Assembly: GCA_013287275.1 (NCBI GenBank)
Contig: JABDED010000006.1
Span: forward strand, 1-63,986
Length of the DNA stretch: 63,986 nucleotides
Source of the DNA: Betaproteobacteria bacterium
Lineage (GTDB): Bacteria > Pseudomonadota > Gammaproteobacteria > Burkholderiales > Burkholderiaceae_D
Reading direction: 5' to 3'
A model generated the notes under the pieces. That model ran no database searches, was not told where the DNA came from, and saw only the letters and a program-made list of their open reading frames with translations. This document shows positions 1 through 63,986 of this stretch, in pieces. Position 1 is the first letter of the stretch. Each line of letters begins with the position of its first letter. The translations under genes were made by a program, and so were the position numbers.

Positions 1-9
1 TCCAACGCT

Positions 10-195
10 TTAAGCGACGAGCACGGCACCCCGGATGACAGGCGTGGATTGGCCTTGAATGCGCCAACACGCGCGTACTTGTCTATTCGTACGTTGTCCT
101 TTATCCGGATATTGATCAGCCTGCGCGAGTACATGCCACTTGGCGCAGGTGGTCAGCAGCACGGCCCAACTCACCTTGAAAAGTTCTTTTTGCAT
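10..195 (-). pseudogene. Start of an exported protein, possibly a broken Bug/TctC-type receptor
   Basis: An ATG at 195 has a good ribosome binding site (GGAG about ten bases upstream). It opens a 61-codon frame with a hydrophobic signal-like start, an Ala-x-Ala cleavage-like site and then a DQYPDK stretch. In tripartite tricarboxylate (Bug/TctC) receptors the mature protein often begins with a similar YPDK/YPxRP motif. The similarity stops there and the frame ends at position 10. A different frame from about 134 stays open to the window edge, so a frameshift is likely. The Bug assignment is an inference from a very short motif; the protein could also be another exported family. Confidence 0.3.
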
Positions 196-229
196 TAACG
201 TCTATCTCCATATCTTATGGGTTTTTATA

Positions 230-660
230 ATTTGAATCGCGACCAACCGTCACACTATGGTGTCCATAGTGTTGATGAGAAAATCTCAATCACTGCGGCT
301 CGTTCACGAGCGTTTTTTGCAACCGAATTATCTTGCGAAGACTTATGGCGTCAAGGTTACTTCGGCTGTCAATTTAATGATATCCGCCGTAAGAACCGCG
401 GTTACAAGAAATCGGCGGGATACTGTCTCTTTTGTTGCACTTCGAGTCGGCATCAATACCTTACCCGTTTAAGAAACACTAACACAATGACGGTTAAAGT
501 TGCTGCCAGAAAATGATGCTGCAGGCGAATTTCGTGAATGCTTTGTGGATGAAACAAGGCGTTCGAATCGTACGCACCGCGCCTGAAGGGTTCTGTCGGG
601 TTGGGGAGGCAGTCGGGTAAGATTGCGAGAGGAGAAAGACGAAATCTCTCTATCATGTGT
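230..660 (+). repeat. Dispersed island repeat, copy 1 (longest)
   Basis: This roughly 430-base stretch recurs, diverged, at 9538-9910 and 13,063-13,290, always in the same orientation. Shared landmarks are the palindrome-like CTCGTTCACGAGC, the string AATTTAATGATATC, a CCGCCG...CGGCGG stem around a short AT-rich loop, and a segment near TTTGTTGCACTTCG. Copies 1 and 2 also share the distal half, ending near the GAAATCTCTCTAT / GGAATCTCTCTAT strings. No intact protein is encoded. It resembles the decayed end of an insertion sequence, but I do not recognise the family. Confidence 0.75.
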
Positions 661-820
661 CATGGCTACCGCTCTACGGCAGGCATTATCAATTGCGCGG
701 TGTCGCCAAGAATGCGCTCTCTATCTGTTCGTCCTTAAAATTGCTCTTCTGCATGGCTTCCATTCTCCGTTGGAAGCCATGTGAAGAAGACCTATCTCAT
801 ATCTTCAGAGCCGGTCGGAG

Positions 821-2044
821 CTATGCCAGGGACTTGATCGCCGCCTTCAAGCCCAATTCAGCGATCGGCCGCAGTACCGACAGCGTTGGGGCCGTATTTT
901 CAGCAAGAAGCTTCCGGATGGCTACGTGATCGCTTGGACTGTTGATAGATTCGCCATACACCAGCTTTTTGTTGCGCCAACCAAGCACGCTGAACGAGTT
1001 CGATTCAACAACACCAGTAAGCAACCATTCCTCCACGCGGTCGATGCGGCCGGCCATCTGAAGCCGAACGCCGGCTTGCTGGGTCCAGAACCATGGAACA
1101 TCCGGTACGGGCACGGGGATGCCTGCAATTGTTGCTGAGACTCGCCGTGCATGATCGGCGGCATTGCCGATGGATTCCAGCCGCGTGGCACCCCCTTCAT
1201 CATCCAGGAAGCGCGCGCAGTCGCCGATCGCGAAGATGTCCTGATCCTTAGTGCGCAGGGTCTTGTCCACGACGATTCCGTTGTCAAAATCGAGGCCGAA
1301 ATCTGTAACCCATCCGCCATTTGCGAGGGCGCCAACCCCCTGCACCACAAGGTCTGCCTCCACGTGTGATCCATCCGACAGGTTGACCCGCCCAACGCGA
1401 CCTGATTGACCGCTTATTTCCTGAACAGTAGCGTTGAAACGGAAATCCGTACCCCCCGCTTCGTGCCGGGCGCGCATGTAACCTGACGTAAACTCGCTCG
1501 CGGTTCTGGGCATCGGTCGTGCCGCAGTCTCCATGACCGTTACGGGCAACCCACGTTTTGCGGCCGATGACGCGAATTCCAGCCCGATGAAACCGGCACC
1601 GATGACGCCCACTCTGGTGGCGGACGCAAGGTCGTCTCTGAGCGCAGTGGCTTGCTCGAGCGTGTGCAGGTGATGCATGCCAGCCAGTGCGGCGCCGGAA
1701 AGCCGGAGTTGTCGCGGACTGGATCCAAGAGCCAGCACGAGCGTCGAATAGTCGAGGCTCCCATTGCTGGTCTCCACGATCTTTCGATCCCTGTTGATGC
1801 TCAGCACCTCGCAGTTAAGCATCAGCTCGATATTGGCGCCTGAAAAAGCGTCATGCCCACGTAAGCTAAGCTCCTCCGGGCCGCCGGACCCGTTGATCCA
1901 TGATTTGGACATGGGCGGACGCTCGTAGGGGACAAAGCCACTTTTGTCCAGCACAGTGATGCGCCCCGTGTAACCACGCTCGCGCAGGCCGAATGCGACG
2001 TCGACGCCACCATGTCCGCCACCGACGATAATGACGCTGCTCAT
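821..2044 (-). CDS. FAD-dependent ferredoxin reductase (putidaredoxin reductase type)
   Basis: 407 residues, the usual length for class I P450 or oxygenase ferredoxin reductases, which pass electrons from NAD(P)H through FAD to a small ferredoxin. An N-terminal FAD Rossmann motif (VGGGHGGVDVA, about residues 6-16), a central NAD(P)-binding motif (VIGAGFIGLEFA), the second FAD motif with IFAIGDCA, and RLESIGNAADHA near the C-terminal third are all visible. The start overlaps the stop of the upstream 2Fe-2S ferredoxin gene by four bases, indicating translational coupling. It is the last gene of the P450 operon and presumably serves one or both ferredoxins. Confidence 0.93.
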   Translation of the reverse strand: MSSVIIVGGGHGGVDVAFGLRERGYTGRITVLDKSGFVPYERPPMSKSWINGSGGPEELSLRGHDAFSGANIELMLNCEVLSINRDRKIVETSNGSLDYSTLVLALGSSPRQLRLSGAALAGMHHLHTLEQATALRDDLASATRVGVIGAGFIGLEFASSAAKRGLPVTVMETAARPMPRTASEFTSGYMRARHEAGGTDFRFNATVQEISGQSGRVGRVNLSDGSHVEADLVVQGVGALANGGWVTDFGLDFDNGIVVDKTLRTKDQDIFAIGDCARFLDDEGGATRLESIGNAADHARRVSATIAGIPVPVPDVPWFWTQQAGVRLQMAGRIDRVEEWLLTGVVESNSFSVLGWRNKKLVYGESINSPSDHVAIRKLLAENTAPTLSVLRPIAELGLKAAIKSLA

Positions 2045-2364
2045 CGCTGCAACTTAGGAAGATGAACGACCAGGTTCTCATGCTCCGGCTTGATGATGAT
2101 CGCACACGACAATCGGCTGTTGGGCAGTCGATCAGATGCCGTGGCTTCAAGCATTTCGTCTTCATCGACGGATATCTCTGGCATTGTATTGAGAAACTCT
2201 TCGGCAACGTAGATATGGCATGTCGCGCACATCTTCTGGCCACCACATTCGGCGTAGATACCCGAGATCCCATGGAGCTGCGCGGACTTCATCAGGCTGG
2301 TCCCCACCGTGCAATCGACGGTTCTCGACTTGCCGTTGGCTTCTATAAAAATTACGTTAGGCAT
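2041..2364 (-). CDS. [2Fe-2S] ferredoxin, adrenodoxin/putidaredoxin type
   Basis: 107 residues. Four cluster cysteines stand at 40, 46, 49 and 87 in the C-x5-C-x2-C-x37-C spacing of vertebrate-type/putidaredoxin ferredoxins, with ECGGQKMCATCH as the core. A ribosome binding site (GAGGA) precedes the ATG. It lies between the second ferredoxin and the reductase, so it is the likely carrier between the FAD reductase and the P450. Such proteins are soluble and cytoplasmic. Confidence 0.95.
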   Translation of the reverse strand: MPNVIFIEANGKSRTVDCTVGTSLMKSAQLHGISGIYAECGGQKMCATCHIYVAEEFLNTMPEISVDEDEMLEATASDRLPNSRLSCAIIIKPEHENLVVHLPKLQR

Positions 2365-2388
2365 AATATTCCTCTTCCATGAAGGTAA

Positions 2389-2613
2389 TTACTCCGCGTC
2401 ACCGCGCGGCAGTAGTTTCAGCGCCTGCTTTGGGCATCGGCGAACGGCCAGCTTTACACGCTCGAGGACTTCCGGCGTTTCAGGCTGAGAAGTAATGCGC
2501 ACGACGTCGTCGTCTTCAGCGTGCTGAAAGATCGATTTTTCGATGCGCTGGCACACCGCATACCCTTCGCAAATATCGGGTTCGACGGCAACGGTCCATT
2601 TTTGATCACTCAT
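2389..2613 (-). CDS. Small [3Fe-4S]-type P450 ferredoxin
   Basis: 74 residues with cysteines at 15, 21 and 60 and a CP pair at the last one. The C-x5-C motif (ICEGYAVC) lacks the middle cysteine of a [4Fe-4S] site, as in the 3Fe-4S ferredoxins that sit beside many actinobacterial and some proteobacterial P450 genes. It begins 24 bases after the P450 stop, behind a strong GGGAGGAA site. Having both this protein and a 2Fe-2S ferredoxin in one operon is unusual; either could be the direct P450 donor. Confidence 0.9.
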   Translation of the reverse strand: MSDQKWTVAVEPDICEGYAVCQRIEKSIFQHAEDDDVVRITSQPETPEVLERVKLAVRRCPKQALKLLPRGDAE

Positions 2614-2637
2614 TTCAGATATTCCTCCCGCTCCGAT

Positions 2638-3879
2638 TCAACGCGACAGACGCACTTGCAGGTGCTTGAAGCCGTTCGATTGCAGGGACCGTTCGCGAAT
2701 CGGCTCAGCAATGGCCTGCGCGTTAGGAAAGCGCGCAAACAACTCTTGGAACAGCATCCAGATCTCGCGGCGTGCAATGTTCGCCCCCATGCAAAAGTGG
2801 GGTCCACCTGCACCAAAGCTCTGGTGCAGATTTGGATCGCGGGTGATGTCGAAATTGAACGGATCCGTGAACAGGCGTGGATCACGGTTGGCCGCGATAA
2901 ACCACATGCCGATCTTTTGCCCCTTCTTCATCTGGACGCCTTTAAATTCGATGTCCCGGGTCAGAACGCGCCCCTGATGCTTGATCGGCGTCGCCCAGCG
3001 AATGACCTCATCTGCCATCGTCCTCTCATGCAGCACAGGATCGCTAATGAACAGCCGGCGCTGCTCCGGGAACTGCGTGAACGCCAGCATCCCGTGCGAC
3101 AGCGCTGCACGCGTCGTGCCACTGCCGGCAGCGATCATCAGACCAAAATATCCGCCCAACTCTTCCTTGTCGAGCGGCTGGCCATCGACTCGAACCTGAG
3201 CCAGTTCTGAAATCAGGTCTTCCTTAGGGTCGAGCAAACGCTTAGCGGCGAGATGGATGCCGTATTCGCGCAGTTCCATGACCGCTTGCTGTGGGATCTC
3301 AGGTTTGCCGGCATATTCAGGTTCCTGCTCGGAGCGGCCGATCTTCGACAACTCCAGCAGGCGCGGCCGGTCTGCGGGGTCGATGCCTACAAGGTCACTG
3401 ATAATCTCGAAAGGAAGAATGGCCGCCAAATCGTCTACAAAATCGATCTCCTGGCCATCGGAGAATTGCGACACCAGCCGGCGCGCCTGCTCCCGCACAT
3501 ACTCCTCCATCCTGCCCACCTGGCGCGGCATGAACGCCTTGCTCACGCGTTTGCGGTTGACGGTATGGTCGGGCGGATCGAGTTCGATCAGCGCCCCCGT
3601 GCCGGGCCGGATCTTGGTGCCGGCATCATGATAGACGCGCACGCCATATTTACTGCAGAAAGTTTCCCAGTCCTTGTCAACTTCGGCAATGTCTTCGTAG
3701 TCAAGGAGTGCCCAAAAGCCCTTGCCGCACTCGGGATGCTCGTGCCACGAAATCGGCTGTTCCTTACGCAAAATCGCGAGCGCACCATGGAAGTCGTCTC
3801 TAAGCCAGAAGTCGGGATCCGCGATATTGATCTCGGGGAGGCTTAAAGTCGTTTGAAGTGCGGTCTCTTGCAATAGCAT
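2638..3879 (-). CDS. Cytochrome P450 monooxygenase
   Basis: 413 residues, a soluble bacterial P450. The oxygen-activating I-helix shows AGSGTTR (251-257), the K-helix shows EVIR (291-294), and the heme-thiolate loop is FGAGGPHFCMG with Cys363. The overall pattern recalls the CYP124/125/142 and terpene hydroxylase branch (class I, ferredoxin dependent), but family membership is not established here. AAGGAGAT lies seven bases before the ATG. It leads an operon P450 - 3Fe-4S ferredoxin - 2Fe-2S ferredoxin - reductase. With the adjacent aldehyde dehydrogenase it suggests hydroxylation of a methyl or alkyl group followed by oxidation towards an acid; the substrate is unknown. Confidence 0.93.
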   Translation of the reverse strand: MLLQETALQTTLSLPEINIADPDFWLRDDFHGALAILRKEQPISWHEHPECGKGFWALLDYEDIAEVDKDWETFCSKYGVRVYHDAGTKIRPGTGALIELDPPDHTVNRKRVSKAFMPRQVGRMEEYVREQARRLVSQFSDGQEIDFVDDLAAILPFEIISDLVGIDPADRPRLLELSKIGRSEQEPEYAGKPEIPQQAVMELREYGIHLAAKRLLDPKEDLISELAQVRVDGQPLDKEELGGYFGLMIAAGSGTTRAALSHGMLAFTQFPEQRRLFISDPVLHERTMADEVIRWATPIKHQGRVLTRDIEFKGVQMKKGQKIGMWFIAANRDPRLFTDPFNFDITRDPNLHQSFGAGGPHFCMGANIARREIWMLFQELFARFPNAQAIAEPIRERSLQSNGFKHLQVRLSR

Positions 3880-4028
3880 TTTTATCTCCTTTTAACGCCT
3901 TCGATGCTGCTTTTTTCTTCATTGGCAGACATGTTGTCTCTAAGCGTCATGTTATTTATCACATACAAAATTGCTGACAGGATCAGCATGGGCGGCGCAA
4001 GTTTTTTCCTGCCATCCGCCCCTTGCGG

Positions 4029-5471
4029 TCAAACTCGCGCGCTCCGTTGCAGCACTGTCTTCGTAATGGTGTAGGGTTCCAGACTCTGCGCGCCGCCCTC
4101 GCGCCCGATACCGCTTTCCTTGACGCCGCCGAAGGGTGTGTCGGCGCCGCACATGCCGAAGTGATTGATCGACAGCACACCACACTCCAGTTCGCGCGTG
4201 AAGCGCTCCGCCTCTTCGAGCGAATTGGTGAAGGCATAGCCGGCAAGTCCTACGGACAGGCTGTTGGCGAGCGCTATGCCTTGCTCCAGGTCGGCAACCT
4301 GCACGCACAGCGCCATCGGGCCGAATGGTTCGGTGGACATCGCCTTGGCGTGCGCCGGCACGTCGGCGAGTACGGTCAGCGCATAGAAGAAACCGCGTTC
4401 GCCGATGCGCCTGCCGCCGGCCGCGACGCGCGCGCCGCAGGCCTTGGCGTCCTGCACCAACTCGTCGATCGCCGCGAGACGCTTGCCGTTGAGGAGCGGC
4501 CCCATCTGCACACCCGGTTCGAAGCCGTCGCCCACGCGTACTTCGCTGGCGGTCTGGGCGAATGCATTGACGAAGGCGGCGTAGGATTTCTGGTGAACGA
4601 TGAAGCGCGTCGGCGAGGCGCAGAACTGGCCCGCTAGGCGCATCTTGGCACTGCCTGCAAGTCTGCCCAGCGCCGCGGCGTCGACGTCGGCGCCGATCAG
4701 AACCGGCGCATGGCCGCCCAGTTCCATCAGCACCGGCTTCATGGCCGCTGCAGCGAGCTGGGTCAAGTGCTTGCCGACCCCCACCGAACCGGTGAAGGTC
4801 ACCATGCGGATAACCGGCGAGGCGATCAGCGTCGAGGAAATCAGGGAAGGATTGCCGAACACCAGATTGAGCACGCCGGGCGGCAGGCCTGCATCGATAA
4901 AGCATTGCACGAAGGCGCATGCGGTACCCGGGGTTTCCTCGGCGGCTTTGATGACCACCGAACAGCCCGCGGCGAGCGCGCCGCTGATCTTGCGCGCAGG
5001 GGAACCGATCGGAACGTTCCACGGAGTGAAGGCGGCCACCGGACCGACCGGCAACCGAAGGATCATCTGCTGCATCTGTGGCCCGGCCGGAACGATGCTG
5101 CCATAGAGGCGCTGCGCCTCCGCCGCATCCCATTCGAGAAAGGCGGTGGCGCGCGCTACTTCGTTGCGCGCGTCGGCAATCGGCTTGCCTTGCTCTAGCG
5201 TGAGGATCTGTGCGATCGCCTCTGCACGCTCGCGCACCAGCGCGCCAGCCCGCAGCAGCAACTGCGCCCGTTGCAGCGCCGGCGTGTTGCGCCAGATAAG
5301 GAAGCCACGCTCCGCAGCGGAGAGCGCACGCGCAAGATCCTCGGGCGTCGCGCCAGGTACGCTACCGAGGCGAGCCTCGTTGCTCGGATTGACGACCTCG
5401 GTATAGGCGGGGCGGTCGTAGAGCCATTCGCCGTCGATATACAGTCCGATACGCGGATAGGTTGAGTCCAT
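4029..5471 (-). CDS. NAD(P)-dependent aldehyde dehydrogenase (succinate-semialdehyde dehydrogenase-like)
   Basis: 480 residues, typical ALDH superfamily length. The Rossmann motif FTGSVGVGK, the general-base glutamate at 250 (MELGGHAP) and the nucleophile Cys284 (GQFCASPTR) are present. The motif set is closest to the succinate/glutarate-semialdehyde group, but neighbours suggest it oxidises an aldehyde made by the P450 or oxygenase. It lies 149 bases upstream of the P450 gene on the same strand and may be cotranscribed with it. Its GC content is clearly higher than that of neighbouring genes, consistent with separate origin of the modules. Confidence 0.92.
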   Translation of the reverse strand: MDSTYPRIGLYIDGEWLYDRPAYTEVVNPSNEARLGSVPGATPEDLARALSAAERGFLIWRNTPALQRAQLLLRAGALVRERAEAIAQILTLEQGKPIADARNEVARATAFLEWDAAEAQRLYGSIVPAGPQMQQMILRLPVGPVAAFTPWNVPIGSPARKISGALAAGCSVVIKAAEETPGTACAFVQCFIDAGLPPGVLNLVFGNPSLISSTLIASPVIRMVTFTGSVGVGKHLTQLAAAAMKPVLMELGGHAPVLIGADVDAAALGRLAGSAKMRLAGQFCASPTRFIVHQKSYAAFVNAFAQTASEVRVGDGFEPGVQMGPLLNGKRLAAIDELVQDAKACGARVAAGGRRIGERGFFYALTVLADVPAHAKAMSTEPFGPMALCVQVADLEQGIALANSLSVGLAGYAFTNSLEEAERFTRELECGVLSINHFGMCGADTPFGGVKESGIGREGGAQSLEPYTITKTVLQRSARV

Positions 5472-5682
5472 CGTGGTTTCTTTCGTAGTTATGTTCGAAT
5501 CGCCGACTTCGGATGCAGTCTCTGTGTGCGCTAGCTCTCGCGTCTGTCAAATCACCGCGCTGCTCGGCGTTATCCTATGTCTGCAGGTACTAGTATCGCT
5601 ACCACCCGCAAGCATTGCGAGCATCTAGTGCGATTGATTGTCCGGATTGTTACGGTTTGGTGACTCGATTAGCATCGCGCGC

Positions 5683-6651
5683 TCACAAATCGAGAATCAA
5701 TTCCGTAGTTTTTGCCCGTGAACAACAAATCATCATCGTCGCCCCGGAGTCGCGCTCACTATCGCTAAGTACAAGATCCTGGTGATCAGGGAGCCCGCCA
5801 AGCACGTTTGTTTCGCATGCTCGGCAGATACCGGCCATGCATGAATAAGCCACCTCTACGCCTGCATTAAGCACCGCATCCAGTATCGTGGTTGTCGGCC
5901 CGACCGTCACCGTCTTGTTGGATTTTGATAGAACGACAATGAATTCCTCTTCGCTGCCCTTCTCCGCCTGCGCTGATGCTGGCGCGGCAAAATATTCCCG
6001 ATGCACCGTATCGGGATTACGCCCTTCGCAGGCTGCTTCGAAAGCACGCAGCATCGGGATCGGTCCACAGCAATACAGATCTGCATCAGGCGGACTGGAA
6101 TCGACAATTTTCTGAAGGTTGAGCATTCTGTCTCTTTGCCCACCGTCGAAATTGAGATGGATCGTGCCACCGGCGTCAGAAGCAAGTGACGAAAGCCGCT
6201 CTACGTACGCTGCCCGCTCCGGAGCCTGCGCAGAATAGTAAATCGTCCAGGGGGCGCCGATCTGCGACAGGCGTTGCGCCATGCTCCATAGCGGCGTGAT
6301 GCCAATGCCGCCGGCAATGAAGATAGAATGCGATGCGGATTCCTTCAGGGCGAAGCTGTTGCGCGGTTCTGAAATGGTGAGGACATCACCGACCCGTAGC
6401 ACCTCATGCAGATATCTCGACCCGCCTCGGCTATTGGCATCGCGGCTCACTGCAATGACGTAGCGATGCTTCTCGCCTTGCGCATTTACTAGCGAGTAGC
6501 TGCGTACCATGCCACCGGGAAGATGCAGATCAATGTGAGATCCGGCAATCGCCGCAGGCCACTCTTCACCATCGATCGGTCTCAGGTCAATGCCGAGAAT
6601 ATCCTCTGCCAGAAACTCAATCGCATGTATCCTTGCTTTAATTGTTCGCAT
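5683..6651 (-). CDS. Oxygenase reductase with C-terminal 2Fe-2S domain (VanB/phthalate dioxygenase reductase type)
   Basis: 322 residues from the chosen ATG, which has GGAG six bases upstream; an in-frame TTG at 6663 is less likely. Order of domains: flavin-binding barrel with RSYSL (about 50), NAD(P)-binding domain with GGIGITPLWSM and YCCGP, then a plant-type 2Fe-2S domain with CMAGICRAC and a final cysteine near ICCSRA. This is the class IA reductase that feeds Rieske oxygenases. The matching oxygenase is about 620 bases upstream on the same strand. Confidence 0.93.
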   Translation of the reverse strand: MRTIKARIHAIEFLAEDILGIDLRPIDGEEWPAAIAGSHIDLHLPGGMVRSYSLVNAQGEKHRYVIAVSRDANSRGGSRYLHEVLRVGDVLTISEPRNSFALKESASHSIFIAGGIGITPLWSMAQRLSQIGAPWTIYYSAQAPERAAYVERLSSLASDAGGTIHLNFDGGQRDRMLNLQKIVDSSPPDADLYCCGPIPMLRAFEAACEGRNPDTVHREYFAAPASAQAEKGSEEEFIVVLSKSNKTVTVGPTTTILDAVLNAGVEVAYSCMAGICRACETNVLGGLPDHQDLVLSDSERDSGATMMICCSRAKTTELILDL

Positions 6652-7226
6652 CGCCATCTCCAAATTTTAATTTTTAACCGATCACGTTGGATATCGGCCT
6701 GACATGGGTTTCACACTTCACTCAAATCATCAGGAATCGATACTGTCTACGTGGATTAATCTGATTCAGGAGGTTTGGTTTGATAACGCAGAGCGATACC
6801 AATCACTCCTCACCTCGTACGTATAATTGTCTCGCTATGGCCGACGCACGGCGAGCGCCGGCATGCATCCTTTGTCGCGATGATGTCAATTCACGCCAGC
6901 CTGACTAGCGCATATCGTATTGGGAGCCTGAGGGGGCGGTAATTCATTCTCGAAACAGTTGTAGCGTCGCTTCATGAAGGAGTGTCACCAGTCGGACGTT
7001 GCCGCCCACGCCGGTCTAAAGGGAGGAGATTGCTGGCGCTCCCTCTATCGAGGTTTACTATCTATAGGACGGAGCGAGGCGGGCAAGATTGCGCATGACG
7101 CATTGAGCAACGCCTATCAAGGGCGTAGAAGAAATCGCAGATCGGCGATACAAAATGAACAGAAGCCAGCAATCGTGCGCCATGGTCCCGGCATGGCCAC
7201 ACGCCCAGGACGAATGTATAGACCAT
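6652..7226 (-). other. Intergenic region upstream of the oxygenase reductase gene
   Basis: No convincing gene was found in these 575 bases. Short open frames on both strands lack recognisable motifs or ribosome binding sites. The part next to the reductase gene is AT-rich and is the likely promoter region for it, which would separate the reductase transcript from that of the oxygenase. Confidence 0.5.
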
Positions 7227-7247
7227 GCCTCGGCGACAAGCCGAGGC
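7227..7247 (-). terminator. Hairpin after the Rieske oxygenase gene
   Basis: A perfect 8-bp stem (GCCTCGGC / GCCGAGGC) with a 5-base loop lies 28 bases past the stop codon of the oxygenase gene. The T-rich side is on the plus strand (CTCATCCTTTT), so it may act better in the opposite direction; as a terminator of the FAH-oxygenase transcript it lacks a clear U tract. Confidence 0.45.
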
Positions 7248-7274
7248 CTCATCCTTTTACTGCGGAGAGCGTTT

Positions 7275-8453
7275 TTACCTGGCCATGTCACCTTTGACGA
7301 ATAGCAAGGACGACCGCTCCAGCCGCCGCCATGCTTTCGTCGGCGTGCCCGCACGCATCGCATCAAGCTCGCGCCAGAGGATCCTGCGCAAGGTTGCGAT
7401 GCCTAAATCCGAGGAGCCCAGCTTCTCATTCACGCGATCTGCGATAGCACCCTGGCCGACTAAAACCACATAGTCCTGTGCCGCGGTCAAGCGAATCAAC
7501 GGATCAACCGGGTACTCGCCAGCGAACAATTCGTCGTGGTAGTCGGCGGCATTGTAGTCACCGACATCCTTGAAGTAGGCCGTGATGCGCTCGTTCGACT
7601 CAGGCGTCGACAGAGGCACCGCGTAGAGCGAGGTTCGCATCACGTGGGTATCGTCGATCGGCACCATCCAGTTGGAGACTTCGATCCAAGGATCTGCAGG
7701 ACTAATCCCAGGCATCGTTACATGGTTCTCGGAAGGGAACGTCCAGTCGCTCACGCGTACTTGCGCGCTTGCACGGCGGGTTGCCGTTTGGCATATGCCG
7801 GCTTCGGTTTCCTGATAAGCCAGTTCCGGGACCTCGGTGGTAATGGCATTACCGAACTCACCGACCCGACCCATCACATGCGCGAAACTCACATGAGCAG
7901 CATCGAGCGAATTCTCAACATTTTGCAGCCAGCTGCAAGGCCATATCTGCTTGCGTTGAAACAGCATGACATCGGGGCGCTCGAACGCTGCATTACGCGG
8001 GAGATCAAATTCGGGCGGCTCGCCTTCGCCCATGTACGCGAATATGAGCCCGCTGTACTCATGAACAGGATAAGCGGCGATTCGGATGTTCGTTTCGCGG
8101 CAATTCCGTTCCGCTGGACGCTCAACACATTTTCCTTCACCGTCGAATTTCCAGCCGTGATACATGCAGCGGATTTCTTCACCCTCGATCCAGCCCGTAT
8201 GCAGCATGGTCAGCCGGTGAGCGCATCGCCCGGCAACAAGATGGGCATTACCACTCTCGCTGCGGTACAGCGTCAGGTCTTCGCTCAGCAGGCGCACTTT
8301 TTTCGCTTTCCCTGGCGCCACATCTGCAGAAATCGCGATAGGGTGCCAGAACCGTCGCAAGAGTTGCCCCATCGGCGTGTCTGCGGACGTTGCTGACAGC
8401 TGCATCATTTTTTCGGCCAACTGGCCGTGCATTTTGATTGGTAATGTACTCAT
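7275..8453 (-). CDS. Rieske non-heme iron oxygenase, VanA-like
   Basis: 392 residues. The Rieske cluster ligands are Cys77/His79 (GRCAHR) and Cys96/His99 (CMYHGW). The mononuclear iron site is Asp184, His187 and His192 in ENSLDAAHVSFAH. Architecture and length match one-component-alpha oxygenases of the vanillate O-demethylase / phenoxybenzoate or phthalate dioxygenase group, which use a class IA reductase like the one encoded at 5683-6651. It starts two bases after the FAH-family gene, so the two are coupled. It could demethylate a methoxyarene or hydroxylate a ring; the substrate is not predictable. Confidence 0.93.
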   Translation of the reverse strand: MSTLPIKMHGQLAEKMMQLSATSADTPMGQLLRRFWHPIAISADVAPGKAKKVRLLSEDLTLYRSESGNAHLVAGRCAHRLTMLHTGWIEGEEIRCMYHGWKFDGEGKCVERPAERNCRETNIRIAAYPVHEYSGLIFAYMGEGEPPEFDLPRNAAFERPDVMLFQRKQIWPCSWLQNVENSLDAAHVSFAHVMGRVGEFGNAITTEVPELAYQETEAGICQTATRRASAQVRVSDWTFPSENHVTMPGISPADPWIEVSNWMVPIDDTHVMRTSLYAVPLSTPESNERITAYFKDVGDYNAADYHDELFAGEYPVDPLIRLTAAQDYVVLVGQGAIADRVNEKLGSSDLGIATLRRILWRELDAMRAGTPTKAWRRLERSSLLFVKGDMAR

Positions 8454-8455
8454 GG

Positions 8456-9304
8456 TTAAGCTACCTTTACGCGTAAAATATCAAGTCCACTTACTTCGAC
8501 CGACAAGTCGTCACCACTAATCAAGAAGCGATTGCGGGCGATGCCGACACCGGCTGGCGTGCCGGTGGCAATAATATCGCCCGGTAGCAATACCATGTAT
8601 GAGGATAGGGTCGCGATGATTTCTTCTGTCGAAAAAATCATTTCCTTCATGCTGCAGTCCTGAACTATCTCTCCGTTCAGCCGCGTCGTGATGCTCAGGC
8701 TTCGCTTACGCACCGCGTCTATGACTTGCGCCCCGCACGTGATTGCCGGCCCCAGTGCCGAGGCTTCGTCCAACCCCTTTGCGGCAGTCCAGTCTGGCCA
8801 CCACGACTGACCGGCAGGAACCCTCGTGAGATCTCGAGCGGAGCCGTCATTGAGCGCGCAAATGCCAACGACATAGTCCAGTGCGTCCGCCGCCGATACT
8901 GATTTGCAGTGCTTACCGATCACCACGGCAATTTCGCCCTCGTAATCGAAGCGAGATGTCAGTGTCCGATCCGGATTCAACACGCCTTCGTGACCAACAA
9001 AATTTGTCGGCGCCTTGTAAAACGCCAATGGCCTCTCCGGCGGCTTTGCACTCGCTTCCGCTCCATGAGCGTGGTAGTTAACCGCGACCGCAAAGATCCG
9101 GGCATGCGGATCGACAGGCGGCAACATGACTGCATCCGACAGCGCGATTTGTCTTGCATCGTGAGTCGCAGGTGCGCCAGCTTCCAAGGCCTGGTTCAGC
9201 TCGTCTCGCTCGCAAACTACCTTGATGCAATCGCCCTCTATTTGGCCGATCAGGATTTGATCGCCTACTTGGTATCGACCAAGCCTAAAACTCTTTTCTT
9301 GCAT
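8456..9304 (-). CDS. Fumarylacetoacetate hydrolase (FAH) family protein
   Basis: 282 residues with an N-terminal small domain and a C-terminal FAH fold. The metal-binding FDYEGEIAVVIGK segment, the ICALNDGSARDL segment and the TGTPAGVG loop typical of the family are visible. Members hydrolyse or decarboxylate acylpyruvates and ring-cleavage products of aromatic degradation. First gene of a unit with the Rieske oxygenase; an AAAGGC site precedes the ATG. No ring-cleavage dioxygenase is present in the window, so its exact step is unclear. Confidence 0.9.
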   Translation of the reverse strand: MQEKSFRLGRYQVGDQILIGQIEGDCIKVVCERDELNQALEAGAPATHDARQIALSDAVMLPPVDPHARIFAVAVNYHAHGAEASAKPPERPLAFYKAPTNFVGHEGVLNPDRTLTSRFDYEGEIAVVIGKHCKSVSAADALDYVVGICALNDGSARDLTRVPAGQSWWPDWTAAKGLDEASALGPAITCGAQVIDAVRKRSLSITTRLNGEIVQDCSMKEMIFSTEEIIATLSSYMVLLPGDIIATGTPAGVGIARNRFLISGDDLSVEVSGLDILRVKVA

Positions 9305-9537
9305 TTCGAGCCTTTTTTACTTTGGTTGTGACGCTTTCATTGTGGATGTTCCAAATCTACAAGGCGAGCACGCGATCCAATACTTTGTCCGGTTTGTTGC
9401 ATTCGACAACTGGAGCGGAGAACGCAAGTAGTGGTTTTGCGGCTACCGGTCTTCCCTGCTCGTACACGGTAAATAAAATCAAAGCACAACGACGCCCGAG
9501 AGGTTTTTTTTCGCTTTGCCCTTCGGAAAAAGCGCCA

Positions 9538-9910
9538 GCGGCTCGTTCACGAGCGTTTTTTCCCGTCGACTTATCTGGCAAGGACTTATGACGTCGAGGC
9601 GACTTCGGCTGTCAATTTAATGATATCGGCTGCAAGAACCGTGGTCATAAGAAATCGGTGGGAGCCTGTCTCTTTTGTTGCACTTCGGGCCGCTGTCATT
9701 AGCTTGCTCCGTTAAGAAGCGCCAGCACGATGACGGTTGAAGTTGCCGCCCGCAAATAATGCAGCAGACGATTTTCATGATCGCCACGTGGATGAAAGCG
9801 AGGCCTCCGAATCGTACGTGCAGCGCCTGAAGGGTTCCGTCAGATTGGGGGGAAGTCAGGTAAGGTCACCAGAAGAGAAAGACGGAATCTCTCTATTATG
9901 ACTAGCGCTT
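9538..9910 (+). repeat. Dispersed island repeat, copy 2
   Basis: It begins at the GCGGCTCGTTCACGAGCG string and follows copy 1 through AATTTAATGATATC, the TTTGTTGCACTTCG segment and the distal GAAGGGTTC and CTCTCTATTATG strings. It lacks the first 60 or so bases of copy 1. It sits just upstream of the FAH-oxygenase unit, between it and the Crp/Fnr gene. Confidence 0.75.
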
Positions 9911-10287
9911 TCCAGCAGGAATCATCGGCTCATGTCCTGTGTGATATCGAGGATGCTGCTCGAACGCAGCGTGATGTCATGAACGTATCGTGATGCCGCG
10001 GGTGCGACCGGTTCTGCGCGCGGTTCGCCCGTCAGGCGAAAGCGGCACGGCCCAAGTCGGGGTCGACATAGCAACTGGATAAGATATTTGTAGACCGGCG
10101 CTGCGAACCGTACGTGCCGTGGATGAACACGGGACCGAACTGGGCGCGCTGCTACAGGGGCGTCGTGACAACGCAGCGGTTGGCAACGCTAATTAATGAG
10201 GAGAACGATACGTTTCCACGCAACCCCGTCCCTCTCCTCCAATTTGACAATACAAGAGCGACATTTAGTGTTCGTGGCACACGTACG
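9911..10287. other. Intergenic stretch with no recognisable gene
   Basis: Between the repeat and the regulator gene there are 377 bases with only short frames. A minus-strand frame at 9977-10186 has neither a ribosome binding site nor a recognised motif. It may be debris from older insertions. Confidence 0.4.
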
Positions 10288-10977
10288 CTATTCAAAATGC
10301 TCTGCCATCTTTTCAAGCTTACCGATGTCACTGATTACAATTCGTCCATATAGAACATGTACCGCGCCCTCTGATTCCATCTCCCGTAAAACTCTGTTGA
10401 CAACCTGGCGACGCGTGCCAAGCATCGACGCAATTTCCTCCTGGGACAGATTGATCGAAGGCACGCGACCACTACGAGCGCTTCTCGTATAAATAGAGTT
10501 GAGAAGAGTTGCCACTCTTGCACGGGTCGATAGGACTGCAGCCCCTTCATATCTATTCAGCGCACTGCGATGTCGATTAACCATGGCGCTCATCAATGAG
10601 TACGCAAGACTCCCGTCATGACTAAGCATTTCACGCAGCAGCTCGCCAGAGATACGGACGAGTACGGTTTTCTCCCTACATTCCGCCGTATAGATGTGGG
10701 GCGACCGGGTAATCACTGGTCCAATACCGTGGAACTCCCCTGCGAGATGGATTCCAGCTGTAAAGTCGCGCCCGGATGGCATTTTCCTTATCAAATGCAT
10801 CGAGCCTGTCGCAAGCAAATATAGGTAGGATGGCGCGTCACTCGTCTGATGGACAACGGTGTTTTCTTCAACCGTAATTGCGTCGGCCGCCTGGACGAGC
10901 CGCAGGATAGCTGCCTCTGGCCAGTTGGCAAAGAGCTCAGATTGCGAAATCGTCAGCCGGATCAGTGTGTTTTCCAT
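10288..10977 (-). CDS. Crp/Fnr-family transcriptional regulator
   Basis: 229 residues. An N-terminal cyclic-nucleotide-binding-like beta-roll (about 15-130) is followed by a long helix and a C-terminal winged helix-turn-helix whose recognition region reads LSQEEIASMLGTRRQVVNRV. There is no N-terminal cysteine set, so it is not an oxygen-sensing Fnr; an effector, if any, cannot be deduced. It lies upstream of and colinear with the catabolic genes and is their most likely local regulator. No strong ribosome binding site precedes the ATG. Confidence 0.9.
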   Translation of the reverse strand: MENTLIRLTISQSELFANWPEAAILRLVQAADAITVEENTVVHQTSDAPSYLYLLATGSMHLIRKMPSGRDFTAGIHLAGEFHGIGPVITRSPHIYTAECREKTVLVRISGELLREMLSHDGSLAYSLMSAMVNRHRSALNRYEGAAVLSTRARVATLLNSIYTRSARSGRVPSINLSQEEIASMLGTRRQVVNRVLREMESEGAVHVLYGRIVISDIGKLEKMAEHFE

Positions 10978-11230
10978 ATCAGCAGAGCCAGTTAGGACCC
11001 GTGGTTACGATTTCCTCGGTGCATCGGACACCCGTCCGAGCGGTGCGAGCATCGCGTAGCGACCAGCAAGCTGTCACTTCGAACCATGACAGAACTGCTA
11101 TGCCAGATGCACTTCAGGAAATGCTCGATGAGGGTATGTAACTATAGTGTAGCATAGCGGAAACTTCATTTTCGCGCTCCCGAGAACCGCAATCTGCGCG
11201 GCATAGCGCCGACGGCGGACGAGGCACTAA

Positions 11231-11455
11231 TTCCAGCACAGTCTTGCCAGAAATATTTTCCGGTAAGTGAACTGCTTGAAATGCGGTAAATGCCGGAATG
11301 CCGAGGCAAGCACCAGCGGCGAAATTGATTGTATCAGGAAGCGTCGCAGCTTGCCACGCAAGCAATACAATGTCTATCCATGGAGCGTTGTCCAATGCGT
11401 GTTGACGGAACGCCTCGCCTACTGCATCGATAATTCCAGCACCGTCTATGCGGTA
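11231..11455 (-). pseudogene. Remnant of an MDR-superfamily quinone oxidoreductase
   Basis: Reading on the minus strand from 11,455, a segment beginning YRIDGAGIIDAVGEAF is followed by LPDTINFAAGACLGIPAF, TAFQAVHL and GKTVLE. These match, in order, the parts of zinc-type/zeta-crystallin quinone oxidoreductases just before the NAD(P)H-binding motif. The piece between them is shortened, the N-terminal part is not found, and the protein breaks off exactly where the GxGxxG motif should follow. It is therefore a decayed internal fragment. No gene is seen in the flanks (10,978-11,230 and 11,456-11,734). Confidence 0.72.
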
Positions 11456-11734
11456 CGCACTGCAAGCGGTTTAGCTTCTCGATTAAGCCAGGTCTGGACC
11501 GAGGGGTTCGGTCCACAATTGAATCAATGTGCGTGAAATACATACTCAAGAGCGAACGCAATCGAGGACTGATCAGGTCCAAGGGTGCTATCTTGTTTGC
11601 CGCCGATTCCGACCGCAATATCGATGCGCATTCCATTCTCGCAAAGTCGTCCTTGGAAGTAGGATCACGCGATCGGTTTTTCCAATCAGCAACCGTAACC
11701 GGTCCCATTTTCACCTGCTGTCAAAGTACAGAAT

Positions 11735-11759
11735 GGCGCTGCAATCGTCTTGCAGCGCC
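11735..11759 (-). terminator. Hairpin downstream of the porin gene
   Basis: A perfect 10-bp stem (GGCGCTGCAA / TTGCAGCGCC) with a 5-base loop starts eight bases past the porin stop codon. The following bases on the minus strand are only moderately T-rich, so efficiency is uncertain. Confidence 0.7.
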
Positions 11760-11766
11760 AGCGTGA

Positions 11767-12822
11767 TTAGAACCGATGGCGTATCCCGAACGTCAAACCT
11801 GCCTGATTGTCGCCAGGATTGACGGTCCCGTCCAGCGCCATTGCGGCATGTGCCTGATTTCGCATCAACGCCACCTGTGAATAAATATCGGTTCGTTTGG
11901 AAAGTGCATAGCTGCCAAGGACCGTGTACATTGCAGATCTGTTTGACGCGCCGGCAGGATCGAAGGAATATGCTGCAGTGAGCAATGTCACTGCGGGACT
12001 TGGGTTATAGGTCATTGCAACCCAGTAGAGATTCGTCCTTGTACCAACTGCTGACGTATGCATGTTGCGTCTCTGAAATGCCGCATATATCTTTACTGGC
12101 TTAAAATCAGCGGCTATCCCCAGTGCCATTCGCTCAACCGTATCCTGCTGGGTGGCTATTGACGTGCCATTTCGGCGATCATACATGACGCCGGCTAATA
12201 CATTTCCAAACTGATAGTTTATGTTCGTAGACATTTCCTTTCCGACCTGGAATGCACCTGGGACTTCGCCCCCGTTGACGATAGTGCTGTCAAAGCCAAA
12301 GCTATATTGGGCACTGAGACTCAAATCTCCAAACTTCCCTCCATATCTGATCGCATTGTCGGCGCGACTAGCGAAGGCGACATCCAGCGCAAGCGCCGAA
12401 TAGCGTGCGGGAATCATGGGGTCGTAGATCGCGCCAAAATCAAATACCGGTGTCGTCTCTCTTCCCGCTTGGATCGAACCAAGATATCCTGCTAGACCAA
12501 CGTAAGCTTGCCGCCCAAAAATGCGTCCGCCATTGGCAAGAGTGCCGGTATCGGCTGAAAAGCCATTCTCAAGCCCGAAGATTGCCGCCAATCCGTCTCC
12601 TAGGTCTTCTTGGCCGCGAAATCCGAATCGCGAAGCCGCTGCGTTTCCCGAGTCTACTTTAGCCAGGCTTCCGGTAGCGGAGCTCGTACTGCTTACTCGT
12701 GCCTTATTTACGTATTCGACCCCAGCGTCGACAATCCCGTATATTTGAATGCTTGTTTGCGCGTGCAGGGCGGCGGATGCCATCACTGAGCCCAATAGGA
12801 TAGTTGCGTTAAGCGTTTTCAA
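11767..12822 (-). CDS. Outer-membrane porin (Gram-negative porin family, Burkholderiales type)
   Basis: 351 residues: a signal peptide ending in ALHAQT, an IQIYGIVDAGVEY first strand, the SRFGFRGQEDLGDGLAAIF segment and a final phenylalanine (GIRHRF), all standard for trimeric 16-strand porins such as Omp32. The start is a TTG six bases after AGGAG, which is clearer than any ATG. Placed between the Crp/Fnr regulator and the SDR gene, it may admit the cluster's aromatic or terpenoid substrate or simply be a general porin. Confidence 0.92.
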   Translation of the reverse strand: MKTLNATILLGSVMASAALHAQTSIQIYGIVDAGVEYVNKARVSSTSSATGSLAKVDSGNAAASRFGFRGQEDLGDGLAAIFGLENGFSADTGTLANGGRIFGRQAYVGLAGYLGSIQAGRETTPVFDFGAIYDPMIPARYSALALDVAFASRADNAIRYGGKFGDLSLSAQYSFGFDSTIVNGGEVPGAFQVGKEMSTNINYQFGNVLAGVMYDRRNGTSIATQQDTVERMALGIAADFKPVKIYAAFQRRNMHTSAVGTRTNLYWVAMTYNPSPAVTLLTAAYSFDPAGASNRSAMYTVLGSYALSKRTDIYSQVALMRNQAHAAMALDGTVNPGDNQAGLTFGIRHRF

Positions 12823-13062
12823 TTTTTCTCCTGTGTAAGTCGTAATTATTTTGATTTCTTTTTGTTTTGCAATATTGCATTGCTAATTGCCACCTTCGTT
12901 TCCTCCCGCATCGAGAGGAGGATGCACTTCTTGTGATCATCTGCATCTGCCGGCAATGCCGCGTTGCGTCATGATGTTGCATCTCTTAGAGGACGGAAGT
13001 GGTTATTACGTGGGCTTCCTCAAATTTGGTATCGATTCCGCTGCATCCATTCTTAAATCTTG

Positions 13063-13290
13063 ATTTGAATCGTGACCAGCAGTGACGCAATGTTGTCCAT
13101 AGTGCCAATAAGAAAATGCCACTCAGTGCGACTCGTTCACGAGCATTTTTGCTACCGAACTAGCTGGCAAGGACTTATGGCGTCAAGGCGATTTCGGCTG
13201 GCAATTTAATGATATCCGCCGCGAGAAACGTGGTTAAAAAAATCGGCGGCACACTGTCTCCTTTGTTGCACTTCGAGTCGCCGTCAGCAC
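13063..13290 (+). repeat. Dispersed island repeat, copy 3 (short)
   Basis: It matches the first half of copy 1, from TTTGAATCG through GTCCATAGTG, the CTCGTTCACGAGC palindrome and AATTTAATGATATCCGCC, to CTTCGAGTCG. It lacks the distal half shared by copies 1 and 2. It ends about 70 bases before the SDR gene. Confidence 0.75.
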
Positions 13291-13361
13291 ATTTCTCCGT
13301 GCTAGACTTCTCGCTCCAGCCTGAGCCGTTGGTGCCAGGAGGAGTACACGAAAGGTAGAAC

Positions 13362-14114
13362 ATGGAGCAGACAATTAAGAGCGGCGCAGTGGTGGTGACC
13401 GGTGCGGCGCAAGGGATCGGCTACGCAATTGCCGAGCGTTTCGCGGCTCAGGGTCGGCGCGTGGTGATTGCCGACTTGCGTGGTTCCGAGGCCGCGGCGA
13501 AGAAGCTCGGCCACGATGCGCTGGGCTTCGATGCGGACGTGAGCAACGCCGGTCAAGTCGATGCATTGATGGCGTTCGCGGCCGAACGCACCGGCGGAGT
13601 GTCGGTGCTGGTCAACAACGCCGGCATCTACACCTCGCTCGCCAAAACATCGTTCGAGGAAATCGACCCCGAGGAATGGAAGCGTGTGTTCAACGTCAAT
13701 GTAGAAGGCGTATGGTATTGCTGCCGCGCAGCGGCGCGCTATATGAAGCCAGCCGGCGACGGCAACATTATCAATATCGCGTCCGCGGCCGCATCCAAGG
13801 GCACTGCCGGCCTCCTACACTACGTGGCCAGCAAGGCCGCGGTAGTTGCGATGACGCGCACGCTGGCGCGCGAACTCGGACCGTACGGCGTACGCGTAAA
13901 CACAGTGTCGCCGGGCTTTACGCAGAGCGACGGCATCCTGGCCGGCGGCGCGGCGCGTGGCCAGCAGAGCGAAGACATAAAGCGCCAACGCGTCGTACAG
14001 CGCGACATCGCGCCTGACGACATCGCTGGCGCAGTGCTGTTCCTGGCTGGACCCGATGCAGGCATGTTCGCCGGTCAGAACCTGATCGTCGACGGTGGTC
14101 TCACCATGAACTGA
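13362..14114 (+). CDS. Short-chain dehydrogenase/reductase
   Basis: 250 residues, classical SDR. The cofactor motif TGAAQGIG (13-20), NNAG (85-88), and the catalytic Ser141, Tyr154 and Lys158 are present. An acidic residue (ADL near 38) after the second strand suggests NAD rather than NADP. It is the only intact plus-strand gene in the island. It may oxidise an alcohol formed by the P450 or act in a separate step. Confidence 0.92.
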   Translation: MEQTIKSGAVVVTGAAQGIGYAIAERFAAQGRRVVIADLRGSEAAAKKLGHDALGFDADVSNAGQVDALMAFAAERTGGVSVLVNNAGIYTSLAKTSFEEIDPEEWKRVFNVNVEGVWYCCRAAARYMKPAGDGNIINIASAAASKGTAGLLHYVASKAAVVAMTRTLARELGPYGVRVNTVSPGFTQSDGILAGGAARGQQSEDIKRQRVVQRDIAPDDIAGAVLFLAGPDAGMFAGQNLIVDGGLTMN

Positions 14115-14260
14115 GCGTAAGCGAAAAGTAATGTGCGATGGCTTTCGCTGAATCGCTTCCAGTCGTGCGGCGCATGATATGCGGCGATATTTTTGAAGGC
14201 AGCATGCCCGATCGGATGACAATCGAATGTGACGCCGTCGCAGCTTAAGTTTCAATCCGT

Positions 14261-14378
14261 GTGCGTGCGGGAATTTCCCGTCGTGAACTCCTGGCCAGGG
14301 GAGCGCTCCTCGGCCTCGCTCCCTTCGCGGTATTCGCCGACACCTGGCCAAGCCGCCCGGTCGGCCTCATCGTCGGCG
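14261..14378 (+). pseudogene. N-terminal remnant of a Tat-exported Bug/TctC receptor
   Basis: A GTG-initiated frame reads MRAGISRRELLARGAL, a twin-arginine signal peptide, then FADTWPSRPVGLIVG. The WPSRP-x-LIVG pattern is the hallmark start of mature tripartite tricarboxylate (Bug) receptors. The similarity is lost after about 39 codons, and the frame runs into the 3' end of the peptidase gene at 14,469. The gene was cut off, which marks the probable right edge of the acquired island. Confidence 0.6.
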
Positions 14379-14468
14379 CCCTGTCCTCACGCGGCTCACG
14401 CGGCCGCTTTCGGAAATGCCGGGTGATGGGGCGTCGTCCCATCACACCGTTACTGGCAAGGCCGGAGA

Positions 14469-15866
14469 TTAGCGCAAAGGTGTCGGATAAGTCGCCACGC
14501 TGACATTGCCATCCCTATCCACAGCCTGCACGCCGAAGAACACATTGTCCTTGGATAAGTTCATCTTGTACTCGGTCACATTGCCCACATACAAGGCGTG
14601 CTGCCATTCGGCAGCGGTGGTGTCGCGCCAGACGATGCGGTAGCCCGCCAGATCCGGTTCGCGGTTCGCTGCCCATACCAGGCTGGTGTCGTTCTCCAGC
14701 TTGTCGGTGCGCACCTGCACCTGGCTCGGCGCTGCCGGCGCCAGTGCCAGTGAGGCCAGCGCTGCCGCATTCACGCGAGCCACCTGCGCGGTGTAGTTGA
14801 AATCGACGTATTCCGGCAGATCGCCTATCTTCACGCCGTTCTCCGTGCGCACATCCTGGTGCTGGTGGTTGAAGTCTTCTGCCGGTTCGGTAAAGCGCAA
14901 GGCCGCGTAGCCCTGTTCCAGGAAAGGCATGTGGTCGCCGCCGCGCAGGTAGCGGTCGGCGCGGTTGACGATGCTGACCTTGAAGCCGGGTACGTAGCGT
15001 TCACCCTGTTCCTTGACGTGGCGTGCCAGCTGGCGGGACAGCGAATCATTTTCGCCGCCGGTGGCGATCAGCGTGCGGATGTTGTCCGGCATTTCCTTGC
15101 GTGCGGGCACGCCTTCGGCAAACAGGCGCACCTGCTTGTTATCCACATGGCCGCTGTCGGAGCGCGAGCTGCCTATGATGTCATTGGTGAACATGCCGGC
15201 GATGTTCAGGTTCTTTTCCCTGGCTTGCTGCGCAAAGTGGCCGGAGCCGTACAGGCCCTGCTCTTCCGCGGCGACCGCCATGAACACGATATTGGCGTCG
15301 AACTTGTATCTGGCCATCACGCAAGCCATTTCCATCACTGCCGCGGTGCCGGAGGCGTCGTCGTTGGCGCCAGGCGCGAACGAGGTGGCATTCATGATGT
15401 CGGTCACGCGCGAATCATAGTGGCCGCTGACCACATAGTAGCGGTCGCCGGCGGTATCGCCTTTCAGCGTCGCCACCACATTCACGATTTCGGTCGGCTG
15501 GCTGATGCGCCTGTCAACCGGGTGGATGTGGCTGTCGAACTGTACGTCCAGCTTGCCGGCGCCGCAGCGTTCCAGCTCGCCTTTGATCCAGCGCCTGGCC
15601 GCGCCTATGCCGGTCGTCTCCGACTGGGTATCCGACATCGTATGGCGGGTATGGAAGCTGACCAGCTTGTTGATCGTCGCTTCTATCCGGCTGGCGGAAA
15701 TTTCGGCGACGATCTTTTCTATCTCGGGTTTGCGGGCAGCGATTTTCTTTTCCAGCGCAGGGTCGGTCGGGTTGTTGGCTGAATTACCCGCTGCATGGCC
15801 GACGGAGCTGGCAAGCAGTGTGGAAAACAGGACAGTCGCGCACAGCGGCCGGCGGCAAAGTTTCAA
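14469..15866 (-). CDS. Secreted M28-family zinc aminopeptidase
   Basis: 465 residues with a signal peptide (cleavage near GHAAG). The M28 zinc-ligand motifs appear in order: GHYDS, PGANDDASGT, AVAAEEQGLYGS and TNDIIG, with a late histidine near DFNHQHQD. A C-terminal fibronectin-III-like domain (about 375-465) follows. The start is a TTG preceded by GAGGAG eight bases upstream. It probably releases amino acids from peptides in the periplasm or outside the cell. Confidence 0.9.
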   Translation of the reverse strand: MKLCRRPLCATVLFSTLLASSVGHAAGNSANNPTDPALEKKIAARKPEIEKIVAEISASRIEATINKLVSFHTRHTMSDTQSETTGIGAARRWIKGELERCGAGKLDVQFDSHIHPVDRRISQPTEIVNVVATLKGDTAGDRYYVVSGHYDSRVTDIMNATSFAPGANDDASGTAAVMEMACVMARYKFDANIVFMAVAAEEQGLYGSGHFAQQAREKNLNIAGMFTNDIIGSSRSDSGHVDNKQVRLFAEGVPARKEMPDNIRTLIATGGENDSLSRQLARHVKEQGERYVPGFKVSIVNRADRYLRGGDHMPFLEQGYAALRFTEPAEDFNHQHQDVRTENGVKIGDLPEYVDFNYTAQVARVNAAALASLALAPAAPSQVQVRTDKLENDTSLVWAANREPDLAGYRIVWRDTTAAEWQHALYVGNVTEYKMNLSKDNVFFGVQAVDRDGNVSVATYPTPLR

Positions 15867-16012
15867 GATGATGTCTCCTCAGGATAGGCGGCAGCCCTGG
15901 TCGGCCCTGTTTAGCATGGCCAGGCAGTGCGCATGGATGGAATTGCTCTATGGCATTTTAGTAGTATTTGCCGGAAAATGCTGGTGGTAAAACGCAGCAA
16001 AATTCCCGCGAA

Positions 16013-16795
16013 TCAGGGAATCGGAAGATTAAACGCAGTAGGTATCACATCGTGCCTGACCACAGGCGGCAAATGGCGATGCGCATCGAAACTGGCCGGA
16101 CCCCACAGCTTTTCCCAGCCCGGCGGCCAGGCTAGCGGCTGGCCTTCGTAATCGGCCTGCCTCTGCCTGACGGCGATCACCGGCAGGTGTTGCGGCAAGG
16201 GCTGCTCAGGATGTTTTTGGTGGTCGCTGCCCAGGCTGTATGCATAATGCGGCAACAGCGCCTCGCAAACGCAGTCGAACCACGCGGTATGGTCTTCGTC
16301 GCGGCCCAGCGCCTGCGCCAGGCCGTGCGGGTCGAATTTTGCCAGCGCGTGTATCAGTTCTTCCGTGGACGCGCCGGGCGCATCGCCCCAGCCCATCACC
16401 GGATTGAAGTTATAGTCGGCGCCGGAGCCGTACCAGCCCTCGCGCCACGGCCGCTGCATCCAGTTGCGCGGCCCGGTGAATAGCTGCCAGCGCCAGTGCA
16501 GGCCGGAGGGCTTGGGCCAGCTGTACAGATACAGCTTCTGGTAACCCGCGCGGTGCAATTCCCTGACCATCGCCATCAGCCGCGCATGCGGCATGCGCTC
16601 CGGCGGTTCGCGCCGGAACAGGATCGCTTCGCCGTCGGCGTGCTGGATTTCATCGGTGGACAAGTTCAGGTCCAAGGTGCGCGATTCATTGCCGAAACGC
16701 GCCGCCACCCAGCCGGTCAGCAAATTCACAGCCGTCAGCACGCCATAACCGCGATGGCGATGGAAGATGACGGTACCGGGAGCGATGGGTTTCAT
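16013..16795 (-). CDS. Conserved hypothetical protein with a CarD/Tudor-like N-terminus
   Basis: 260 residues, no signal peptide or membrane segment. The first 45 residues (APGTVIFHRHRGYGVLTAV) recall the small beta-barrel of CarD/TRCF-interaction domains (G-x-x-V-x-H...G-x-G-x-V), but this is only a pattern resemblance. The rest is rich in tryptophan, histidine and proline and is not recognised. It is monocistronic and divergent from the asparaginase-like gene. Function unknown. Confidence 0.75.
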   Translation of the reverse strand: MKPIAPGTVIFHRHRGYGVLTAVNLLTGWVAARFGNESRTLDLNLSTDEIQHADGEAILFRREPPERMPHARLMAMVRELHRAGYQKLYLYSWPKPSGLHWRWQLFTGPRNWMQRPWREGWYGSGADYNFNPVMGWGDAPGASTEELIHALAKFDPHGLAQALGRDEDHTAWFDCVCEALLPHYAYSLGSDHQKHPEQPLPQHLPVIAVRQRQADYEGQPLAWPPGWEKLWGPASFDAHRHLPPVVRHDVIPTAFNLPIP

Positions 16796-17001
16796 GGAAG
16801 TGCCGGGACGGAATTGGAAATTTCCGCTGTAGTGTAATGCATATTCCGGGGGTAAACCAAGGTAGAAAGTAACAGCTTTTTCGGGCTTGGCAAAATATTA
16901 ATATGTGCGTTCGGCGTTGCTGCAGCACGTTCCAACTTTGCACCATGCGGTGCGCAAGTTACAATGTACTGAACATCAACCTGCAAAGACGAATACTTAC
17001 C

Positions 17002-17490
17002 ATGACCCTGCGCATTATCGCCACTGGCGGCACCTTTGATAAACACTATGATGAACTGGCCGGCAAACTGAGCTTCGGCGCCAGCCACCTGCCTGCCGTG
17101 CTGAGCCGCGCGCGCATTACCTTGCCGGTGGAGTTGGAAGTGCGTCCGCTGATGGATTCGCTGGACATGACCGATGTGGACAGGCAGCAAATCCTGCAAT
17201 CCTGCCAGCAGGCTGCAGAAAAGGCGATCATCATCATCCACGGCACCGACACCATGCGCGAAACTGCGGAAGTGCTGGGGGCAGCAAAGCTGGACAAGGT
17301 GATCGTATTTACCGGCGCGATGATACCGTATGAAATCGCGAATTCCGACGCGTTGTTCAACCTGGGCTTTGCCGCCGGCGTCGCCCAACTGCTGGCGCCG
17401 GGCGTGTATGTGGCGATGAACGGCCAGGTATTCGCGTGGGACAATGTACAAAAAAACCGCTCCGCCGGAGTGTTCATCAGCAATCCGTAA
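17002..17490 (+). CDS. Short asparaginase-like protein (N-terminal domain only)
   Basis: 162 residues from the ATG at 17,002. It contains both catalytic-site motifs of L-asparaginases, ATGGTFDK near the start and HGTDTMRETA near residue 75, and an FTGAMIP segment. Full-size asparaginases have about 330 residues; here the C-terminal domain, which completes the active site of the partner subunit, is absent. Similar half-size proteins are annotated in Burkholderiales, so it may be a real short family rather than a truncation. Activity is uncertain. Confidence 0.82.
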   Translation: MTLRIIATGGTFDKHYDELAGKLSFGASHLPAVLSRARITLPVELEVRPLMDSLDMTDVDRQQILQSCQQAAEKAIIIIHGTDTMRETAEVLGAAKLDKVIVFTGAMIPYEIANSDALFNLGFAAGVAQLLAPGVYVAMNGQVFAWDNVQKNRSAGVFISNP

Positions 17491-17506
17491 TTTTCACTGG
17501 CGCCCC

Positions 17507-18001
17507 ATGAAACTGCTCATCTCTTGCCTGTTGTTGCTGTTTGCGTCGTTCAGCCACGCCGCTGAAACCCGTTTCGACGACATCTACTTCTTCCAGGAGG
17601 AAGGGGTATTGAAAGAAAAGCAGGTGAACTTCCAGGAGTTCGCGCGGTTTACCCGCAGCATGCAGTCTGCCGTCTGGAAAGCCTTGAAAAAGGCCAAGAT
17701 GCCGGAAAGTTCCGGTTACCTGGTGGTGGCCGTGCGCTCCGACCAGAAAATTGCCGCCTGGCTGGACATGCAGCCGGCGCTGCATGAATACTATGACGCT
17801 GCCGTGACCGACGCAGTCAGCAAATTGCGGCCGTTCGGTGTGTCCGAGGGGGTCGTGGTGTTCGGTATCAAGATGGCGGTGAATACGCCGGTATTCACCG
17901 GCAAGGCCAAGCCGGATCCTAAGGATTGGAAAGATGCGCAGAAGGCAGCGGCCGATCCGACCGATATCGAAGCCATCGTGCTGGCGGCATGGCCGGAGTA
18001 G
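17507..18001 (+). CDS. Exported hypothetical protein
   Basis: 164 residues with a clear signal peptide (MKLLISCLLLLFASFSHAAE). The mature part has about 140 residues with no recognised motif. It starts 17 bases after the asparaginase-like gene, and the following GNAT gene begins six bases after its stop codon, so the three form an operon. Function unknown. Confidence 0.8.
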   Translation: MKLLISCLLLLFASFSHAAETRFDDIYFFQEEGVLKEKQVNFQEFARFTRSMQSAVWKALKKAKMPESSGYLVVAVRSDQKIAAWLDMQPALHEYYDAAVTDAVSKLRPFGVSEGVVVFGIKMAVNTPVFTGKAKPDPKDWKDAQKAAADPTDIEAIVLAAWPE

Positions 18002-18006
18002 CCGGC

Positions 18007-18477
18007 ATGCCTGGCTTACCCCGTTTACGTCTAGCGTCGGAACAGGATTTTGAGCAATTGCTGGCGCTGCGTATCGCGGCGATGCGGCCCAGCCTGGAAC
18101 GCCTGGGCCGGTTTGACCCGCAACGCGCGCGCGAGCGCCTGCGCGCCGGTTTCGACCCCGCCTATACCCGCATCATCAGCGTCGACGGCGCCGATATCGG
18201 CTTTGTCGCGGTGAAGCCCTTGCCTGAAGCGCCGGTAGCGGGACTATTGCTGGACCACCTGTACCTGCATCCGGACTGGCAAGGCCGGCAACTGGGCGCG
18301 CGCGTGCTGCAGCAAGTCATCGCGGAAGCCGAGCTGGCCGGCCTGCCGTTGCACGTAGGCGCGCTGCGCGGCAGCGATGCCAACCGCTTTTATCAAAAAC
18401 ACGGCTTTGTGCAAAGTTCGGAGAGCGAATGGGATATCTATTATGTGCGTCCGCTGCCGCCTTCCAAAAACAGCTAA
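18007..18477 (+). CDS. GNAT-family N-acetyltransferase
   Basis: 156 residues. The acetyl-CoA-binding region LHPDWQGRQLGARVL (motif A, Q/R-x-x-G-x-G/A variant) and the C-terminal ANRFYQKHGF segment are typical GNAT signatures. The ATG at 18,007 is preferred over one at 17,989 because GGAG lies eight bases before it. The substrate is unknown. Confidence 0.88.
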   Translation: MPGLPRLRLASEQDFEQLLALRIAAMRPSLERLGRFDPQRARERLRAGFDPAYTRIISVDGADIGFVAVKPLPEAPVAGLLLDHLYLHPDWQGRQLGARVLQQVIAEAELAGLPLHVGALRGSDANRFYQKHGFVQSSESEWDIYYVRPLPPSKNS

Positions 18478-18514
18478 GCAAGCCAGCTACCCTTAAAGAA
18501 TACCAGGACCACCC

Positions 18515-19423
18515 ATGTCAAACTTATCCACAGCTGTCACCAGCCTCAACATCCAGCCCGGCATCTTGCAGGCCATCCCGGCGCATGGCCGCTACCTGAG
18601 CTTTAGCCTGAAGTCCGCCGGCGAACTGCGCGCGGCACTGGCAAATTTACTGCCGCTGGTGGATGGTGAAAGAGTCGTACTGGGCTTCGGCCATACGCTG
18701 GTGGCCGCGCTGGGGGCGCAGGTGCCCGGTTTGCGCGATTTTACCGGCATAGAGGGCAGCCGAGTCCGCCTGCCTGCGACGCCGGCGGCGCTGTGGTGCT
18801 GGCTGCGTGAAGGCGAAAGGTCGGAGCTGGTGCACCAGACCCGCCGCCTGTTGCACGCATTGTTGCCGGCCTTCGAACTGCAGCATACGGCGGAAGCTTT
18901 CCGCGCCGGCACAGGCCGCGACCTGACCGGCTATGAAGACGGTACCGAAAATCCGAAAGGGGAAGATGCGGTGGCAGCGGCTTTCGTGCAAGGCCAGGGA
19001 GCCGGCCTGGATGGCGCCAGCTTTGCCGCAGTCCAGCAGTGGCAGCACCAGTTCGACAAGTTTGAAGCGATGGCGTCGCCGGACCAGGACCACATGATGG
19101 GCCGCCGCCGCAGCGATAATGAAGAGCTGGACGATGCGCCGGTATCGGCGCACGTGAAGCGCACCGCGCAGGAAAGCTTTGATCCGGAAGCCTTCGTGCT
19201 GCGCCGCTCCATGCCCTGGGCCGACATGCTGAACGCCGGCCTGCATTTTGTCGCCTTCGGCAAATCCTTCCATGCGTTTGAGGCGCAACTGCGCCGTATG
19301 AGCGGCGCCGAGGACCAGCATACCGACGCGCTGTTCACGATTTCCAAACCGGTATCCGGCAGCTACTTCTGGTGCCCGCCTATGCGGGACGGCAAGCCGG
19401 ACCTACGCGCTCTTGGCCTTTAA
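18515..19423 (+). CDS. Dye-decolorizing (DyP-type) heme peroxidase
   Basis: 302 residues, bacterial class B size. The distal-site GYEDGTENP (with the catalytic Asp) and the proximal histidine region PVSAHVKRT are visible, and the FDKFEAMASPDQDHMMGRR segment is typical. It has no signal peptide; class B enzymes are often cytoplasmic or encapsulin cargo, but no encapsulin gene is present here. Its 3' end overlaps the convergent GGDEF-EAL gene by 21 bases. Confidence 0.92.
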   Translation: MSNLSTAVTSLNIQPGILQAIPAHGRYLSFSLKSAGELRAALANLLPLVDGERVVLGFGHTLVAALGAQVPGLRDFTGIEGSRVRLPATPAALWCWLREGERSELVHQTRRLLHALLPAFELQHTAEAFRAGTGRDLTGYEDGTENPKGEDAVAAAFVQGQGAGLDGASFAAVQQWQHQFDKFEAMASPDQDHMMGRRRSDNEELDDAPVSAHVKRTAQESFDPEAFVLRRSMPWADMLNAGLHFVAFGKSFHAFEAQLRRMSGAEDQHTDALFTISKPVSGSYFWCPPMRDGKPDLRALGL

Positions 19424-22393
19424 GACCCTGGAAGCCTGCAGCATTTCCTGGAAAGCTTCCAGCGGCAAGGGCTGGCTGAACAGATAGCCCTGGAAGGCGC
19501 TGCAATTGTGCTCTATCAGGAAGCTGCGCTGGGCCTGGGTTTCCACTCCTTCCGCAATCACGTTCAGGCCCAGGTTGACGCCCAGTGAAATGATGGCGCG
19601 CACGATGGTGGCGTCGTTCTCGTCATCGCTGAGGTCGCGCACGAAAGAGCGGTCTATCTTCAGCTGGTTCAGCGGCAGGCGCTGCAGGTAGGCCAAAGAC
19701 GAGTAACCGGTGCCGAAATCGTCCATAGAAAAAGCGATGCCGAGCGCGCGCAATTCATGCATCTTGGCGGTAGTGCTATCCACATTGTCCAGGATGGTGC
19801 TTTCGGTCAGTTCTATCTTCAGCCTGGCCGGGTTGGCCGCGCTACGCTGCAGCATGCCGCGCAGCTTTTCCACAAAATCGATTTGCTGGAATTGCCTGGC
19901 GCTGACGTTGACCGCCAGCGTCAGCTGCCGCGTATCTTCGCTCGCTTCCCATTTCTTCAGCTGCGCACAGGCGGTCTCCAGCACCCATGTACCTATCGGC
20001 ACGATTAGCCCGGTTTCTTCCGCCAGCGGGATAAATTCTGCCGGTGGGATAAAGCCGCGGTCCGGATGTATCCAGCGCAGCAGCGCTTCCGCGCCTATCA
20101 AGTCGCCGTCCGCATTCACCTGTACCTGGTAGTACAGCTTGAACTGGTTTTGCGCCAGAGCCACCCTCAGGTTGGATTCCAGCATCATGCGCACTACCAG
20201 CACCGCCTGCATCGCCGGATCGAAGAAGCGCACCGCGTCGCGGCCGGAAGTCTTGGCCTCGTACATCGCCGTGTCTGCGCGCTTGAACAAGTCCTTGACG
20301 GTCACCTCGCCGCCCTGGAACAGGCATACGCCTATGCTGCTGGAGCCGTGGTGCTCAAAGTCCATGATGTGGTAGGGTTCGGACAGCAGCATGCGTATCT
20401 TGTTGGCGATCATGTCGGCCTGCTGGACCGCCTCGTCTCGCAGCATGCTGAGCTCTTCCAGCACCACCACGAACTCATCGCCGCCCAGCCGTGCCACGGT
20501 ATCGCTGTCGCGCACGCAGGTTTGCAGCCTGGCGGCGGTTTCCACCAGCAGCAGGTCACCGGCGTCGTGGCCGCGGGTATCGTTGAGCGTCTTGAAATTG
20601 TCCAGGTCGATGAACAGGATGGCGCTGTGGCTTTCGCTGCGCTTGCTGAGCGAGATCAGGTGCTGCAGCCGGTCCATCAGCAGACGCCGGTTCGGCAATT
20701 GCGTCAGCGAGTCGTAGAAGGCCAGGTTGCGGATTTCTTCCTCATAGCTCTTGTGCCGGCTGATATCGGTGAATGAGGATATATAGTTGGTGACCTCGCC
20801 CTCGGCATTGGTGATCGCGGTCAGCGTAATCATTTGTGGATAGACTTCGCCGTTCTTGCGTTTGCTCCACATTTCTCCTTGCCAGAATTTCTCCTTTTTC
20901 AGGATGTCGGCGATATGGTCGAAAAATTCCTGGTCCTGCTGCTTGGAGCGGTAGATAGGCGGCTTTTTCCCCAGCAAATCGGCGTTGTCGTAGCCGCTGA
21001 TGCGGGTCAAGGCCTGGTTCAGGCGCAGGATGACCCAGTTGGCGTCGGTGACGAAAATACCCTCTTGCGATTCGAAGGTGTAGGCCGCGATCTGCAGCTC
21101 GTGTTGCGCCTGCTTGCGCTCGGTAATGTCGGTGATGAAGCAATGCCACAGCATGCCGCCGTCGGGCTCCGGCTCCGGCAGCGCGTCGATATACAGCCAG
21201 CGCACCTCGCCGTCCAGCCTGCGCAGGCGGAACTCGCTCTGCCATGAGGTCAGCGAGCGGCTTGCATCGCGCACCAGCGGCCTGGCCTTCGCTATATCGG
21301 CCTGGTCTATCCTGTCGAACAAGGGGAAGGCGTTGTACCGTACTTCTTCGGGCCGGGTTTCAAACATTTGTCGTATGGCGTCGCTGGCATAGGGCACGCT
21401 GGCGCTGCCGTCCGGATTGACGCGGTACTGCATGATCAGGCCGGGCAGGCGCGACGCCACCTTGCTGACCCGTTCAAAAGCTTCCCGCAATTCATCGGCG
21501 GCCTTTTTGCTCTCGGTCTGCAATGCGGTAATGGTCAGCGTGACGATCACCAGCGTCGTCATGTAGCCCCACAGTATCAGCAGGTTTGCCTGCGCATCGG
21601 CGCCGTTGAACGGCCCCCTGCCGGTCGCCGTCGCCCATGCGGCAACCGCCGACGAGGCCAGTACCGCGACGGATGAGGCGCTGATGCCGAAGCGCATTGC
21701 CGGCCAGACCAGCACCGTGACCGCGATGAAAGTCAGGCGGAAATGCGCCTGCGGCGACAGGAAGATGAACCAGTTCGCTGCGATGAAAATCAGCGCAAAG
21801 ATCAATATTTCTTCACGCCTCTGCGTGAATTCTGCGATGGTGCGGTAAGACAGCGATAGCAGCAGCGGCGCCGCCAGCAGTACACCAACAGTATCGCCGG
21901 CCCACCAGCTCAGCCACACCTGGCCGATATTGTCGGTCAGGCCGAACCGCCACAGGGTCAGCGCGCCGCCGCTGGCGGACAGCGTCATGCCGGCCACCGC
22001 GGCCATGCTGAACCAGACCACATCCTTGCGGCGCGAGAAAAAACGGTCGAAGTGCTGGCGCCGCAAGATGGTGCAGGTCAGGTAGGGCGCCAGGGTGTTG
22101 CCGATCCCCAGCCAGGCCGCCGCCGCCAGGCTGTAGCCAGCGGAAATTTCGAGCAGGAATGCGGCAAGATAGATAGCCGGCGCCGAGCGTTTGCCCCAGC
22201 GCATCAATGCGGCGACTGCTACGCCGGTGGGCAGCCAGATCAGGCTCACATTCGGACTAAGGTAGGGAATCGCCAGGCCCAGCCGGCCCGCAGCCACATA
22301 GGCCAGGACCACAACCAGGAAACGCAGCAACTCCAGCTTCACGCGGATTTTTTTCCTGCCGGCGGGGTGCTGCAAATAAGGCGAACTGGACAT
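19403..22393 (-). CDS. MASE1-PAS-PAS-GGDEF-EAL cyclic di-GMP signalling protein
   Basis: 996 residues. An N-terminal MASE1 membrane sensor (about 20-300, eight or so hydrophobic segments) is followed by two PAS domains (about 310-430 and 435-555), a GGDEF domain with an intact ARLGGDEFVVVLEE active site, and an EAL domain with GAEALLRW and DDFGTGYSSL. Both the cyclase and the phosphodiesterase motifs look intact, so it could be bifunctional. It is convergent with the DyP gene; the ABM gene lies 37 bases upstream on the same strand. Confidence 0.95.
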   Translation of the reverse strand: MSSSPYLQHPAGRKKIRVKLELLRFLVVVLAYVAAGRLGLAIPYLSPNVSLIWLPTGVAVAALMRWGKRSAPAIYLAAFLLEISAGYSLAAAAWLGIGNTLAPYLTCTILRRQHFDRFFSRRKDVVWFSMAAVAGMTLSASGGALTLWRFGLTDNIGQVWLSWWAGDTVGVLLAAPLLLSLSYRTIAEFTQRREEILIFALIFIAANWFIFLSPQAHFRLTFIAVTVLVWPAMRFGISASSVAVLASSAVAAWATATGRGPFNGADAQANLLILWGYMTTLVIVTLTITALQTESKKAADELREAFERVSKVASRLPGLIMQYRVNPDGSASVPYASDAIRQMFETRPEEVRYNAFPLFDRIDQADIAKARPLVRDASRSLTSWQSEFRLRRLDGEVRWLYIDALPEPEPDGGMLWHCFITDITERKQAQHELQIAAYTFESQEGIFVTDANWVILRLNQALTRISGYDNADLLGKKPPIYRSKQQDQEFFDHIADILKKEKFWQGEMWSKRKNGEVYPQMITLTAITNAEGEVTNYISSFTDISRHKSYEEEIRNLAFYDSLTQLPNRRLLMDRLQHLISLSKRSESHSAILFIDLDNFKTLNDTRGHDAGDLLLVETAARLQTCVRDSDTVARLGGDEFVVVLEELSMLRDEAVQQADMIANKIRMLLSEPYHIMDFEHHGSSSIGVCLFQGGEVTVKDLFKRADTAMYEAKTSGRDAVRFFDPAMQAVLVVRMMLESNLRVALAQNQFKLYYQVQVNADGDLIGAEALLRWIHPDRGFIPPAEFIPLAEETGLIVPIGTWVLETACAQLKKWEASEDTRQLTLAVNVSARQFQQIDFVEKLRGMLQRSAANPARLKIELTESTILDNVDSTTAKMHELRALGIAFSMDDFGTGYSSLAYLQRLPLNQLKIDRSFVRDLSDDENDATIVRAIISLGVNLGLNVIAEGVETQAQRSFLIEHNCSAFQGYLFSQPLPLEAFQEMLQASRVLKAKSA

Positions 22394-22430
22394 GGCAAGG
22401 CTTTCCCTGGTCAGGGAGGGTTCAGGTAAG

Positions 22431-22751
22431 TCAGGGAGGCAGCGCGTCGAACTCGGCGAACATCTGTTGCGTTTCGGCGAGTTTGCTCAGCGGCGTATAG
22501 TCGCAGGCCGCGGCGAATTCAGCCCACAAAGCCTGCACGGCCGGATTCGAATGGGCCTGCTGTATCGCCTGTTGCGAGCGCCATTCAAAGACCTCGACAA
22601 TACTGCCGTCGGCGGCCCGCATCACATAGCCGGGCCTGTCCGTGATCAGTTTTTCGTTACGCAGGACTTGCAGGTGTTTATCGACGGCGGCCAGCAATGC
22701 CGTGTCCTGGCCCGGTTTTGGCGTGTAGGCCACGATCACAAAACGACCCAT
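22431..22751 (-). CDS. Antibiotic biosynthesis monooxygenase (ABM)-fold protein
   Basis: 106 residues, a single dimeric alpha+beta barrel. FVIVAYTPKPGQ at the start and VEVFEWRSQQAIQQAHSNP in the second half follow the ABM pattern. GGGGGAG lies just upstream of the ATG. Such proteins range from quinol monooxygenases to heme-degrading enzymes and unknowns; no specific activity can be assigned. Confidence 0.85.
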   Translation of the reverse strand: MGRFVIVAYTPKPGQDTALLAAVDKHLQVLRNEKLITDRPGYVMRAADGSIVEVFEWRSQQAIQQAHSNPAVQALWAEFAAACDYTPLSKLAETQQMFAEFDALPP

Positions 22752-22949
22752 TTTCTCCCCCTTTTTTTCCTACGCTGTTCGCTGGAATATTTTTTTATGC
22801 TTGGGCTAAGCCGTGCATTCATTATGCGGCAATGAGAGGGAATTTGCTGCAGTTTTCTGCGGCAGGAAAGGCTGGATATGACATCTTCACCGAGCGAAGA
22901 TGGTTAATATTGTTTGATGGAAATTATTTGCTGCAGATTGTAGATAAGA

Positions 22950-22972
22950 CCGGCCGGCGGGGAGCCGGCCGG
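22950..22972 (-). terminator. Strong hairpin after the Fe(III)-type ABC operon
   Basis: A perfect 9-bp GC stem (CCGGCCGGC / GCCGGCCGG) with a 5-base loop lies 28 bases past the ATPase stop. Flanking ATAAGAC and GTTTTATC add partial pairing. The U tract on the minus strand is short (TCTTATCT). Confidence 0.65.
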
Positions 22973-22999
22973 CGCAGTCCGGGTTTTATCTGAAGGCGA

Positions 23000-24079
<1,080 letters not shown>

Positions 24080-24130
24080 GATGATCTCTCGTGTTTTTCT
24101 AATGTTCTGCGGGTTTGCTTGCCAAGTCGC

Positions 24131-25909
24131 CTAGTGGCTCAGCTTGACGCCGAAGCGCAATGCCAGGCCCAGGCCGACCGCGACCAGCGCGATGTTGATG
24201 AAGGACAAGGCGGCGACCAGGTCGACCGAACCGCCGGCCCACAAGGAGACGATCAGCGCCCCTATCACTTCGGTGCCCGGCGACAGCAGATACACGCCGG
24301 TGGAATATTCACGCTCAAAAATCAGGAACACCATCAGCCACGCGCCCAGCAAGCCGTATTTGACCAGGGGCAGCGTGACGTCGCGGGTGACCTGGCCGCG
24401 GTTGGCGCCGACTGCGCGCGCCGCTTCTTCCAGTTCCGGCCCTACCTGCAGCAAGGCGGTGGAGATCAGGCGCAGGCCATAGGCCAGCCACACGACCGAA
24501 TAGGCGATCCAGACCGAAAAGATGGTGGAGCGCAGCGCGCGCAATTGCGGGATCAGGTTATCCGACAGCCACAGTGCGGCCGGGTTGTCGAAGCCTTTCA
24601 AGGCCCCGTCCAGCCAGCTCGGCACGAACAGGAACACCCACAGGAAGGACAGGCCGGCCAGCAAGCCGGGAATCGCGCGCGGCACCAGCACGCTATAGTC
24701 CAGCAGGCGGGTGATGCCATCCGGCTTGCGGTGCATCGCCAGCGCAATGCCGGCGTAGCAGATCACCGCCAGCGCGCCGCCTATCACGCCTATCAGCACC
24801 GTGTTCAGGATGCCGCGCATCAGCGAAGGCTGTTCCAGGATGTCGCGGAAATGCTGCAGGGTCAGCACATCGGCCAGTTGTACGCCTTCGCCCCAGTAAG
24901 ACACAAAGGCGCGCAGCACGATGCCGGACAGGGGAATCACGATGGTGAAGATCAGCCATGCCGCCAGCAGTGCAAAGGCCACCCACTTCCATTTGCCCAG
25001 CGGCAGCGCCTTCTGGCGCGAGCCCTTGCCCTTGATCGATACATACTTGTTGGCAGACTTCAGCAGCCAGCGCTGTATCATTACCAGCGGCATCGTCACC
25101 GCCACCAGGCATACCGCCGCCGCCGCCATCAGGTGGTAGGACGGCGTGCCCAGCTTGTTGGTCAGCTTGTACAGGTAGGTCGCCAGTACCAGGTGGCCCT
25201 CGGGATCGCCGAGCACCAGCACCAGGCCGAACACTTCAAAACCGAGGAAAAACACCAGCACGCCGGCAAACGCCAGCGCCGGCATGATCATCGGCAGCGA
25301 TACATGCAGCGCGACCTGGAACGGCGATGCGCCGGCCACCCTGGCGGCTTCTTCCACGTCCGAGCCCAGGCTCTTCAGCGCTGCGGAGGAATACAGATAG
25401 ACATGCGGCACATGGGTCAGCCCGGCGATGACGACGATGCTGAAGAAGGAATAGATGTTCCAAGGCTCCACCCCGGTCAGCTGCTTGATCCACAGTGTGT
25501 AAAAGCCGACCGGCCCCATCGCTACCACATAGCCGAAGGCCACTACCATCGGCGACACGAAGATGGGCACCAGCAGCATGGGTTCTATCCAGCTGCGGCC
25601 CGGTAAATCGGTGCGCACCATCAGGAAGGCCAGCAGGCCGCCCAGCGGCACCGCGATCGCGGCCAGGCCGGAAGCCAGGATCAGCCCGTTCCAGAAGGCG
25701 TCGCGGAAATCCGGATCGTCAAAGATGAAACGGTAGGAATCCAGGCCCAGCGTCTTGACCGGCGCAAAAAACGGCGCTGACAGGAAACTCTGGAAAAAAA
25801 TCAATGAAAGCGGCGTAAAGATCGCCAGCAAGGCCAGCGTGACGACAACGCCGCGCGGCCAGTTGATCCGCGACCATTTGCTGTGGGGAGGGAGGCTGAG
25901 GGTTTGCAT
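24131..25909 (-). CDS. Two-domain ABC permease, FbpB-like
   Basis: 592 residues from the ATG at 25,909. It contains about twelve membrane segments in two homologous halves, each with an EAA loop contacting the ATPase (EEAARVAGASPFQVAL and EEAARAVGANRGQVTR). A fused double permease is normal for Fe(III)-type importers. A 173-base spacer with two palindromes separates it from the receptor gene upstream; the ATPase gene follows after 51 bases. Confidence 0.92.
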   Translation of the reverse strand: MQTLSLPPHSKWSRINWPRGVVVTLALLAIFTPLSLIFFQSFLSAPFFAPVKTLGLDSYRFIFDDPDFRDAFWNGLILASGLAAIAVPLGGLLAFLMVRTDLPGRSWIEPMLLVPIFVSPMVVAFGYVVAMGPVGFYTLWIKQLTGVEPWNIYSFFSIVVIAGLTHVPHVYLYSSAALKSLGSDVEEAARVAGASPFQVALHVSLPMIMPALAFAGVLVFFLGFEVFGLVLVLGDPEGHLVLATYLYKLTNKLGTPSYHLMAAAAVCLVAVTMPLVMIQRWLLKSANKYVSIKGKGSRQKALPLGKWKWVAFALLAAWLIFTIVIPLSGIVLRAFVSYWGEGVQLADVLTLQHFRDILEQPSLMRGILNTVLIGVIGGALAVICYAGIALAMHRKPDGITRLLDYSVLVPRAIPGLLAGLSFLWVFLFVPSWLDGALKGFDNPAALWLSDNLIPQLRALRSTIFSVWIAYSVVWLAYGLRLISTALLQVGPELEEAARAVGANRGQVTRDVTLPLVKYGLLGAWLMVFLIFEREYSTGVYLLSPGTEVIGALIVSLWAGGSVDLVAALSFINIALVAVGLGLALRFGVKLSH

Positions 25910-25983
25910 AGATGATGCCTTGTGGATATTGAGTTGGTCGACAACTCTGACTATTTCATGCTTGAGGTGGCGCGGGATTTCGC

Positions 25984-26064
25984 AGCGTGGGCACAAGTGC
26001 CCACGCTGGGGGCAATCCGAAGGGCTTCAGTTGACGCCGTAAGCGCCTGGGCCCCGGGGGCCCA
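25984..26064 (-). promoter_or_regulatory. Two palindromes between receptor and permease genes
   Basis: At 25,984-26,007 is a perfect 11-bp inverted repeat (AGCGTGGGCAC / GTGCCCACGCT) with a two-base centre. At 26,048-26,064 is a second, TGGGCCCC / GGGGCCCA around one base. In the transcript both would form stable hairpins between the abundant receptor and the permease. Such intercistronic hairpins commonly protect the receptor mRNA or attenuate downstream genes. No U tract follows. Confidence 0.65.
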
Positions 26065-26082
26065 CCCTGTAAAATCAGACTG

Positions 26083-27195
26083 CTACTTCTTACCCGCGGT
26101 ATCTTTCCATTGCTTCAGGAAAGCCAGGCGCTTGCCCTGGTCCAGGTATTGCAGCAGCATGGGATTGACCGGTAGCGGCTTCAGGCCGGTGCCGATTTGC
26201 TTGGCCAGGTCGGACGACGTGGTTTCGCCCTTGACGTCGGCGCGGATCGCATACAGTTTGGCTTCATTCGCAATCATCGTCTGGCCGCGCTTGGACAGCG
26301 TATAGTCCAGCCACAGTTTGGCGGCATTCGGATGTTTGGCGCCCTTGCTGATGAACATCACGCGCGACAGTACCAGCGTGTAATCCTTGGGCAGCACGAC
26401 GCCTATGGATGGATCCTTGGCCGCGCGTACCAGTGCATAGGAGCCGAGGATATTGTAGCCCAGCAGGTTTTCGCCGGAAGAGATGCGTTCCAGCATGGTG
26501 CCGGTAGACGACTGCACGCGCAGGCTGGCCGCGCCGAAAGCCTTGGCCAGTTCCCAGAATTCCTTGTTCTCGCGGCTGTCCTGCGTAATGAACATGAAGC
26601 CGACGCCGGATTTTTCGATGTCGTAGGAAGTCACCTTGTTCTTGAACTTGTCCAGCTTGGTCGTGATCAGCTTGGCGAATTCGGCATGCGTCTTCGGCAC
26701 TTCATTTTCGGCCACCAGGCGCTTGTTGTAGACAAACACCGCCGGCTCAAAGGTGGTGCCGTAGGCGGATTGGTTCCATACTGCCCATTGCGGGATGCCG
26801 CTGGTTTCCGGCGAATGGTATTGCAGGCCGTAACCGTCGGAGACCAGCTTGGTCTGCAGGTCCATCGCCGACGACCACATCAGGTCGGCGCTGTTGCCGC
26901 CGGCCGCTGTTTCGGAGATATAGCGGTTATAGACCTCGGTGGAATTCATATCGTTGTATTCGACCTGCACATCCGGGTACATGGTCTTGAAGTCCTTGAT
27001 CAGCGGTTCCACGGCCTTGGTATCGGTGGCGCTGTAGATCACCAGCTTGCCTTCTTTTTTAGCGCCGTCGACGATCTTGCCGTAGTCGGCCGGATAGCCG
27101 GCGGGAGCCTGCGCATGGGCAGTCAAAGGCGCACCGAAAGAGGCGCCCAGGGCGATGCCGGCGATGGCGGCGGTGATGACGGTTCTTCTAAACAT
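26083..27195 (-). CDS. ABC importer periplasmic receptor, FbpA-like (type II)
   Basis: 370 residues with a signal peptide ending in TAHAQA. Recognisable stretches are VIYSATD, a YNRYISE segment and LWSSAMDLQTK. It belongs to the extracellular solute-binding family that includes iron and phosphonate receptors. The pair of adjacent tyrosines that binds iron in FbpA near residue 195 is not evident, so iron is not assured as ligand. AGGAG precedes the ATG. First gene of the importer operon. Confidence 0.88.
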   Translation of the reverse strand: MFRRTVITAAIAGIALGASFGAPLTAHAQAPAGYPADYGKIVDGAKKEGKLVIYSATDTKAVEPLIKDFKTMYPDVQVEYNDMNSTEVYNRYISETAAGGNSADLMWSSAMDLQTKLVSDGYGLQYHSPETSGIPQWAVWNQSAYGTTFEPAVFVYNKRLVAENEVPKTHAEFAKLITTKLDKFKNKVTSYDIEKSGVGFMFITQDSRENKEFWELAKAFGAASLRVQSSTGTMLERISSGENLLGYNILGSYALVRAAKDPSIGVVLPKDYTLVLSRVMFISKGAKHPNAAKLWLDYTLSKRGQTMIANEAKLYAIRADVKGETTSSDLAKQIGTGLKPLPVNPMLLQYLDQGKRLAFLKQWKDTAGKK

Positions 27196-27258
27196 TGCTT
27201 GTGTCTCCTGTTTTTGATATGTGTTGCAAACTGGTTTTGTAGCGGGATGAAGTAAGAT

Positions 27259-28260
27259 TCAGCGCAGCAGGCCGAACTCTTTTGCCTGAATTCGGTATTG
27301 CTGCACGGTTTTATTGATGTACGCGGTCAGGTCCTTGCCGGTCATCGCAAACGGGTACAGCCCGTGCGCGGCGCGCATCTGGGCGAAATCCGGGCGGGCC
27401 ATGGCCTGGTCGAACCTGGCCACCCAACGGCGGTAATCGTCGTCGCTGACTTGCGGCCCGACATACACGCCGCGGATAATCGGCCAGCTGACGTCGTAGC
27501 CCTGTTCGCGCGCGGTCGGCACATTGGCCAGCAGGCCGGGCAGGCGGGCATCGGACAATACCGCCAGCACCCTGATCTTGCCGTCCTGGATGTGCAGGCT
27601 GGCTTCCGACGCATCGCCCGAAATCGCCTGCACATAACCGGCCAGCAAGGCGGTAAAGGATTCGCCGCCGCCTTCCAGCGCGACGATGCGCATGCTCTTG
27701 GGGTCGAGGTCGGCGCGCCTGGCGATCAGCGACATCTTCAGCCAGTCCTGGCTGCCGACGGTGCCGCCGGCGCCTATGGTCACATTGGACGGCTTGTCCT
27801 TGATCGCCTGCATCAGTTCGCGCAGGTTCTTGTAGGGTGAGTCGCTGCGTACTGCGATCATGCCGTAGTCGGTGCCTATGCCGGCCACCCAGCGCACGTC
27901 GCCGGCGCCGGATTTGCCGAACTTGCCCTCGGCCAGATTCAGCAGGGAGCCGCCGGAATAGGCGACCAGCGTATTTTTTTCAGCCCGGCGCCGCGTAATG
28001 ATCGAATTCCACGCGACTGCGCCTATGCCGCCCGGCAAATAGCTGATATGTACTTCGTGCTCGCCCAAGGCCTGCTGGATCAGCTTGCAGGTCTGGTCCA
28101 TGCCGCCGCCCGGTTTGGCCGGCGCCAGGCAGACCGGGCCAGCCGCTGCCGCGGTATCGACGGCGCCGGCTCCGGCCGCTGCATGGACGCCGCCCGCCAT
28201 CGCAGCGGCAACTGCGGCCGCCAGGCTGAAGAGTACGTTTATTGGCTTAGAGGGCATCAT
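27259..28260 (-). CDS. Tripartite tricarboxylate receptor (Bug/TctC family)
   Basis: 333 residues from the ATG at 28,260; a TTG at 28,278 would add six. After a signal peptide the protein shows CLAPAKPGGGMDQTC, YLPGGIGAVAWN, NVTIGAGGTVGSQDW and a C-terminal VPTAREQGYDV motif, all typical of TctC-like periplasmic receptors. No TctA/TctB membrane genes are adjacent. It is divergent from tctD/tctE-like genes, the arrangement in which the receptor acts as substrate-sensing partner or regulated target. Confidence 0.9.
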   Translation of the reverse strand: MMPSKPINVLFSLAAAVAAAMAGGVHAAAGAGAVDTAAAAGPVCLAPAKPGGGMDQTCKLIQQALGEHEVHISYLPGGIGAVAWNSIITRRRAEKNTLVAYSGGSLLNLAEGKFGKSGAGDVRWVAGIGTDYGMIAVRSDSPYKNLRELMQAIKDKPSNVTIGAGGTVGSQDWLKMSLIARRADLDPKSMRIVALEGGGESFTALLAGYVQAISGDASEASLHIQDGKIRVLAVLSDARLPGLLANVPTAREQGYDVSWPIIRGVYVGPQVSDDDYRRWVARFDQAMARPDFAQMRAAHGLYPFAMTGKDLTAYINKTVQQYRIQAKEFGLLR

Positions 28261-28515
28261 GCGAAGGGAATCTTTCAAAGTGACAGGGATGCTATTCCCA
28301 ATTTACTTTCAGTTAGCTTTCAGGCGCAGTCTTTGCCCAATTACTTTTTTTGTGCGTTGCAATATGAGTATGGCCGGAACCGCAGCGGGTGTGCGTATTT
28401 TTGCAAAAGGCGGGAATGTGGGTATGATAAAAAAAGTGGAGACAATTAACCAGGGCTCATTTCATCCAGGCGGCGCTTGCCGTGGATGCAATAGCGTCCA
28501 TAAAACTATATCAAG

Positions 28516-29196
28516 ATGCGCATATTGCTGGTCGAAGACCATATAGAACTGTCGCGGTGGCTGACCAAGGCGCTGCAGGATGCCCGTTTGACGGTGGAAT
28601 GCGCGATGAACGGCGCCGATGCCGATGCGCTGCTGCACACGCAGGAATATGCGTTGGTGATCTTGGACCTGACCTTGCCGAAGATGGACGGGCTGGACGT
28701 GCTGAAGCGCATGCGCGCGCGCGGCAGCAAGATGCCGGTGCTGATACTGACCGCGCGCGGCGGCCTGAACGAGAGGGTGCAGGGTCTGAATCTGGGCGCC
28801 GATGACTATCTGGCCAAACCGTTTGAACTGGCCGAGCTGGAAGCCAGGGTCAAGGCCTTGCTGCGCCGATCGCAGGGCAATGAGGCGGTGACCCTGACTT
28901 GCGGTGCGCTGGCCTTCGATACGGTGTCGCGGCTGTTTTCCTACAGCGATGTGCCATTGTCGCTGACGCCGCGCGAATATGCGGTGCTGGAGGCGTTGAT
29001 CATACGGCGCGGACAGGCCGTGCCCAAGGAAAAATTGTTTGACGAAGTTTTTGCGCTGGACGACGACGCCAACCTGGATGCGATAGAAATCTATATCCAC
29101 CGCCTGCGCAAGAAACTGGAAAGCGTCAGCGCCGGCAGCGTCGCGATCACCACCTTGCGCGGCATAGGCTATCTGCTGGAAGCGCGCGGCGCATGA
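28516..29196 (+). CDS. tctD: OmpR-family response regulator, TctD-like
   Basis: 226 residues. The receiver domain has the acidic pair near residue 8, phosphoacceptor Asp51 in VILDLTLPKMDGL and a C-terminal Lys (YLAKPF). The winged-helix output domain ends with IEIYIHRLRKKL and TLRGIGYLL. The arrangement with a histidine kinase downstream and a divergent TctC-type gene is that of TctDE, which controls tricarboxylate uptake. The ligand here is inferred, not shown. Confidence 0.9.
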   Translation: MRILLVEDHIELSRWLTKALQDARLTVECAMNGADADALLHTQEYALVILDLTLPKMDGLDVLKRMRARGSKMPVLILTARGGLNERVQGLNLGADDYLAKPFELAELEARVKALLRRSQGNEAVTLTCGALAFDTVSRLFSYSDVPLSLTPREYAVLEALIIRRGQAVPKEKLFDEVFALDDDANLDAIEIYIHRLRKKLESVSAGSVAITTLRGIGYLLEARGA

Positions 29197-29246
29197 AAGC
29201 CATGAAAACCAATGAAAAAATATAGCACCGGGTGCAATAGGAAGCC

Positions 29247-30683
29247 ATGAAACTGTGGCAATCCGCCGACCCTGTCGGCAGCCTGCGCGGCCAGTTCCTG
29301 CGCTGGCTGCTGATTCCGCTGGTATTGCTGGTGGCGCTGAACGCCTATTCGGTGTATCGCAATGCACTGGATGCGGCCGACCTGGCCTATGACCGTTCGC
29401 TGCTGGCGTCGGCGCGCGCGCTGTCGGAGCGGGTCGACATCGTCGACGGCAAGCTGGTGGCCAATGTCCCCTATGTCGCGCTGGACAGCTTCGAGACCGA
29501 TACGCTGGGCCGGCTGTATTACAAGGTGACCGGCGTCAACGGCGAATTCGTGTCGGGCTATGAAGACCTGCCTACCTTGCCTAGCAATGTGCCGCGCTCG
29601 GAGATCTATCCGGCGCTGGTGCATTTTTTCCGTGCCGACTACCTGGGCCAGGAAGTCAGGATCGCCGCGCTGCATCAGCCGGTCTACGACGACAGGATGC
29701 GCGGCATCGCGCTGATCGAGGTTGGCGAAACGATGGATGCCAGGCGCGGACTGTCGCGCACCATCCTGATCGATACCCTGCTGCGCCAGGCGGCGCTGGT
29801 GCTGGCAGTGGCGCTAATGGTGTGGGTGGCGGTGCGCTTCGTGCTGCATCCGCTGATGCAATTGAAATCCAATGTGGAAACCCGCGAACCCACCGACTTG
29901 TCGGATTTCGATCCGGCACTGGTGCACAAGGAAATCCGGCCGCTGATCATTGCGATGAACGGCTATATGGCGCGGTTGCAGACCCTGATCAGCGGGCAGA
30001 AACGTTTCATCGCCGACGCTTCGCACCAGTTGCGCACCCCGCTGACGGTATTGAAGACCCAGGCCGAACTGGCGCTGCGCGAAAACGATACCGAGGCGAT
30101 GCGGCAGATCGTGCAAAGCATTGCCGCGACTACCGACTCCACCGTGCATCTGGCCAACCGGCTGCTGACGCTGGCCCGCACCGGCCATGGCGCCGCCGAA
30201 GGTGCGATGGCCAAGGTATCCTTGCGCGATATCGCGCGCCAGGTATGCACCGAACTGGCGTTGCCGGCGGTAAAAAAACGGCTGGACCTGGCATTGGAAG
30301 CGGAGCAGGAAGTGATGGTGCTGGGGCATGCTTTGCTGCTGCATGAAATGCTCAGCAACCTGCTGGACAATGCGATCCGCTACACCCCGCCGCACGGGCA
30401 TATCGTGGTCCGGGCCCGGCTGAAAGCGGTAGCGGAGCGCTTGCCTGCCGAAGCGGTGCTGGAAATAGAAGACAGTGGGCCGGGAATACCCGTTGCCGAA
30501 CAGGAGCGCGTATTTGCGCCGTTCTACCGCGCCGGCGCCGCAGTGGAAAGCAATCCCGGCGGCGCCGGCCTGGGGTTGAGCATAGTGCGCGACATTGCGT
30601 TGTTGCATAATGGACAGATAACCCTAAGCAATGTTGTTGCAGGGCAATGTTTAAGGGTGGTAATCTCTTTCCCTGTCGACTAA
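29247..30683 (+). CDS. tctE: Sensor histidine kinase, TctE-like
   Basis: 478 residues. An N-terminal membrane segment (about 15-35), a periplasmic sensor domain, a second membrane segment (about 175-195), a HAMP-like linker, a HisKA domain with DASHQLRTPL and an HATPase domain with NLLDNAIRYTP, DSGPGIP and GGAGLGLSIV are visible. Class EnvZ/TctE architecture. It follows the regulator gene after 50 bases. Confidence 0.92.
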   Translation: MKLWQSADPVGSLRGQFLRWLLIPLVLLVALNAYSVYRNALDAADLAYDRSLLASARALSERVDIVDGKLVANVPYVALDSFETDTLGRLYYKVTGVNGEFVSGYEDLPTLPSNVPRSEIYPALVHFFRADYLGQEVRIAALHQPVYDDRMRGIALIEVGETMDARRGLSRTILIDTLLRQAALVLAVALMVWVAVRFVLHPLMQLKSNVETREPTDLSDFDPALVHKEIRPLIIAMNGYMARLQTLISGQKRFIADASHQLRTPLTVLKTQAELALRENDTEAMRQIVQSIAATTDSTVHLANRLLTLARTGHGAAEGAMAKVSLRDIARQVCTELALPAVKKRLDLALEAEQEVMVLGHALLLHEMLSNLLDNAIRYTPPHGHIVVRARLKAVAERLPAEAVLEIEDSGPGIPVAEQERVFAPFYRAGAAVESNPGGAGLGLSIVRDIALLHNGQITLSNVVAGQCLRVVISFPVD

Positions 30684-30690
30684 ACATGGG

Positions 30691-31563
30691 ATGCCGCAAG
30701 GCCGGATGCACCCGATACGCGCACACAGACCAAAAACGGGCTTCAGCCCTGTTTTCCCGAGCAAGCCAAGCCGGCTTGGCCGGGCCGGGGGGCGATTGCG
30801 TCTGACACTGCTGCTGACGCTGGGTCTGCTAATGCCCTGCCTGGCGCAGGCGGAAAAACCGGATATCGTATTGATGCTCGCCTCCGGCGACGCTGCCGGG
30901 ACGGGCATTTCACCGCAGCCGGCTCTGCGCAACACGGTGGAATTTGTCGAGCGCGGGCTGGACGTCGGTTTTGAAGTGCGCCGCTATCCTTGGAAGCGGC
31001 TATTGCAAAACCTGAACAATGGCGAGGGCCTGGCCTTTGGCTTGTCCAAGAACAGCGAGCGCCTGCAGACCCTGCGTTTCTCCGAACCGGTGTATGTCAA
31101 TTATGTATGGCTGGTGACCAGGAGCGATACCACCTTTCCCTTTTCATCGATGCAAGACCTGAAAGGCAAGTCGCTGGGCGTGAGCCGCGGCTCCAGTTTC
31201 GGCGATGAGTTCGACCGCCAGAAGAATATCCTGTTCACTGCCGAGGAAGATGCCTACGGCTTGCAGAACCGCCTCAACAAGCTGCTCAGCAACAGGATGG
31301 ACGCCATCGTGTTCCAGAACCGCAACGCTGATCCCGCGCAGGTGGAAGCGATGCTGAACCAGCGGGTAGCGCAACAGATGCCGGAAATCAGGATGCCGCA
31401 CGGCGTCACTTTTCGGGTGTTGCGCAAACCGCTGCTGACGGACAGTATCCACTTTGCGATACGCGCGCAAAATGACGACGGCATCATAGCGAAAATCAAT
31501 GCGGTGATACTGAGAGGCAAAAAAACCGGCGAATTGATGAAGGCGCTGAGCCAGGAACAATAG
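30691..31563 (+). CDS. Periplasmic solute-binding-like protein (SBP family 3), paralogue 1
   Basis: 290 residues as drawn. The first 35 residues are an odd basic stretch; a TTG near 30,798 behind a G-rich sequence would give a compact signal peptide (RLTLLLTLGLLMPCLAQA), so the true start may be later. Mature protein motifs: YPWKR, GLSKNSERL, RFSEPVYVNYVWLVTRSD, LKGKSLGVSRGSSFGDEF. This is the family-3 fold, here without transporter genes. It begins eight bases after the sensor kinase stop and is paralogous to the product at 32,369-33,184. Confidence 0.8.
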   Translation: MPQGRMHPIRAHRPKTGFSPVFPSKPSRLGRAGGRLRLTLLLTLGLLMPCLAQAEKPDIVLMLASGDAAGTGISPQPALRNTVEFVERGLDVGFEVRRYPWKRLLQNLNNGEGLAFGLSKNSERLQTLRFSEPVYVNYVWLVTRSDTTFPFSSMQDLKGKSLGVSRGSSFGDEFDRQKNILFTAEEDAYGLQNRLNKLLSNRMDAIVFQNRNADPAQVEAMLNQRVAQQMPEIRMPHGVTFRVLRKPLLTDSIHFAIRAQNDDGIIAKINAVILRGKKTGELMKALSQEQ

Positions 31564-31623
31564 GCCCGGCGCCGGTCCGCAAGCAATGAATGCCGTGTAT
31601 CGGCGCCATCAATTAATGCTACG

Positions 31624-31639
31624 ATACTCCATAGAGTAT
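31624..31639 (+). promoter_or_regulatory. Inverted repeat upstream of the CsoR/FrmR-family gene
   Basis: A perfect 6-bp inverted repeat, ATACTC-CATA-GAGTAT, ends 21 bases before the start codon of the repressor gene. Position and symmetry are those of an autoregulatory operator, and CsoR/FrmR proteins commonly bind AT-flanked palindromes before their own gene. Binding is inferred. Confidence 0.55.
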
Positions 31640-31660
31640 AAATCACCGGCAGGCAGAACC

Positions 31661-31969
31661 ATGGCAGACAGCCCACCCATCAATATCGTGCAGGGCAGCG
31701 CGCTCAGCGAACAGCAGAAAAAGGATTTGTTGCACAGGCTGGCCCGGGTGGAGGGCCAGTTGCGTGGCGTGCAAAAGCTGATCGCCAAGGCCGCCGAGCC
31801 GGCCGACTGCGAAGCAATCGCCCAGCAGATGTCCGCCGCGCGCAAGGCGCTGGACCGTTCTTTTGTCACGCTGCTGACCAGCGCCATCGTCACGCATACC
31901 GAAGGCGGCGGCGAGGGCCAGGCCGAAAAGGTACAGCGGCTGGCAGCCTTGCTGGACAAGTTCGGCTGA
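31661..31969 (+). CDS. CsoR/RcnR/FrmR-family (DUF156) repressor
   Basis: 102 residues. The all-helical DUF156 pattern is clear: LHRLARVEGQLRGVQKLI, then ADCEAIAQQ and ARKALDRSF. The conserved N-terminal cysteine (ADC) is present, but the histidine normally found one helix later (E/S-H-I) is replaced (SAI). A classical Cu(I) or Ni(II) site is therefore unlikely; a cysteine-based aldehyde or sulfur sensor is possible. No metal pump, frmA or sulfur-transfer gene lies next to it. Confidence 0.88.
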   Translation: MADSPPINIVQGSALSEQQKKDLLHRLARVEGQLRGVQKLIAKAAEPADCEAIAQQMSAARKALDRSFVTLLTSAIVTHTEGGGEGQAEKVQRLAALLDKFG

Positions 31970-31979
31970 AAGACCTGTG

Positions 31980-32062
31980 TCCACGAAAATCACGAAAATC
32001 CTTTTTTTAGGATTACCCTGATAAACATCATATCCAGGTGGTTTTTTCGTGTTTTTCGTGGA
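31980..32062. repeat. Long inverted repeat with CACGAAAA units
   Basis: The arm CCACGAAAATCACGAAAA at 31,981-31,998 pairs with TTTTCGTG...TTTCGTGG at 32,044-32,061 with one mismatch; one further pair closes the outside. The arms themselves are tandem CACGAAAA units. It follows the repressor gene and precedes the DUF3717 gene, both on the plus strand. It may terminate transcription, since a run of seven Ts also lies in the loop, or be a dispersed palindromic repeat. Confidence 0.7.
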
Positions 32063-32143
32063 TATTGCTTTTAATTTTCGCGATACCTTTCTCTACCAAC
32101 CCCGATCACAAAAGCAATTGCAGAATGGATGTAGAATGATGCA

Positions 32144-32356
32144 ATGAATATCACACTCCCGGAACTGGAAGCTGCCATCAATTTCTGGCGCCAGCAACGT
32201 CCCGCGACCGGCGACGAATGCGCGCTATCGCCCGAGGTCAATATCCTCGCGAGCGTGTATGCGCTGATGATTTTCCACCGGAAAAAAGAAATAGCGGCGC
32301 AAGAATTGCAACCGAACGCGCAGAGCCTGCTGCGGGTCTGGCAAGAGCAAAAATGA
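32144..32356 (+). CDS. DUF3717-family small protein
   Basis: 70 residues. The TLPELEAAINFWRQQRPATG start and the VYALMI-FHRKKEI segment match the DUF3717 family, which as far as I know is nearly confined to Burkholderiales. There is no signal peptide. It is followed after 12 bases by the second solute-binding-like gene. Function unknown. Confidence 0.85.
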   Translation: MNITLPELEAAINFWRQQRPATGDECALSPEVNILASVYALMIFHRKKEIAAQELQPNAQSLLRVWQEQK

Positions 32357-32368
32357 AAGCGTGGCGCG

Positions 32369-33184
32369 ATGCCTATTTTCCCAGCAAACAAATGGCGGCG
32401 CGCACTGCTCTTCCCTGTCCTGGGCTGCACGCTACTGGTCTCTGTTTGCCTGTCTTGCTCCGCCATTGCGGCGGTTGCCAGCGTACCCTTGCTGATCAGG
32501 GAAGCGCGCGGCGAGAACGGTGAATTGCTGCCTATCCAGCAAGAAGTGCGCAATTTGCTGGCCTATATAGAGCGCGAACTGGACATCAGTTTCGACATAC
32601 GCCGCTATCCATGGAATCGTGTGATCTCCAATGCCAGGGCCGGCGAAGGCTTGGTGTTTGGCCTCAGCAAGACCAGCGAGCGGTTGCGAATGTTTCGCTT
32701 TTCCGAGCCCGTGTACGCCAACTATGTGTGGCTGGTGACGCGTAGCGACAGCGGCTTCCGGTTTACTGCGATGAGCGACCTGCGGGGCAAGACCGTAGGC
32801 GTAGTGCGCGGCGCCAGCTATGGCGACGAATTCGACAGCCAGAGAAACAGGCTATTCCGGGTAGAGGAAGACGTCAGTTCGGACGCGGTGCGCCTGAAAA
32901 AATTGCTCAGCGGCCGCATGGATGTGATGCTGATCGGCGACCGTCATCCGCTGGCGGAAGAAGTGGAAGGCCGGCTGAACCGCATGCTGCATGAACAGAT
33001 ACGCGATCTGCCGATGTTGTCCGCCGCCAGCGTCAGTGTTCAGCGCAAGCCGCTGCTGGTGGACGAACTGCATTTTGCGATTGCCCCGGCCAAGGACGAC
33101 GGCTTGATAACCAGGCTGAACCAGGTGATCGTCAATGGCCGGAAATCCGGCGAATTCGACAGGATACTGTTTCCAAAGAAATAG
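32369..33184 (+). CDS. Periplasmic solute-binding-like protein (SBP family 3), paralogue 2
   Basis: 271 residues with a signal peptide (hydrophobic to about residue 35). It shares with the product of 30,691-31,563 the stretches RRYPW, GLSK-SERL, RFSEPVYxNYVWLVTRSD and GDEFD, and the same length after the signal. The two flank the repressor and DUF3717 genes, so they look like a duplication with later insertion. Neither has a neighbouring permease; a sensory or chaperone-like role is possible. Confidence 0.85.
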   Translation: MPIFPANKWRRALLFPVLGCTLLVSVCLSCSAIAAVASVPLLIREARGENGELLPIQQEVRNLLAYIERELDISFDIRRYPWNRVISNARAGEGLVFGLSKTSERLRMFRFSEPVYANYVWLVTRSDSGFRFTAMSDLRGKTVGVVRGASYGDEFDSQRNRLFRVEEDVSSDAVRLKKLLSGRMDVMLIGDRHPLAEEVEGRLNRMLHEQIRDLPMLSAASVSVQRKPLLVDELHFAIAPAKDDGLITRLNQVIVNGRKSGEFDRILFPKK

Positions 33185-33189
33185 CTCGA

Positions 33190-34731
33190 CTAGGCTGCCA
33201 GATGCCTCGCCTGCCGCGACGGTGTTGATGTCGCCGTAGTTGCGGTGCGGCCTTGCTCGCTGCCCTTGCCGGCCGACTTGTCGGGGCCGTGCTGGTGGAT
33301 AGCCTGTCCCGCATAGTCGGTCTTCAGCATGGACTTCACCTGCTCCAGGTCCATACCTCTGCAGGTGGACAGCCATTCCGCCACCAGCGCCGCCAGCCGC
33401 TCCAGCGCGATCCTGTGGGTGGCGTCGGTCCTCGCATATAGCCAGTCGGACAGCGCCATGAAATGTTCAAACGGTGTATCGCCGAGGATCACCGGCAGCG
33501 TATGCGCGAAGCGTCCCGAGTTGGCGACCAGGTCCCAGTAGCGGGCAAAGCGCACCAGCCGCTGCATCGTCGCAAAATCTATCTGCTTGTTGGCCAGTAT
33601 CGTATACGGGGGATGCGGGTCGAACACCAGGCCGTGTTCTTGCGTGTGGCGGATGATGGGCGTGCCGCGCAGGCGCTTCAGGATGCCGAACTGTATCTCA
33701 TGCGGTTTCAGCGCGTACAGCCGGTTAAAGCCGAGCGCAAAGCTGTCTACCGTCTCGCCCGGCAGGCCGGCGATCAGGTCCACGTGCAGGTGCGCTGCCG
33801 AGTGTTCGCACAGCCAGCGTATGTTTTCAGCCGCCTTGTCGTTATTCTGCTTGCGGCTGATCAAGGCCTGCACTTCGGGATTGAAGCTCTGTATGCCGAG
33901 CTCGAACTGCAGCGTGCCGGGCGGGAATTTCTGTATGCCCTCTTTCAGCGCATCCGGCAAATGGTCGGGCACGACTTCGAAATGGGCGAACACCGGATCT
34001 TCCGGATTGGCTGCCAGCTTGTCCAGGAAGAATTGCATGATCTTCAGGCTGGTCTTGATATTCAGGTTGAAGGTGCGGTCGACGAACTTGAACAGCCTGG
34101 CGCCGCGCGCATGCAGGCCCTCCATCTCGGCCAGGAACAGGTCGATATCGAAAGGCCAGGCGGTCTTGTCCAGCGCCGACAGGCAGAACTCGCACTTGAA
34201 CGGACAGCCGCGCGAGGCTTCCACATACAGCGTGCGGTTCTTGATATCGTCGTCTGTGTACAAATCGTAAGGCAGCTTGATCTGCGCCATCGGCGGCTGT
34301 ACCCCGGCGTGGATTTTCATCAGTGGCTGGGGGCCGTGCAATATCTGCCGGCAAAGCTCGGGAAAACTGACGTCGCCCCAGCCGGTGATCACATAATCGG
34401 CCAGCTTGACGATCTGCTGCTCCTGGGTTTCGTAGGAGACTTCCGGCCCGCCCAGCACGATGACGACTTGCGGCGCCACCTGTTTCAGCACCGCCACCAG
34501 CTTGGTGGTCTCTTCTATATTCCAGATATACACGCCGAAACCGACTATCAGTTTTTCGCCGGCAACCTGGTGCGACAGCAGTTTTTCGACCATATCGGTG
34601 GTCTTGGCGCCGATTACGAATTCCTGCAGGAGGGTTTCCGGCTGCAAATCCCCCATATTAGCAAGCAGATAACGCAAACCCAGCGAAGCATGGGCGTAGC
34701 GGGCGTTCAGGGTGGACAGCAGGATGGTCAT
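33190..34731 (-). CDS. B12-binding-domain radical SAM protein with C-terminal DUF4080
   Basis: 513 residues. The N-terminal cobalamin-binding-like Rossmann domain (about 1-135, with VLGGPEVS) precedes a radical SAM domain with the cluster motif EASRGCPFKCEFC near 190. The C-terminal part is of the DUF4080 type. The last 30 residues are a low-complexity Ser/Thr/Arg tail. It probably binds a 4Fe-4S cluster and S-adenosylmethionine; the substrate is unknown. It ends six bases from the convergent solute-binding-like gene. Confidence 0.9.
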   Translation of the reverse strand: MTILLSTLNARYAHASLGLRYLLANMGDLQPETLLQEFVIGAKTTDMVEKLLSHQVAGEKLIVGFGVYIWNIEETTKLVAVLKQVAPQVVIVLGGPEVSYETQEQQIVKLADYVITGWGDVSFPELCRQILHGPQPLMKIHAGVQPPMAQIKLPYDLYTDDDIKNRTLYVEASRGCPFKCEFCLSALDKTAWPFDIDLFLAEMEGLHARGARLFKFVDRTFNLNIKTSLKIMQFFLDKLAANPEDPVFAHFEVVPDHLPDALKEGIQKFPPGTLQFELGIQSFNPEVQALISRKQNNDKAAENIRWLCEHSAAHLHVDLIAGLPGETVDSFALGFNRLYALKPHEIQFGILKRLRGTPIIRHTQEHGLVFDPHPPYTILANKQIDFATMQRLVRFARYWDLVANSGRFAHTLPVILGDTPFEHFMALSDWLYARTDATHRIALERLAALVAEWLSTCRGMDLEQVKSMLKTDYAGQAIHQHGPDKSAGKGSEQGRTATTATSTPSRQARHLAA

Positions 34732-34860
34732 GGTGCGGGAGGGCTGGCAGCGTAAAGCCGTATTGTACGCTGATGCTCCCGGATTCCAGCGTCAAACCGG
34801 CTTTGCGGGCCCGGGTTTGTCATGCAGCCAATTTATTCCAGTCCACATTTTTTGTCGTTT

Positions 34861-34935
34861 GATCCCGCGTTTATGCATTTCGTCGCAAGCCGCTCGCATG
34901 CCGGCAGGGCTTTGTCTACAGTGCATACATCGGCA
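34861..34935 (+). promoter_or_regulatory. Upstream block shared by the two small lipoprotein genes (copy A)
   Basis: The stretch GATCCCGCGTTTATGCATTT, then CGTCGCAAGCCGCT and GGGCTTTGTCTACAGTG, aligns with 44,790-44,860 (CATCCCCGCATTTTTGCATTT-like, TTTGCCTAAAGTG). It lies about 80 bases before the start codon. Conservation of this non-coding DNA between paralogues implies a common promoter or regulatory site. No standard -35/-10 pair is clear. Confidence 0.6.
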
Positions 34936-35003
34936 AACGACAAGCAGTTTAGAAATAAGCCGAACACACAACCCCAGACCAACAAGCGATAGAGGAAAAC
35001 AAA

Positions 35004-35315
35004 ATGAAAACAGCAAACACCTTCAAATCCAGCGTCATCGTCGCAACAGCATTGCTTGCAGCTGTATTCGCCAGCGGTTGCGCTTTCCAGAGCGCAGCGC
35101 AGCAGCAAGTCGCCGCCAGTGCCGTGCAAACCGTCACCATCACTGCCAAGCGCATGACAACCGATGAAAAAATCGCTTTCGATACCGCGAATGCCAGCGC
35201 ACAGACAGTCGTGATCGCCGCCAAGCGCCTGACAGCGGAACAAAAACTGGCGATGCTGCAAGAAGACATGCATATCCAGGCCAGCGCAGCGCATAAAGTC
35301 CAGCCTGCAGCTTGA
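35004..35315 (+). CDS. Small lipoprotein with repeated TVxIxAKRxT motif, paralogue A
   Basis: 103 residues: signal peptide and lipobox FASGC, so lipid attachment at Cys26. The mature part carries two similar segments, QTVTITAKRMTTDEKIAFD and QTVVIAAKRLTAEQKLAML. The VTITAKR core resembles the TonB-box/plug start of outer-membrane receptors, though no receptor follows. AGAGGAAAACAAAATG at the start is shared with the paralogue at 44,918. Family and function unknown to me. Confidence 0.8.
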   Translation: MKTANTFKSSVIVATALLAAVFASGCAFQSAAQQQVAASAVQTVTITAKRMTTDEKIAFDTANASAQTVVIAAKRLTAEQKLAMLQEDMHIQASAAHKVQPAA

Positions 35316-35798
35316 TGCAGTCCTGCAGGCAGATGCCTGGGAGAGCATGACCGCATCTGTAATCTGTAATATCCGTAACTTCGCAATACCGGTTTTATCA
35401 GCAAGATTTCCTGCACTTTGTTTGATTGCCGGCAAACGCATTTCATGCAGTGTTTGCCGCGGCGCACAGCCGCTGATCACATATAGGGCATATACGCCAG
35501 CTTGGCTTTCAGCCCGCACCGGCAACTATTCTCAATAGCAATTTCATCATAAAATTTTGACATTCCACGGTTTGTCGCCTATCTTTGATTAACAAAAGAA
35601 TAATATCTAATTGTTAATTTCTGGCGGTACCGGCTGCGCGCCCGCATGCCCGGAAATGTTTTCCATCGTCTTCCGACTCCACATCTTTTTCCGTGCAGCC
35701 TGTGCGACTCTCCAGGTCAGCTTCTTTTCTGCCGCGCCGGGTTGCTGCGGCAGGACGTCCAGCAAACGCAACCCGCAATGTATTTTGAGGAGCATGCC
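35316..35798. other. Intergenic region without a recognisable gene
   Basis: 483 bases between the lipoprotein gene and the interrupted small gene. An AT-rich part (35,530-35,620) could hold the promoter of the following gene. Open frames present lack ribosome binding sites or motifs. Confidence 0.45.
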
Positions 35799-36318
35799 AT
35801 GTTATCGAAAGCGGCAAGGGATTTCATCCTGCATATCACCAACTAGAACTCATTTCATAAATAGTGGTGAGTGCAAACGAGTCTAGTTGGGATGCAGCGC
35901 TAGGCGGTGAAACAGGGATTTCAGATAGCAAAGCTATCTGCCTGCGCAACGGCACCCGCTTGCAAGCGGGTGTTCCTCGCCCCACACAAAGGGTGGTTCC
36001 CTTTGCTAGCGTCGCAACAACGCGATGCGCCCAAATAGGCCGTTCCCGAAGGGTTTGCCCCCGTACTGGGTATCCCAAATGGCCGGAATCCCGATCCAGG
36101 GGGCAAATGCATCTTACTGATATTTATGAAATGAGTTCTACTCTCACGGCCACTGGGAAGACCCCGAATGGGGCAGGATGCCGGTGAACCAACTACTGAT
36201 CGGCCTGGCCGTGAAGGAATTGGCGAATGGTATCAACGATGTCGAGTTGAAGGGCCATATCCAGAGTGCGGCGGAGAAGGTTGTCGCCAAGAATAGCCAG
36301 AGCGTAGCCAGGGGCTAA
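35799..36318 (+). pseudogene. Small gene split by a MITE insertion
   Basis: An ATG at 35,799 with GAGGAG six bases upstream opens MLSKAARDFILHITN and meets a TAG created by the insertion at 35,844. After removing 35,846-36,140 (element plus one TA) the frame continues through a tyrosine codon into SHGHWEDPEWGRMPVNQLL and on to the stop at 36,318, giving 74 codons. The product would be a small soluble helical protein of unknown family. The 3' part (from the ATG at 36,178) could still be made as 46 residues, but lacks an obvious ribosome binding site. Confidence 0.85.
35846..36138. mobile_element. MITE, 293 bp, with 17-bp terminal inverted repeats and TA target duplication
   Basis: Both ends are perfect inverted copies of GAACTCATTTCATAAAT, and each is flanked by TA. 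No transposase is encoded. Inside are several palindromes: AGATAGC-AAA-GCTATCT, the 20-bp CACCCGCTTGCAAGCGGGTG and CAAAGGG-TGGTT-CCCTTTG. TA duplication fits IS630/Tc1-mariner transposases, which would have to be supplied elsewhere. The disrupted gene is repaired exactly when the element and one TA are removed. Confidence 0.88.
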
Positions 36319-36441
36319 GGCCTGGTAGTCCGCCCGGCCGTTTCCCCCTCTTTCTCTCTTTGGGCGTGGCAGCGGCATTGCTGACGCTTAGGATATTCCT
36401 GCCTATACTATAGGAAGCCCTATGTTCAAGGAGAGATTGCA

Positions 36442-36855
36442 ATGAATTCCGGCCCTCCCAGCGTTACTCCCGGTTTGTTGTATCACGAAGCCAAGGCTGC
36501 CATTGAATGGCTGTGCCGGGTATTCGGTTTCGAAGCCAGGCTGGTGGTGGCCGGCGAAGACGGCCTGGTCACCCATGCCCACCTAGTGTTCGGCAATGGC
36601 GGCGTGATGCTGTCTTCGGCCGAAGGCTACCCCTTTCCAGACATGTGCCGCTCGCCGCGCGACGCCGGTGGCGCAGCCACCGGTGAAATCATCGTCTATG
36701 TGCAGGAAGTGGATGCGCACTATGTCAATGCGGTAAAACATGGCGCCGAGATACTGATCGCGCTGGAAGACAAGCCGTATGGCGGACGCGGCTATTGTTG
36801 CCGCGATCCGGAAGGCTATGTGTGGGCATTCGGCTCGTATAACGCCTGGGCTTAG
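36442..36855 (+). CDS. VOC-superfamily (glyoxalase/bleomycin-resistance-like) protein
   Basis: 137 residues. The pairs of beta-alpha-beta-beta-beta modules show HEAKAAIEWLCRVFGFEARL and, in the second half, EVDAHYVNAVKHGAEIL and RDPEGYVWAFGSY. The PhnB-like subgroup is likely. AAGGAG precedes the ATG. Substrate unknown. Confidence 0.9.
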   Translation: MNSGPPSVTPGLLYHEAKAAIEWLCRVFGFEARLVVAGEDGLVTHAHLVFGNGGVMLSSAEGYPFPDMCRSPRDAGGAATGEIIVYVQEVDAHYVNAVKHGAEILIALEDKPYGGRGYCCRDPEGYVWAFGSYNAWA

Positions 36856-36894
36856 GATTTATTACTTCCTGTTACGTAGCAGCCCTAAATAAAT

Positions 36895-37139
36895 GGTTCT
36901 TCGTCAATTTCACTGTGATTTTTCAATGGGTATCTGGGTGGATTCCCATGAGGCATCAATTTTCTAGAAACGCCTCGGAGCAGGGGCAAGGGCGGCAAAG
37001 CCGCGCCGCACGCTCGTGCCCTACACATGGGCAGCGAGCGGCGCCGTGGATAACACTGCATTGCAGTTTAACACTTAACGACCGCGGCTTTGCTGTCTAA
37101 ACTGTCCGAGCCACCCCTCAGTGAAATCGACGAATAATC
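36895..37139. mobile_element. Inverted-repeat-bounded element, 245 bp, decayed
   Basis: The ends pair as GGTTCTTCGTCAATTTCACTG-like and its inverse at 37,119-37,139, 18 of 21 positions matching (core TTCGTC-A/G-ATTTCACTG). Subterminal GGCAAAGCCGCG and CGCGGCTTTGCT also pair. No gene lies inside, and no clear target duplication flanks it. The end sequence pattern recalls ISL3-type insertion sequences, unverified. It fills the gap between the VOC gene and the AT-rich gene. Confidence 0.6.
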
Positions 37140-37186
37140 AATATTTTAAGAGATATTCATTCGCCTTTCTGGTGCTGCGTGTCTTG

Positions 37187-37909
37187 CTAATCTAGCGGCT
37201 TGACAACTTGGTACTTAATCTCGATATTATTTGCGCTAATCACTTTAAAGCGAGAGCCTTTAAATCCAATTAAATCGCCCTCGCCCAAATCAAATTTCAA
37301 ATCTTGAGTAAATGCTGGGCGTGCCATGTCACGTTTAAATTCCCTGTACGTGATTGATATGACATTTTTTGAAACCCCTGTATAAATAAGCTCTCTCTTA
37401 AGTTCATCAAACCCTACTGTATTAACTTCTTCCACACCAACAGTTAAATTTTCACACACAAAAATCTCAGTTGAAAAAGTTTGATCAAGCATAATTTTCG
37501 GATTTCTCGGATCATCAGCAGAGATTAAAATCTTTGCCACATCTGCATCGACTAACGCCCCAAACATTTTGAATTTTGCGCCAAACATTTTGTATTGCGC
37601 GCCATACTTCGATTGTTTTTCAAATACAACTCTGTTTCCTTTGTAGAAAAACCATTCACCCGGAGCTCCGGGTGCTTTGCAGCGAACGTCATCCTGAATT
37701 TTCAATTGATAATTCTTAGACGTGAAATAGGTGGAGATCATCGTGTCACCAAGCTCAGAGACAGCGTCAATCCCGATTGCAGGAAGATGAGTTATCTTCG
37801 TTTCACCTGAGTTGATCTCTGGGAAAATAGGATCGTTCACTGCAAATACAACTTGCGGGAGCGACAAAAACGCGAAGGATAATGCGACACTACTAAATGT
37901 GTTTTTCAA
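37187..37909 (-). CDS. AT-rich exported protein of unknown function
   Basis: 240 residues from a TTG at 37,909, chosen because GGGAG lies six bases upstream and the protein then starts directly with a signal peptide (KNTFSSVALSFAFLSL, cleavage near VFAVND). An ATG at 37,936 would add nine residues. The mature part is beta-rich, with two cysteines and a local repeat (YKMFGAKFKMFGALVD). Base composition is far more AT-rich than the neighbours, suggesting acquisition. No known domain recognised. Confidence 0.75.
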   Translation of the reverse strand: MKNTFSSVALSFAFLSLPQVVFAVNDPIFPEINSGETKITHLPAIGIDAVSELGDTMISTYFTSKNYQLKIQDDVRCKAPGAPGEWFFYKGNRVVFEKQSKYGAQYKMFGAKFKMFGALVDADVAKILISADDPRNPKIMLDQTFSTEIFVCENLTVGVEEVNTVGFDELKRELIYTGVSKNVISITYREFKRDMARPAFTQDLKFDLGEGDLIGFKGSRFKVISANNIEIKYQVVKPLD

Positions 37910-37987
37910 GATAAACTCCCAACTGTTGAAACGCACTCAGATTTGACCAGTAAAGCATCAAACAAATAGTGCGATGCGATAAAATAA

Positions 37988-38017
37988 AAAGCCAGTGTTG
38001 GCAACAGCACTGGCTTT
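37988..38017 (-). terminator. Rho-independent terminator of the HDOD gene
   Basis: The stem AAAGCCAGTG / CACTGGCTTT with a 10-base loop is followed on the minus strand by a T-rich stretch (TTTATTTTATC). It lies 100 bases beyond the stop of the HDOD gene at 38,117. The T run is also present on the other side, so it may work both ways. Confidence 0.85.
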
Positions 38018-38116
38018 GTCTATTGTTGAGTCCCATTCCGTCTACCCTTGAACCTCATTCGAATCTCATTTTAATATTGTATTAATTGGTTTGAAGGCGT
38101 GCTACCAAATGGAAAC

Positions 38117-39244
38117 TCATTCCGTTAGCAGCGTCTTGCCCGATCCGCCCTGCTCATACAGATTGATTTCATTGAGGCTGTTGAAACAGGCGATAGCCTG
38201 CGGATTCAGGCCCACCATCAGTCTTTCGTCGCCGGATTTCAGCTGGTTGCGGTTGACCAGCACCCGCATCTTGCTCAGCAGGTCGGCGGTGTGCAATAGA
38301 TGTCCCAGCGGCGTCCAGTTCGGCGCCTTGCTGCCGCCGGCCTGCTGTTGCAGCGCCTGCACGACTTCCGGCGGGAAGCCCCAGCGCTGCGCGACACGGT
38401 AGGACAAGGTCGCGGCGGCGGACGTGAAAGCCAGCGCAAAACTGCGCGAGTACCTGAACCTTGGTTCTTCACAGACCTGGTCCAGCAAGCGGAACGCGAT
38501 GATCAGGCCGACGTTTTTCATCAGCCCGGTCAGGAAAGCCTGGAAAGGATCCAGCTTGCCGGCCAGGTGATGGCAGGCGATCGCGCATTTTTCTGACTGG
38601 TTCCAGATATGCGGCGCAGCGCGGCGGGTGTATTGCCCCGAGTTCAGGTTGATGATGGGGCGGAACGCGACCTTGGCAATCAGCAGGCGCAAGCCGTCTT
38701 CGCCCAATATCATGATCGCCTTGTCCAGGCTGTTGATGCGGTCGGCAGGGTTGTATAGCGAGCTGTTGACCGCATTGATCAGTTCGCCGACCAGCACCAC
38801 ATCCTTGACGATATGCTGGGCCAGTTCTCCGGCCGATACACTCTTGTTGCGCAGGCTGTTCAGCAATTGTGGTATCACGGTGGGGACGCGCGGCACTACC
38901 ACCGCATCATTCAAATCCGAGGCCAGCAATGCAAACAGGGCCTGCAGGATTTTTTGCTCGGCTTCCAGGCTGTTGCCTTCGCCCGGATAGCCCATCAGCC
39001 AGTCGAAGAAAGTCGCATCTACCGCTACTTGCGGTTTCCATGCGACAAAAATTTCTTGCTCATCAGCAACCAATTTTGTTTCTGGGACGCTGAGTGCAGC
39101 TTTTTCTGCAGGCGGCGCCGGCACTGCGGCAGGGGTTTCCGATGCCGCCGGCTCGGTTTCGGCGCTGGCGGTGCCGGCTTTCAGCGGCGCCGTTTCAGCC
39201 TGGGTAAACCAGCGTTTCAGCAAATTATTCAGTGCTTTGCGCAC
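38117..39244 (-). CDS. HDOD-domain signalling protein
   Basis: 375 residues. A GTG at 39,244 with GGGAG five bases upstream is preferred over a TTG four codons earlier. A basic N-terminus and an Ala/Pro/Glu-rich linker (about 20-60) lead to an HDOD domain (about 120-330; VPRVPTVIPQLLNSL and LFLTGLMKNVGLII-like segment). HDOD domains lack HD catalytic residues and act in regulation of motility, competence or c-di-GMP signalling. Confidence 0.88.
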   Translation of the reverse strand: MRKALNNLLKRWFTQAETAPLKAGTASAETEPAASETPAAVPAPPAEKAALSVPETKLVADEQEIFVAWKPQVAVDATFFDWLMGYPGEGNSLEAEQKILQALFALLASDLNDAVVVPRVPTVIPQLLNSLRNKSVSAGELAQHIVKDVVLVGELINAVNSSLYNPADRINSLDKAIMILGEDGLRLLIAKVAFRPIINLNSGQYTRRAAPHIWNQSEKCAIACHHLAGKLDPFQAFLTGLMKNVGLIIAFRLLDQVCEEPRFRYSRSFALAFTSAAATLSYRVAQRWGFPPEVVQALQQQAGGSKAPNWTPLGHLLHTADLLSKMRVLVNRNQLKSGDERLMVGLNPQAIACFNSLNEINLYEQGGSGKTLLTE

Positions 39245-39364
39245 AGTGTCTCCCAAGGTTCGATGCCAGGCTCTTGCGGGTTGCGAGTACCTGCTTTTTC
39301 GTCCATGTCAGTCTGACAGAATTTTGTTCAAATAGCCATGCGGCAAGCATGAGCGTGGGCATCC

Positions 39365-40354
39365 TTACAACGCCGGCGGGCGGAATACAGCGCTGCTTAA
39401 TATGCCGTAAGCCATCCATACCGCCACTGCGCTGTAGATCAGGCGCGGCAGCCAGTCGGCCAGCTGTTGCTGGAAATGGTCCAGCGCCTCGCTTTCGCCT
39501 TTGGCGTAACGCAGCAGCATTTCGGGCAGGCTGCCGCTGGCCTCACCGGTCTGGATATAGCCCGCGACGTGATTGCTTCCGAGATAGCGGATACCGGTCA
39601 GCACCTGCGCCAGCGTAGCGCCATTTTGCATGCGCGGCAGCAGCTTTTCATATTCGGCGCGGATCATATAGTTATCGGTCGCGGCGCTGGCCTTCGGTAA
39701 GGCTTCGAACATCGGCAGGCCGGCTTCCAGCAGCATGCCGAGATTCTCAAAGAAATCGCGCGCATTGCTCCGGATGTGCATGCCGCCGAATACCGGCAAG
39801 CCCGGCAGCAAGTGATCCACGCGCAAGCGGAGCGCGCTCGGGCCGCCGCGTTGCCGCCAGTCGCGCAGCTGCAGATAGAGGAAAACCAGCAGGCCCAGGA
39901 TCAGCAGCGGCTGCAGGCAGCTCTTCAGGTAGCCGAGGCCGCTCAGCGAGCCCGCAATGAGTCGGGGCAGCGGCTGCACCAGCAGCGCAAGCACCAGGAT
40001 AAACGCAGGCAGCATCAGCCGCGATTTCACCACTTTTTCCAGATTCAGCCGGTAGCTGTAAGCATCGGCCAGCCGCTTGTACACAGGCGCCGGGCTGCCT
40101 GCCGCCAGCGCCGCGCGCAGCAGGCTGACTTCGATGGGCGTGAACAGGCCGGCGCCGTCACCGGCGCTGGCCGGATCCAGGCCGCGTTTCATCAGCTTGC
40201 GGGCCAGGTCTACGCGCTGTTGGGCGGCAGGCGCAAATTTCAACAGGCTGTATGCCTTGTCGGTCGGCAGCCCGGCTTTTTCCAGCGCGGCCAGATGGCT
40301 GAACAGTTCAGCCCTGACTGCCAGGGCCAGCGGGCGCTGGCTGGTGCTTTGCAT
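39365..40354 (-). CDS. PilC/GspF-like inner-membrane protein
   Basis: 329 residues from the ATG at 40,354. Two GspF-type repeats with three membrane segments: the LGMLLEAGLPMFEAL motif and the IQTGEASGSLPEMLLRYA motif are typical of type II secretion/type IV pilus platform proteins. It stands alone, without ATPase or pilin genes, and begins 13 bases after the carbonic-anhydrase-like gene. Its partner system must be elsewhere if it is functional. Confidence 0.85.
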   Translation of the reverse strand: MQSTSQRPLALAVRAELFSHLAALEKAGLPTDKAYSLLKFAPAAQQRVDLARKLMKRGLDPASAGDGAGLFTPIEVSLLRAALAAGSPAPVYKRLADAYSYRLNLEKVVKSRLMLPAFILVLALLVQPLPRLIAGSLSGLGYLKSCLQPLLILGLLVFLYLQLRDWRQRGGPSALRLRVDHLLPGLPVFGGMHIRSNARDFFENLGMLLEAGLPMFEALPKASAATDNYMIRAEYEKLLPRMQNGATLAQVLTGIRYLGSNHVAGYIQTGEASGSLPEMLLRYAKGESEALDHFQQQLADWLPRLIYSAVAVWMAYGILSSAVFRPPAL

Positions 40355-40367
40355 GGATGCCTGGCTT

Positions 40368-40958
40368 TCAGTTCGGGGCGTCTTGCTGTTCCAGCTCTGC
40401 CTGCAGCCTGGCCATTTCCCGCATGATGTCTTGCGGGAATTCCGGCCCCTCCCAGGCGCGGTAGTTCTGTTGCGCAAAGGCCAGCGCGTTCTTGTAATAC
40501 AGGTAGGCATTCAGGCGGTTGCGCACATAATTGTTTTGCGTGTGCATCACTTTTCCCGGTGCCCCCATCACGATGGAATTCGGCGGGATGACCGTGCCCT
40601 CTTTCAGGAAAGTATGGCCGGCGACGATACAGTTATCGCCGATCACGCAGCCGTCCATGATGGTGGAATTGATGCCTATCAGGCAGTTGTCGCCTATCGT
40701 GCAGCCGTGTATCGTGCAATGGTGGGTGATGGAGCAATGGCTGCCTATGATGGTCGGCGTCTGGTCGCCGATATGCAGCATCACGAAATCCTGGATATTG
40801 GTATAGGCGCCGATCACGATTTCCTGGTGCTCGGCGCGGGCGGCGACATTGATCCATATCGATGCGCCCTCACCGACGCTGATCTTGCCGTACAGGTGTG
40901 CGGTGCCGTGTACGTAGGCCGCTTGGTGCAGGCTTACTTGTGGTCCTATTACAGCCAT
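40368..40958 (-). CDS. Gamma-carbonic anhydrase-like hexapeptide-repeat protein
   Basis: 196 residues built of left-handed beta-helix hexapeptide repeats (for example IIGSHCSITHHCTIHGCTIG). Three histidines near 80-120 (HHC, AGHTF) are positioned as in gamma-class enzymes, and the C-terminal helical tail (LNAYLYYKNALAFAQQ) is family-typical. Activity is possible but many relatives are inactive or have other roles. Confidence 0.88.
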   Translation of the reverse strand: MAVIGPQVSLHQAAYVHGTAHLYGKISVGEGASIWINVAARAEHQEIVIGAYTNIQDFVMLHIGDQTPTIIGSHCSITHHCTIHGCTIGDNCLIGINSTIMDGCVIGDNCIVAGHTFLKEGTVIPPNSIVMGAPGKVMHTQNNYVRNRLNAYLYYKNALAFAQQNYRAWEGPEFPQDIMREMARLQAELEQQDAPN

Positions 40959-41058
40959 ACTTGTCCCCCTGGTTCGCTTGGTCGTTATTCATCGTTGCGC
41001 CGTTTTGCATCGATTGTACAAGTTTTGCGCGAGTCGCTAACATGTCGCCATATCTATC

Positions 41059-41079
41059 AGTGGACTATAACAGTTCACT
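41059..41079. promoter_or_regulatory. Palindromic operator-like site upstream of the oxidase gene
   Basis: Arms AGTGGACT and AGTTCACT around a five-base centre (ATAAC) form a near-perfect palindrome 22 bases before the start codon. The same half-sites occur at the ends of the repeat elements at 50,925 and 62,056 (AGTGAACTGTAACAGT). The arrangement fits a dimeric regulator such as a GntR/MocR protein; none is encoded next door. Confidence 0.55.
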
Positions 41080-41101
41080 AGGTTTGAAGGAGCAGCACGG
41101 C

Positions 41102-42268
41102 ATGCAGAAAAATCAGGTCATCATCATCGGCGGCGGCGCCATCGGCAGCGCGATCGCCTACTTCCTGGCGGCGCATCCGCGTTTCAAGGGCAAGATAACG
41201 GTCATTGAGCGCGACCCGTCCTATGCGCAGGCTTCGTCGGCGCTGTCCGCCAGTTCGATACGCCAGCAATTTTCCACGCCGGTGAATATCGCGATGTCGC
41301 AGTTCGGCATCCGTTTCCTGCGCGAGCTGCCGCAGCATCTGGCGGTGGATGGCGAAACGCCGGATCTGGCTTTGACCGAAAACGGCTACCTGTACCTGGC
41401 GACCGCAGCCGGCGAACGGATCTTGCGCGACAACCACACAATCCAAAAGCAGCATGGCGTCGACGTCGCCCTGCTTGAGCCTGCAGCCCTGCAAGCCAGG
41501 TTTCCATGGCTGGATACGGCCGACCTGGCGCTGGCTTCACTGGGCTTGTCCGGCGAAGGCTGGTTTGACGGCTACGGCCTGCTGATGGCCTTTCGCCGCA
41601 AGGCCCGCAGCCTGGGCGTGCAATATGTCGCGGCGCAGGCGAGCTCGCTGGTCCGCCGCGGCAACAAGGTCAGCGCGGTGCGCCTGGATGACGGTTCAGA
41701 ACTGGCTTGCGACTGGGCCGTGAATGCCGCTGGCGCCTGGGCCCGGCCACTGCTGGCGGATACAGGTTTTGATTTGCCGGTGTATGGACGCAAGCGTTGC
41801 GTATTCGTGTTTTCCAGCCCGGCGCAGACTCCGGGCTGCCCTTTGGTCATCGACCCCAGCGGCTTATGGTTCCGCGCCGAGGGCGCCTACTGGATCTGCG
41901 GCCTGCCGCCGCCACAGGACGGCAATGACCTGCCGCTGGAGGTGGATTATGAACTGTTCGACCTGGCCTGGCCGGTGCTGGCGCAGCGCGTGCCGGGTTT
42001 TGAGGCGATCCGCATGCAGCGCGCGTGGGCCGGCTACTATGAATACAATAGCTTCGACCAGAATGCGATCCTGGGGCCGCATCCGCTGCTGTCCAACCTG
42101 CTGCTGGCAAATGGCTTCAGCGGCCACGGTTTGCAGCAATCCCCTGCGGTAGGGCGCGGGCTGGCGGAATGGATAGCCGATGGTGCTTATACCAGCCTGG
42201 ACTTGTCGCCGCTGTCGGCGCAACGCCTGCTGGATAAGCGGCCGTTGCTGGAAAAGAACATCATTTAG
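41102..42268 (+). CDS. FAD-dependent amine/D-amino-acid oxidoreductase (DadA/glycine oxidase family)
   Basis: 388 residues. The FAD dinucleotide motif IIIGGGAIGSAIAYFLA opens the protein; SASSIRQQFSTP, AVNAAGAWARPL and the C-terminal LLLANGFSGHGLQQSP complete the DAO pattern. GGAG lies nine bases before the ATG. It likely oxidises a secondary amine or amino acid such as sarcosine; the exact substrate is open. Confidence 0.92.
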   Translation: MQKNQVIIIGGGAIGSAIAYFLAAHPRFKGKITVIERDPSYAQASSALSASSIRQQFSTPVNIAMSQFGIRFLRELPQHLAVDGETPDLALTENGYLYLATAAGERILRDNHTIQKQHGVDVALLEPAALQARFPWLDTADLALASLGLSGEGWFDGYGLLMAFRRKARSLGVQYVAAQASSLVRRGNKVSAVRLDDGSELACDWAVNAAGAWARPLLADTGFDLPVYGRKRCVFVFSSPAQTPGCPLVIDPSGLWFRAEGAYWICGLPPPQDGNDLPLEVDYELFDLAWPVLAQRVPGFEAIRMQRAWAGYYEYNSFDQNAILGPHPLLSNLLLANGFSGHGLQQSPAVGRGLAEWIADGAYTSLDLSPLSAQRLLDKRPLLEKNII

Positions 42269-42398
42269 CGGCTAAAGCTTCTAAAATGCCGTTAATAGTG
42301 ATCATTGGAAACAAATTGTAATAATAGGCGGACACTGCCTTTCCATCTTGCAGGCGGCGCACTAATATGAGGGCTTCTACCCCACGTTTCTGTTTGCC

Positions 42399-43034
42399 AT
42401 GAACCTGACGGTTTCTGCCTCCGTGACGACTTCCGCCAGTGCTATCGCCGGCCAGCCGGCACTCGGCGCGGGCGCAGGCGTCGATGCCAGTGCAGCCGCG
42501 AAGGCGCCGGGAGCCTTGCCTGCGAGCAATAAGACCGGGGCCGCTTCCACCAGCGGCGACAGTAAATCCCCCGGCGCCGCCAAATCATCCGGTGCAACTG
42601 TGCAGCTCAGCGATGAGGCCCTGGCCCTGCTGCGCAAATTGCAGGCGCGCGACCGCCAGGTCAAGGACCATGAGCAAGCCCATCTTGCCGCAGCGGGCGG
42701 TCTGGCCACCAGCGGTCCGTCTTATTCCTTTGAAAAAGGCCCGGATGGAGTCAGCTATGCGGTCGGCGGCGAAGTGCATATCGATGTCTCGCCGGGGCGC
42801 ACGCCGGAAGACACGATAGCCCGCGCCAAAACCATACAGGCGGCGGCGCTGGCTCCGGCCGATCCTTCCGGCCCTGACCTGGCAGTTGCAGCGCAAGCGC
42901 GGCAGATGGAACAGCAGGCAATGGCGGAGCTACAGCAGCAACAGGCGCAGCAACAGCAGACTAGGCTGGCCGGTGCCTATTCCGCTGCCAGCGGTACCAG
43001 CAATGGCAGCACCAGGATAGACAGCTACGCCTGA
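42399..43034 (+). CDS. SprA-related putative metalloprotease
   Basis: 211 residues. A low-complexity Ala/Ser/Gly N-terminus (to about 65) precedes the core DRQVKDHEQAHLAAAGGLAT, which contains an HExxH-like motif (HEQAH), followed by GPSYSFEKGPDGVSYAVGG and IDVSPGRTPEDT. This matches the SprA-related/CJM1_0395 family of putative metalloproteases. The tail is Gln-rich. No export signal is clear; function unproven. Confidence 0.85.
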   Translation: MNLTVSASVTTSASAIAGQPALGAGAGVDASAAAKAPGALPASNKTGAASTSGDSKSPGAAKSSGATVQLSDEALALLRKLQARDRQVKDHEQAHLAAAGGLATSGPSYSFEKGPDGVSYAVGGEVHIDVSPGRTPEDTIARAKTIQAAALAPADPSGPDLAVAAQARQMEQQAMAELQQQQAQQQQTRLAGAYSAASGTSNGSTRIDSYA

Positions 43035-43046
43035 AGCCCTGTCGCT

Positions 43047-44552
43047 TTATCTGGGTTTGCAGCCGTCAGTCACGGCCGCGACGTTTGCCTTCTGCAGGCC
43101 GGTTTCGTAGTGCAGGCCCGCACTCAAGTCCAGCTCTGCGTCGCAATAGCCGGCATCATTCAAGCTCCGGTGCAAAGTGCGCAGCAAGGTGCCGCCGGCG
43201 TCATCCTGGCCCAGGTGCCAGAACATCGCGCCGGCCAGGCCCTGCTGCTTCAGGTACTTGCTCTTGTAGCGGAAGGATTCTTCATCGTCGTAGCTGACAA
43301 AAATTTTTTTGTCGGCGTTATACAGCCACGGCACTTTGCTGTCGGCGCTGAAATAACGCTGATAGCCCAGGTCTGCAGCCTGCAGCCTGGCTATGTCGTC
43401 ATAGCCGGCGCTGCGCGGATCGCCGCGCAGCGCGCAGGCGTCGCAGCCGTACAGCAAATCCGGGTCTCCATGGTAGTCGTCGCCGGCCGGCGTGGTAAAA
43501 GCCTGGTACAGTCCGTGGTTGGCGCTGCCGACGGCGAAATAGGCGCGCCCGTAAAAAGGCAGGCCCAGCACGATCTTGGACGCCGGCACGCCGGCCTGCA
43601 GGTATTGCTGTACCGCTGCATCGACTGTCAGCGCAAACGGCGATGGAAAGCGGCGCTGCCGCTCTTCCTTCGATAGCGCGGGATGGAACGGCAATTCACG
43701 CAGGGGATTGTCGTACCTGGACTCGCGGCTGTCGCCGAACAGGTGGGCGTTATGGTCGGTGCGCGGCTGCCATGCGCCGTTCAGGTCATAGCTCATCAGG
43801 TTGATGTAATCCACCTGGCCGGCGATCTGCTGCAATTGCAGGTAGTAGCGCGACAAATTGAAGGCGCCGCCGGCGCCGGCTATCGTCAGCTGGTAGCTGA
43901 GTTCATGCTGCAATTTCCGTCGGCGGTTTTCGGCATCCAGCCGCCGGCGCAGCTCTGTCAGCAGCGCGACAAAATTATTCGCGTCTTCCTTGCGCGGGTA
44001 TTCCCAGTCTATGTCCATGCCGTCGAAGCCGTAGCGTTTCATGAAAGCGATACAAGAGCTCGCCATGGCCCTGCGCCCGGCAGGTGTCGCCGCCGCGACA
44101 CGATAGCGTTGCGCGGTGGGGCTGTCGTCGTTGGTATACGCCCAGCCGCCCAGTGAAAACAGGATGCGCAGATTGGGATTGTATTTTTTCAGCGCCGTCA
44201 GCTTGCCGAATACCTCGGCTGCCTTGACCGGATCGACGCCGGCTGCCAGCCCGCAGCGGCCGGCCTGATCCAGGTTTTGGAACGAGTAGTTGATGTGCGT
44301 CAACATCATCGCTTTTTCCGGCGTGATCCGCGAGATCGGGAACGGGACAGTGTCATCGGTATAGTGATTGATCTGCTCGTTTTCCAGCAGGTAATAGCCG
44401 ATCACCACATGGGCGGAGGGTTGTGCCGGCGCGGCCATGACCTGGGTCGGCAGGTTTGCCCATGTGACGGCGGCGCCCGCCAGGATGCCGGCCAATTTGC
44501 TGGCTATTCCGTGTTTGCCTCTTTTGCTGTTCGCCATCTGGCCTGCTTTCAT
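43047..44552 (-). CDS. Secreted GH18 chitinase
   Basis: 501 residues from the ATG at 44,552 (44,537 is an alternative). A signal peptide ends near QVMAAPAQ. The catalytic GH18 motif GFDGMDIDWEYP with the acid glutamate, the ILFSLGGWAYT strand and YINLMSYDLNG are intact; the C-terminal region shows GAMFWHLGQDD. No chitin-binding domain is evident. It is likely an extracellular or periplasmic enzyme against chitin, fitting a soil or fungus-associated bacterium. Confidence 0.93.
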   Translation of the reverse strand: MKAGQMANSKRGKHGIASKLAGILAGAAVTWANLPTQVMAAPAQPSAHVVIGYYLLENEQINHYTDDTVPFPISRITPEKAMMLTHINYSFQNLDQAGRCGLAAGVDPVKAAEVFGKLTALKKYNPNLRILFSLGGWAYTNDDSPTAQRYRVAAATPAGRRAMASSCIAFMKRYGFDGMDIDWEYPRKEDANNFVALLTELRRRLDAENRRRKLQHELSYQLTIAGAGGAFNLSRYYLQLQQIAGQVDYINLMSYDLNGAWQPRTDHNAHLFGDSRESRYDNPLRELPFHPALSKEERQRRFPSPFALTVDAAVQQYLQAGVPASKIVLGLPFYGRAYFAVGSANHGLYQAFTTPAGDDYHGDPDLLYGCDACALRGDPRSAGYDDIARLQAADLGYQRYFSADSKVPWLYNADKKIFVSYDDEESFRYKSKYLKQQGLAGAMFWHLGQDDAGGTLLRTLHRSLNDAGYCDAELDLSAGLHYETGLQKANVAAVTDGCKPR

Positions 44553-44789
44553 GCAATGTCGTTTCCGGGTACAAAAGCATGCTGGCATAGCGGCCCACGG
44601 TCAACAGGTTTTTGCCCCTGGGATATACGGCCTGATACCAGTCGCAGGTAGCGCGCCCCGGATTTTTCTGCGCGCGTCTGGCGCGTGCGGGACAGGCCTG
44701 ATCCCGACCTCCTTCCCGTCATACCACAGCCCTTTGACTATGCCGCTGGTATTGTCGCCGCCACGCTCTGGCGCGCCATTTTCAGTCTT

Positions 44790-44860
44790 CATCCCCGCAT
44801 TTTTGCATTTCATCGCATGTCGCTGGCGGCCGGCGGCGGCTTTGCCTAAAGTGACACCAT
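44790..44860 (+). promoter_or_regulatory. Upstream block shared by the two small lipoprotein genes (copy B)
   Basis: It aligns with 34,861-34,935: CATCCCCGCAT, TTTGCATTTCATCGCA, TGTCGCTGGCGGCCGG and GGCTTTGCCTAAAGTG. It lies about 60 bases before the gene. The rest of the 365-base gap after the chitinase gene (44,553-44,789) holds nothing recognisable. Confidence 0.6.
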
Positions 44861-44917
44861 CGCAGCACAGACATGGGCTGCATCAACCGAAACAAAACCA
44901 AACCAGAGGAAACAAAA

Positions 44918-45244
44918 ATGAAAACCGCCAACAAATTTCAAGTGCTCACTGTCCTCGCCGGCGCGCTGGCCGGTGCGGTGTTTGCCGCCGGCTGTGCTTT
45001 CCATAATGCCGCCAGCGTACAAGCCGCTGCCGAGCAGATCCCTACCGTCACCATCACTGCCAAACGCATGAGCGCAGATGAAAAACTGGCCTACGACATG
45101 CAGCAGGAAGGCTATGTGCAAACTGTGGTGATCGCCGCCAAGCGTCTGACTGCAGAACAAAAACAGGCGATGCTGGAAGAGGACCTGCGCCTGCAAAATA
45201 CCATCGCCAGGCAGGCTGTACGCACTGCACGTAAAGCCGGCTAA
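44918..45244 (+). CDS. Small lipoprotein with repeated TVxIxAKRxT motif, paralogue B
   Basis: 108 residues. It starts MKTANKFQVL and has the lipobox FAAGC, so lipidation at Cys27. The two motif copies are IPTVTITAKRMSADEKLAYD and QTVVIAAKRLTAEQKQAML, followed by EEDLRLQ. It shares start region, lipobox, both motifs and upstream DNA with the protein at 35,004. The C-terminus is basic (ARKAG). Family unknown to me. Confidence 0.82.
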   Translation: MKTANKFQVLTVLAGALAGAVFAAGCAFHNAASVQAAAEQIPTVTITAKRMSADEKLAYDMQQEGYVQTVVIAAKRLTAEQKQAMLEEDLRLQNTIARQAVRTARKAG

Positions 45245-45588
45245 GCCGCAAGCAATGCAAATGTAATCCGTTTTTGTGATTCAAGACTTGGCCATAGCAG
45301 CGATAAACAGCAATAAGCAGCAACAACATCCAGCAGCAACGCAACTTACTCCATCATTGCCGGGCGCCAGGCGCCGCAGCAGCCGGTTCACGAGACCGAC
45401 TGGGCATGGAGAAGCAGACAGGAAGAAGCACGGGCTCAGCGCCGCCACCAGTGCTTATTATCCAGCCATACATCCGCTGCCGTACCGAATTCCGCAGTAT
45501 TCCCCGGGCCATCTGCTAAGATGCTCGCTGGCCGCATCGGCCCGTCTATCCGGCGGCATTTTTGCCGCATTTCCACATAGGAGCTTTC
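45245..45588. other. Intergenic region without a recognisable gene
   Basis: 344 bases between the lipoprotein gene and the membrane protein gene. No ribosome-binding-site-led frame or strong hairpin was seen; it probably contains the promoter of the following two-gene unit. Confidence 0.45.
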
Positions 45589-46104
45589 ATGGTTGTATCC
45601 TCATTATTGCCGGTCGTCCTGGTGCCGCTGTTGGGATGGCGCCTGTATTCGCGCTATCGCAAGCTGGTCGGCAAGCAAACTCCGCGGGTGGGGAAGCTGT
45701 GGGCGTCGATGTTGTTGTTTCCGCTGCTGTTTATCCTGGTGGGCGTGGGAGCATTGCGGGACACGCTGTCCTTCGAATGCCTGCTGGCCGGCGGCGTGCT
45801 CGGGTTGGCGCTGGCATTCTGGGGTTTGAAGCTGACCAGCTACGAGTCCGGTCCGGAGGGTTTGTCATACACCCCCAACCTGTACATGGGCCTGGGCCTG
45901 ATGAGCCTGTTCGCCGGCCGCATCGCCTACCGCTTCGTGCAGATCTATAGCGCGGGCGGCATGCAGGAGTCCCACATGAATGGCTTTGGTATCAATCCCG
46001 CGACTACGTTCATCGTCGGTATCGTTTTTTGCTACTATCCTATGTATTCGTCCGGTATATTGCGCTGGTATAAGGCTAATACCAAGTTGGAGAACAAGAA
46101 TTGA
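45589..46104 (+). CDS. Small integral membrane protein (CcdC/DUF1453-like)
   Basis: 171 residues with about four or five membrane segments (SSLLPVVLVPLLGWRLY at the start). Length and pattern suggest the CcdC/DUF1453 group, tentatively. It overlaps the slyX start by four bases, so the two are coupled. Function unknown. Confidence 0.7.
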   Translation: MVVSSLLPVVLVPLLGWRLYSRYRKLVGKQTPRVGKLWASMLLFPLLFILVGVGALRDTLSFECLLAGGVLGLALAFWGLKLTSYESGPEGLSYTPNLYMGLGLMSLFAGRIAYRFVQIYSAGGMQESHMNGFGINPATTFIVGIVFCYYPMYSSGILRWYKANTKLENKN

Positions 46105-46325
46105 ATCATCAAGAAGAAGAGCGTCTGGTCAATATGGAAATCAAGATTGCCCAACAAGAGGATTTGCTGGAAAACCTGAACCAGACTGTGTATCGCCAGC
46201 AAAAAAAGCTGGATGAACTGGAAGCGCTATGCCTGGCGCTGGCCGGGCGGCTGAAGGATATGGCCGCGCTGGCCGCCAGTTCCGCCGGGCAACGCGTGGC
46301 GGACGAGAGGCCGCCGCATTATTAG
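46101..46325 (+). CDS. slyX: SlyX family protein
   Basis: 74 residues forming a coiled coil: EERLVNMEIKIAQQEDLLEN, LNQTVYRQQKKLDELE, then a tail ending in RPPHY, the SlyX C-terminal signature. The start is a TTG overlapping the previous stop, with GGAG upstream. The role of SlyX is not established. Confidence 0.92.
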   Translation: MNHQEEERLVNMEIKIAQQEDLLENLNQTVYRQQKKLDELEALCLALAGRLKDMAALAASSAGQRVADERPPHY

Positions 46326-46523
46326 GCCTTGACGGTTACCGGCGGCCGCGTTTGCCTGCCTTCTGCCGGCCAATACTACATTTTGCATTTGTTTCCCCCA
46401 TATCTACAATCTTGCCTTTCCCATACTGCCGTTCTGTAGCATAGTATTGACTCGCAGTTCGCGAACGCATCTTTGAAAATCCGCCCGGGTATTTTCGGCC
46501 AGATCATTTGGAAAGGGATCGGG

Positions 46524-48692
46524 ATGTTGTTAAAACGACAGAGGCCTTTGCCCAGCCTTAGCTGGCGACTGACCTTGCAGATCGTTGGTCTGGTATTGCT
46601 GTTGGTGGCGATCATTGCGCCGCTTTTTTATTTCCTGCACGAGCAGCCTATCGTCGATGCGTTGGCGGAAACCACGCAGGCAGAGGCTATCCAGAAGGTC
46701 GAGAACCTGCTGGAGTCCCAGTTCCGGCCGGTCGAGCGTATTTTGCGGCAAAGCCAGGCTTGGGGGGCCGCCGGCCTGTACAGTGAAAAAGACCTGGACG
46801 GCTTTAATCACCTGATGGTGCCGGTAGTGCGGAATACGCCGTTTATTTCTTCGGTCGTTACCGCCAACCAGCATGGCGAAGAAATCCTGCTGCTCAATAT
46901 GCCGAACGGCTGGAAGAACCGCCTGACTCGCGTTGACGAATGGGGCAAGCGCCAGCAATGGCTGGACTGGAAGGACGGTTTACCCCCCGACACGGAATGG
47001 AAAGAGCGCGACTACGATCCGCGCATCCGCCCCTGGTATCTGGCGGCGTCCGCCAAGCAGCAGACGGAAGACATAGTCTGGTCGGAACCGTATGTGCTGG
47101 TGTCGACCGGGGCGGTCGCGATCTCGGCTTCGGCCCGCTGGCAGAATCCCAATTCAACGGTTATCCATGTGATCGATTTTGACGTGACGCTGGCGGATAT
47201 CTCGCGCCTGACCCGCACCATCCCCATAGGCGAATCAGGCTACATCGCCTTGCTGACCGAGGATGGCAAGGTGATAGGCTTGCCGCATCTGCCGGCTTTT
47301 GCCGGTGACGATGCATTGCGCACTAATATCCTGAAAAAGCCGCAGGATATAGGCTTGGGCAAGATACAGGCAGCGCTGGACATCTGGAAAAATGAAGGCG
47401 GCGGACGGGCGGCGCTGCATTTCGACGATGATAGCGGCGCCGGCTGGATAGGGTCGGTGCGGCCGCTAAAGGTGGGCAAGCAGACATTCGCGATCGTGGC
47501 GATTGCTCCAGAGGCCGATTTTTCGACGATATCGCGGCGCCTGGTGTATTCGGCGCTACTGGCTTTGCTGGCGGTGATGGTGGTCAGCTACTTCGTTGCG
47601 CAGCATATCGTCCATCGCGTCAGGCAACCCTTGCAGCAACTGGCAAAAGAGAGCCGCCGCATAGGCAATATGCAGTTGGACGAACCGGTCAGCGTCGATG
47701 CCCGCTTTCGCGAGATCGTGCATTTGACCGAAGCCCAGGAGCACATGCGCCTGCTGTTGCTGGATGCCAGGAATACGCTGGAAGAAGCCAATCGCGACCT
47801 GGAAGATAAAATCATCGTGCGCACGCATGAGCTGGAAGAGGCCAACGAAGAAATGGCGATCATCCTGCAGCGCCTGCGCGAAACCCAGGCGCAACTGGTG
47901 CAGAGTGAAAAATTGTCCGCGCTGGGCGCGCTGGTGGCGGGAGTATCGCACGAGCTGAATACGCCCTTGGGCAATTGCGTGCTGATCGCCAGTACCGTGG
48001 AAACCCAGCAGATCGAGTTTGAACAGCAATTGAAGACCGGCTTGCGCCGCAGCGTGCTGAATAATTTCCTGGATACGCTCAGGGACGGCACCCAGATCCT
48101 GCAGCGCAACCTGAAGCGGGCGGCCGAACTGGTGCACAGCTTCAAGCAGATCGCGGTGGACCAGAGTACCGACCAGCGCCGCGTATTCGACCTCAGGGAA
48201 ACCGTGCATGAAAGCCAGGTGGCGCTCAGCCCCATGCTGAACAAGGCCGGCTGCCGCTTTACCAATGCATTGCCGGCGGGTCTGCTGATGGATAGCTACC
48301 CCGGGCCGCTGGTGCAGATCATCACCAACCTGACTACCAATGCGATCGCGCATGGATTTGAAGACCTGGTGGGCGGCGAGGTGCAGGTCAGCCTGGCCGC
48401 CGGCGCAGGCGATCCTGAGTCGGACGAGGACATCGAGCTGTTGTTCAGGGACAATGGGCAGGGGATAGCGCAGGCTAACCTGTCGCGTATCTTCGACCCC
48501 TTTTTTACGACCAAGCTGGGGCACGGCGGCAGCGGGCTGGGCCTGAATATCGTGTACAACCTGGTCACCCGCGTGCTGGGGGGCAGTATCAGGGTCAATA
48601 GCGAAGCCGGGCGCGGCACCTGTTTCACCATGGTATTGCCGCGCAAGGCCCCGCAAAAGAGGCCGGTGGATGAAGAATTTGAAATCAGCTAG
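46524..48692 (+). CDS. Membrane sensor histidine kinase with periplasmic Cache-type domain
   Basis: 722 residues from the ATG at 46,524; a TTG at 46,473 is also open. A first membrane segment (about 20-40), a large dCache-like periplasmic domain with DPRIRPWYLAA near 170, a second segment near 350, a HAMP-like region, a long coiled coil, then HisKA with VAGVSHELNTPLG and an HATPase domain with NLTTNAIAHGF, DNGQGI and GGSGLGLNIV. No cognate response regulator is adjacent, so it is an orphan kinase. It probably senses a small extracellular ligand. Confidence 0.9.
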   Translation: MLLKRQRPLPSLSWRLTLQIVGLVLLLVAIIAPLFYFLHEQPIVDALAETTQAEAIQKVENLLESQFRPVERILRQSQAWGAAGLYSEKDLDGFNHLMVPVVRNTPFISSVVTANQHGEEILLLNMPNGWKNRLTRVDEWGKRQQWLDWKDGLPPDTEWKERDYDPRIRPWYLAASAKQQTEDIVWSEPYVLVSTGAVAISASARWQNPNSTVIHVIDFDVTLADISRLTRTIPIGESGYIALLTEDGKVIGLPHLPAFAGDDALRTNILKKPQDIGLGKIQAALDIWKNEGGGRAALHFDDDSGAGWIGSVRPLKVGKQTFAIVAIAPEADFSTISRRLVYSALLALLAVMVVSYFVAQHIVHRVRQPLQQLAKESRRIGNMQLDEPVSVDARFREIVHLTEAQEHMRLLLLDARNTLEEANRDLEDKIIVRTHELEEANEEMAIILQRLRETQAQLVQSEKLSALGALVAGVSHELNTPLGNCVLIASTVETQQIEFEQQLKTGLRRSVLNNFLDTLRDGTQILQRNLKRAAELVHSFKQIAVDQSTDQRRVFDLRETVHESQVALSPMLNKAGCRFTNALPAGLLMDSYPGPLVQIITNLTTNAIAHGFEDLVGGEVQVSLAAGAGDPESDEDIELLFRDNGQGIAQANLSRIFDPFFTTKLGHGGSGLGLNIVYNLVTRVLGGSIRVNSEAGRGTCFTMVLPRKAPQKRPVDEEFEIS

Positions 48693-48752
48693 CTTACTTG
48701 CAGGCACGGCGCCATGATGGCGCGGTGCTGCAACGTTGTAATGGCGTAAAAG

Positions 48753-49589
48753 TCAGCCCAGCAAGGCGGCGGTCAGCGAACGCACTTCTTCGGCGGATTC
48801 TTCCAGGATGCTGGCCAGCGTGCCGTCGCCGATCGCAAAATCAATCTCGGACGCGTTTTGCTGTATCGTCTCGGCCGAGCGCAGGTCCAGCGGCGAAGCT
48901 ACCCTGGCCAGGTCGTTGGCGAGTATCAGCGTATCGCCCAGGGTTTCCGGGGGCATCACGCGCAAGCCGTACCACAGCGATTCCACCGCCGCCGTGACTG
49001 GCTTGGGTATCATCAGCTTGGTCAGCACGGCGCGGCCTATCGTCGCTTCAAAGGTCGCCGCAGCCTCTTCCAGTTCACCGTCCAGCAAACCGGGGAAATG
49101 GTCGGCGCGCGACAGCAGGTAAAAGCCGCTGACTTCATGCACGACGCCGGCAAACATCGCGGTGTCCGGATCCACATTGCTGACCCGGCGCGCAATCACA
49201 TGCGCCAGCGCCGCCACATGGGCGGTATGCTCCCACAGTTTTTGCGCCTTCGCGCTCAATGCAGGATCGATGATCATGCTGCTGATCTGGCGCACTACGA
49301 CTGCCGCGACTATCGAATGCAGGGTGCGGAAACCCAGCAGCGGAATGGCGGTGCGGACGTTGCTGACAGTGCCGCCAAAACGGTTGTAGGCGACTGAATT
49401 GGCGATGGACACGACGCGGGCCGCCAATAGCGGCTCGGTCAGCACCAGTTTGCTGGCGGTCTCCAGGCTGCAATCGGGATCGTCTATGACTTTCTGGATT
49501 TTCAGCGACGCGGCAACATTCGTCGGGAAGATCAACTCTCCCCGGCTGGCCTGTTCCGCTATGCTTTTGAAGGCTTCGACTCTGTTCAT
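48753..49589 (-). CDS. HDOD-domain protein
   Basis: 278 residues from the ATG at 49,589. The HDOD fold spans most of the protein: FPTNVAASLKIQKVID, ANSVAYNRFGG, AIPLLGFRTLHSIV and GVVHEVSGFYLL. It lacks a second domain, unlike the HDOD protein at 38,117. A TATAAT sequence ends only a few bases before the ATG, so a very short leader is possible. Confidence 0.88.
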   Translation of the reverse strand: MNRVEAFKSIAEQASRGELIFPTNVAASLKIQKVIDDPDCSLETASKLVLTEPLLAARVVSIANSVAYNRFGGTVSNVRTAIPLLGFRTLHSIVAAVVVRQISSMIIDPALSAKAQKLWEHTAHVAALAHVIARRVSNVDPDTAMFAGVVHEVSGFYLLSRADHFPGLLDGELEEAAATFEATIGRAVLTKLMIPKPVTAAVESLWYGLRVMPPETLGDTLILANDLARVASPLDLRSAETIQQNASEIDFAIGDGTLASILEESAEEVRSLTAALLG

Positions 49590-49682
49590 GCAAAAATTAT
49601 ACCCTTGCAAGGCCGAAGTGGCTAAAGGAACAACAAGGACTGATGGAAAATAATGGCAGTCCCCAGCAAAAACAACAGCAAA

Positions 49683-49701
49683 CCCCGGCTATTCGCCGGG
49701 G
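49683..49701 (-). terminator. Terminator of the small lipoprotein gene
   Basis: Stem CCCCGGC / GCCGGGG with a 5-base loop, followed on the minus strand by TTTGCTGTTGTTTTTG. It lies 14 bases past the stop codon of the gene at 49,716. Confidence 0.8.
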
Positions 49702-49715
49702 CTCTATGCGCCGGA

Positions 49716-50162
49716 CTAGCCGGATTTTAACTGGGAAGCCTTTTCGGCTTTGCTTTTTGCTAATTCTTTTTCAGGATCGCAGCCGCTTACCGGCTCTTTT
49801 TCCTCTACCGCCAGATCCCAGTTCGCGCTCATCGGCGACTCGCGCTTGGCCGACAGGTAATAGCGGGTGCAGGGTTCGACATTGAAGGTGAAGGCTTGCT
49901 GGCCGACATCGCGCGCGCCGCGCCCCGGAGCGGCAGTCACGACCAGCGTATGCAGGCCGGGGCCCACCAAACGCGGATTTTGCAGCGAAAAGTCGCCGTC
50001 TACCGAGATCACCCTGACGCTATAGGTATTGCGCTGCATGCGGGAACTGGGTTGCAGCCGGCCATCCAGGAAGGATAGCGGCGCAGTGCCGCAGGCGGAA
50101 AGCAGCAAGGCCGTCATCGCAGCCGCCAGGCTGCGCATCGGTGTGTTGGAAAAGGATGGCAT
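49716..50162 (-). CDS. Predicted outer-membrane lipoprotein
   Basis: 148 residues. Signal peptide with lipobox LLSACG. Mature part beta-rich, with SVRVISVDGDFSL and YYLSAKRES, and a Lys-rich tail. The ATG at 50,162 has GGAGG five bases upstream; a GTG directly before it is less likely. No family recognised. Confidence 0.8.
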   Translation of the reverse strand: MPSFSNTPMRSLAAAMTALLLSACGTAPLSFLDGRLQPSSRMQRNTYSVRVISVDGDFSLQNPRLVGPGLHTLVVTAAPGRGARDVGQQAFTFNVEPCTRYYLSAKRESPMSANWDLAVEEKEPVSGCDPEKELAKSKAEKASQLKSG

Positions 50163-50284
50163 CACTTCCTCCGCGGGAAACGGTTTATATACTGTGATTA
50201 TAGGATGCCGCCGGGGAAACTCGGTGACGGTATGTAACGTGGGGATTACAATCGGTGACTCTTGTATTCATATGAGTCTAGCCT

Positions 50285-50926
50285 ATGAACGGTCCCAGTC
50301 CGCACACCAGTCATCCCATGCCGGGATTTCCGCAGGTATGCTATATCAAGAATACGGTGTCCAATCCGAACATTGTCATTGGCGACTATAGCTATTACGA
50401 TGATCCGGCCGACTCGGAAAATTTCGAGAGGAATGTGCTGTACCACTTCCCCTTCATCGGCGACAAACTCATTATCGGCAAGTTTTGTGCACTGGCGCGC
50501 GGCGTCAAGTTCATCATGAACGGCGCCAACCACAAGATGTCGGGCTTCTCCACTTATCCGTTCCAGATTTTCGGCAATGGTTGGGAGCAAGTGATGCCGC
50601 AAGCGAGCGAGTTGCCGTACAAGGGCGATACTGTGGTCGGGCATGACGTATGGATAGGCTATGAAGCGCTGCTGATGCCTGGCGTCAAGATCGGCAATGG
50701 CGCGATCATCTCGGCGCGCTCGGTCGTGACCGCCGACGTGCCCGCCTATGCGATCGTTGGCGGCAATCCGGCGCGCGTGATATGGCAGCGTTTTCCGGAA
50801 GACGTGGTGCAGGCGCTGCAAGAACTGGCATGGTGGGATTGGCCGATAGAAAAGATTTCAGCTAACTTGCCGCACATCGTCGCAGCGGACCTGGACGCGT
50901 TGCGGCGCGGCGCCGGCCATCCCTAG
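50285..50926 (+). CDS. Xenobiotic acyltransferase (Vat/CatB-type hexapeptide acetyltransferase)
   Basis: 213 residues. The series NPNIVIGDYSYYDDP, FIGDKLIIGKFCALARGVKF, MNGANHKMSGFSTYPF and VVGHDVWIGYEALLMPGVKIG is characteristic of the streptogramin/chloramphenicol (CatB) acetyltransferase family, with the catalytic histidine in NHKM. It may acetylate a drug or a cell metabolite; resistance cannot be concluded. The stop codon TAG is formed partly by the first bases of the repeat element at 50,925. Confidence 0.9.
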   Translation: MNGPSPHTSHPMPGFPQVCYIKNTVSNPNIVIGDYSYYDDPADSENFERNVLYHFPFIGDKLIIGKFCALARGVKFIMNGANHKMSGFSTYPFQIFGNGWEQVMPQASELPYKGDTVVGHDVWIGYEALLMPGVKIGNGAIISARSVVTADVPAYAIVGGNPARVIWQRFPEDVVQALQELAWWDWPIEKISANLPHIVAADLDALRRGAGHP

Positions 50927-51085
50927 TGAACTGTAACAGTGAAATCAGAAGTGCCTGTCACGTGCCCGCCGCGCATGACTGTGTTACAACCAGGTCGAGA
51001 TAGCTTGCTATCTCGACCTGGTTGCGCCTTGTCCTGCACGCCGGGCACGCGCCTTTCACTCCCGATTTCACTGTTACAGTCCACT
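50925..51085. mobile_element. Palindromic MITE-like element, copy 1 (161 bp)
   Basis: The ends are inverted copies of AGTG-A/G-ACTGTAACAGTGAAATC. The centre is a 17-bp perfect stem with two-base loop (arms CCAGGTCGAGATAGC plus two flanking pairs). Between ends and centre the sequence is almost identical to 62,056-62,216. The whole unit can fold into one long imperfect hairpin. No protein is encoded and no clear target duplication is seen. The ends carry ACTGT-N-ACAGT. Confidence 0.82.
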
Positions 51086-51108
51086 GTCGTATTCCTGCAG
51101 GAGGCATG

Positions 51109-51573
51109 ATGGAAAAAAGTGAAGAGCAAGTCTATGCACTGTATCGGCGCATGCTGGACGGCTGGAACCGGCGCGACGCAGTGCTGATGGCCGCGCAATT
51201 CGAGCCGAACGGCAATAGCATAGGCTTTGACGGCAGCCAGATGGCGGGCCAGGCGGAAATCAGCGCCGTATTGCAACAGATGTTTGCGCAGCATGCTACG
51301 CCGCCCTTTGTGCACAAGCTGAAAGAAATCCGTTTCCTGACGCCCGATGTCGCCTTGCTGCAGGCGATAGTCGGCATGGTGCCGCCTGGCAAGTCAGGGT
51401 TGGAGCCGGCACTGAATGCGGTGCAGACCATCGTTGCCCATAGGCGTGACGGACTATGGCGGGTCAGCCAGTTGCAAAACACGCCGGCGGCGATGCATGG
51501 ACAGCCGCAACTGGTACAGCAAATGACGGCGGAACTGAGTGCGGTGCTGGAAGCGGACAAAGAGCTAAAATGA
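51109..51573 (+). CDS. SgcJ/EcaC-type NTF2-fold (SnoaL-like) protein
   Basis: 154 residues from the second of two adjacent ATGs, four bases after AGGAGG. The EEQVYALYRRMLDGWNRRDA start and LLQAIVGMVPPG segment, ending in IVAHRRDGLWRVSQLQNTP, fit the SgcJ/EcaC subgroup of the NTF2-like superfamily. No enzymatic role can be assigned. Confidence 0.85.
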   Translation: MEKSEEQVYALYRRMLDGWNRRDAVLMAAQFEPNGNSIGFDGSQMAGQAEISAVLQQMFAQHATPPFVHKLKEIRFLTPDVALLQAIVGMVPPGKSGLEPALNAVQTIVAHRRDGLWRVSQLQNTPAAMHGQPQLVQQMTAELSAVLEADKELK

Positions 51574-51603
51574 TCCTATTCACATAAAACCGGGTTTGTC
51601 ATC

Positions 51604-52353
51604 ATGCGTATAGCACTACTGTCCGATATCCACGGCAACCTACCCGCGCTGCAAGCCGTGTTGCAGGATATTTCGCTGCGGGCGGTGGACCGCGTCGTCA
51701 ACCTGGGCGACAGCCTGTCCGGCCCGCTGTTTCCAAGGGAAACGGCAGAGTTCCTGATGCAGCAGGACTGGCCGCAACTGGCCGGCAACCACGAAAGGCA
51801 GATCCTGGAATACAAACCGGGGCACGGTGGCGAATCGGACGGCTATGCGCTGTCCACGCTGACGCCGGATATCCTGGACTGGCTGAAAAGCCTGCCGGGC
51901 ACGCTATGGCTGAACGATGAAGTGTTCCTGTGCCACGGCACCCCGACTACCGACTTGGTGTACTTCCTGGAAACGGTGGAACCCGGAGCAGTCAGGCTGG
52001 CGTCGCCGGCCGAGGTGGACGCCAGGCTGGGTAGCATCAGCGCCAGGGTCGTCGCCTGCGGCCATACCCACATCGCGCGCGCAGTGCGCTCCAGCAACGG
52101 CACGCTGATCGTGAATCCCGGCAGCGTCGGCTTGCAGGCGTATGACGACGAGCACCCCTACCCCCATCTGATGCAGAACGGCACTACCGACGCGCGCTAC
52201 GCCATCATAGAGGGCAACAATGGCATATGGAGCGCTGCACTGCACAGCGTTCCCTACGACTATCACGCTGCGGCGGACGCGGCGCTGCTCAGGAACAGGA
52301 AGGACTGGCAGCGCGCGCTGCTGACCGGTTACGCCCAGCCCCTTGCTTCCTAA
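51604..52353 (+). CDS. Calcineurin-like metallophosphoesterase (YfcE/MJ0936-like)
   Basis: 249 residues. All metal-site motifs are present: LLSDIHGN, LGDSLSG, AGNHE, FLCHGTP and ACGHTHI. Length fits small phosphodiesterases. Its stop overlaps the convergent HupE/UreJ-like gene by four bases. Confidence 0.92.
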   Translation: MRIALLSDIHGNLPALQAVLQDISLRAVDRVVNLGDSLSGPLFPRETAEFLMQQDWPQLAGNHERQILEYKPGHGGESDGYALSTLTPDILDWLKSLPGTLWLNDEVFLCHGTPTTDLVYFLETVEPGAVRLASPAEVDARLGSISARVVACGHTHIARAVRSSNGTLIVNPGSVGLQAYDDEHPYPHLMQNGTTDARYAIIEGNNGIWSAALHSVPYDYHAAADAALLRNRKDWQRALLTGYAQPLAS

Positions 52354-53495
52354 GCGGTAATCAGACGCAGGTTGAATGCCCTTTCCACCAGCCACACCGC
52401 AGCGATCATCACGATGGCAGTGGAACCGGCGCTGAATACCAGCCTGCGATAGGCCCAGGTGCCGCGCAATGCATATGACAGCGGCAGGAAGATCGCGACT
52501 ATGCTTAGCTGGCCGATTTCCACGCCCAGGTTGAAACCCAGCAGTGCCAGTATCAATGCCGCTTGCGGCAAGCCGAGGTCGCTCAATACGCTGGCAAAGC
52601 CGAAGCCGTGGATCAGGCCGAATGCAAACGCGACTATCCAGCGCCTGCCGCGGAACAGTGGATACAGGTTATTCAGCGCCGCCACGATGACCGATGCCGC
52701 TATCGCCGACTCCACCCAGCGCGAAGGCAGCGAGATGTATTGCAGCGCCGCCAGCGTCAGCGTGATTGAATGCGCGAGTGTAAACGCGGTGACTATCTTC
52801 AGCACATCGATGGCGGACGCCCTGAAGCTGGTGCCGGCTTCCCATTTCCTGTTGCGCGTGACCAATACCGCCGGCAGCAATAGCGACAGCAGGAACAGGA
52901 TATGGTCGAAGCCTATCCAGATATGCCAGACCCCGTGTTTTACATAGTCGAGGAATTGCTGCAGCTTGCCGGTATCCACCAGTTTGAACTGCTGTCTTGC
53001 AGTGTCCGGACTGAAGATCGCGGTGGAGACGATGCCTTGCCGGTTAACCAGCTTCAGCAAGCCCTTATGCTGCGGATCGACGTCGAACAGCAGGCTGTAT
53101 TGCACGCTCAGTGTCTCCATGCTGGGGCAGGCGGCTTCAAACATCAGCACCGTGTAGGCGCCGTCGGTATGCTCGTCCAGCAACTGCCGGCCGGCCTGGA
53201 TCGTGCATTGCTGTCCGTCCGCCTGTAGCGACAAACGCGACAGCGCGTAGGCGGCGATGTCCGCATGTTTGCTGCGGACCTCATCCCAGCTCAGTTCGCC
53301 GTTGCCGTCCTGGTCCAGGCCGATTGCAAAATCCAGGTCGCGCAATGCGATATCCCATTGCCCGTGCACGGCCTGTTGACCGATATTCAGGCTCAGGTAG
53401 CTGTCGCTGGGTTTGTGCGCATGGGCGGGGCCGGCAGACAAGGCCAGTAATAGATACAGTGGGCACAGGGCTGTGAATAACTTGTTGAACATCAT
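52350..53495 (-). CDS. HupE/UreJ-family membrane protein with long exported N-terminal domain
   Basis: 381 residues. A signal peptide (PLYLLLALSAGPAHAH) and a periplasmic domain of about 165 residues are followed by six or so membrane segments with the family motif VWHIWIGFDHILFLLSLLLP and HGFGFASVLSDLGLP. HupE/UreJ relatives are linked to nickel/cobalt supply, but this long subgroup is of unknown role. An EF-hand-like DQDGNGELSWDE loop lies near 75. The start overlaps the TPR gene stop by four bases. Last gene of the DUF4331 operon. Confidence 0.9.
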   Translation of the reverse strand: MMFNKLFTALCPLYLLLALSAGPAHAHKPSDSYLSLNIGQQAVHGQWDIALRDLDFAIGLDQDGNGELSWDEVRSKHADIAAYALSRLSLQADGQQCTIQAGRQLLDEHTDGAYTVLMFEAACPSMETLSVQYSLLFDVDPQHKGLLKLVNRQGIVSTAIFSPDTARQQFKLVDTGKLQQFLDYVKHGVWHIWIGFDHILFLLSLLLPAVLVTRNRKWEAGTSFRASAIDVLKIVTAFTLAHSITLTLAALQYISLPSRWVESAIAASVIVAALNNLYPLFRGRRWIVAFAFGLIHGFGFASVLSDLGLPQAALILALLGFNLGVEIGQLSIVAIFLPLSYALRGTWAYRRLVFSAGSTAIVMIAAVWLVERAFNLRLITA

Positions 53496-54667
53496 GCCGC
53501 TCCGCTGGCATCGAGCCTGGCGATCAGCGGCGCCAGCGCCGCATCCTGTAAGCCGTTTTGCCTGATCCATGCCAGCACCGGCGCCGCAGCCTTGGCGTCG
53601 CCGGCGGCGACAGCGGCTTCCAGGTAGATGCGCGCGTCGGCACTTTCTTTTTGCACTTCCCAGTTCAATTGCGCCAGCCTGAGCGCTGCCGCCGCATTTC
53701 CTTTCAGCTGCAGTTCATAGCGCGCCTGCTCGCGCTGGTGCACGGTGTCGCCGCGCATCATCGCCGCGTCGAAGCGGCGGCCCAGCGCTTCGCTTTGCGC
53801 ACTGGCATCCGGCGCCCGCTGGGCCCGCAGCGCCAGCGCATAGCGCAGCAACAGCGCATCCACCCTGGTCTTGTCTTTTAATAGCGGCAGCACTTCCGTA
53901 GCACGCTTCTGGTCCAGCAAGAAGTCGGCATACGAAGCCAGCAGGTAGCTGTCAGGAGACGCCAGTTGCATTGCCTGCCGGTACCATAGTTCGGCGGTGC
54001 GGGCGTCGCCGCGCCGGCCCGCCATCTCCGCCAGCAGCGTCAACACCCAGATTCTGATGCCGGTATCTGCGGCCGGATTTTTCTTGTAGGCTTGAACCAA
54101 CTGTGTATAGCTTTGTGCGGCGTCGCCATTCAGGTTGGCGATACTGCTGAGGCAGGTCGTCGTGACCAGTTCCGGAGCCAGCGGATACAGGTGCATGCAG
54201 CTATTTTTCGCTTGCGCATATTGCCCCTGCACTTGCAGTACCGTGGCGCGGGTCAGCCAGGCTTGGGCGTTGTCCCTATCCTGTTTCAATACCAGGCCCA
54301 GGTCGGCCAGCGCCGCCGGAAACTGGTGGCTGCTCTGCAACAGCGTCGCGCGCAATACCAGTACCGCCAGCGGCGGCCGGGCCTGCGCCCACCACGGCGC
54401 CAGTACGGCCTGTGCATAGCCGAGGTAACGCGGATCGCCGTCGTTGCGGGCCGCATCGATATATTTTTGCGCCAGCTCGGTTGCGCTATTGATATCGCCG
54501 GGCTGCGCGGCCAGCAATTTGCGCAGCCGCTGGAACTCGCGCTGGGCCGGGTCGTTGCGGCTGGGCAGATGCTCCACTATTTGCTTGCCGTCGGCAGGAA
54601 GATAGGGGCTGGCGCCAGCGATCCCGCCGGCCAGCATTGTTGCGGCAAAAATGATCCTGATATCCAT
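53492..54667 (-). CDS. Exported TPR-repeat protein
   Basis: 391 residues; start at the ATG with GAGG eight bases upstream. Signal peptide to about GGIAGAS, then about ten helical pairs typical of tetratricopeptide repeats (for example ALVLRATLLQSSHQFPAAL, AELWYRQAMQLASPDSY). It probably acts as periplasmic scaffold for the neighbouring exported or membrane proteins. Confidence 0.85.
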   Translation of the reverse strand: MDIRIIFAATMLAGGIAGASPYLPADGKQIVEHLPSRNDPAQREFQRLRKLLAAQPGDINSATELAQKYIDAARNDGDPRYLGYAQAVLAPWWAQARPPLAVLVLRATLLQSSHQFPAALADLGLVLKQDRDNAQAWLTRATVLQVQGQYAQAKNSCMHLYPLAPELVTTTCLSSIANLNGDAAQSYTQLVQAYKKNPAADTGIRIWVLTLLAEMAGRRGDARTAELWYRQAMQLASPDSYLLASYADFLLDQKRATEVLPLLKDKTRVDALLLRYALALRAQRAPDASAQSEALGRRFDAAMMRGDTVHQREQARYELQLKGNAAAALRLAQLNWEVQKESADARIYLEAAVAAGDAKAAAPVLAWIRQNGLQDAALAPLIARLDASGAA

Positions 54668-54755
54668 GCAAAACCTCTTCATAAACAGGCCGCAAGCAGG
54701 CCGCAAACAGGCTCCGCCGGCTCAAGCGGAGCGCCCGCCCTGCAATCCTTTGCAA

Positions 54756-55013
54756 TCAGATAGGCGTGGCCGGTTCGGTATTGTCTGGCGCGGTAACCGT
54801 GACGTTATCGATAGCTTGCGGCTCGGTAGTCTCGGCGCTGCCGCCTATCAGGCTGGCGACCACGCTGAAGAACGCATCCACCATGCTGACCGGCGGGGTC
54901 ACCGGCGGCGGTGGCGTGGTAGAGCTGCCGTAGCTGCTGCCGCCGCCGCAACCGGCCAGGGCCATGGCCAGCGCTAGCGATGCAAGCGCGGCTGAAGTTT
55001 GAGGTAGTTTCAT
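54756..55013 (-). CDS. Small proline-rich lipoprotein
   Basis: 85 residues. Lipobox ALAGCGGG, then a Ser/Gly/Pro linker, a short hydrophobic helix (VDAFFSVVASLIGG) and an acidic tail ending in NVTVTAPDNTEPATPI. GGGAG precedes the ATG. It begins 13 bases after the DUF4331 gene. Unknown function; the hydrophobic helix is odd for such a short lipoprotein. Confidence 0.75.
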   Translation of the reverse strand: MKLPQTSAALASLALAMALAGCGGGSSYGSSTTPPPPVTPPVSMVDAFFSVVASLIGGSAETTEPQAIDNVTVTAPDNTEPATPI

Positions 55014-55026
55014 TTTGTTCTCCCGT

Positions 55027-56526
55027 TTAGTGCTTCAGCGAACCGGCCAAAGGCGTTTTCAGGTAGGGGAAGGCAGTGTCGAAGAAACTCGCATCCAGAT
55101 AGGCGCCGTCGGTGAAGTCTATGCTGCCGGAAGGTGCGTCGGCCGGCGCGCAGCCTATGCTGAGCATGCACAGGCGGCCCATCACCACGCGCAAGGCAAT
55201 ATCCACCACGTCATCGCCGGGCCGGCGGCCGTTCGGGAAGCCGGCATTGTCGCCGCCTATCACGCCCAGCCGGTTTTGCGTGGCCGAGACGGCGACCGAG
55301 GTATTCAGCCGCAGCATTTCAGACGGCACCACGTTGGCAGGCTGGTTGACGCCCTTGACGCCGGTCAGGAAGGCCGCCACCAGGTCGTTGCGCGGGAAGT
55401 TGGTCGGCGCCTTGACGCCGGCACTGCCAAACAATAGCTGCACCAGCGCCGGCAAGGTCGGATTGGTGACATAGGTCAGGAATTGGGCGTCGCTGCTGGG
55501 TTTGCTGTGGTTGAACTGGTCCTTGTCCTTCAACCCTATCACCAACTCATTCACCAATGGCATGCCGAGCCGCGATACCTGGGTCCAGGCGCCGCCTTCC
55601 TTGGATGCGGCGCCGGTATTCGGGGTAGGATTGATCAGGCGCCCCTGCCGGACGCTGGCGGTAGTCCAGCCGCCGATCACGGTTTCGCTGCCATTGGTCA
55701 GGCAGGCGGTGGGTACTTCCAGTTCTATCGCGGTGACATTCTTGTTGGCGAGGTCGTCATGCCCGGCCTTTTCCGCATTCGGATCGAAGGCGGTGGCCGG
55801 CGCCTGGATATTGATGAGGTCGAAGGTTTCGCCCAGGTTGACGACGAAAGGATCCTTGCGCTGGCCGACAAATACCTTGCCCGGCGTGCCGCAGCCGGGA
55901 ATATTGATGCCGTACACATGCTTGGCCGCATAGCCGGGGTAGTCGGGGATGGATTTGTTGCCTATGTTATCCACAGGCTTGTCGAAAGTAGTACCGCCGC
56001 CGCTGGCATTGGTGACCGCGCTGCGGGTGCCCGTGCGGCGGTCGCCCTTGACCAGCGTGATGCTGTAGGTTTCGCGCACGTTCAGGCCGGCCGGGTTGAC
56101 ACTGTCTATCGCACCGCCGTTGATCACCAGCGGGATGGAAACCTGCTTGCCGCCTACGCTGAGCTGGGTATCCTTGTTCTGGTTGCTGAAGCGGAACTGG
56201 AAGGTCAGGTCTTCCTTGCCGTCGCCGTTGTTGTCGATATGGATTTCATACAGCGCATCCGGGTCCATCTCATAATAGTTCGGGCCGTCGCCGGGATTCT
56301 GCAGCGGGATATAGTCGGCGATGATGGTGGTATAGGCGGACCGCCCCGTTTCATAGCTGCGGAACATATAGAAATCGGTGCCGTCGACCTTGGGCTGGCG
56401 CGTCAGGAACGGCGCTTCGCGGTGGCTGGATGCCTGTGCCGGCGGCGCCGTCAGTATGCTGGTCGCACTGGTCGTGATGGCAGCGAGCAATATTCTCTTG
56501 AGTAGTGCAGTTGCGAAAGGTCTCAT
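55027..56526 (-). CDS. DUF4331-family exported protein
   Basis: 499 residues; the ATG at 56,526 has GAGGAG six bases upstream. A signal peptide ends near APPAQA, directly followed by SSHREAP, the DUF4331 hallmark, then GTDFYMFRSYE and YPGYAAKHVYGI. It contains a DNNGDGKEDL calcium-loop-like motif near 120. It heads a unit with a lipoprotein, a TPR protein and a HupE/UreJ-like membrane protein, suggesting an envelope complex. Function is not known. Confidence 0.9.
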   Translation of the reverse strand: MRPFATALLKRILLAAITTSATSILTAPPAQASSHREAPFLTRQPKVDGTDFYMFRSYETGRSAYTTIIADYIPLQNPGDGPNYYEMDPDALYEIHIDNNGDGKEDLTFQFRFSNQNKDTQLSVGGKQVSIPLVINGGAIDSVNPAGLNVRETYSITLVKGDRRTGTRSAVTNASGGGTTFDKPVDNIGNKSIPDYPGYAAKHVYGINIPGCGTPGKVFVGQRKDPFVVNLGETFDLINIQAPATAFDPNAEKAGHDDLANKNVTAIELEVPTACLTNGSETVIGGWTTASVRQGRLINPTPNTGAASKEGGAWTQVSRLGMPLVNELVIGLKDKDQFNHSKPSSDAQFLTYVTNPTLPALVQLLFGSAGVKAPTNFPRNDLVAAFLTGVKGVNQPANVVPSEMLRLNTSVAVSATQNRLGVIGGDNAGFPNGRRPGDDVVDIALRVVMGRLCMLSIGCAPADAPSGSIDFTDGAYLDASFFDTAFPYLKTPLAGSLKH

Positions 56527-56664
56527 GGTCAACTCCTCGGGGTAGGAAAGCGGATACAGATTTTTTATAGTTCGGTCTGCATACGGTTTACGCGGGGAGC
56601 GGTGGATCGGATTCAGCTTTGCAGAAATTTGTTGATTTTTTTAAGATGCTCCTGCCTGAATGAG

Positions 56665-56689
56665 ACAGGGCGCCTTGACGACGCCCTGT
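56665..56689. terminator. Terminator-like hairpin between DUF4331 and DUF2855 genes
   Basis: Stem ACAGGGCG / CGCCCTGT with a 9-base loop, followed by TTTTTT on the plus strand. As both flanking genes are on the minus strand it would stop minus-strand transcripts of the DUF2855 gene only weakly, but would block plus-strand readthrough. Confidence 0.6.
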
Positions 56690-56704
56690 TTTTTACCTGC
56701 ATTC

Positions 56705-57808
56705 TTAATCGAGGCGTATCACGCACCCTTGTTGCGGATTAACTTTGCCGTCATGCAAATTCCTGATCAGGGTTTGCGCCGCAGCGAAGCCCTGTTCTTC
56801 CACCACTTTCATCCACAGGTGCTGCGGATCGCTGATGTGCTGTATGAAACTCGATTGCGACGCATTGAAGCGTTGGTTCACGACATCCGGCCCCCAGTCG
56901 GCATTGCGTTTGCGGATTTGTACGGGGGCAAAATAGAACGCGGGCTTGGGGCCGGGCAGCTCCGCTTCGCTAGGCACGTCGGTGTTTTGCGCGGAACCGG
57001 CGAAGCAATCGTAGACCAGCGCTTCGCCGTAATGGTGGTGGATGCGCGCGCGCAACGCGACATCGCCGGAAAAATCGACGTACATGGTCGGTTGGTCGGC
57101 CGGCTGCCCGGCCAGTTCTTCATAGCTGACGGTTTTCTGGTAGCAGCCCAAACCTTCGACGAAGCCGCGATTGCGTTCCGATGTCAGCGCCACCAGCTCC
57201 ACTTGCGGATAGTCGCGCAGGCAGAAAGCGGTGCCGTAGGCGGTCTTGCTGGAAGCGCTGGAAACCACCAGCCTGCGCGCGCCGAAGAAGGCATTGTCTT
57301 GCAGGAAATCGGCCAGCATGAAGGATGTGATGAATAGCGGCCGCACCAGCATCTGGTAATTTTCCAGTTTTTCCGTATAGACCGGATCGGCGCTGCAACG
57401 GGTGTACTGGTTATATGCGGATACCAGCACGCGCCGGTGTTCGGAGCCGTCATAAAAACCGCGTTTGGTGACCCTTTCCGCTACCATGCGGATATGGCTG
57501 GCAATCGGGAAATAACCGTAGAAGCGTTCGCCGACTGCGACACCGTCGGCTGCTGACGCGACCACGTCGGCAAAGCCCCACACCGGCATATGGCCCCAGC
57601 CCTGTATGCCGGTGGGGAAAAATTGCCAGTACTGCATGGAATCGCCAAAGGCTGCGTACGTGATATTGTTGGTGGTGATCGCGCAGCGCCGGATTTTCAA
57701 CAGCACCTCGCCCTCGGCCAGCGCGGCATTCTGTTCGGTGCGCGTGATGCGGCTTTGCTCCAGCGCGCTCTTGTCGGTCAGCAGCTGGGTCAGTGTATAG
57801 CTGTTCAT
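56705..57808 (-). CDS. DUF2855-family protein (MDR-like fold)
   Basis: 367 residues. The RRCAITTNNITYAAFGD start and WGHMPVWGFADVV segment are characteristic of DUF2855, which resembles medium-chain reductases but lacks the normal GxGxxG motif. Strong GAGGAG site before the ATG. It is divergent from a TetR gene that probably controls it. Possibly a ketone or enoyl reductase relative; no activity is known to me. Confidence 0.88.
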   Translation of the reverse strand: MNSYTLTQLLTDKSALEQSRITRTEQNAALAEGEVLLKIRRCAITTNNITYAAFGDSMQYWQFFPTGIQGWGHMPVWGFADVVASAADGVAVGERFYGYFPIASHIRMVAERVTKRGFYDGSEHRRVLVSAYNQYTRCSADPVYTEKLENYQMLVRPLFITSFMLADFLQDNAFFGARRLVVSSASSKTAYGTAFCLRDYPQVELVALTSERNRGFVEGLGCYQKTVSYEELAGQPADQPTMYVDFSGDVALRARIHHHYGEALVYDCFAGSAQNTDVPSEAELPGPKPAFYFAPVQIRKRNADWGPDVVNQRFNASQSSFIQHISDPQHLWMKVVEEQGFAAAQTLIRNLHDGKVNPQQGCVIRLD

Positions 57809-57969
57809 GGTGTCTCCTCGGTCTTGATGAAATGGCTGGTTGCTGGATAATGCGGGTGGCGTGCAAGCTGTGTAAGCAGCGCAGGCGAACCCTCACTGTA
57901 AGCCTGTCGCGGCGCGCCGTGGTTCGGAATCGGCCGAAGGCCGTGGGCGGGGAAATACCGGAGGAAGAA

Positions 57970-58611
57970 GTGGCAAAAACGACCGTAACAACGCCTAGCA
58001 AGCCCTTGAAGCGGCCTTCGCAGGCCAGGGCCAGGTTTACGATGCAGGCGATCTATGATGCCTTTGTTCGGATTTGGCAAACCCAGGGATGGGCCGGGGT
58101 GACTACGCGCGCGTTGGCGCTGGAGACCGGGATTGCGGTAGGCACGTTGTACGATTATTTCCCGAACAAGCAAGCGGTGCTGTCAGGCTATGTACGGCAT
58201 TGCGTGGAGCAATTGCTGGATTGCCTGCAGCAACAGGTGATCGAAGCGCCAGGGCTGGACTGGCGGCAAAGGGTGCAGCGGCTGGTGGCATTGACCTGCG
58301 GCGCGCAGCAGGCCGGCCTGGCCTATTTCGACCACGACATGCTGATGCTGGAAAACCAGATCGCCGAAACCAAGCACCATAGCCGCGTGTACCAGGAGCT
58401 GCTGCAGAAATGGCAGGCGGCGTTTTCTGCCTGTACCGATATGCCACGGCATCCTGCGGACGCAACCGTGCAGGCGCTGCTGCTGGCTGCCTGGGGCGGG
58501 CGGCGCTATGTGCTGCTGGTGCAGCCGGAAGGGATGGGGTTGCAGCAGTGGTCGGCCGAGATGGCGCGCCTGTGGTGCGGCATGTTGGAGCAGGCCCCCG
58601 GCAATCCCTGA
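57970..58611 (+). CDS. TetR/AcrR-family transcriptional regulator
   Basis: 213 residues from a GTG that has GGAGG five bases upstream; frames reaching further upstream lack a ribosome binding site. The DNA-binding helix-turn-helix reads VTTRALALETGIAVGTLYDY with FPNKQAVL after it. The C-terminal ligand domain (about 75-210) is not assignable. It is divergently oriented to the DUF2855 gene across a 161-base intergenic region. Confidence 0.88.
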   Translation: MAKTTVTTPSKPLKRPSQARARFTMQAIYDAFVRIWQTQGWAGVTTRALALETGIAVGTLYDYFPNKQAVLSGYVRHCVEQLLDCLQQQVIEAPGLDWRQRVQRLVALTCGAQQAGLAYFDHDMLMLENQIAETKHHSRVYQELLQKWQAAFSACTDMPRHPADATVQALLLAAWGGRRYVLLVQPEGMGLQQWSAEMARLWCGMLEQAPGNP

Positions 58612-58636
58612 GCGGGATTTACCGGGGATTGCGAAC

Positions 58637-60310
58637 TCAGGATTTTTCCAGCTTCAGCGTGCGTATCAGTTTGCCGGCATTGGCAATGATGGAAGCCGCC
58701 GGTTTCGCGATTATGCCGGCGGGCGGCTCGTCGTAGCTTGGCGCTGCCGGCGCCGGTACATAGCTGTGATCCAGCTTGAATGCAGACACGGTCTGCGCCA
58801 GGTTGGCCGCCTGTTCTTCCATGCTTTCCGCCGCTGCGGCGGCCTGCTCCACCAGCGCCGCGTTTTGCTGCGTCATCTCATCCATCTGCGTGATCGCGCG
58901 GTTGACTTCTTCTATGCCTGAGCTTTGCTCCTGGCCGGCCGCGGTGATCTCGGCCATGATTTCCGCCACCCGTTTTACCGAGCTGACGATATCGTCCATG
59001 GTCTTGCCCGCCGCGTCGACCAGCTTGCCGCCGGAATTGACGGTCTCCACCGAATCATTGATCAGCGTCTTGATTTCTTTCGCCGCACCGGCACTGCGCT
59101 GCGCCAGGTTGCGCACCTCGGAGGCCACCACCGCAAAGCCGCGCCCCTGCTCGCCGGCCCGTGCCGCTTCCACCGCCGCATTCAGCGCCAGGATATTGGT
59201 CTGGAAGGCAATGCTGTCGATGACGCCGATGATGTCGACGATCTTGCGCGAGCTTTCCCTGATCGAGCTCATGGTTTCCACTACCTGCCCTACTTCCTTG
59301 CCGCCCTTTACTGCATGGTTGCTGGCCGCCACCACCAGTTGGTTGGCCTGCCTGGCGTTGTCGGCATTGTGCTTGACGGTAGCGGTAATTTCTTCCATCG
59401 AGCTGGCGGTTTCTTCCAGAGCGCCGGCCTGGGTTTCAGTGCGCGACGACAGGTCGGCATTGCCGACCGAGATCTCGCCGGACGCGGTAGCGATCGCATC
59501 CGTGCCCAGCCGCACTTCGCTGACGATGCGATGCAGGCTGTCATTCATGTCTTTCAGCGCATTCAGCAATTCGCTGATTTCATCGCGGCCGGTAATCGCT
59601 TCACGGAAGGCCAGCTCGCCGGACGCCACCCGCTTGGCGATCGTCAACGCATCGCGCAAGGGGCTGGTGATGCTGCGCGTCAGGAAGATGGAGAACGCCA
59701 CGCCTATGACCAGCGCCACGGCGCCGATTGCGAACAACGAAAAGGTCAGCTGCTTGCCGGCGGCTTCGGTGCGGCCGGCCAGTTCCTGCGATGCATCATT
59801 CTGCAAGGCGACCAGCTTGTTCAGTTCTACCAGGGTTTTTTGATATAGCGGTTCTATCTGCGTGGAGATGACTTTTACCGCTTCGTCATTATTGAACGCG
59901 GTAATCAGACGCAGGGTTTCCTTGAAAGGCGCATCGATTTGCGCTTCCAGCGCGCTAATGTCGGTAACGACTTTCTTTTCCGCATCGCTAAGCCCGCCGG
60001 CCAGCAACTTGTCACGCGCACCCTGGAAGATATGGCGCTGCGCCTTGGCGATGGCCTGCTGCTTGTTCATTTCGCTGATTTCATTTTGCAGGCCGATATT
60101 GCGTATCGCGATGCCGCCTTCCAGCAAGCTGCTCTTCATCGCCGCCGCTTGCGCGCTCTTGGCGTTGGCCTTCTCCAGCCCGGCGATCATCTGCCGACGG
60201 TTATTGGAACTGAAGACGCTGTCGGCAGCCAGGACGATGATCAGCATGGCCAGTATCACGCCAAAGCCGATTGCCAGCCTGACCCCTATACGCAGATTGC
60301 GCAGATCCAT
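58637..60310 (-). CDS. Methyl-accepting chemotaxis protein
   Basis: 557 residues; the ATG has AGGGGAG upstream. A first membrane segment (about 12-32), a four-helix-bundle type periplasmic sensor domain, a second segment (about 190-210), HAMP, and a signalling domain with the hairpin-tip IDSIAFQTNILALNAAVEAA. The C-terminus has no CheR-binding pentapeptide. The ligand cannot be predicted. Confidence 0.93.
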   Translation of the reverse strand: MDLRNLRIGVRLAIGFGVILAMLIIVLAADSVFSSNNRRQMIAGLEKANAKSAQAAAMKSSLLEGGIAIRNIGLQNEISEMNKQQAIAKAQRHIFQGARDKLLAGGLSDAEKKVVTDISALEAQIDAPFKETLRLITAFNNDEAVKVISTQIEPLYQKTLVELNKLVALQNDASQELAGRTEAAGKQLTFSLFAIGAVALVIGVAFSIFLTRSITSPLRDALTIAKRVASGELAFREAITGRDEISELLNALKDMNDSLHRIVSEVRLGTDAIATASGEISVGNADLSSRTETQAGALEETASSMEEITATVKHNADNARQANQLVVAASNHAVKGGKEVGQVVETMSSIRESSRKIVDIIGVIDSIAFQTNILALNAAVEAARAGEQGRGFAVVASEVRNLAQRSAGAAKEIKTLINDSVETVNSGGKLVDAAGKTMDDIVSSVKRVAEIMAEITAAGQEQSSGIEEVNRAITQMDEMTQQNAALVEQAAAAAESMEEQAANLAQTVSAFKLDHSYVPAPAAPSYDEPPAGIIAKPAASIIANAGKLIRTLKLEKS

Positions 60311-60594
60311 AGCGTTTCTCCCCTGTGGTGCGACGTAAATTAAGCTATATGATTTGCCGCGTGGAAATATTTGGCTAACACATACGATGCATACAAGCAA
60401 CTACCGTACCAGAGTCTTTGCAATACAAAGTATCGAAAGCCAATCAAATTTCGAAGAAACCACGGCTGTCTGTTTATTTCAACGGCGATTTTTTATATAG
60501 GAATTGCATGAATTCACGTTCTTGGTGCATCCATAGTAGAGCAAAATTGCCTGTGTGCATAATCCCTTTGTTGCTATTATTCATTGAATAACAT

Positions 60595-60823
60595 TAGTGT
60601 CCTGAGTTAAAAATTCGTCGAAGAAAAAAGATGAAATCATAGGCGGGAACCTTGCCTTGCAAGGCAAGGTCGTTACACAGGCGCGCAGCGGTGCTGCACG
60701 AAACCCCTGTTGCACCTGCGTTGCAAATACTCGCAAGGGGCCCACCCTTGCTCCGTGTTGCGCCTAGCCTGACACTGATTGCATCATTTTTCATTTTCAA
60801 CGAACTTCCAACTCAGGACACTA
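60595..60823. mobile_element. MITE-like element, 229 bp, with imperfect terminal inverted repeats
   Basis: The outer ends TAGTGTCCTGAGTT and AACTCAGGACACTA are perfect, and pairing continues with mismatches for about 44 bases. TA flanks both sides, consistent with a TA target duplication (element proper GTGTCC...GGACAC). Inside lies a perfect 20-bp palindrome, CCTTGCCTTGCAAGGCAAGG. No transposase. It occupies much of the 605-base gap after the chemoreceptor gene; the rest of that gap (60,311-60,594) is AT-rich with no gene. Confidence 0.8.
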
Positions 60824-60915
60824 GCATTGCGATACCCTGCGGTTTCCATTTTCCGGCGCCGCAGGAAGAGGTTTTCCCTGAGATGCCGGAGAAAAAAATT
60901 TGATTGCCACCCAAG

Positions 60916-61629
60916 ATGCCCGCATTCTTTTTTGTTGTCATTATCATTCTTAGTATCCTGTTGCTCAGTGTCTGGTCGCGCTGGCGCAGGGCCGCCCGCG
61001 CCGACTATATCCGCAGCTATATGTTTCCGCCGGGTTTGCTGGACAAGCTGGTCAAGCTCAGGCCGGAGTTGTCGTTAAAAGACAGGCAACTGGTGGCGCG
61101 CGCGCTGCGCCAGTATTTCCTGGTTTACCTGAAGAGCGGCTATCTGCATATCGCCATGCCTTCGCAGGTGGTGGATGATCTATGGCACGAATTTATTTTG
61201 TATACGAAGAACTACGAGCTGTTTTGCCGCAAGGCCTTCGGCCGCTTCATGCACCATACGCCGGCGGCGGTGCTCGGGCAGAGCCGCCGCAATAACGACG
61301 GACTGCGGCGCACCTGGTGGTATGCCTGCCTGGAAGAGAACATCAATCCGCGCCAGGCCACCCGCCTGCCGCTGTTGTTTGCCTTGGATGGGAAATGGAA
61401 TCTCGCCGACGGTTTCCGCTATGAACCGGATTGCAGCGTGCTGAGGACAAATAGCGACGGCACCGTCTATTGCGGCGGCGATTTTTCCGGCGGTATTGGC
61501 GACAGCAACGGCTACGACTTCAGCAGCGACAGCGGCAGCGGCTTCGACAGTTCAGGCGGCGGTTCGGACAGCAACTCCGGTGACAGCGGCTCCAGCTGCA
61601 GCGGTGGATGCAGCGGAGGCAGTGACTGA
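60916..61629 (+). CDS. Membrane-anchored glycine/serine-rich-tailed protein
   Basis: 237 residues. One N-terminal membrane segment (FFFVVIIILSILLLSVW), a soluble domain with the family-like motif VVDDLWHEFILYTKNYELFC and AFGRFMHHTPA, then a Gly/Ser/Asp-rich tail with three cysteines near the end (CSGGCSGG). Similar proteins are annotated as glycine-rich domain-containing; function unknown. The ATG at 60,916 is chosen over a TTG at 60,904. Confidence 0.8.
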   Translation: MPAFFFVVIIILSILLLSVWSRWRRAARADYIRSYMFPPGLLDKLVKLRPELSLKDRQLVARALRQYFLVYLKSGYLHIAMPSQVVDDLWHEFILYTKNYELFCRKAFGRFMHHTPAAVLGQSRRNNDGLRRTWWYACLEENINPRQATRLPLLFALDGKWNLADGFRYEPDCSVLRTNSDGTVYCGGDFSGGIGDSNGYDFSSDSGSGFDSSGGGSDSNSGDSGSSCSGGCSGGSD

Positions 61630-61631
61630 GT

Positions 61632-62021
61632 TCAGCCGCTTATCCACTGCGGCGCCGGGTCATAGTAAAAGCGCTCCCTGACGATCTTGTCGCCTGACCA
61701 GGTCTGGTAAGCCAGTTCGTCCAGCCGGAAACGGCGCCCATCGTGGGTAGTGAAATCGAATATCCAGTGGATCACGACCCGGTCGCCATCGATGAAAAAC
61801 GCATCGACCGGCTGCGTATGGATAGCCTTGAATTTGCCCAGCACCTGCTGCTCATGTTCCAGCAAATGCGGCAAGCCGGCCCTGGGTGGCTGGTTGTTTT
61901 CCTGCATCGTCGCTTCGTCGGCATAAAATTCCTGCATTGCCTGTACGGTCTGCTCGTTTTCCACCAGCTGTATCAGGCGTTCTACACTTTCCCTGTTCGG
62001 CATATCTTGCTCCATGGTCAT
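61632..62021 (-). CDS. NTF2-fold SnoaL-like protein
   Basis: 129 residues. FYADEATMQENNQPPRAGL and IHWIFDFTTHDGRRFRLDEL are typical of SnoaL-like NTF2-fold proteins. It ends two bases from the convergent glycine-rich gene. A second ATG two codons in is also possible. No activity can be named. Confidence 0.85.
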   Translation of the reverse strand: MTMEQDMPNRESVERLIQLVENEQTVQAMQEFYADEATMQENNQPPRAGLPHLLEHEQQVLGKFKAIHTQPVDAFFIDGDRVVIHWIFDFTTHDGRRFRLDELAYQTWSGDKIVRERFYYDPAPQWISG

Positions 62022-62055
62022 CGCAAGCGGCCCGGGATGGGCGCCTGCTGAAATT

Positions 62056-62216
62056 AGTGAACTGCAACAGTGAAATCAGAAGTGCCTGTCACGTGCTCGC
62101 CGCGCATGACCGTGTTACGAATAGCTTGAGATAGGTAGCTATCTCAAGCTATTCGCGCCTTGTCCTGCACGCCGGGCCCGCGCCTTTCACTCCCGATTTC
62201 ACTGTTACAGTCCACC
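62056..62216. mobile_element. Palindromic MITE-like element, copy 2 (161 bp)
   Basis: Nearly identical to 50,925-51,085 outside the centre. Its central hairpin has arms GAATAGCTTGAGATAG and CTATCTCAAGCTATTC around a four-base loop: the stem is perfect, yet its outer half differs from copy 1 on both arms, so pairing is kept by matching changes. It lies 34 bases upstream of the start of the SnoaL-like gene, between it and the ABC operon. Confidence 0.82.
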
Positions 62217-62316
62217 TAGCATAGAAGCAAAGCGCGGGGCTGTCGCGCAGGATGGGACGATGCACAGCATAATCGGACAACGAATTGTCCGATTTTGCCG
62301 GATCGCGAGATATTGC

Positions 62317-63429
<1,113 letters not shown>

Positions 63430-63438
63430 TCTTATTCC

Positions 63439-63986
63439 TTAACCTTTGACTGCGCCTGCGGTCAAGCCACGCACGAAATAGCGGCCGGCGACCAGATAAA
63501 CCACGAGGGTCGGTATTGCCGCGATAATGGCGGCTGCCATGTCGACGTTGTATTCCTTCACGCCTGTCGTTGTATTGACCAGGTTGTTCAGTCCCACCGT
63601 AACCGGCTGCGCCTGGCCGCTGGCGAACACGATGCCGAACAGGAAGTCGTTCCAGATCTGCGTGAATTGCCAGATGATGCACACCACAAAGATAGGGCCG
63701 GAAATCGGCAGCACGATCTTGCGGAAGATCAGGAAGAATCCGGCGCCGTCGATGCGGGCGGCCTTGATCAGTTCTTCCGGCACGCCGATATAGTAGTTGC
63801 GGAAGAACAGCGTGGTAAACGCGGTACCGTAGACCACGTGCACGAACACCAGGCCGAAGGTGGTATTGGCCAGGCCGAAATCACCCAGCAGCCGCGCCAT
63901 CGGCAAGATCACCACCTGGAAGGGGATGAAGCAGCCGACTAGCAGGGCGGTGAACAATATTTCCGAACCACGGAAACGCCAGTGGG
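63439..63986 (-). CDS. Carbohydrate ABC permease, C-terminal part (MalG/UgpE-like)
   Basis: The gene runs out of the window at 63,986, so only the last 181 or so residues are present. The frame contains WRFRGSEILFTALLVGCFIP, then the EAA loop EELIKAARIDGAGFFLIFRK and membrane segments of a CUT1 permease. The end (FVRGLTAGAVKG) is the usual C-terminus of this family. Confidence 0.92.
   Translation of the reverse strand, partial: HWRFRGSEILFTALLVGCFIPFQVVILPMARLLGDFGLANTTFGLVFVHVVYGTAFTTLFFRNYYIGVPEELIKAARIDGAGFFLIFRKIVLPISGPIFVVCIIWQFTQIWNDFLFGIVFASGQAQPVTVGLNNLVNTTTGVKEYNVDMAAAIIAAIPTLVVYLVAGRYFVRGLTAGAVKG

Follow-up and report, generated by a model that had tools for sequence, protein, structure and literature searches.

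A MITE sharing its ends with IS5-family insertion sequences interrupts a 74-codon gene in Undibacterium and carries an exchangeable hairpin module

The window, as the whole analysed stretch of 63,986 nucleotides is called here, comes from a bacterium of the genus Undibacterium and contains a MITE that sits in a tiny gene of 74 codons and breaks its frame. In all probability, the MITE is of type II, has an IS5-family insertion sequence (IS) as its full-length partner and entered the gene at a TA dinucleotide: an IS5-family transposase supplied in trans would have cut and joined the element, the insertion would have duplicated the TA, and translation would have been brought to an end after 15 codons. 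The insertion with its ends and target stands on firm ground, and so does the existence of a real gene that it split.

The MITE is 293 bp long (positions 35846–36138, forward strand), contains no transposase gene and is bounded by perfect inverted arms at 35844–35863 and 36121–36140, which are complementary over 20 nt (100%). Since these arms include the flanking TAs, the terminal repeat proper is 18 bp, the left copy being located at 35846–35863 on the forward strand and the right one at 36121–36138 on the reverse strand, with the TA target duplication read directly at 35844–35845 and 36139–36140. An earlier reading made from the sequence only had described perfect ends of 17 bp with TA on both sides; the perfection and the TAs stood, while the length had to be corrected to 18 bp. 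No further occurrence of the 17-mer was detected in the window when up to 3 mismatches were tolerated, and 100 shuffled sequences gave a mean of 0.04 matches, none reaching two. The longest ORF touching the MITE codes for 107 aa and extends out of the element. The identity of the element as a MITE, its length of 293 bp, its ends and its TA target, all proposed in the same reading, are borne out by the arms, the family of copies and the uninterrupted relative described below.

The interrupted gene is preceded by a likely ribosome-binding site, GAGGAG, at 35787–35792 on the forward strand, where the relative from Undibacterium sp. Jales W-56 (genome G011) has GGGAG at a similar distance. Its 5′ part (35799–35845, forward strand) starts with the ATG at 35799, comprises 15 codons matching residues 1–15 of the intact relatives, the last of which (AAC) ends at 35843, and the TA, which together with the first G of the MITE forms a TAG stop as codon 16 at 35844–35846. 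The 3′ part (36141–36318, forward strand), supported by its identity to the Jales W-56 protein and by the substitution pattern, consists of the C of a tyrosine codon and one open frame from TCT CAC to GGC TAA at 36142–36318, with 58 codons and the TAA stop. When rejoined in silico, the TA and C36141 give TAC (Tyr) and the frame amounts to 15 + 1 + 58 = 74 codons. Thus both the stop codon at the junction and the passage from a 15-codon start with its GAGGAG site through a tyrosine codon to the end of the tail at 36,318, as stated before, can be read directly, the natural counterpart of this excision being the uninterrupted state in relatives only. The split gene is presumably inactive in the window genome; a restart at the ATG at 36178, leading to a product of 46 aa, is possible.

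With the tail alone as a query, one other genome was found among the 60 searched (own genome included), namely Jales W-56, where the gene is a single uninterrupted ORF of 74 codons with 79% identity to the tail over 56 residues, the codon TAT (Tyr16) at the junction and one TA at the predicted target. A search with its protein of the genome_contigs collection of 84,980 species genomes, a scan that detects close relatives only, resulted in three loci, belonging to Jales W-56 itself and to Candidatus Nitrotoga sp. BS and 1052, whose proteins are 70–71% identical to the query. All three relatives have Tyr16 at the predicted junction, both Nitrotoga genomes using TAC, and the intact homologues are 74–75 residues long. 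The rejoined 74-residue protein is therefore real, as these homologues are contiguous. A profile built from the three intact relatives and the window tail matched the window head, which was outside the profile, at 35799–35867 with an E-value of 2.3e-4, and the window tail at 36133–36312 with 2.9e-35, the tail itself being part of the profile.

The tail and the Jales W-56 gene differ by 36.5 synonymous changes on 38.2 sites (pS 0.956, saturated) and by 22.5 non-synonymous changes on 135.8 sites (pN 0.166); for the head the values are 0.814 and 0.057, based on 15 codons only and with synonymous sites saturated. Since synonymous changes are far more frequent per site than non-synonymous ones, the split gene did encode a real protein, and it has changed in the way that is typical when purifying selection acts on a protein. 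It could be argued that the flanking frames are chance ORFs and that no gene was interrupted, the family being so rare that its profile was found in two of 399 Burkholderiales genomes (own genome and Jales W-56) and the intact relatives matching no model in Pfam or NCBIfam at E ≤ 0.1. This reading is refuted by the intact homologues with tyrosine at the junction and by the pS and pN values, and the chance that it holds is practically nil.

The 74-aa protein had no match in the plasmid or phage collections, and in PHROGs there was one weak match (E 0.018). Its model, predicted from three sequences, is all helical with four helices (mean pLDDT 84.5, pTM 0.67); a fold search with this model yielded no PDB match at E ≤ 0.001, and the best match in a sequence search of PDB had an E-value of 0.76. 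In Candidatus Nitrotoga sp. BS (L046, 3407–6094), the family gene is followed by a gene for a DUF2278 and lamin-tail protein and then by one for a PLD-like protein. The neighbours in Jales W-56 differ from these, so the gene context is not conserved. With regard to an empty site in related genomes, the uninterrupted gene with a single TA was found in Jales W-56, while a site with the same chromosomal neighbours as in the window was not, because the Jales W-56 gene has other genes around it.

The element is one of many. Five copies with both ends, the window copy included, were found in the own genome, an assembly of 3.2 Mb that is 56% complete. Some part of the element was matched in 25 of 43 Undibacterium genomes, although in at least one of these (G022) the match is confined to the nested module described below, and seven genomes yielded 45–60 matching pieces each, which are BLAST pieces and not copies. 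The left-end pattern was present in all ten Undibacterium genomes chosen for the pattern search. The fetched loci contain 72 distinct copies with both ends from at least 11 genomes (73 rows, the near-palindromic copy in L078 having been entered on both strands); identical copies were merged, and a few of the 72 may be insertions that are orthologous between related genomes. TA is present on both sides of 49 of these copies and is lacking on one or both sides of the other 23. In L068 there is a left end with no partner.

Two kinds of reduced versions were also observed. Very short end-to-end versions of roughly 30–50 bp, some of them TA-flanked, occur in L082, L125, L128 (544–593), L130 (2564–2610) and L132 and were left out of the count of 72. 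The copy in L078 (540–698) has 159 bp and is a near-full palindrome, in which the left half of the element is repeated as its own inverse. The element had no match in the plasmid collection. In the open-licence PMC literature, no description of Undibacterium MITEs, nothing relevant on Undibacterium insertion sequences or repeats, and no mention of the 13-base end sequence or of the structural description of the element was found.

The same 18-bp ends with TA outside bound two IS copies in other Undibacterium genomes: one of 835 bp in L121 of genome G003 (939–1773), with the transposase gene inside, and one of 855 bp in L135 of genome G063 (1097–1951), the arms of which, flanks included, are perfect over 22 nt. 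They are 76% identical to each other, and a third homologue with one end kept is present in L136 of G019. The transposase is encoded in two overlapping frames at an A-run and matches PF13340 (6e-32) and PF01609 (6.1e-9, DDE domain), while the IS5-family model NF033580 matches the first frame over its cut-off (6.2e-36) and part of the second frame under it (6.6e-25). There is a further frame break in the G003 copy, so this IS may be decayed; in the G063 copy the second frame reaches the gene end with no stop. All 574 short-word BLAST matches (E ≤ 0.01) between the MITE rows and the two IS fall within roughly 32 bp of one MITE end or the other and none outside the terminal stretches, the MITE having no IS interior. 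Since the ends are all that the MITE and the IS share, the former is classed here as a type II MITE belonging to an IS5-family element. Judging by its TA target and two-frame layout, the IS may be a member of the IS427 group, a TA target habit being known for this group of the IS5 family. These data, which come from sequence comparison, suggest that an IS5-family transposase is the likely mobiliser of the MITE.

TA target sites are also typical of IS630/Tc1-mariner elements, and the MITE, whose inverted ends are short and perfect and whose TA is duplicated, might be thought to derive from a transposon of that kind; a transposase of the IS630 type with the same ends was what the sequence-only reading had expected. 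The IS630 transposase model PF13358 was not found in seven of the ten element-bearing Undibacterium genomes searched (of the 43), and at the 13 PF13358 loci in the other three there were 3-mismatch look-alikes of the ends only, none of these loci having the ends (GAACTCATTTCATnAATA) themselves. The ends were found on IS5-family elements instead, the IS630 expectation failed, and an IS630/Tc1-mariner origin was rejected as very improbable. What speaks against the preferred reading as a MITE of an IS5-family IS is the rarity of the IS, which was found in three of the 43 Undibacterium genomes at E ≤ 1e-20, in one of these partially, the 23 copies with TA missing on one or both sides and the differing neighbours of the Jales W-56 gene. 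The IS was not found in the own genome (56% complete) at the same threshold.

The body of the element is strongly folded, with fold z-scores from −6.6 to −19.5 in ten sampled copies and a mean fold energy of about −149 kcal/mol over the 73 rows. The RNAalifold consensus, obtained from 51 of the 73 rows with lengths of 258–290 and leaving out the window copy (293), is branched, has 80 pairs and is 97.6% paired when scored on the same alignment from which the consensus was derived. In this alignment, 32 pairs are changed on both sides vs 21.4 in shuffles; the covariation score of 0.243 compares with 0.089 for shuffles and with a maximum of 0.070 when slid. Within a copy, the two ends agree even at the variable position of the inverted repeat, which is A–T in 27 and C–G in 18 of 51.

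It has to be considered whether the body is a structured RNA or a transcription terminator kept by the host, for which the transposon ends are merely a vehicle. Its very stable branched fold and strong covariation would fit this, as would the fact that the forward strand is the more stable one in 47 of 73 rows and the reverse strand in 24 (Wilcoxon p 0.0013, the rows not being independent). Against it, G–T and A–C cells are present in similar numbers, 51 vs 41 in the sense fold once four poorly paired pairs of 80 are dropped, and 88 vs 48 in the antisense fold once three of 91 are, so there is no clear preferred RNA strand; with all pairs kept, the sense fold has 153 G–T vs 56 A–C cells, a few pairs accounting for most of them. 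Rfam searches of the window element and of 20 loci gave no family at or above its cut-off for the element or for the module copies: Gut-1 was a sub-threshold match over the nested module of the former (22.7 bits vs a cut-off of 50), the search of the 20 loci gave four other sub-threshold matches, and a known RNA family was rejected for both elements and modules. Moreover, the dispersed TA-flanked copies resemble mobile DNA, and a host-kept RNA or terminator is considered unlikely.

The most interesting part of the MITE, which merits follow-up, is an exchangeable, freely drifting yet complementary hairpin core. This nested double-hairpin module of about 80 nt, with approximate boundaries at 35907–35986 on the reverse strand, was delimited by comparison with sibling copies in the own genome, which have a palindrome CGTCGCGACG of about 10 bp in its place. 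It consists of two hairpins with conserved linkers, and the linker pattern was found in 47 places in 13 of 43 Undibacterium genomes, vs none for a reversed control pattern; the two modules of the window deviate slightly from the pattern and lie outside the 47. The fetched loci contain 35 distinct modules. Their second hairpin, represented by 30 distinct sequences, shows 24 different left arms, and its six pairs are 92.8% Watson–Crick vs 50.8% (maximum 61.1%) with arms re-dealt, 22 of 30 being fully paired. The first hairpin reaches 91.8% vs 50.7% re-dealt over eight pairs and is fully paired in 13 of 32, with 13 of its 16 A–C cells in the outermost pair. The module is found in the other orientation and in another place in sibling MITEs such as those of L052, L055 and L070, as well as in further inverted-repeat contexts of the genus.

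Module copies were also observed in L140–L169 and in L011 (G000:C37) within many repeat contexts, with stems that are highly varied yet complementary; in L151 (G066) there are tandem modules 88 bp apart. In the window itself, a second MITE-like element at 60595–60823 has different ends, TAGTGTCCTGAGTT, with 40-nt arms that are 80% complementary; it carries the same module at about 60647–60717, and its body resembles that of the first MITE. The ends of this element were not seen in any other fetched locus. A 6S RNA gene (L011, 2609–2788, reverse strand, 81.5 bits, past the cut-off) lies near the module copy of that locus and is incidental.

A GTAG tag is the rule for REP palindromes. The other strand of the module starts with GGTGTAG beside the hairpin, much like the GTAG-tagged REP palindromes of RAYT systems (PMC3733652). 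Unlike these, the module has stems that vary widely between copies, and neither the module nor a MITE end was found near any of the 30 Y1_Tnp match rows examined (of 47, in 12 genomes), so that no association pointing to a RAYT/REP origin was seen in these rows. Template switching between inverted-repeat arms is described in PMC7202029, PMC3820800 and PMC8604942, and a process of this kind could yield the covariation of the module with no selection on RNA. Tentatively, and with somewhat less than even confidence, it may be suggested that Undibacterium harbors modular fold-back elements, in which a core of about 80 nt is swapped among unrelated transposon ends and inserted at hairpin tips, its stems drifting nearly freely yet staying complementary, probably because one arm is copied from the other (template switching at quasipalindromes) or because the fold of single-stranded DNA is under selection, and not through an RNA function.

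As an element kind, the locus is a further case of the already known type II MITE, as defined in PMC10969869: like such MITEs, the element is non-coding, has the inverted ends and target duplication of a full IS and resembles it in the ends only. It differs in its branched covarying body and, in some copies, the interchangeable hairpin module. According to PMC6382973, MITEAba12 is likewise a short MITE, whose insertion disrupted hns, and shares identity with a co-resident IS in the ends alone, but it has 113 bp and 9-bp duplications and is predicted to fold weakly (−24 to −27 kcal/mol), in contrast to the longer elements, TA duplications and far stronger mean fold found here. Chunjie from Geobacter uraniireducens and QMITE2 from Coxiella are size-variable families as well, of about 190–235 bp in the accessible text of PMC10969869, where Chunjie is reported to disrupt host genes too and QMITE2 to fold strongly (the legend prints −113.09 cal/mol), although with duplications of 7–9 bp; that text mentions no nested exchangeable module for either. 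The partner IS, with its domains, A-run frames, length of 835–855 bp and TA flanks, is like other IS5-family members, while the MITE, unlike these, has no IS interior.

The locus is a clean natural case: an uninterrupted relative fixes the ends and target of a MITE to the base, and a conserved small-protein family comes to light that would escape notice in the broken genome. As the MITE is linked to a full insertion sequence, its mobilisation is directly testable. The covarying hairpin cores, for their part, form a natural data set on how complementarity is preserved in palindromes whose sequence changes.
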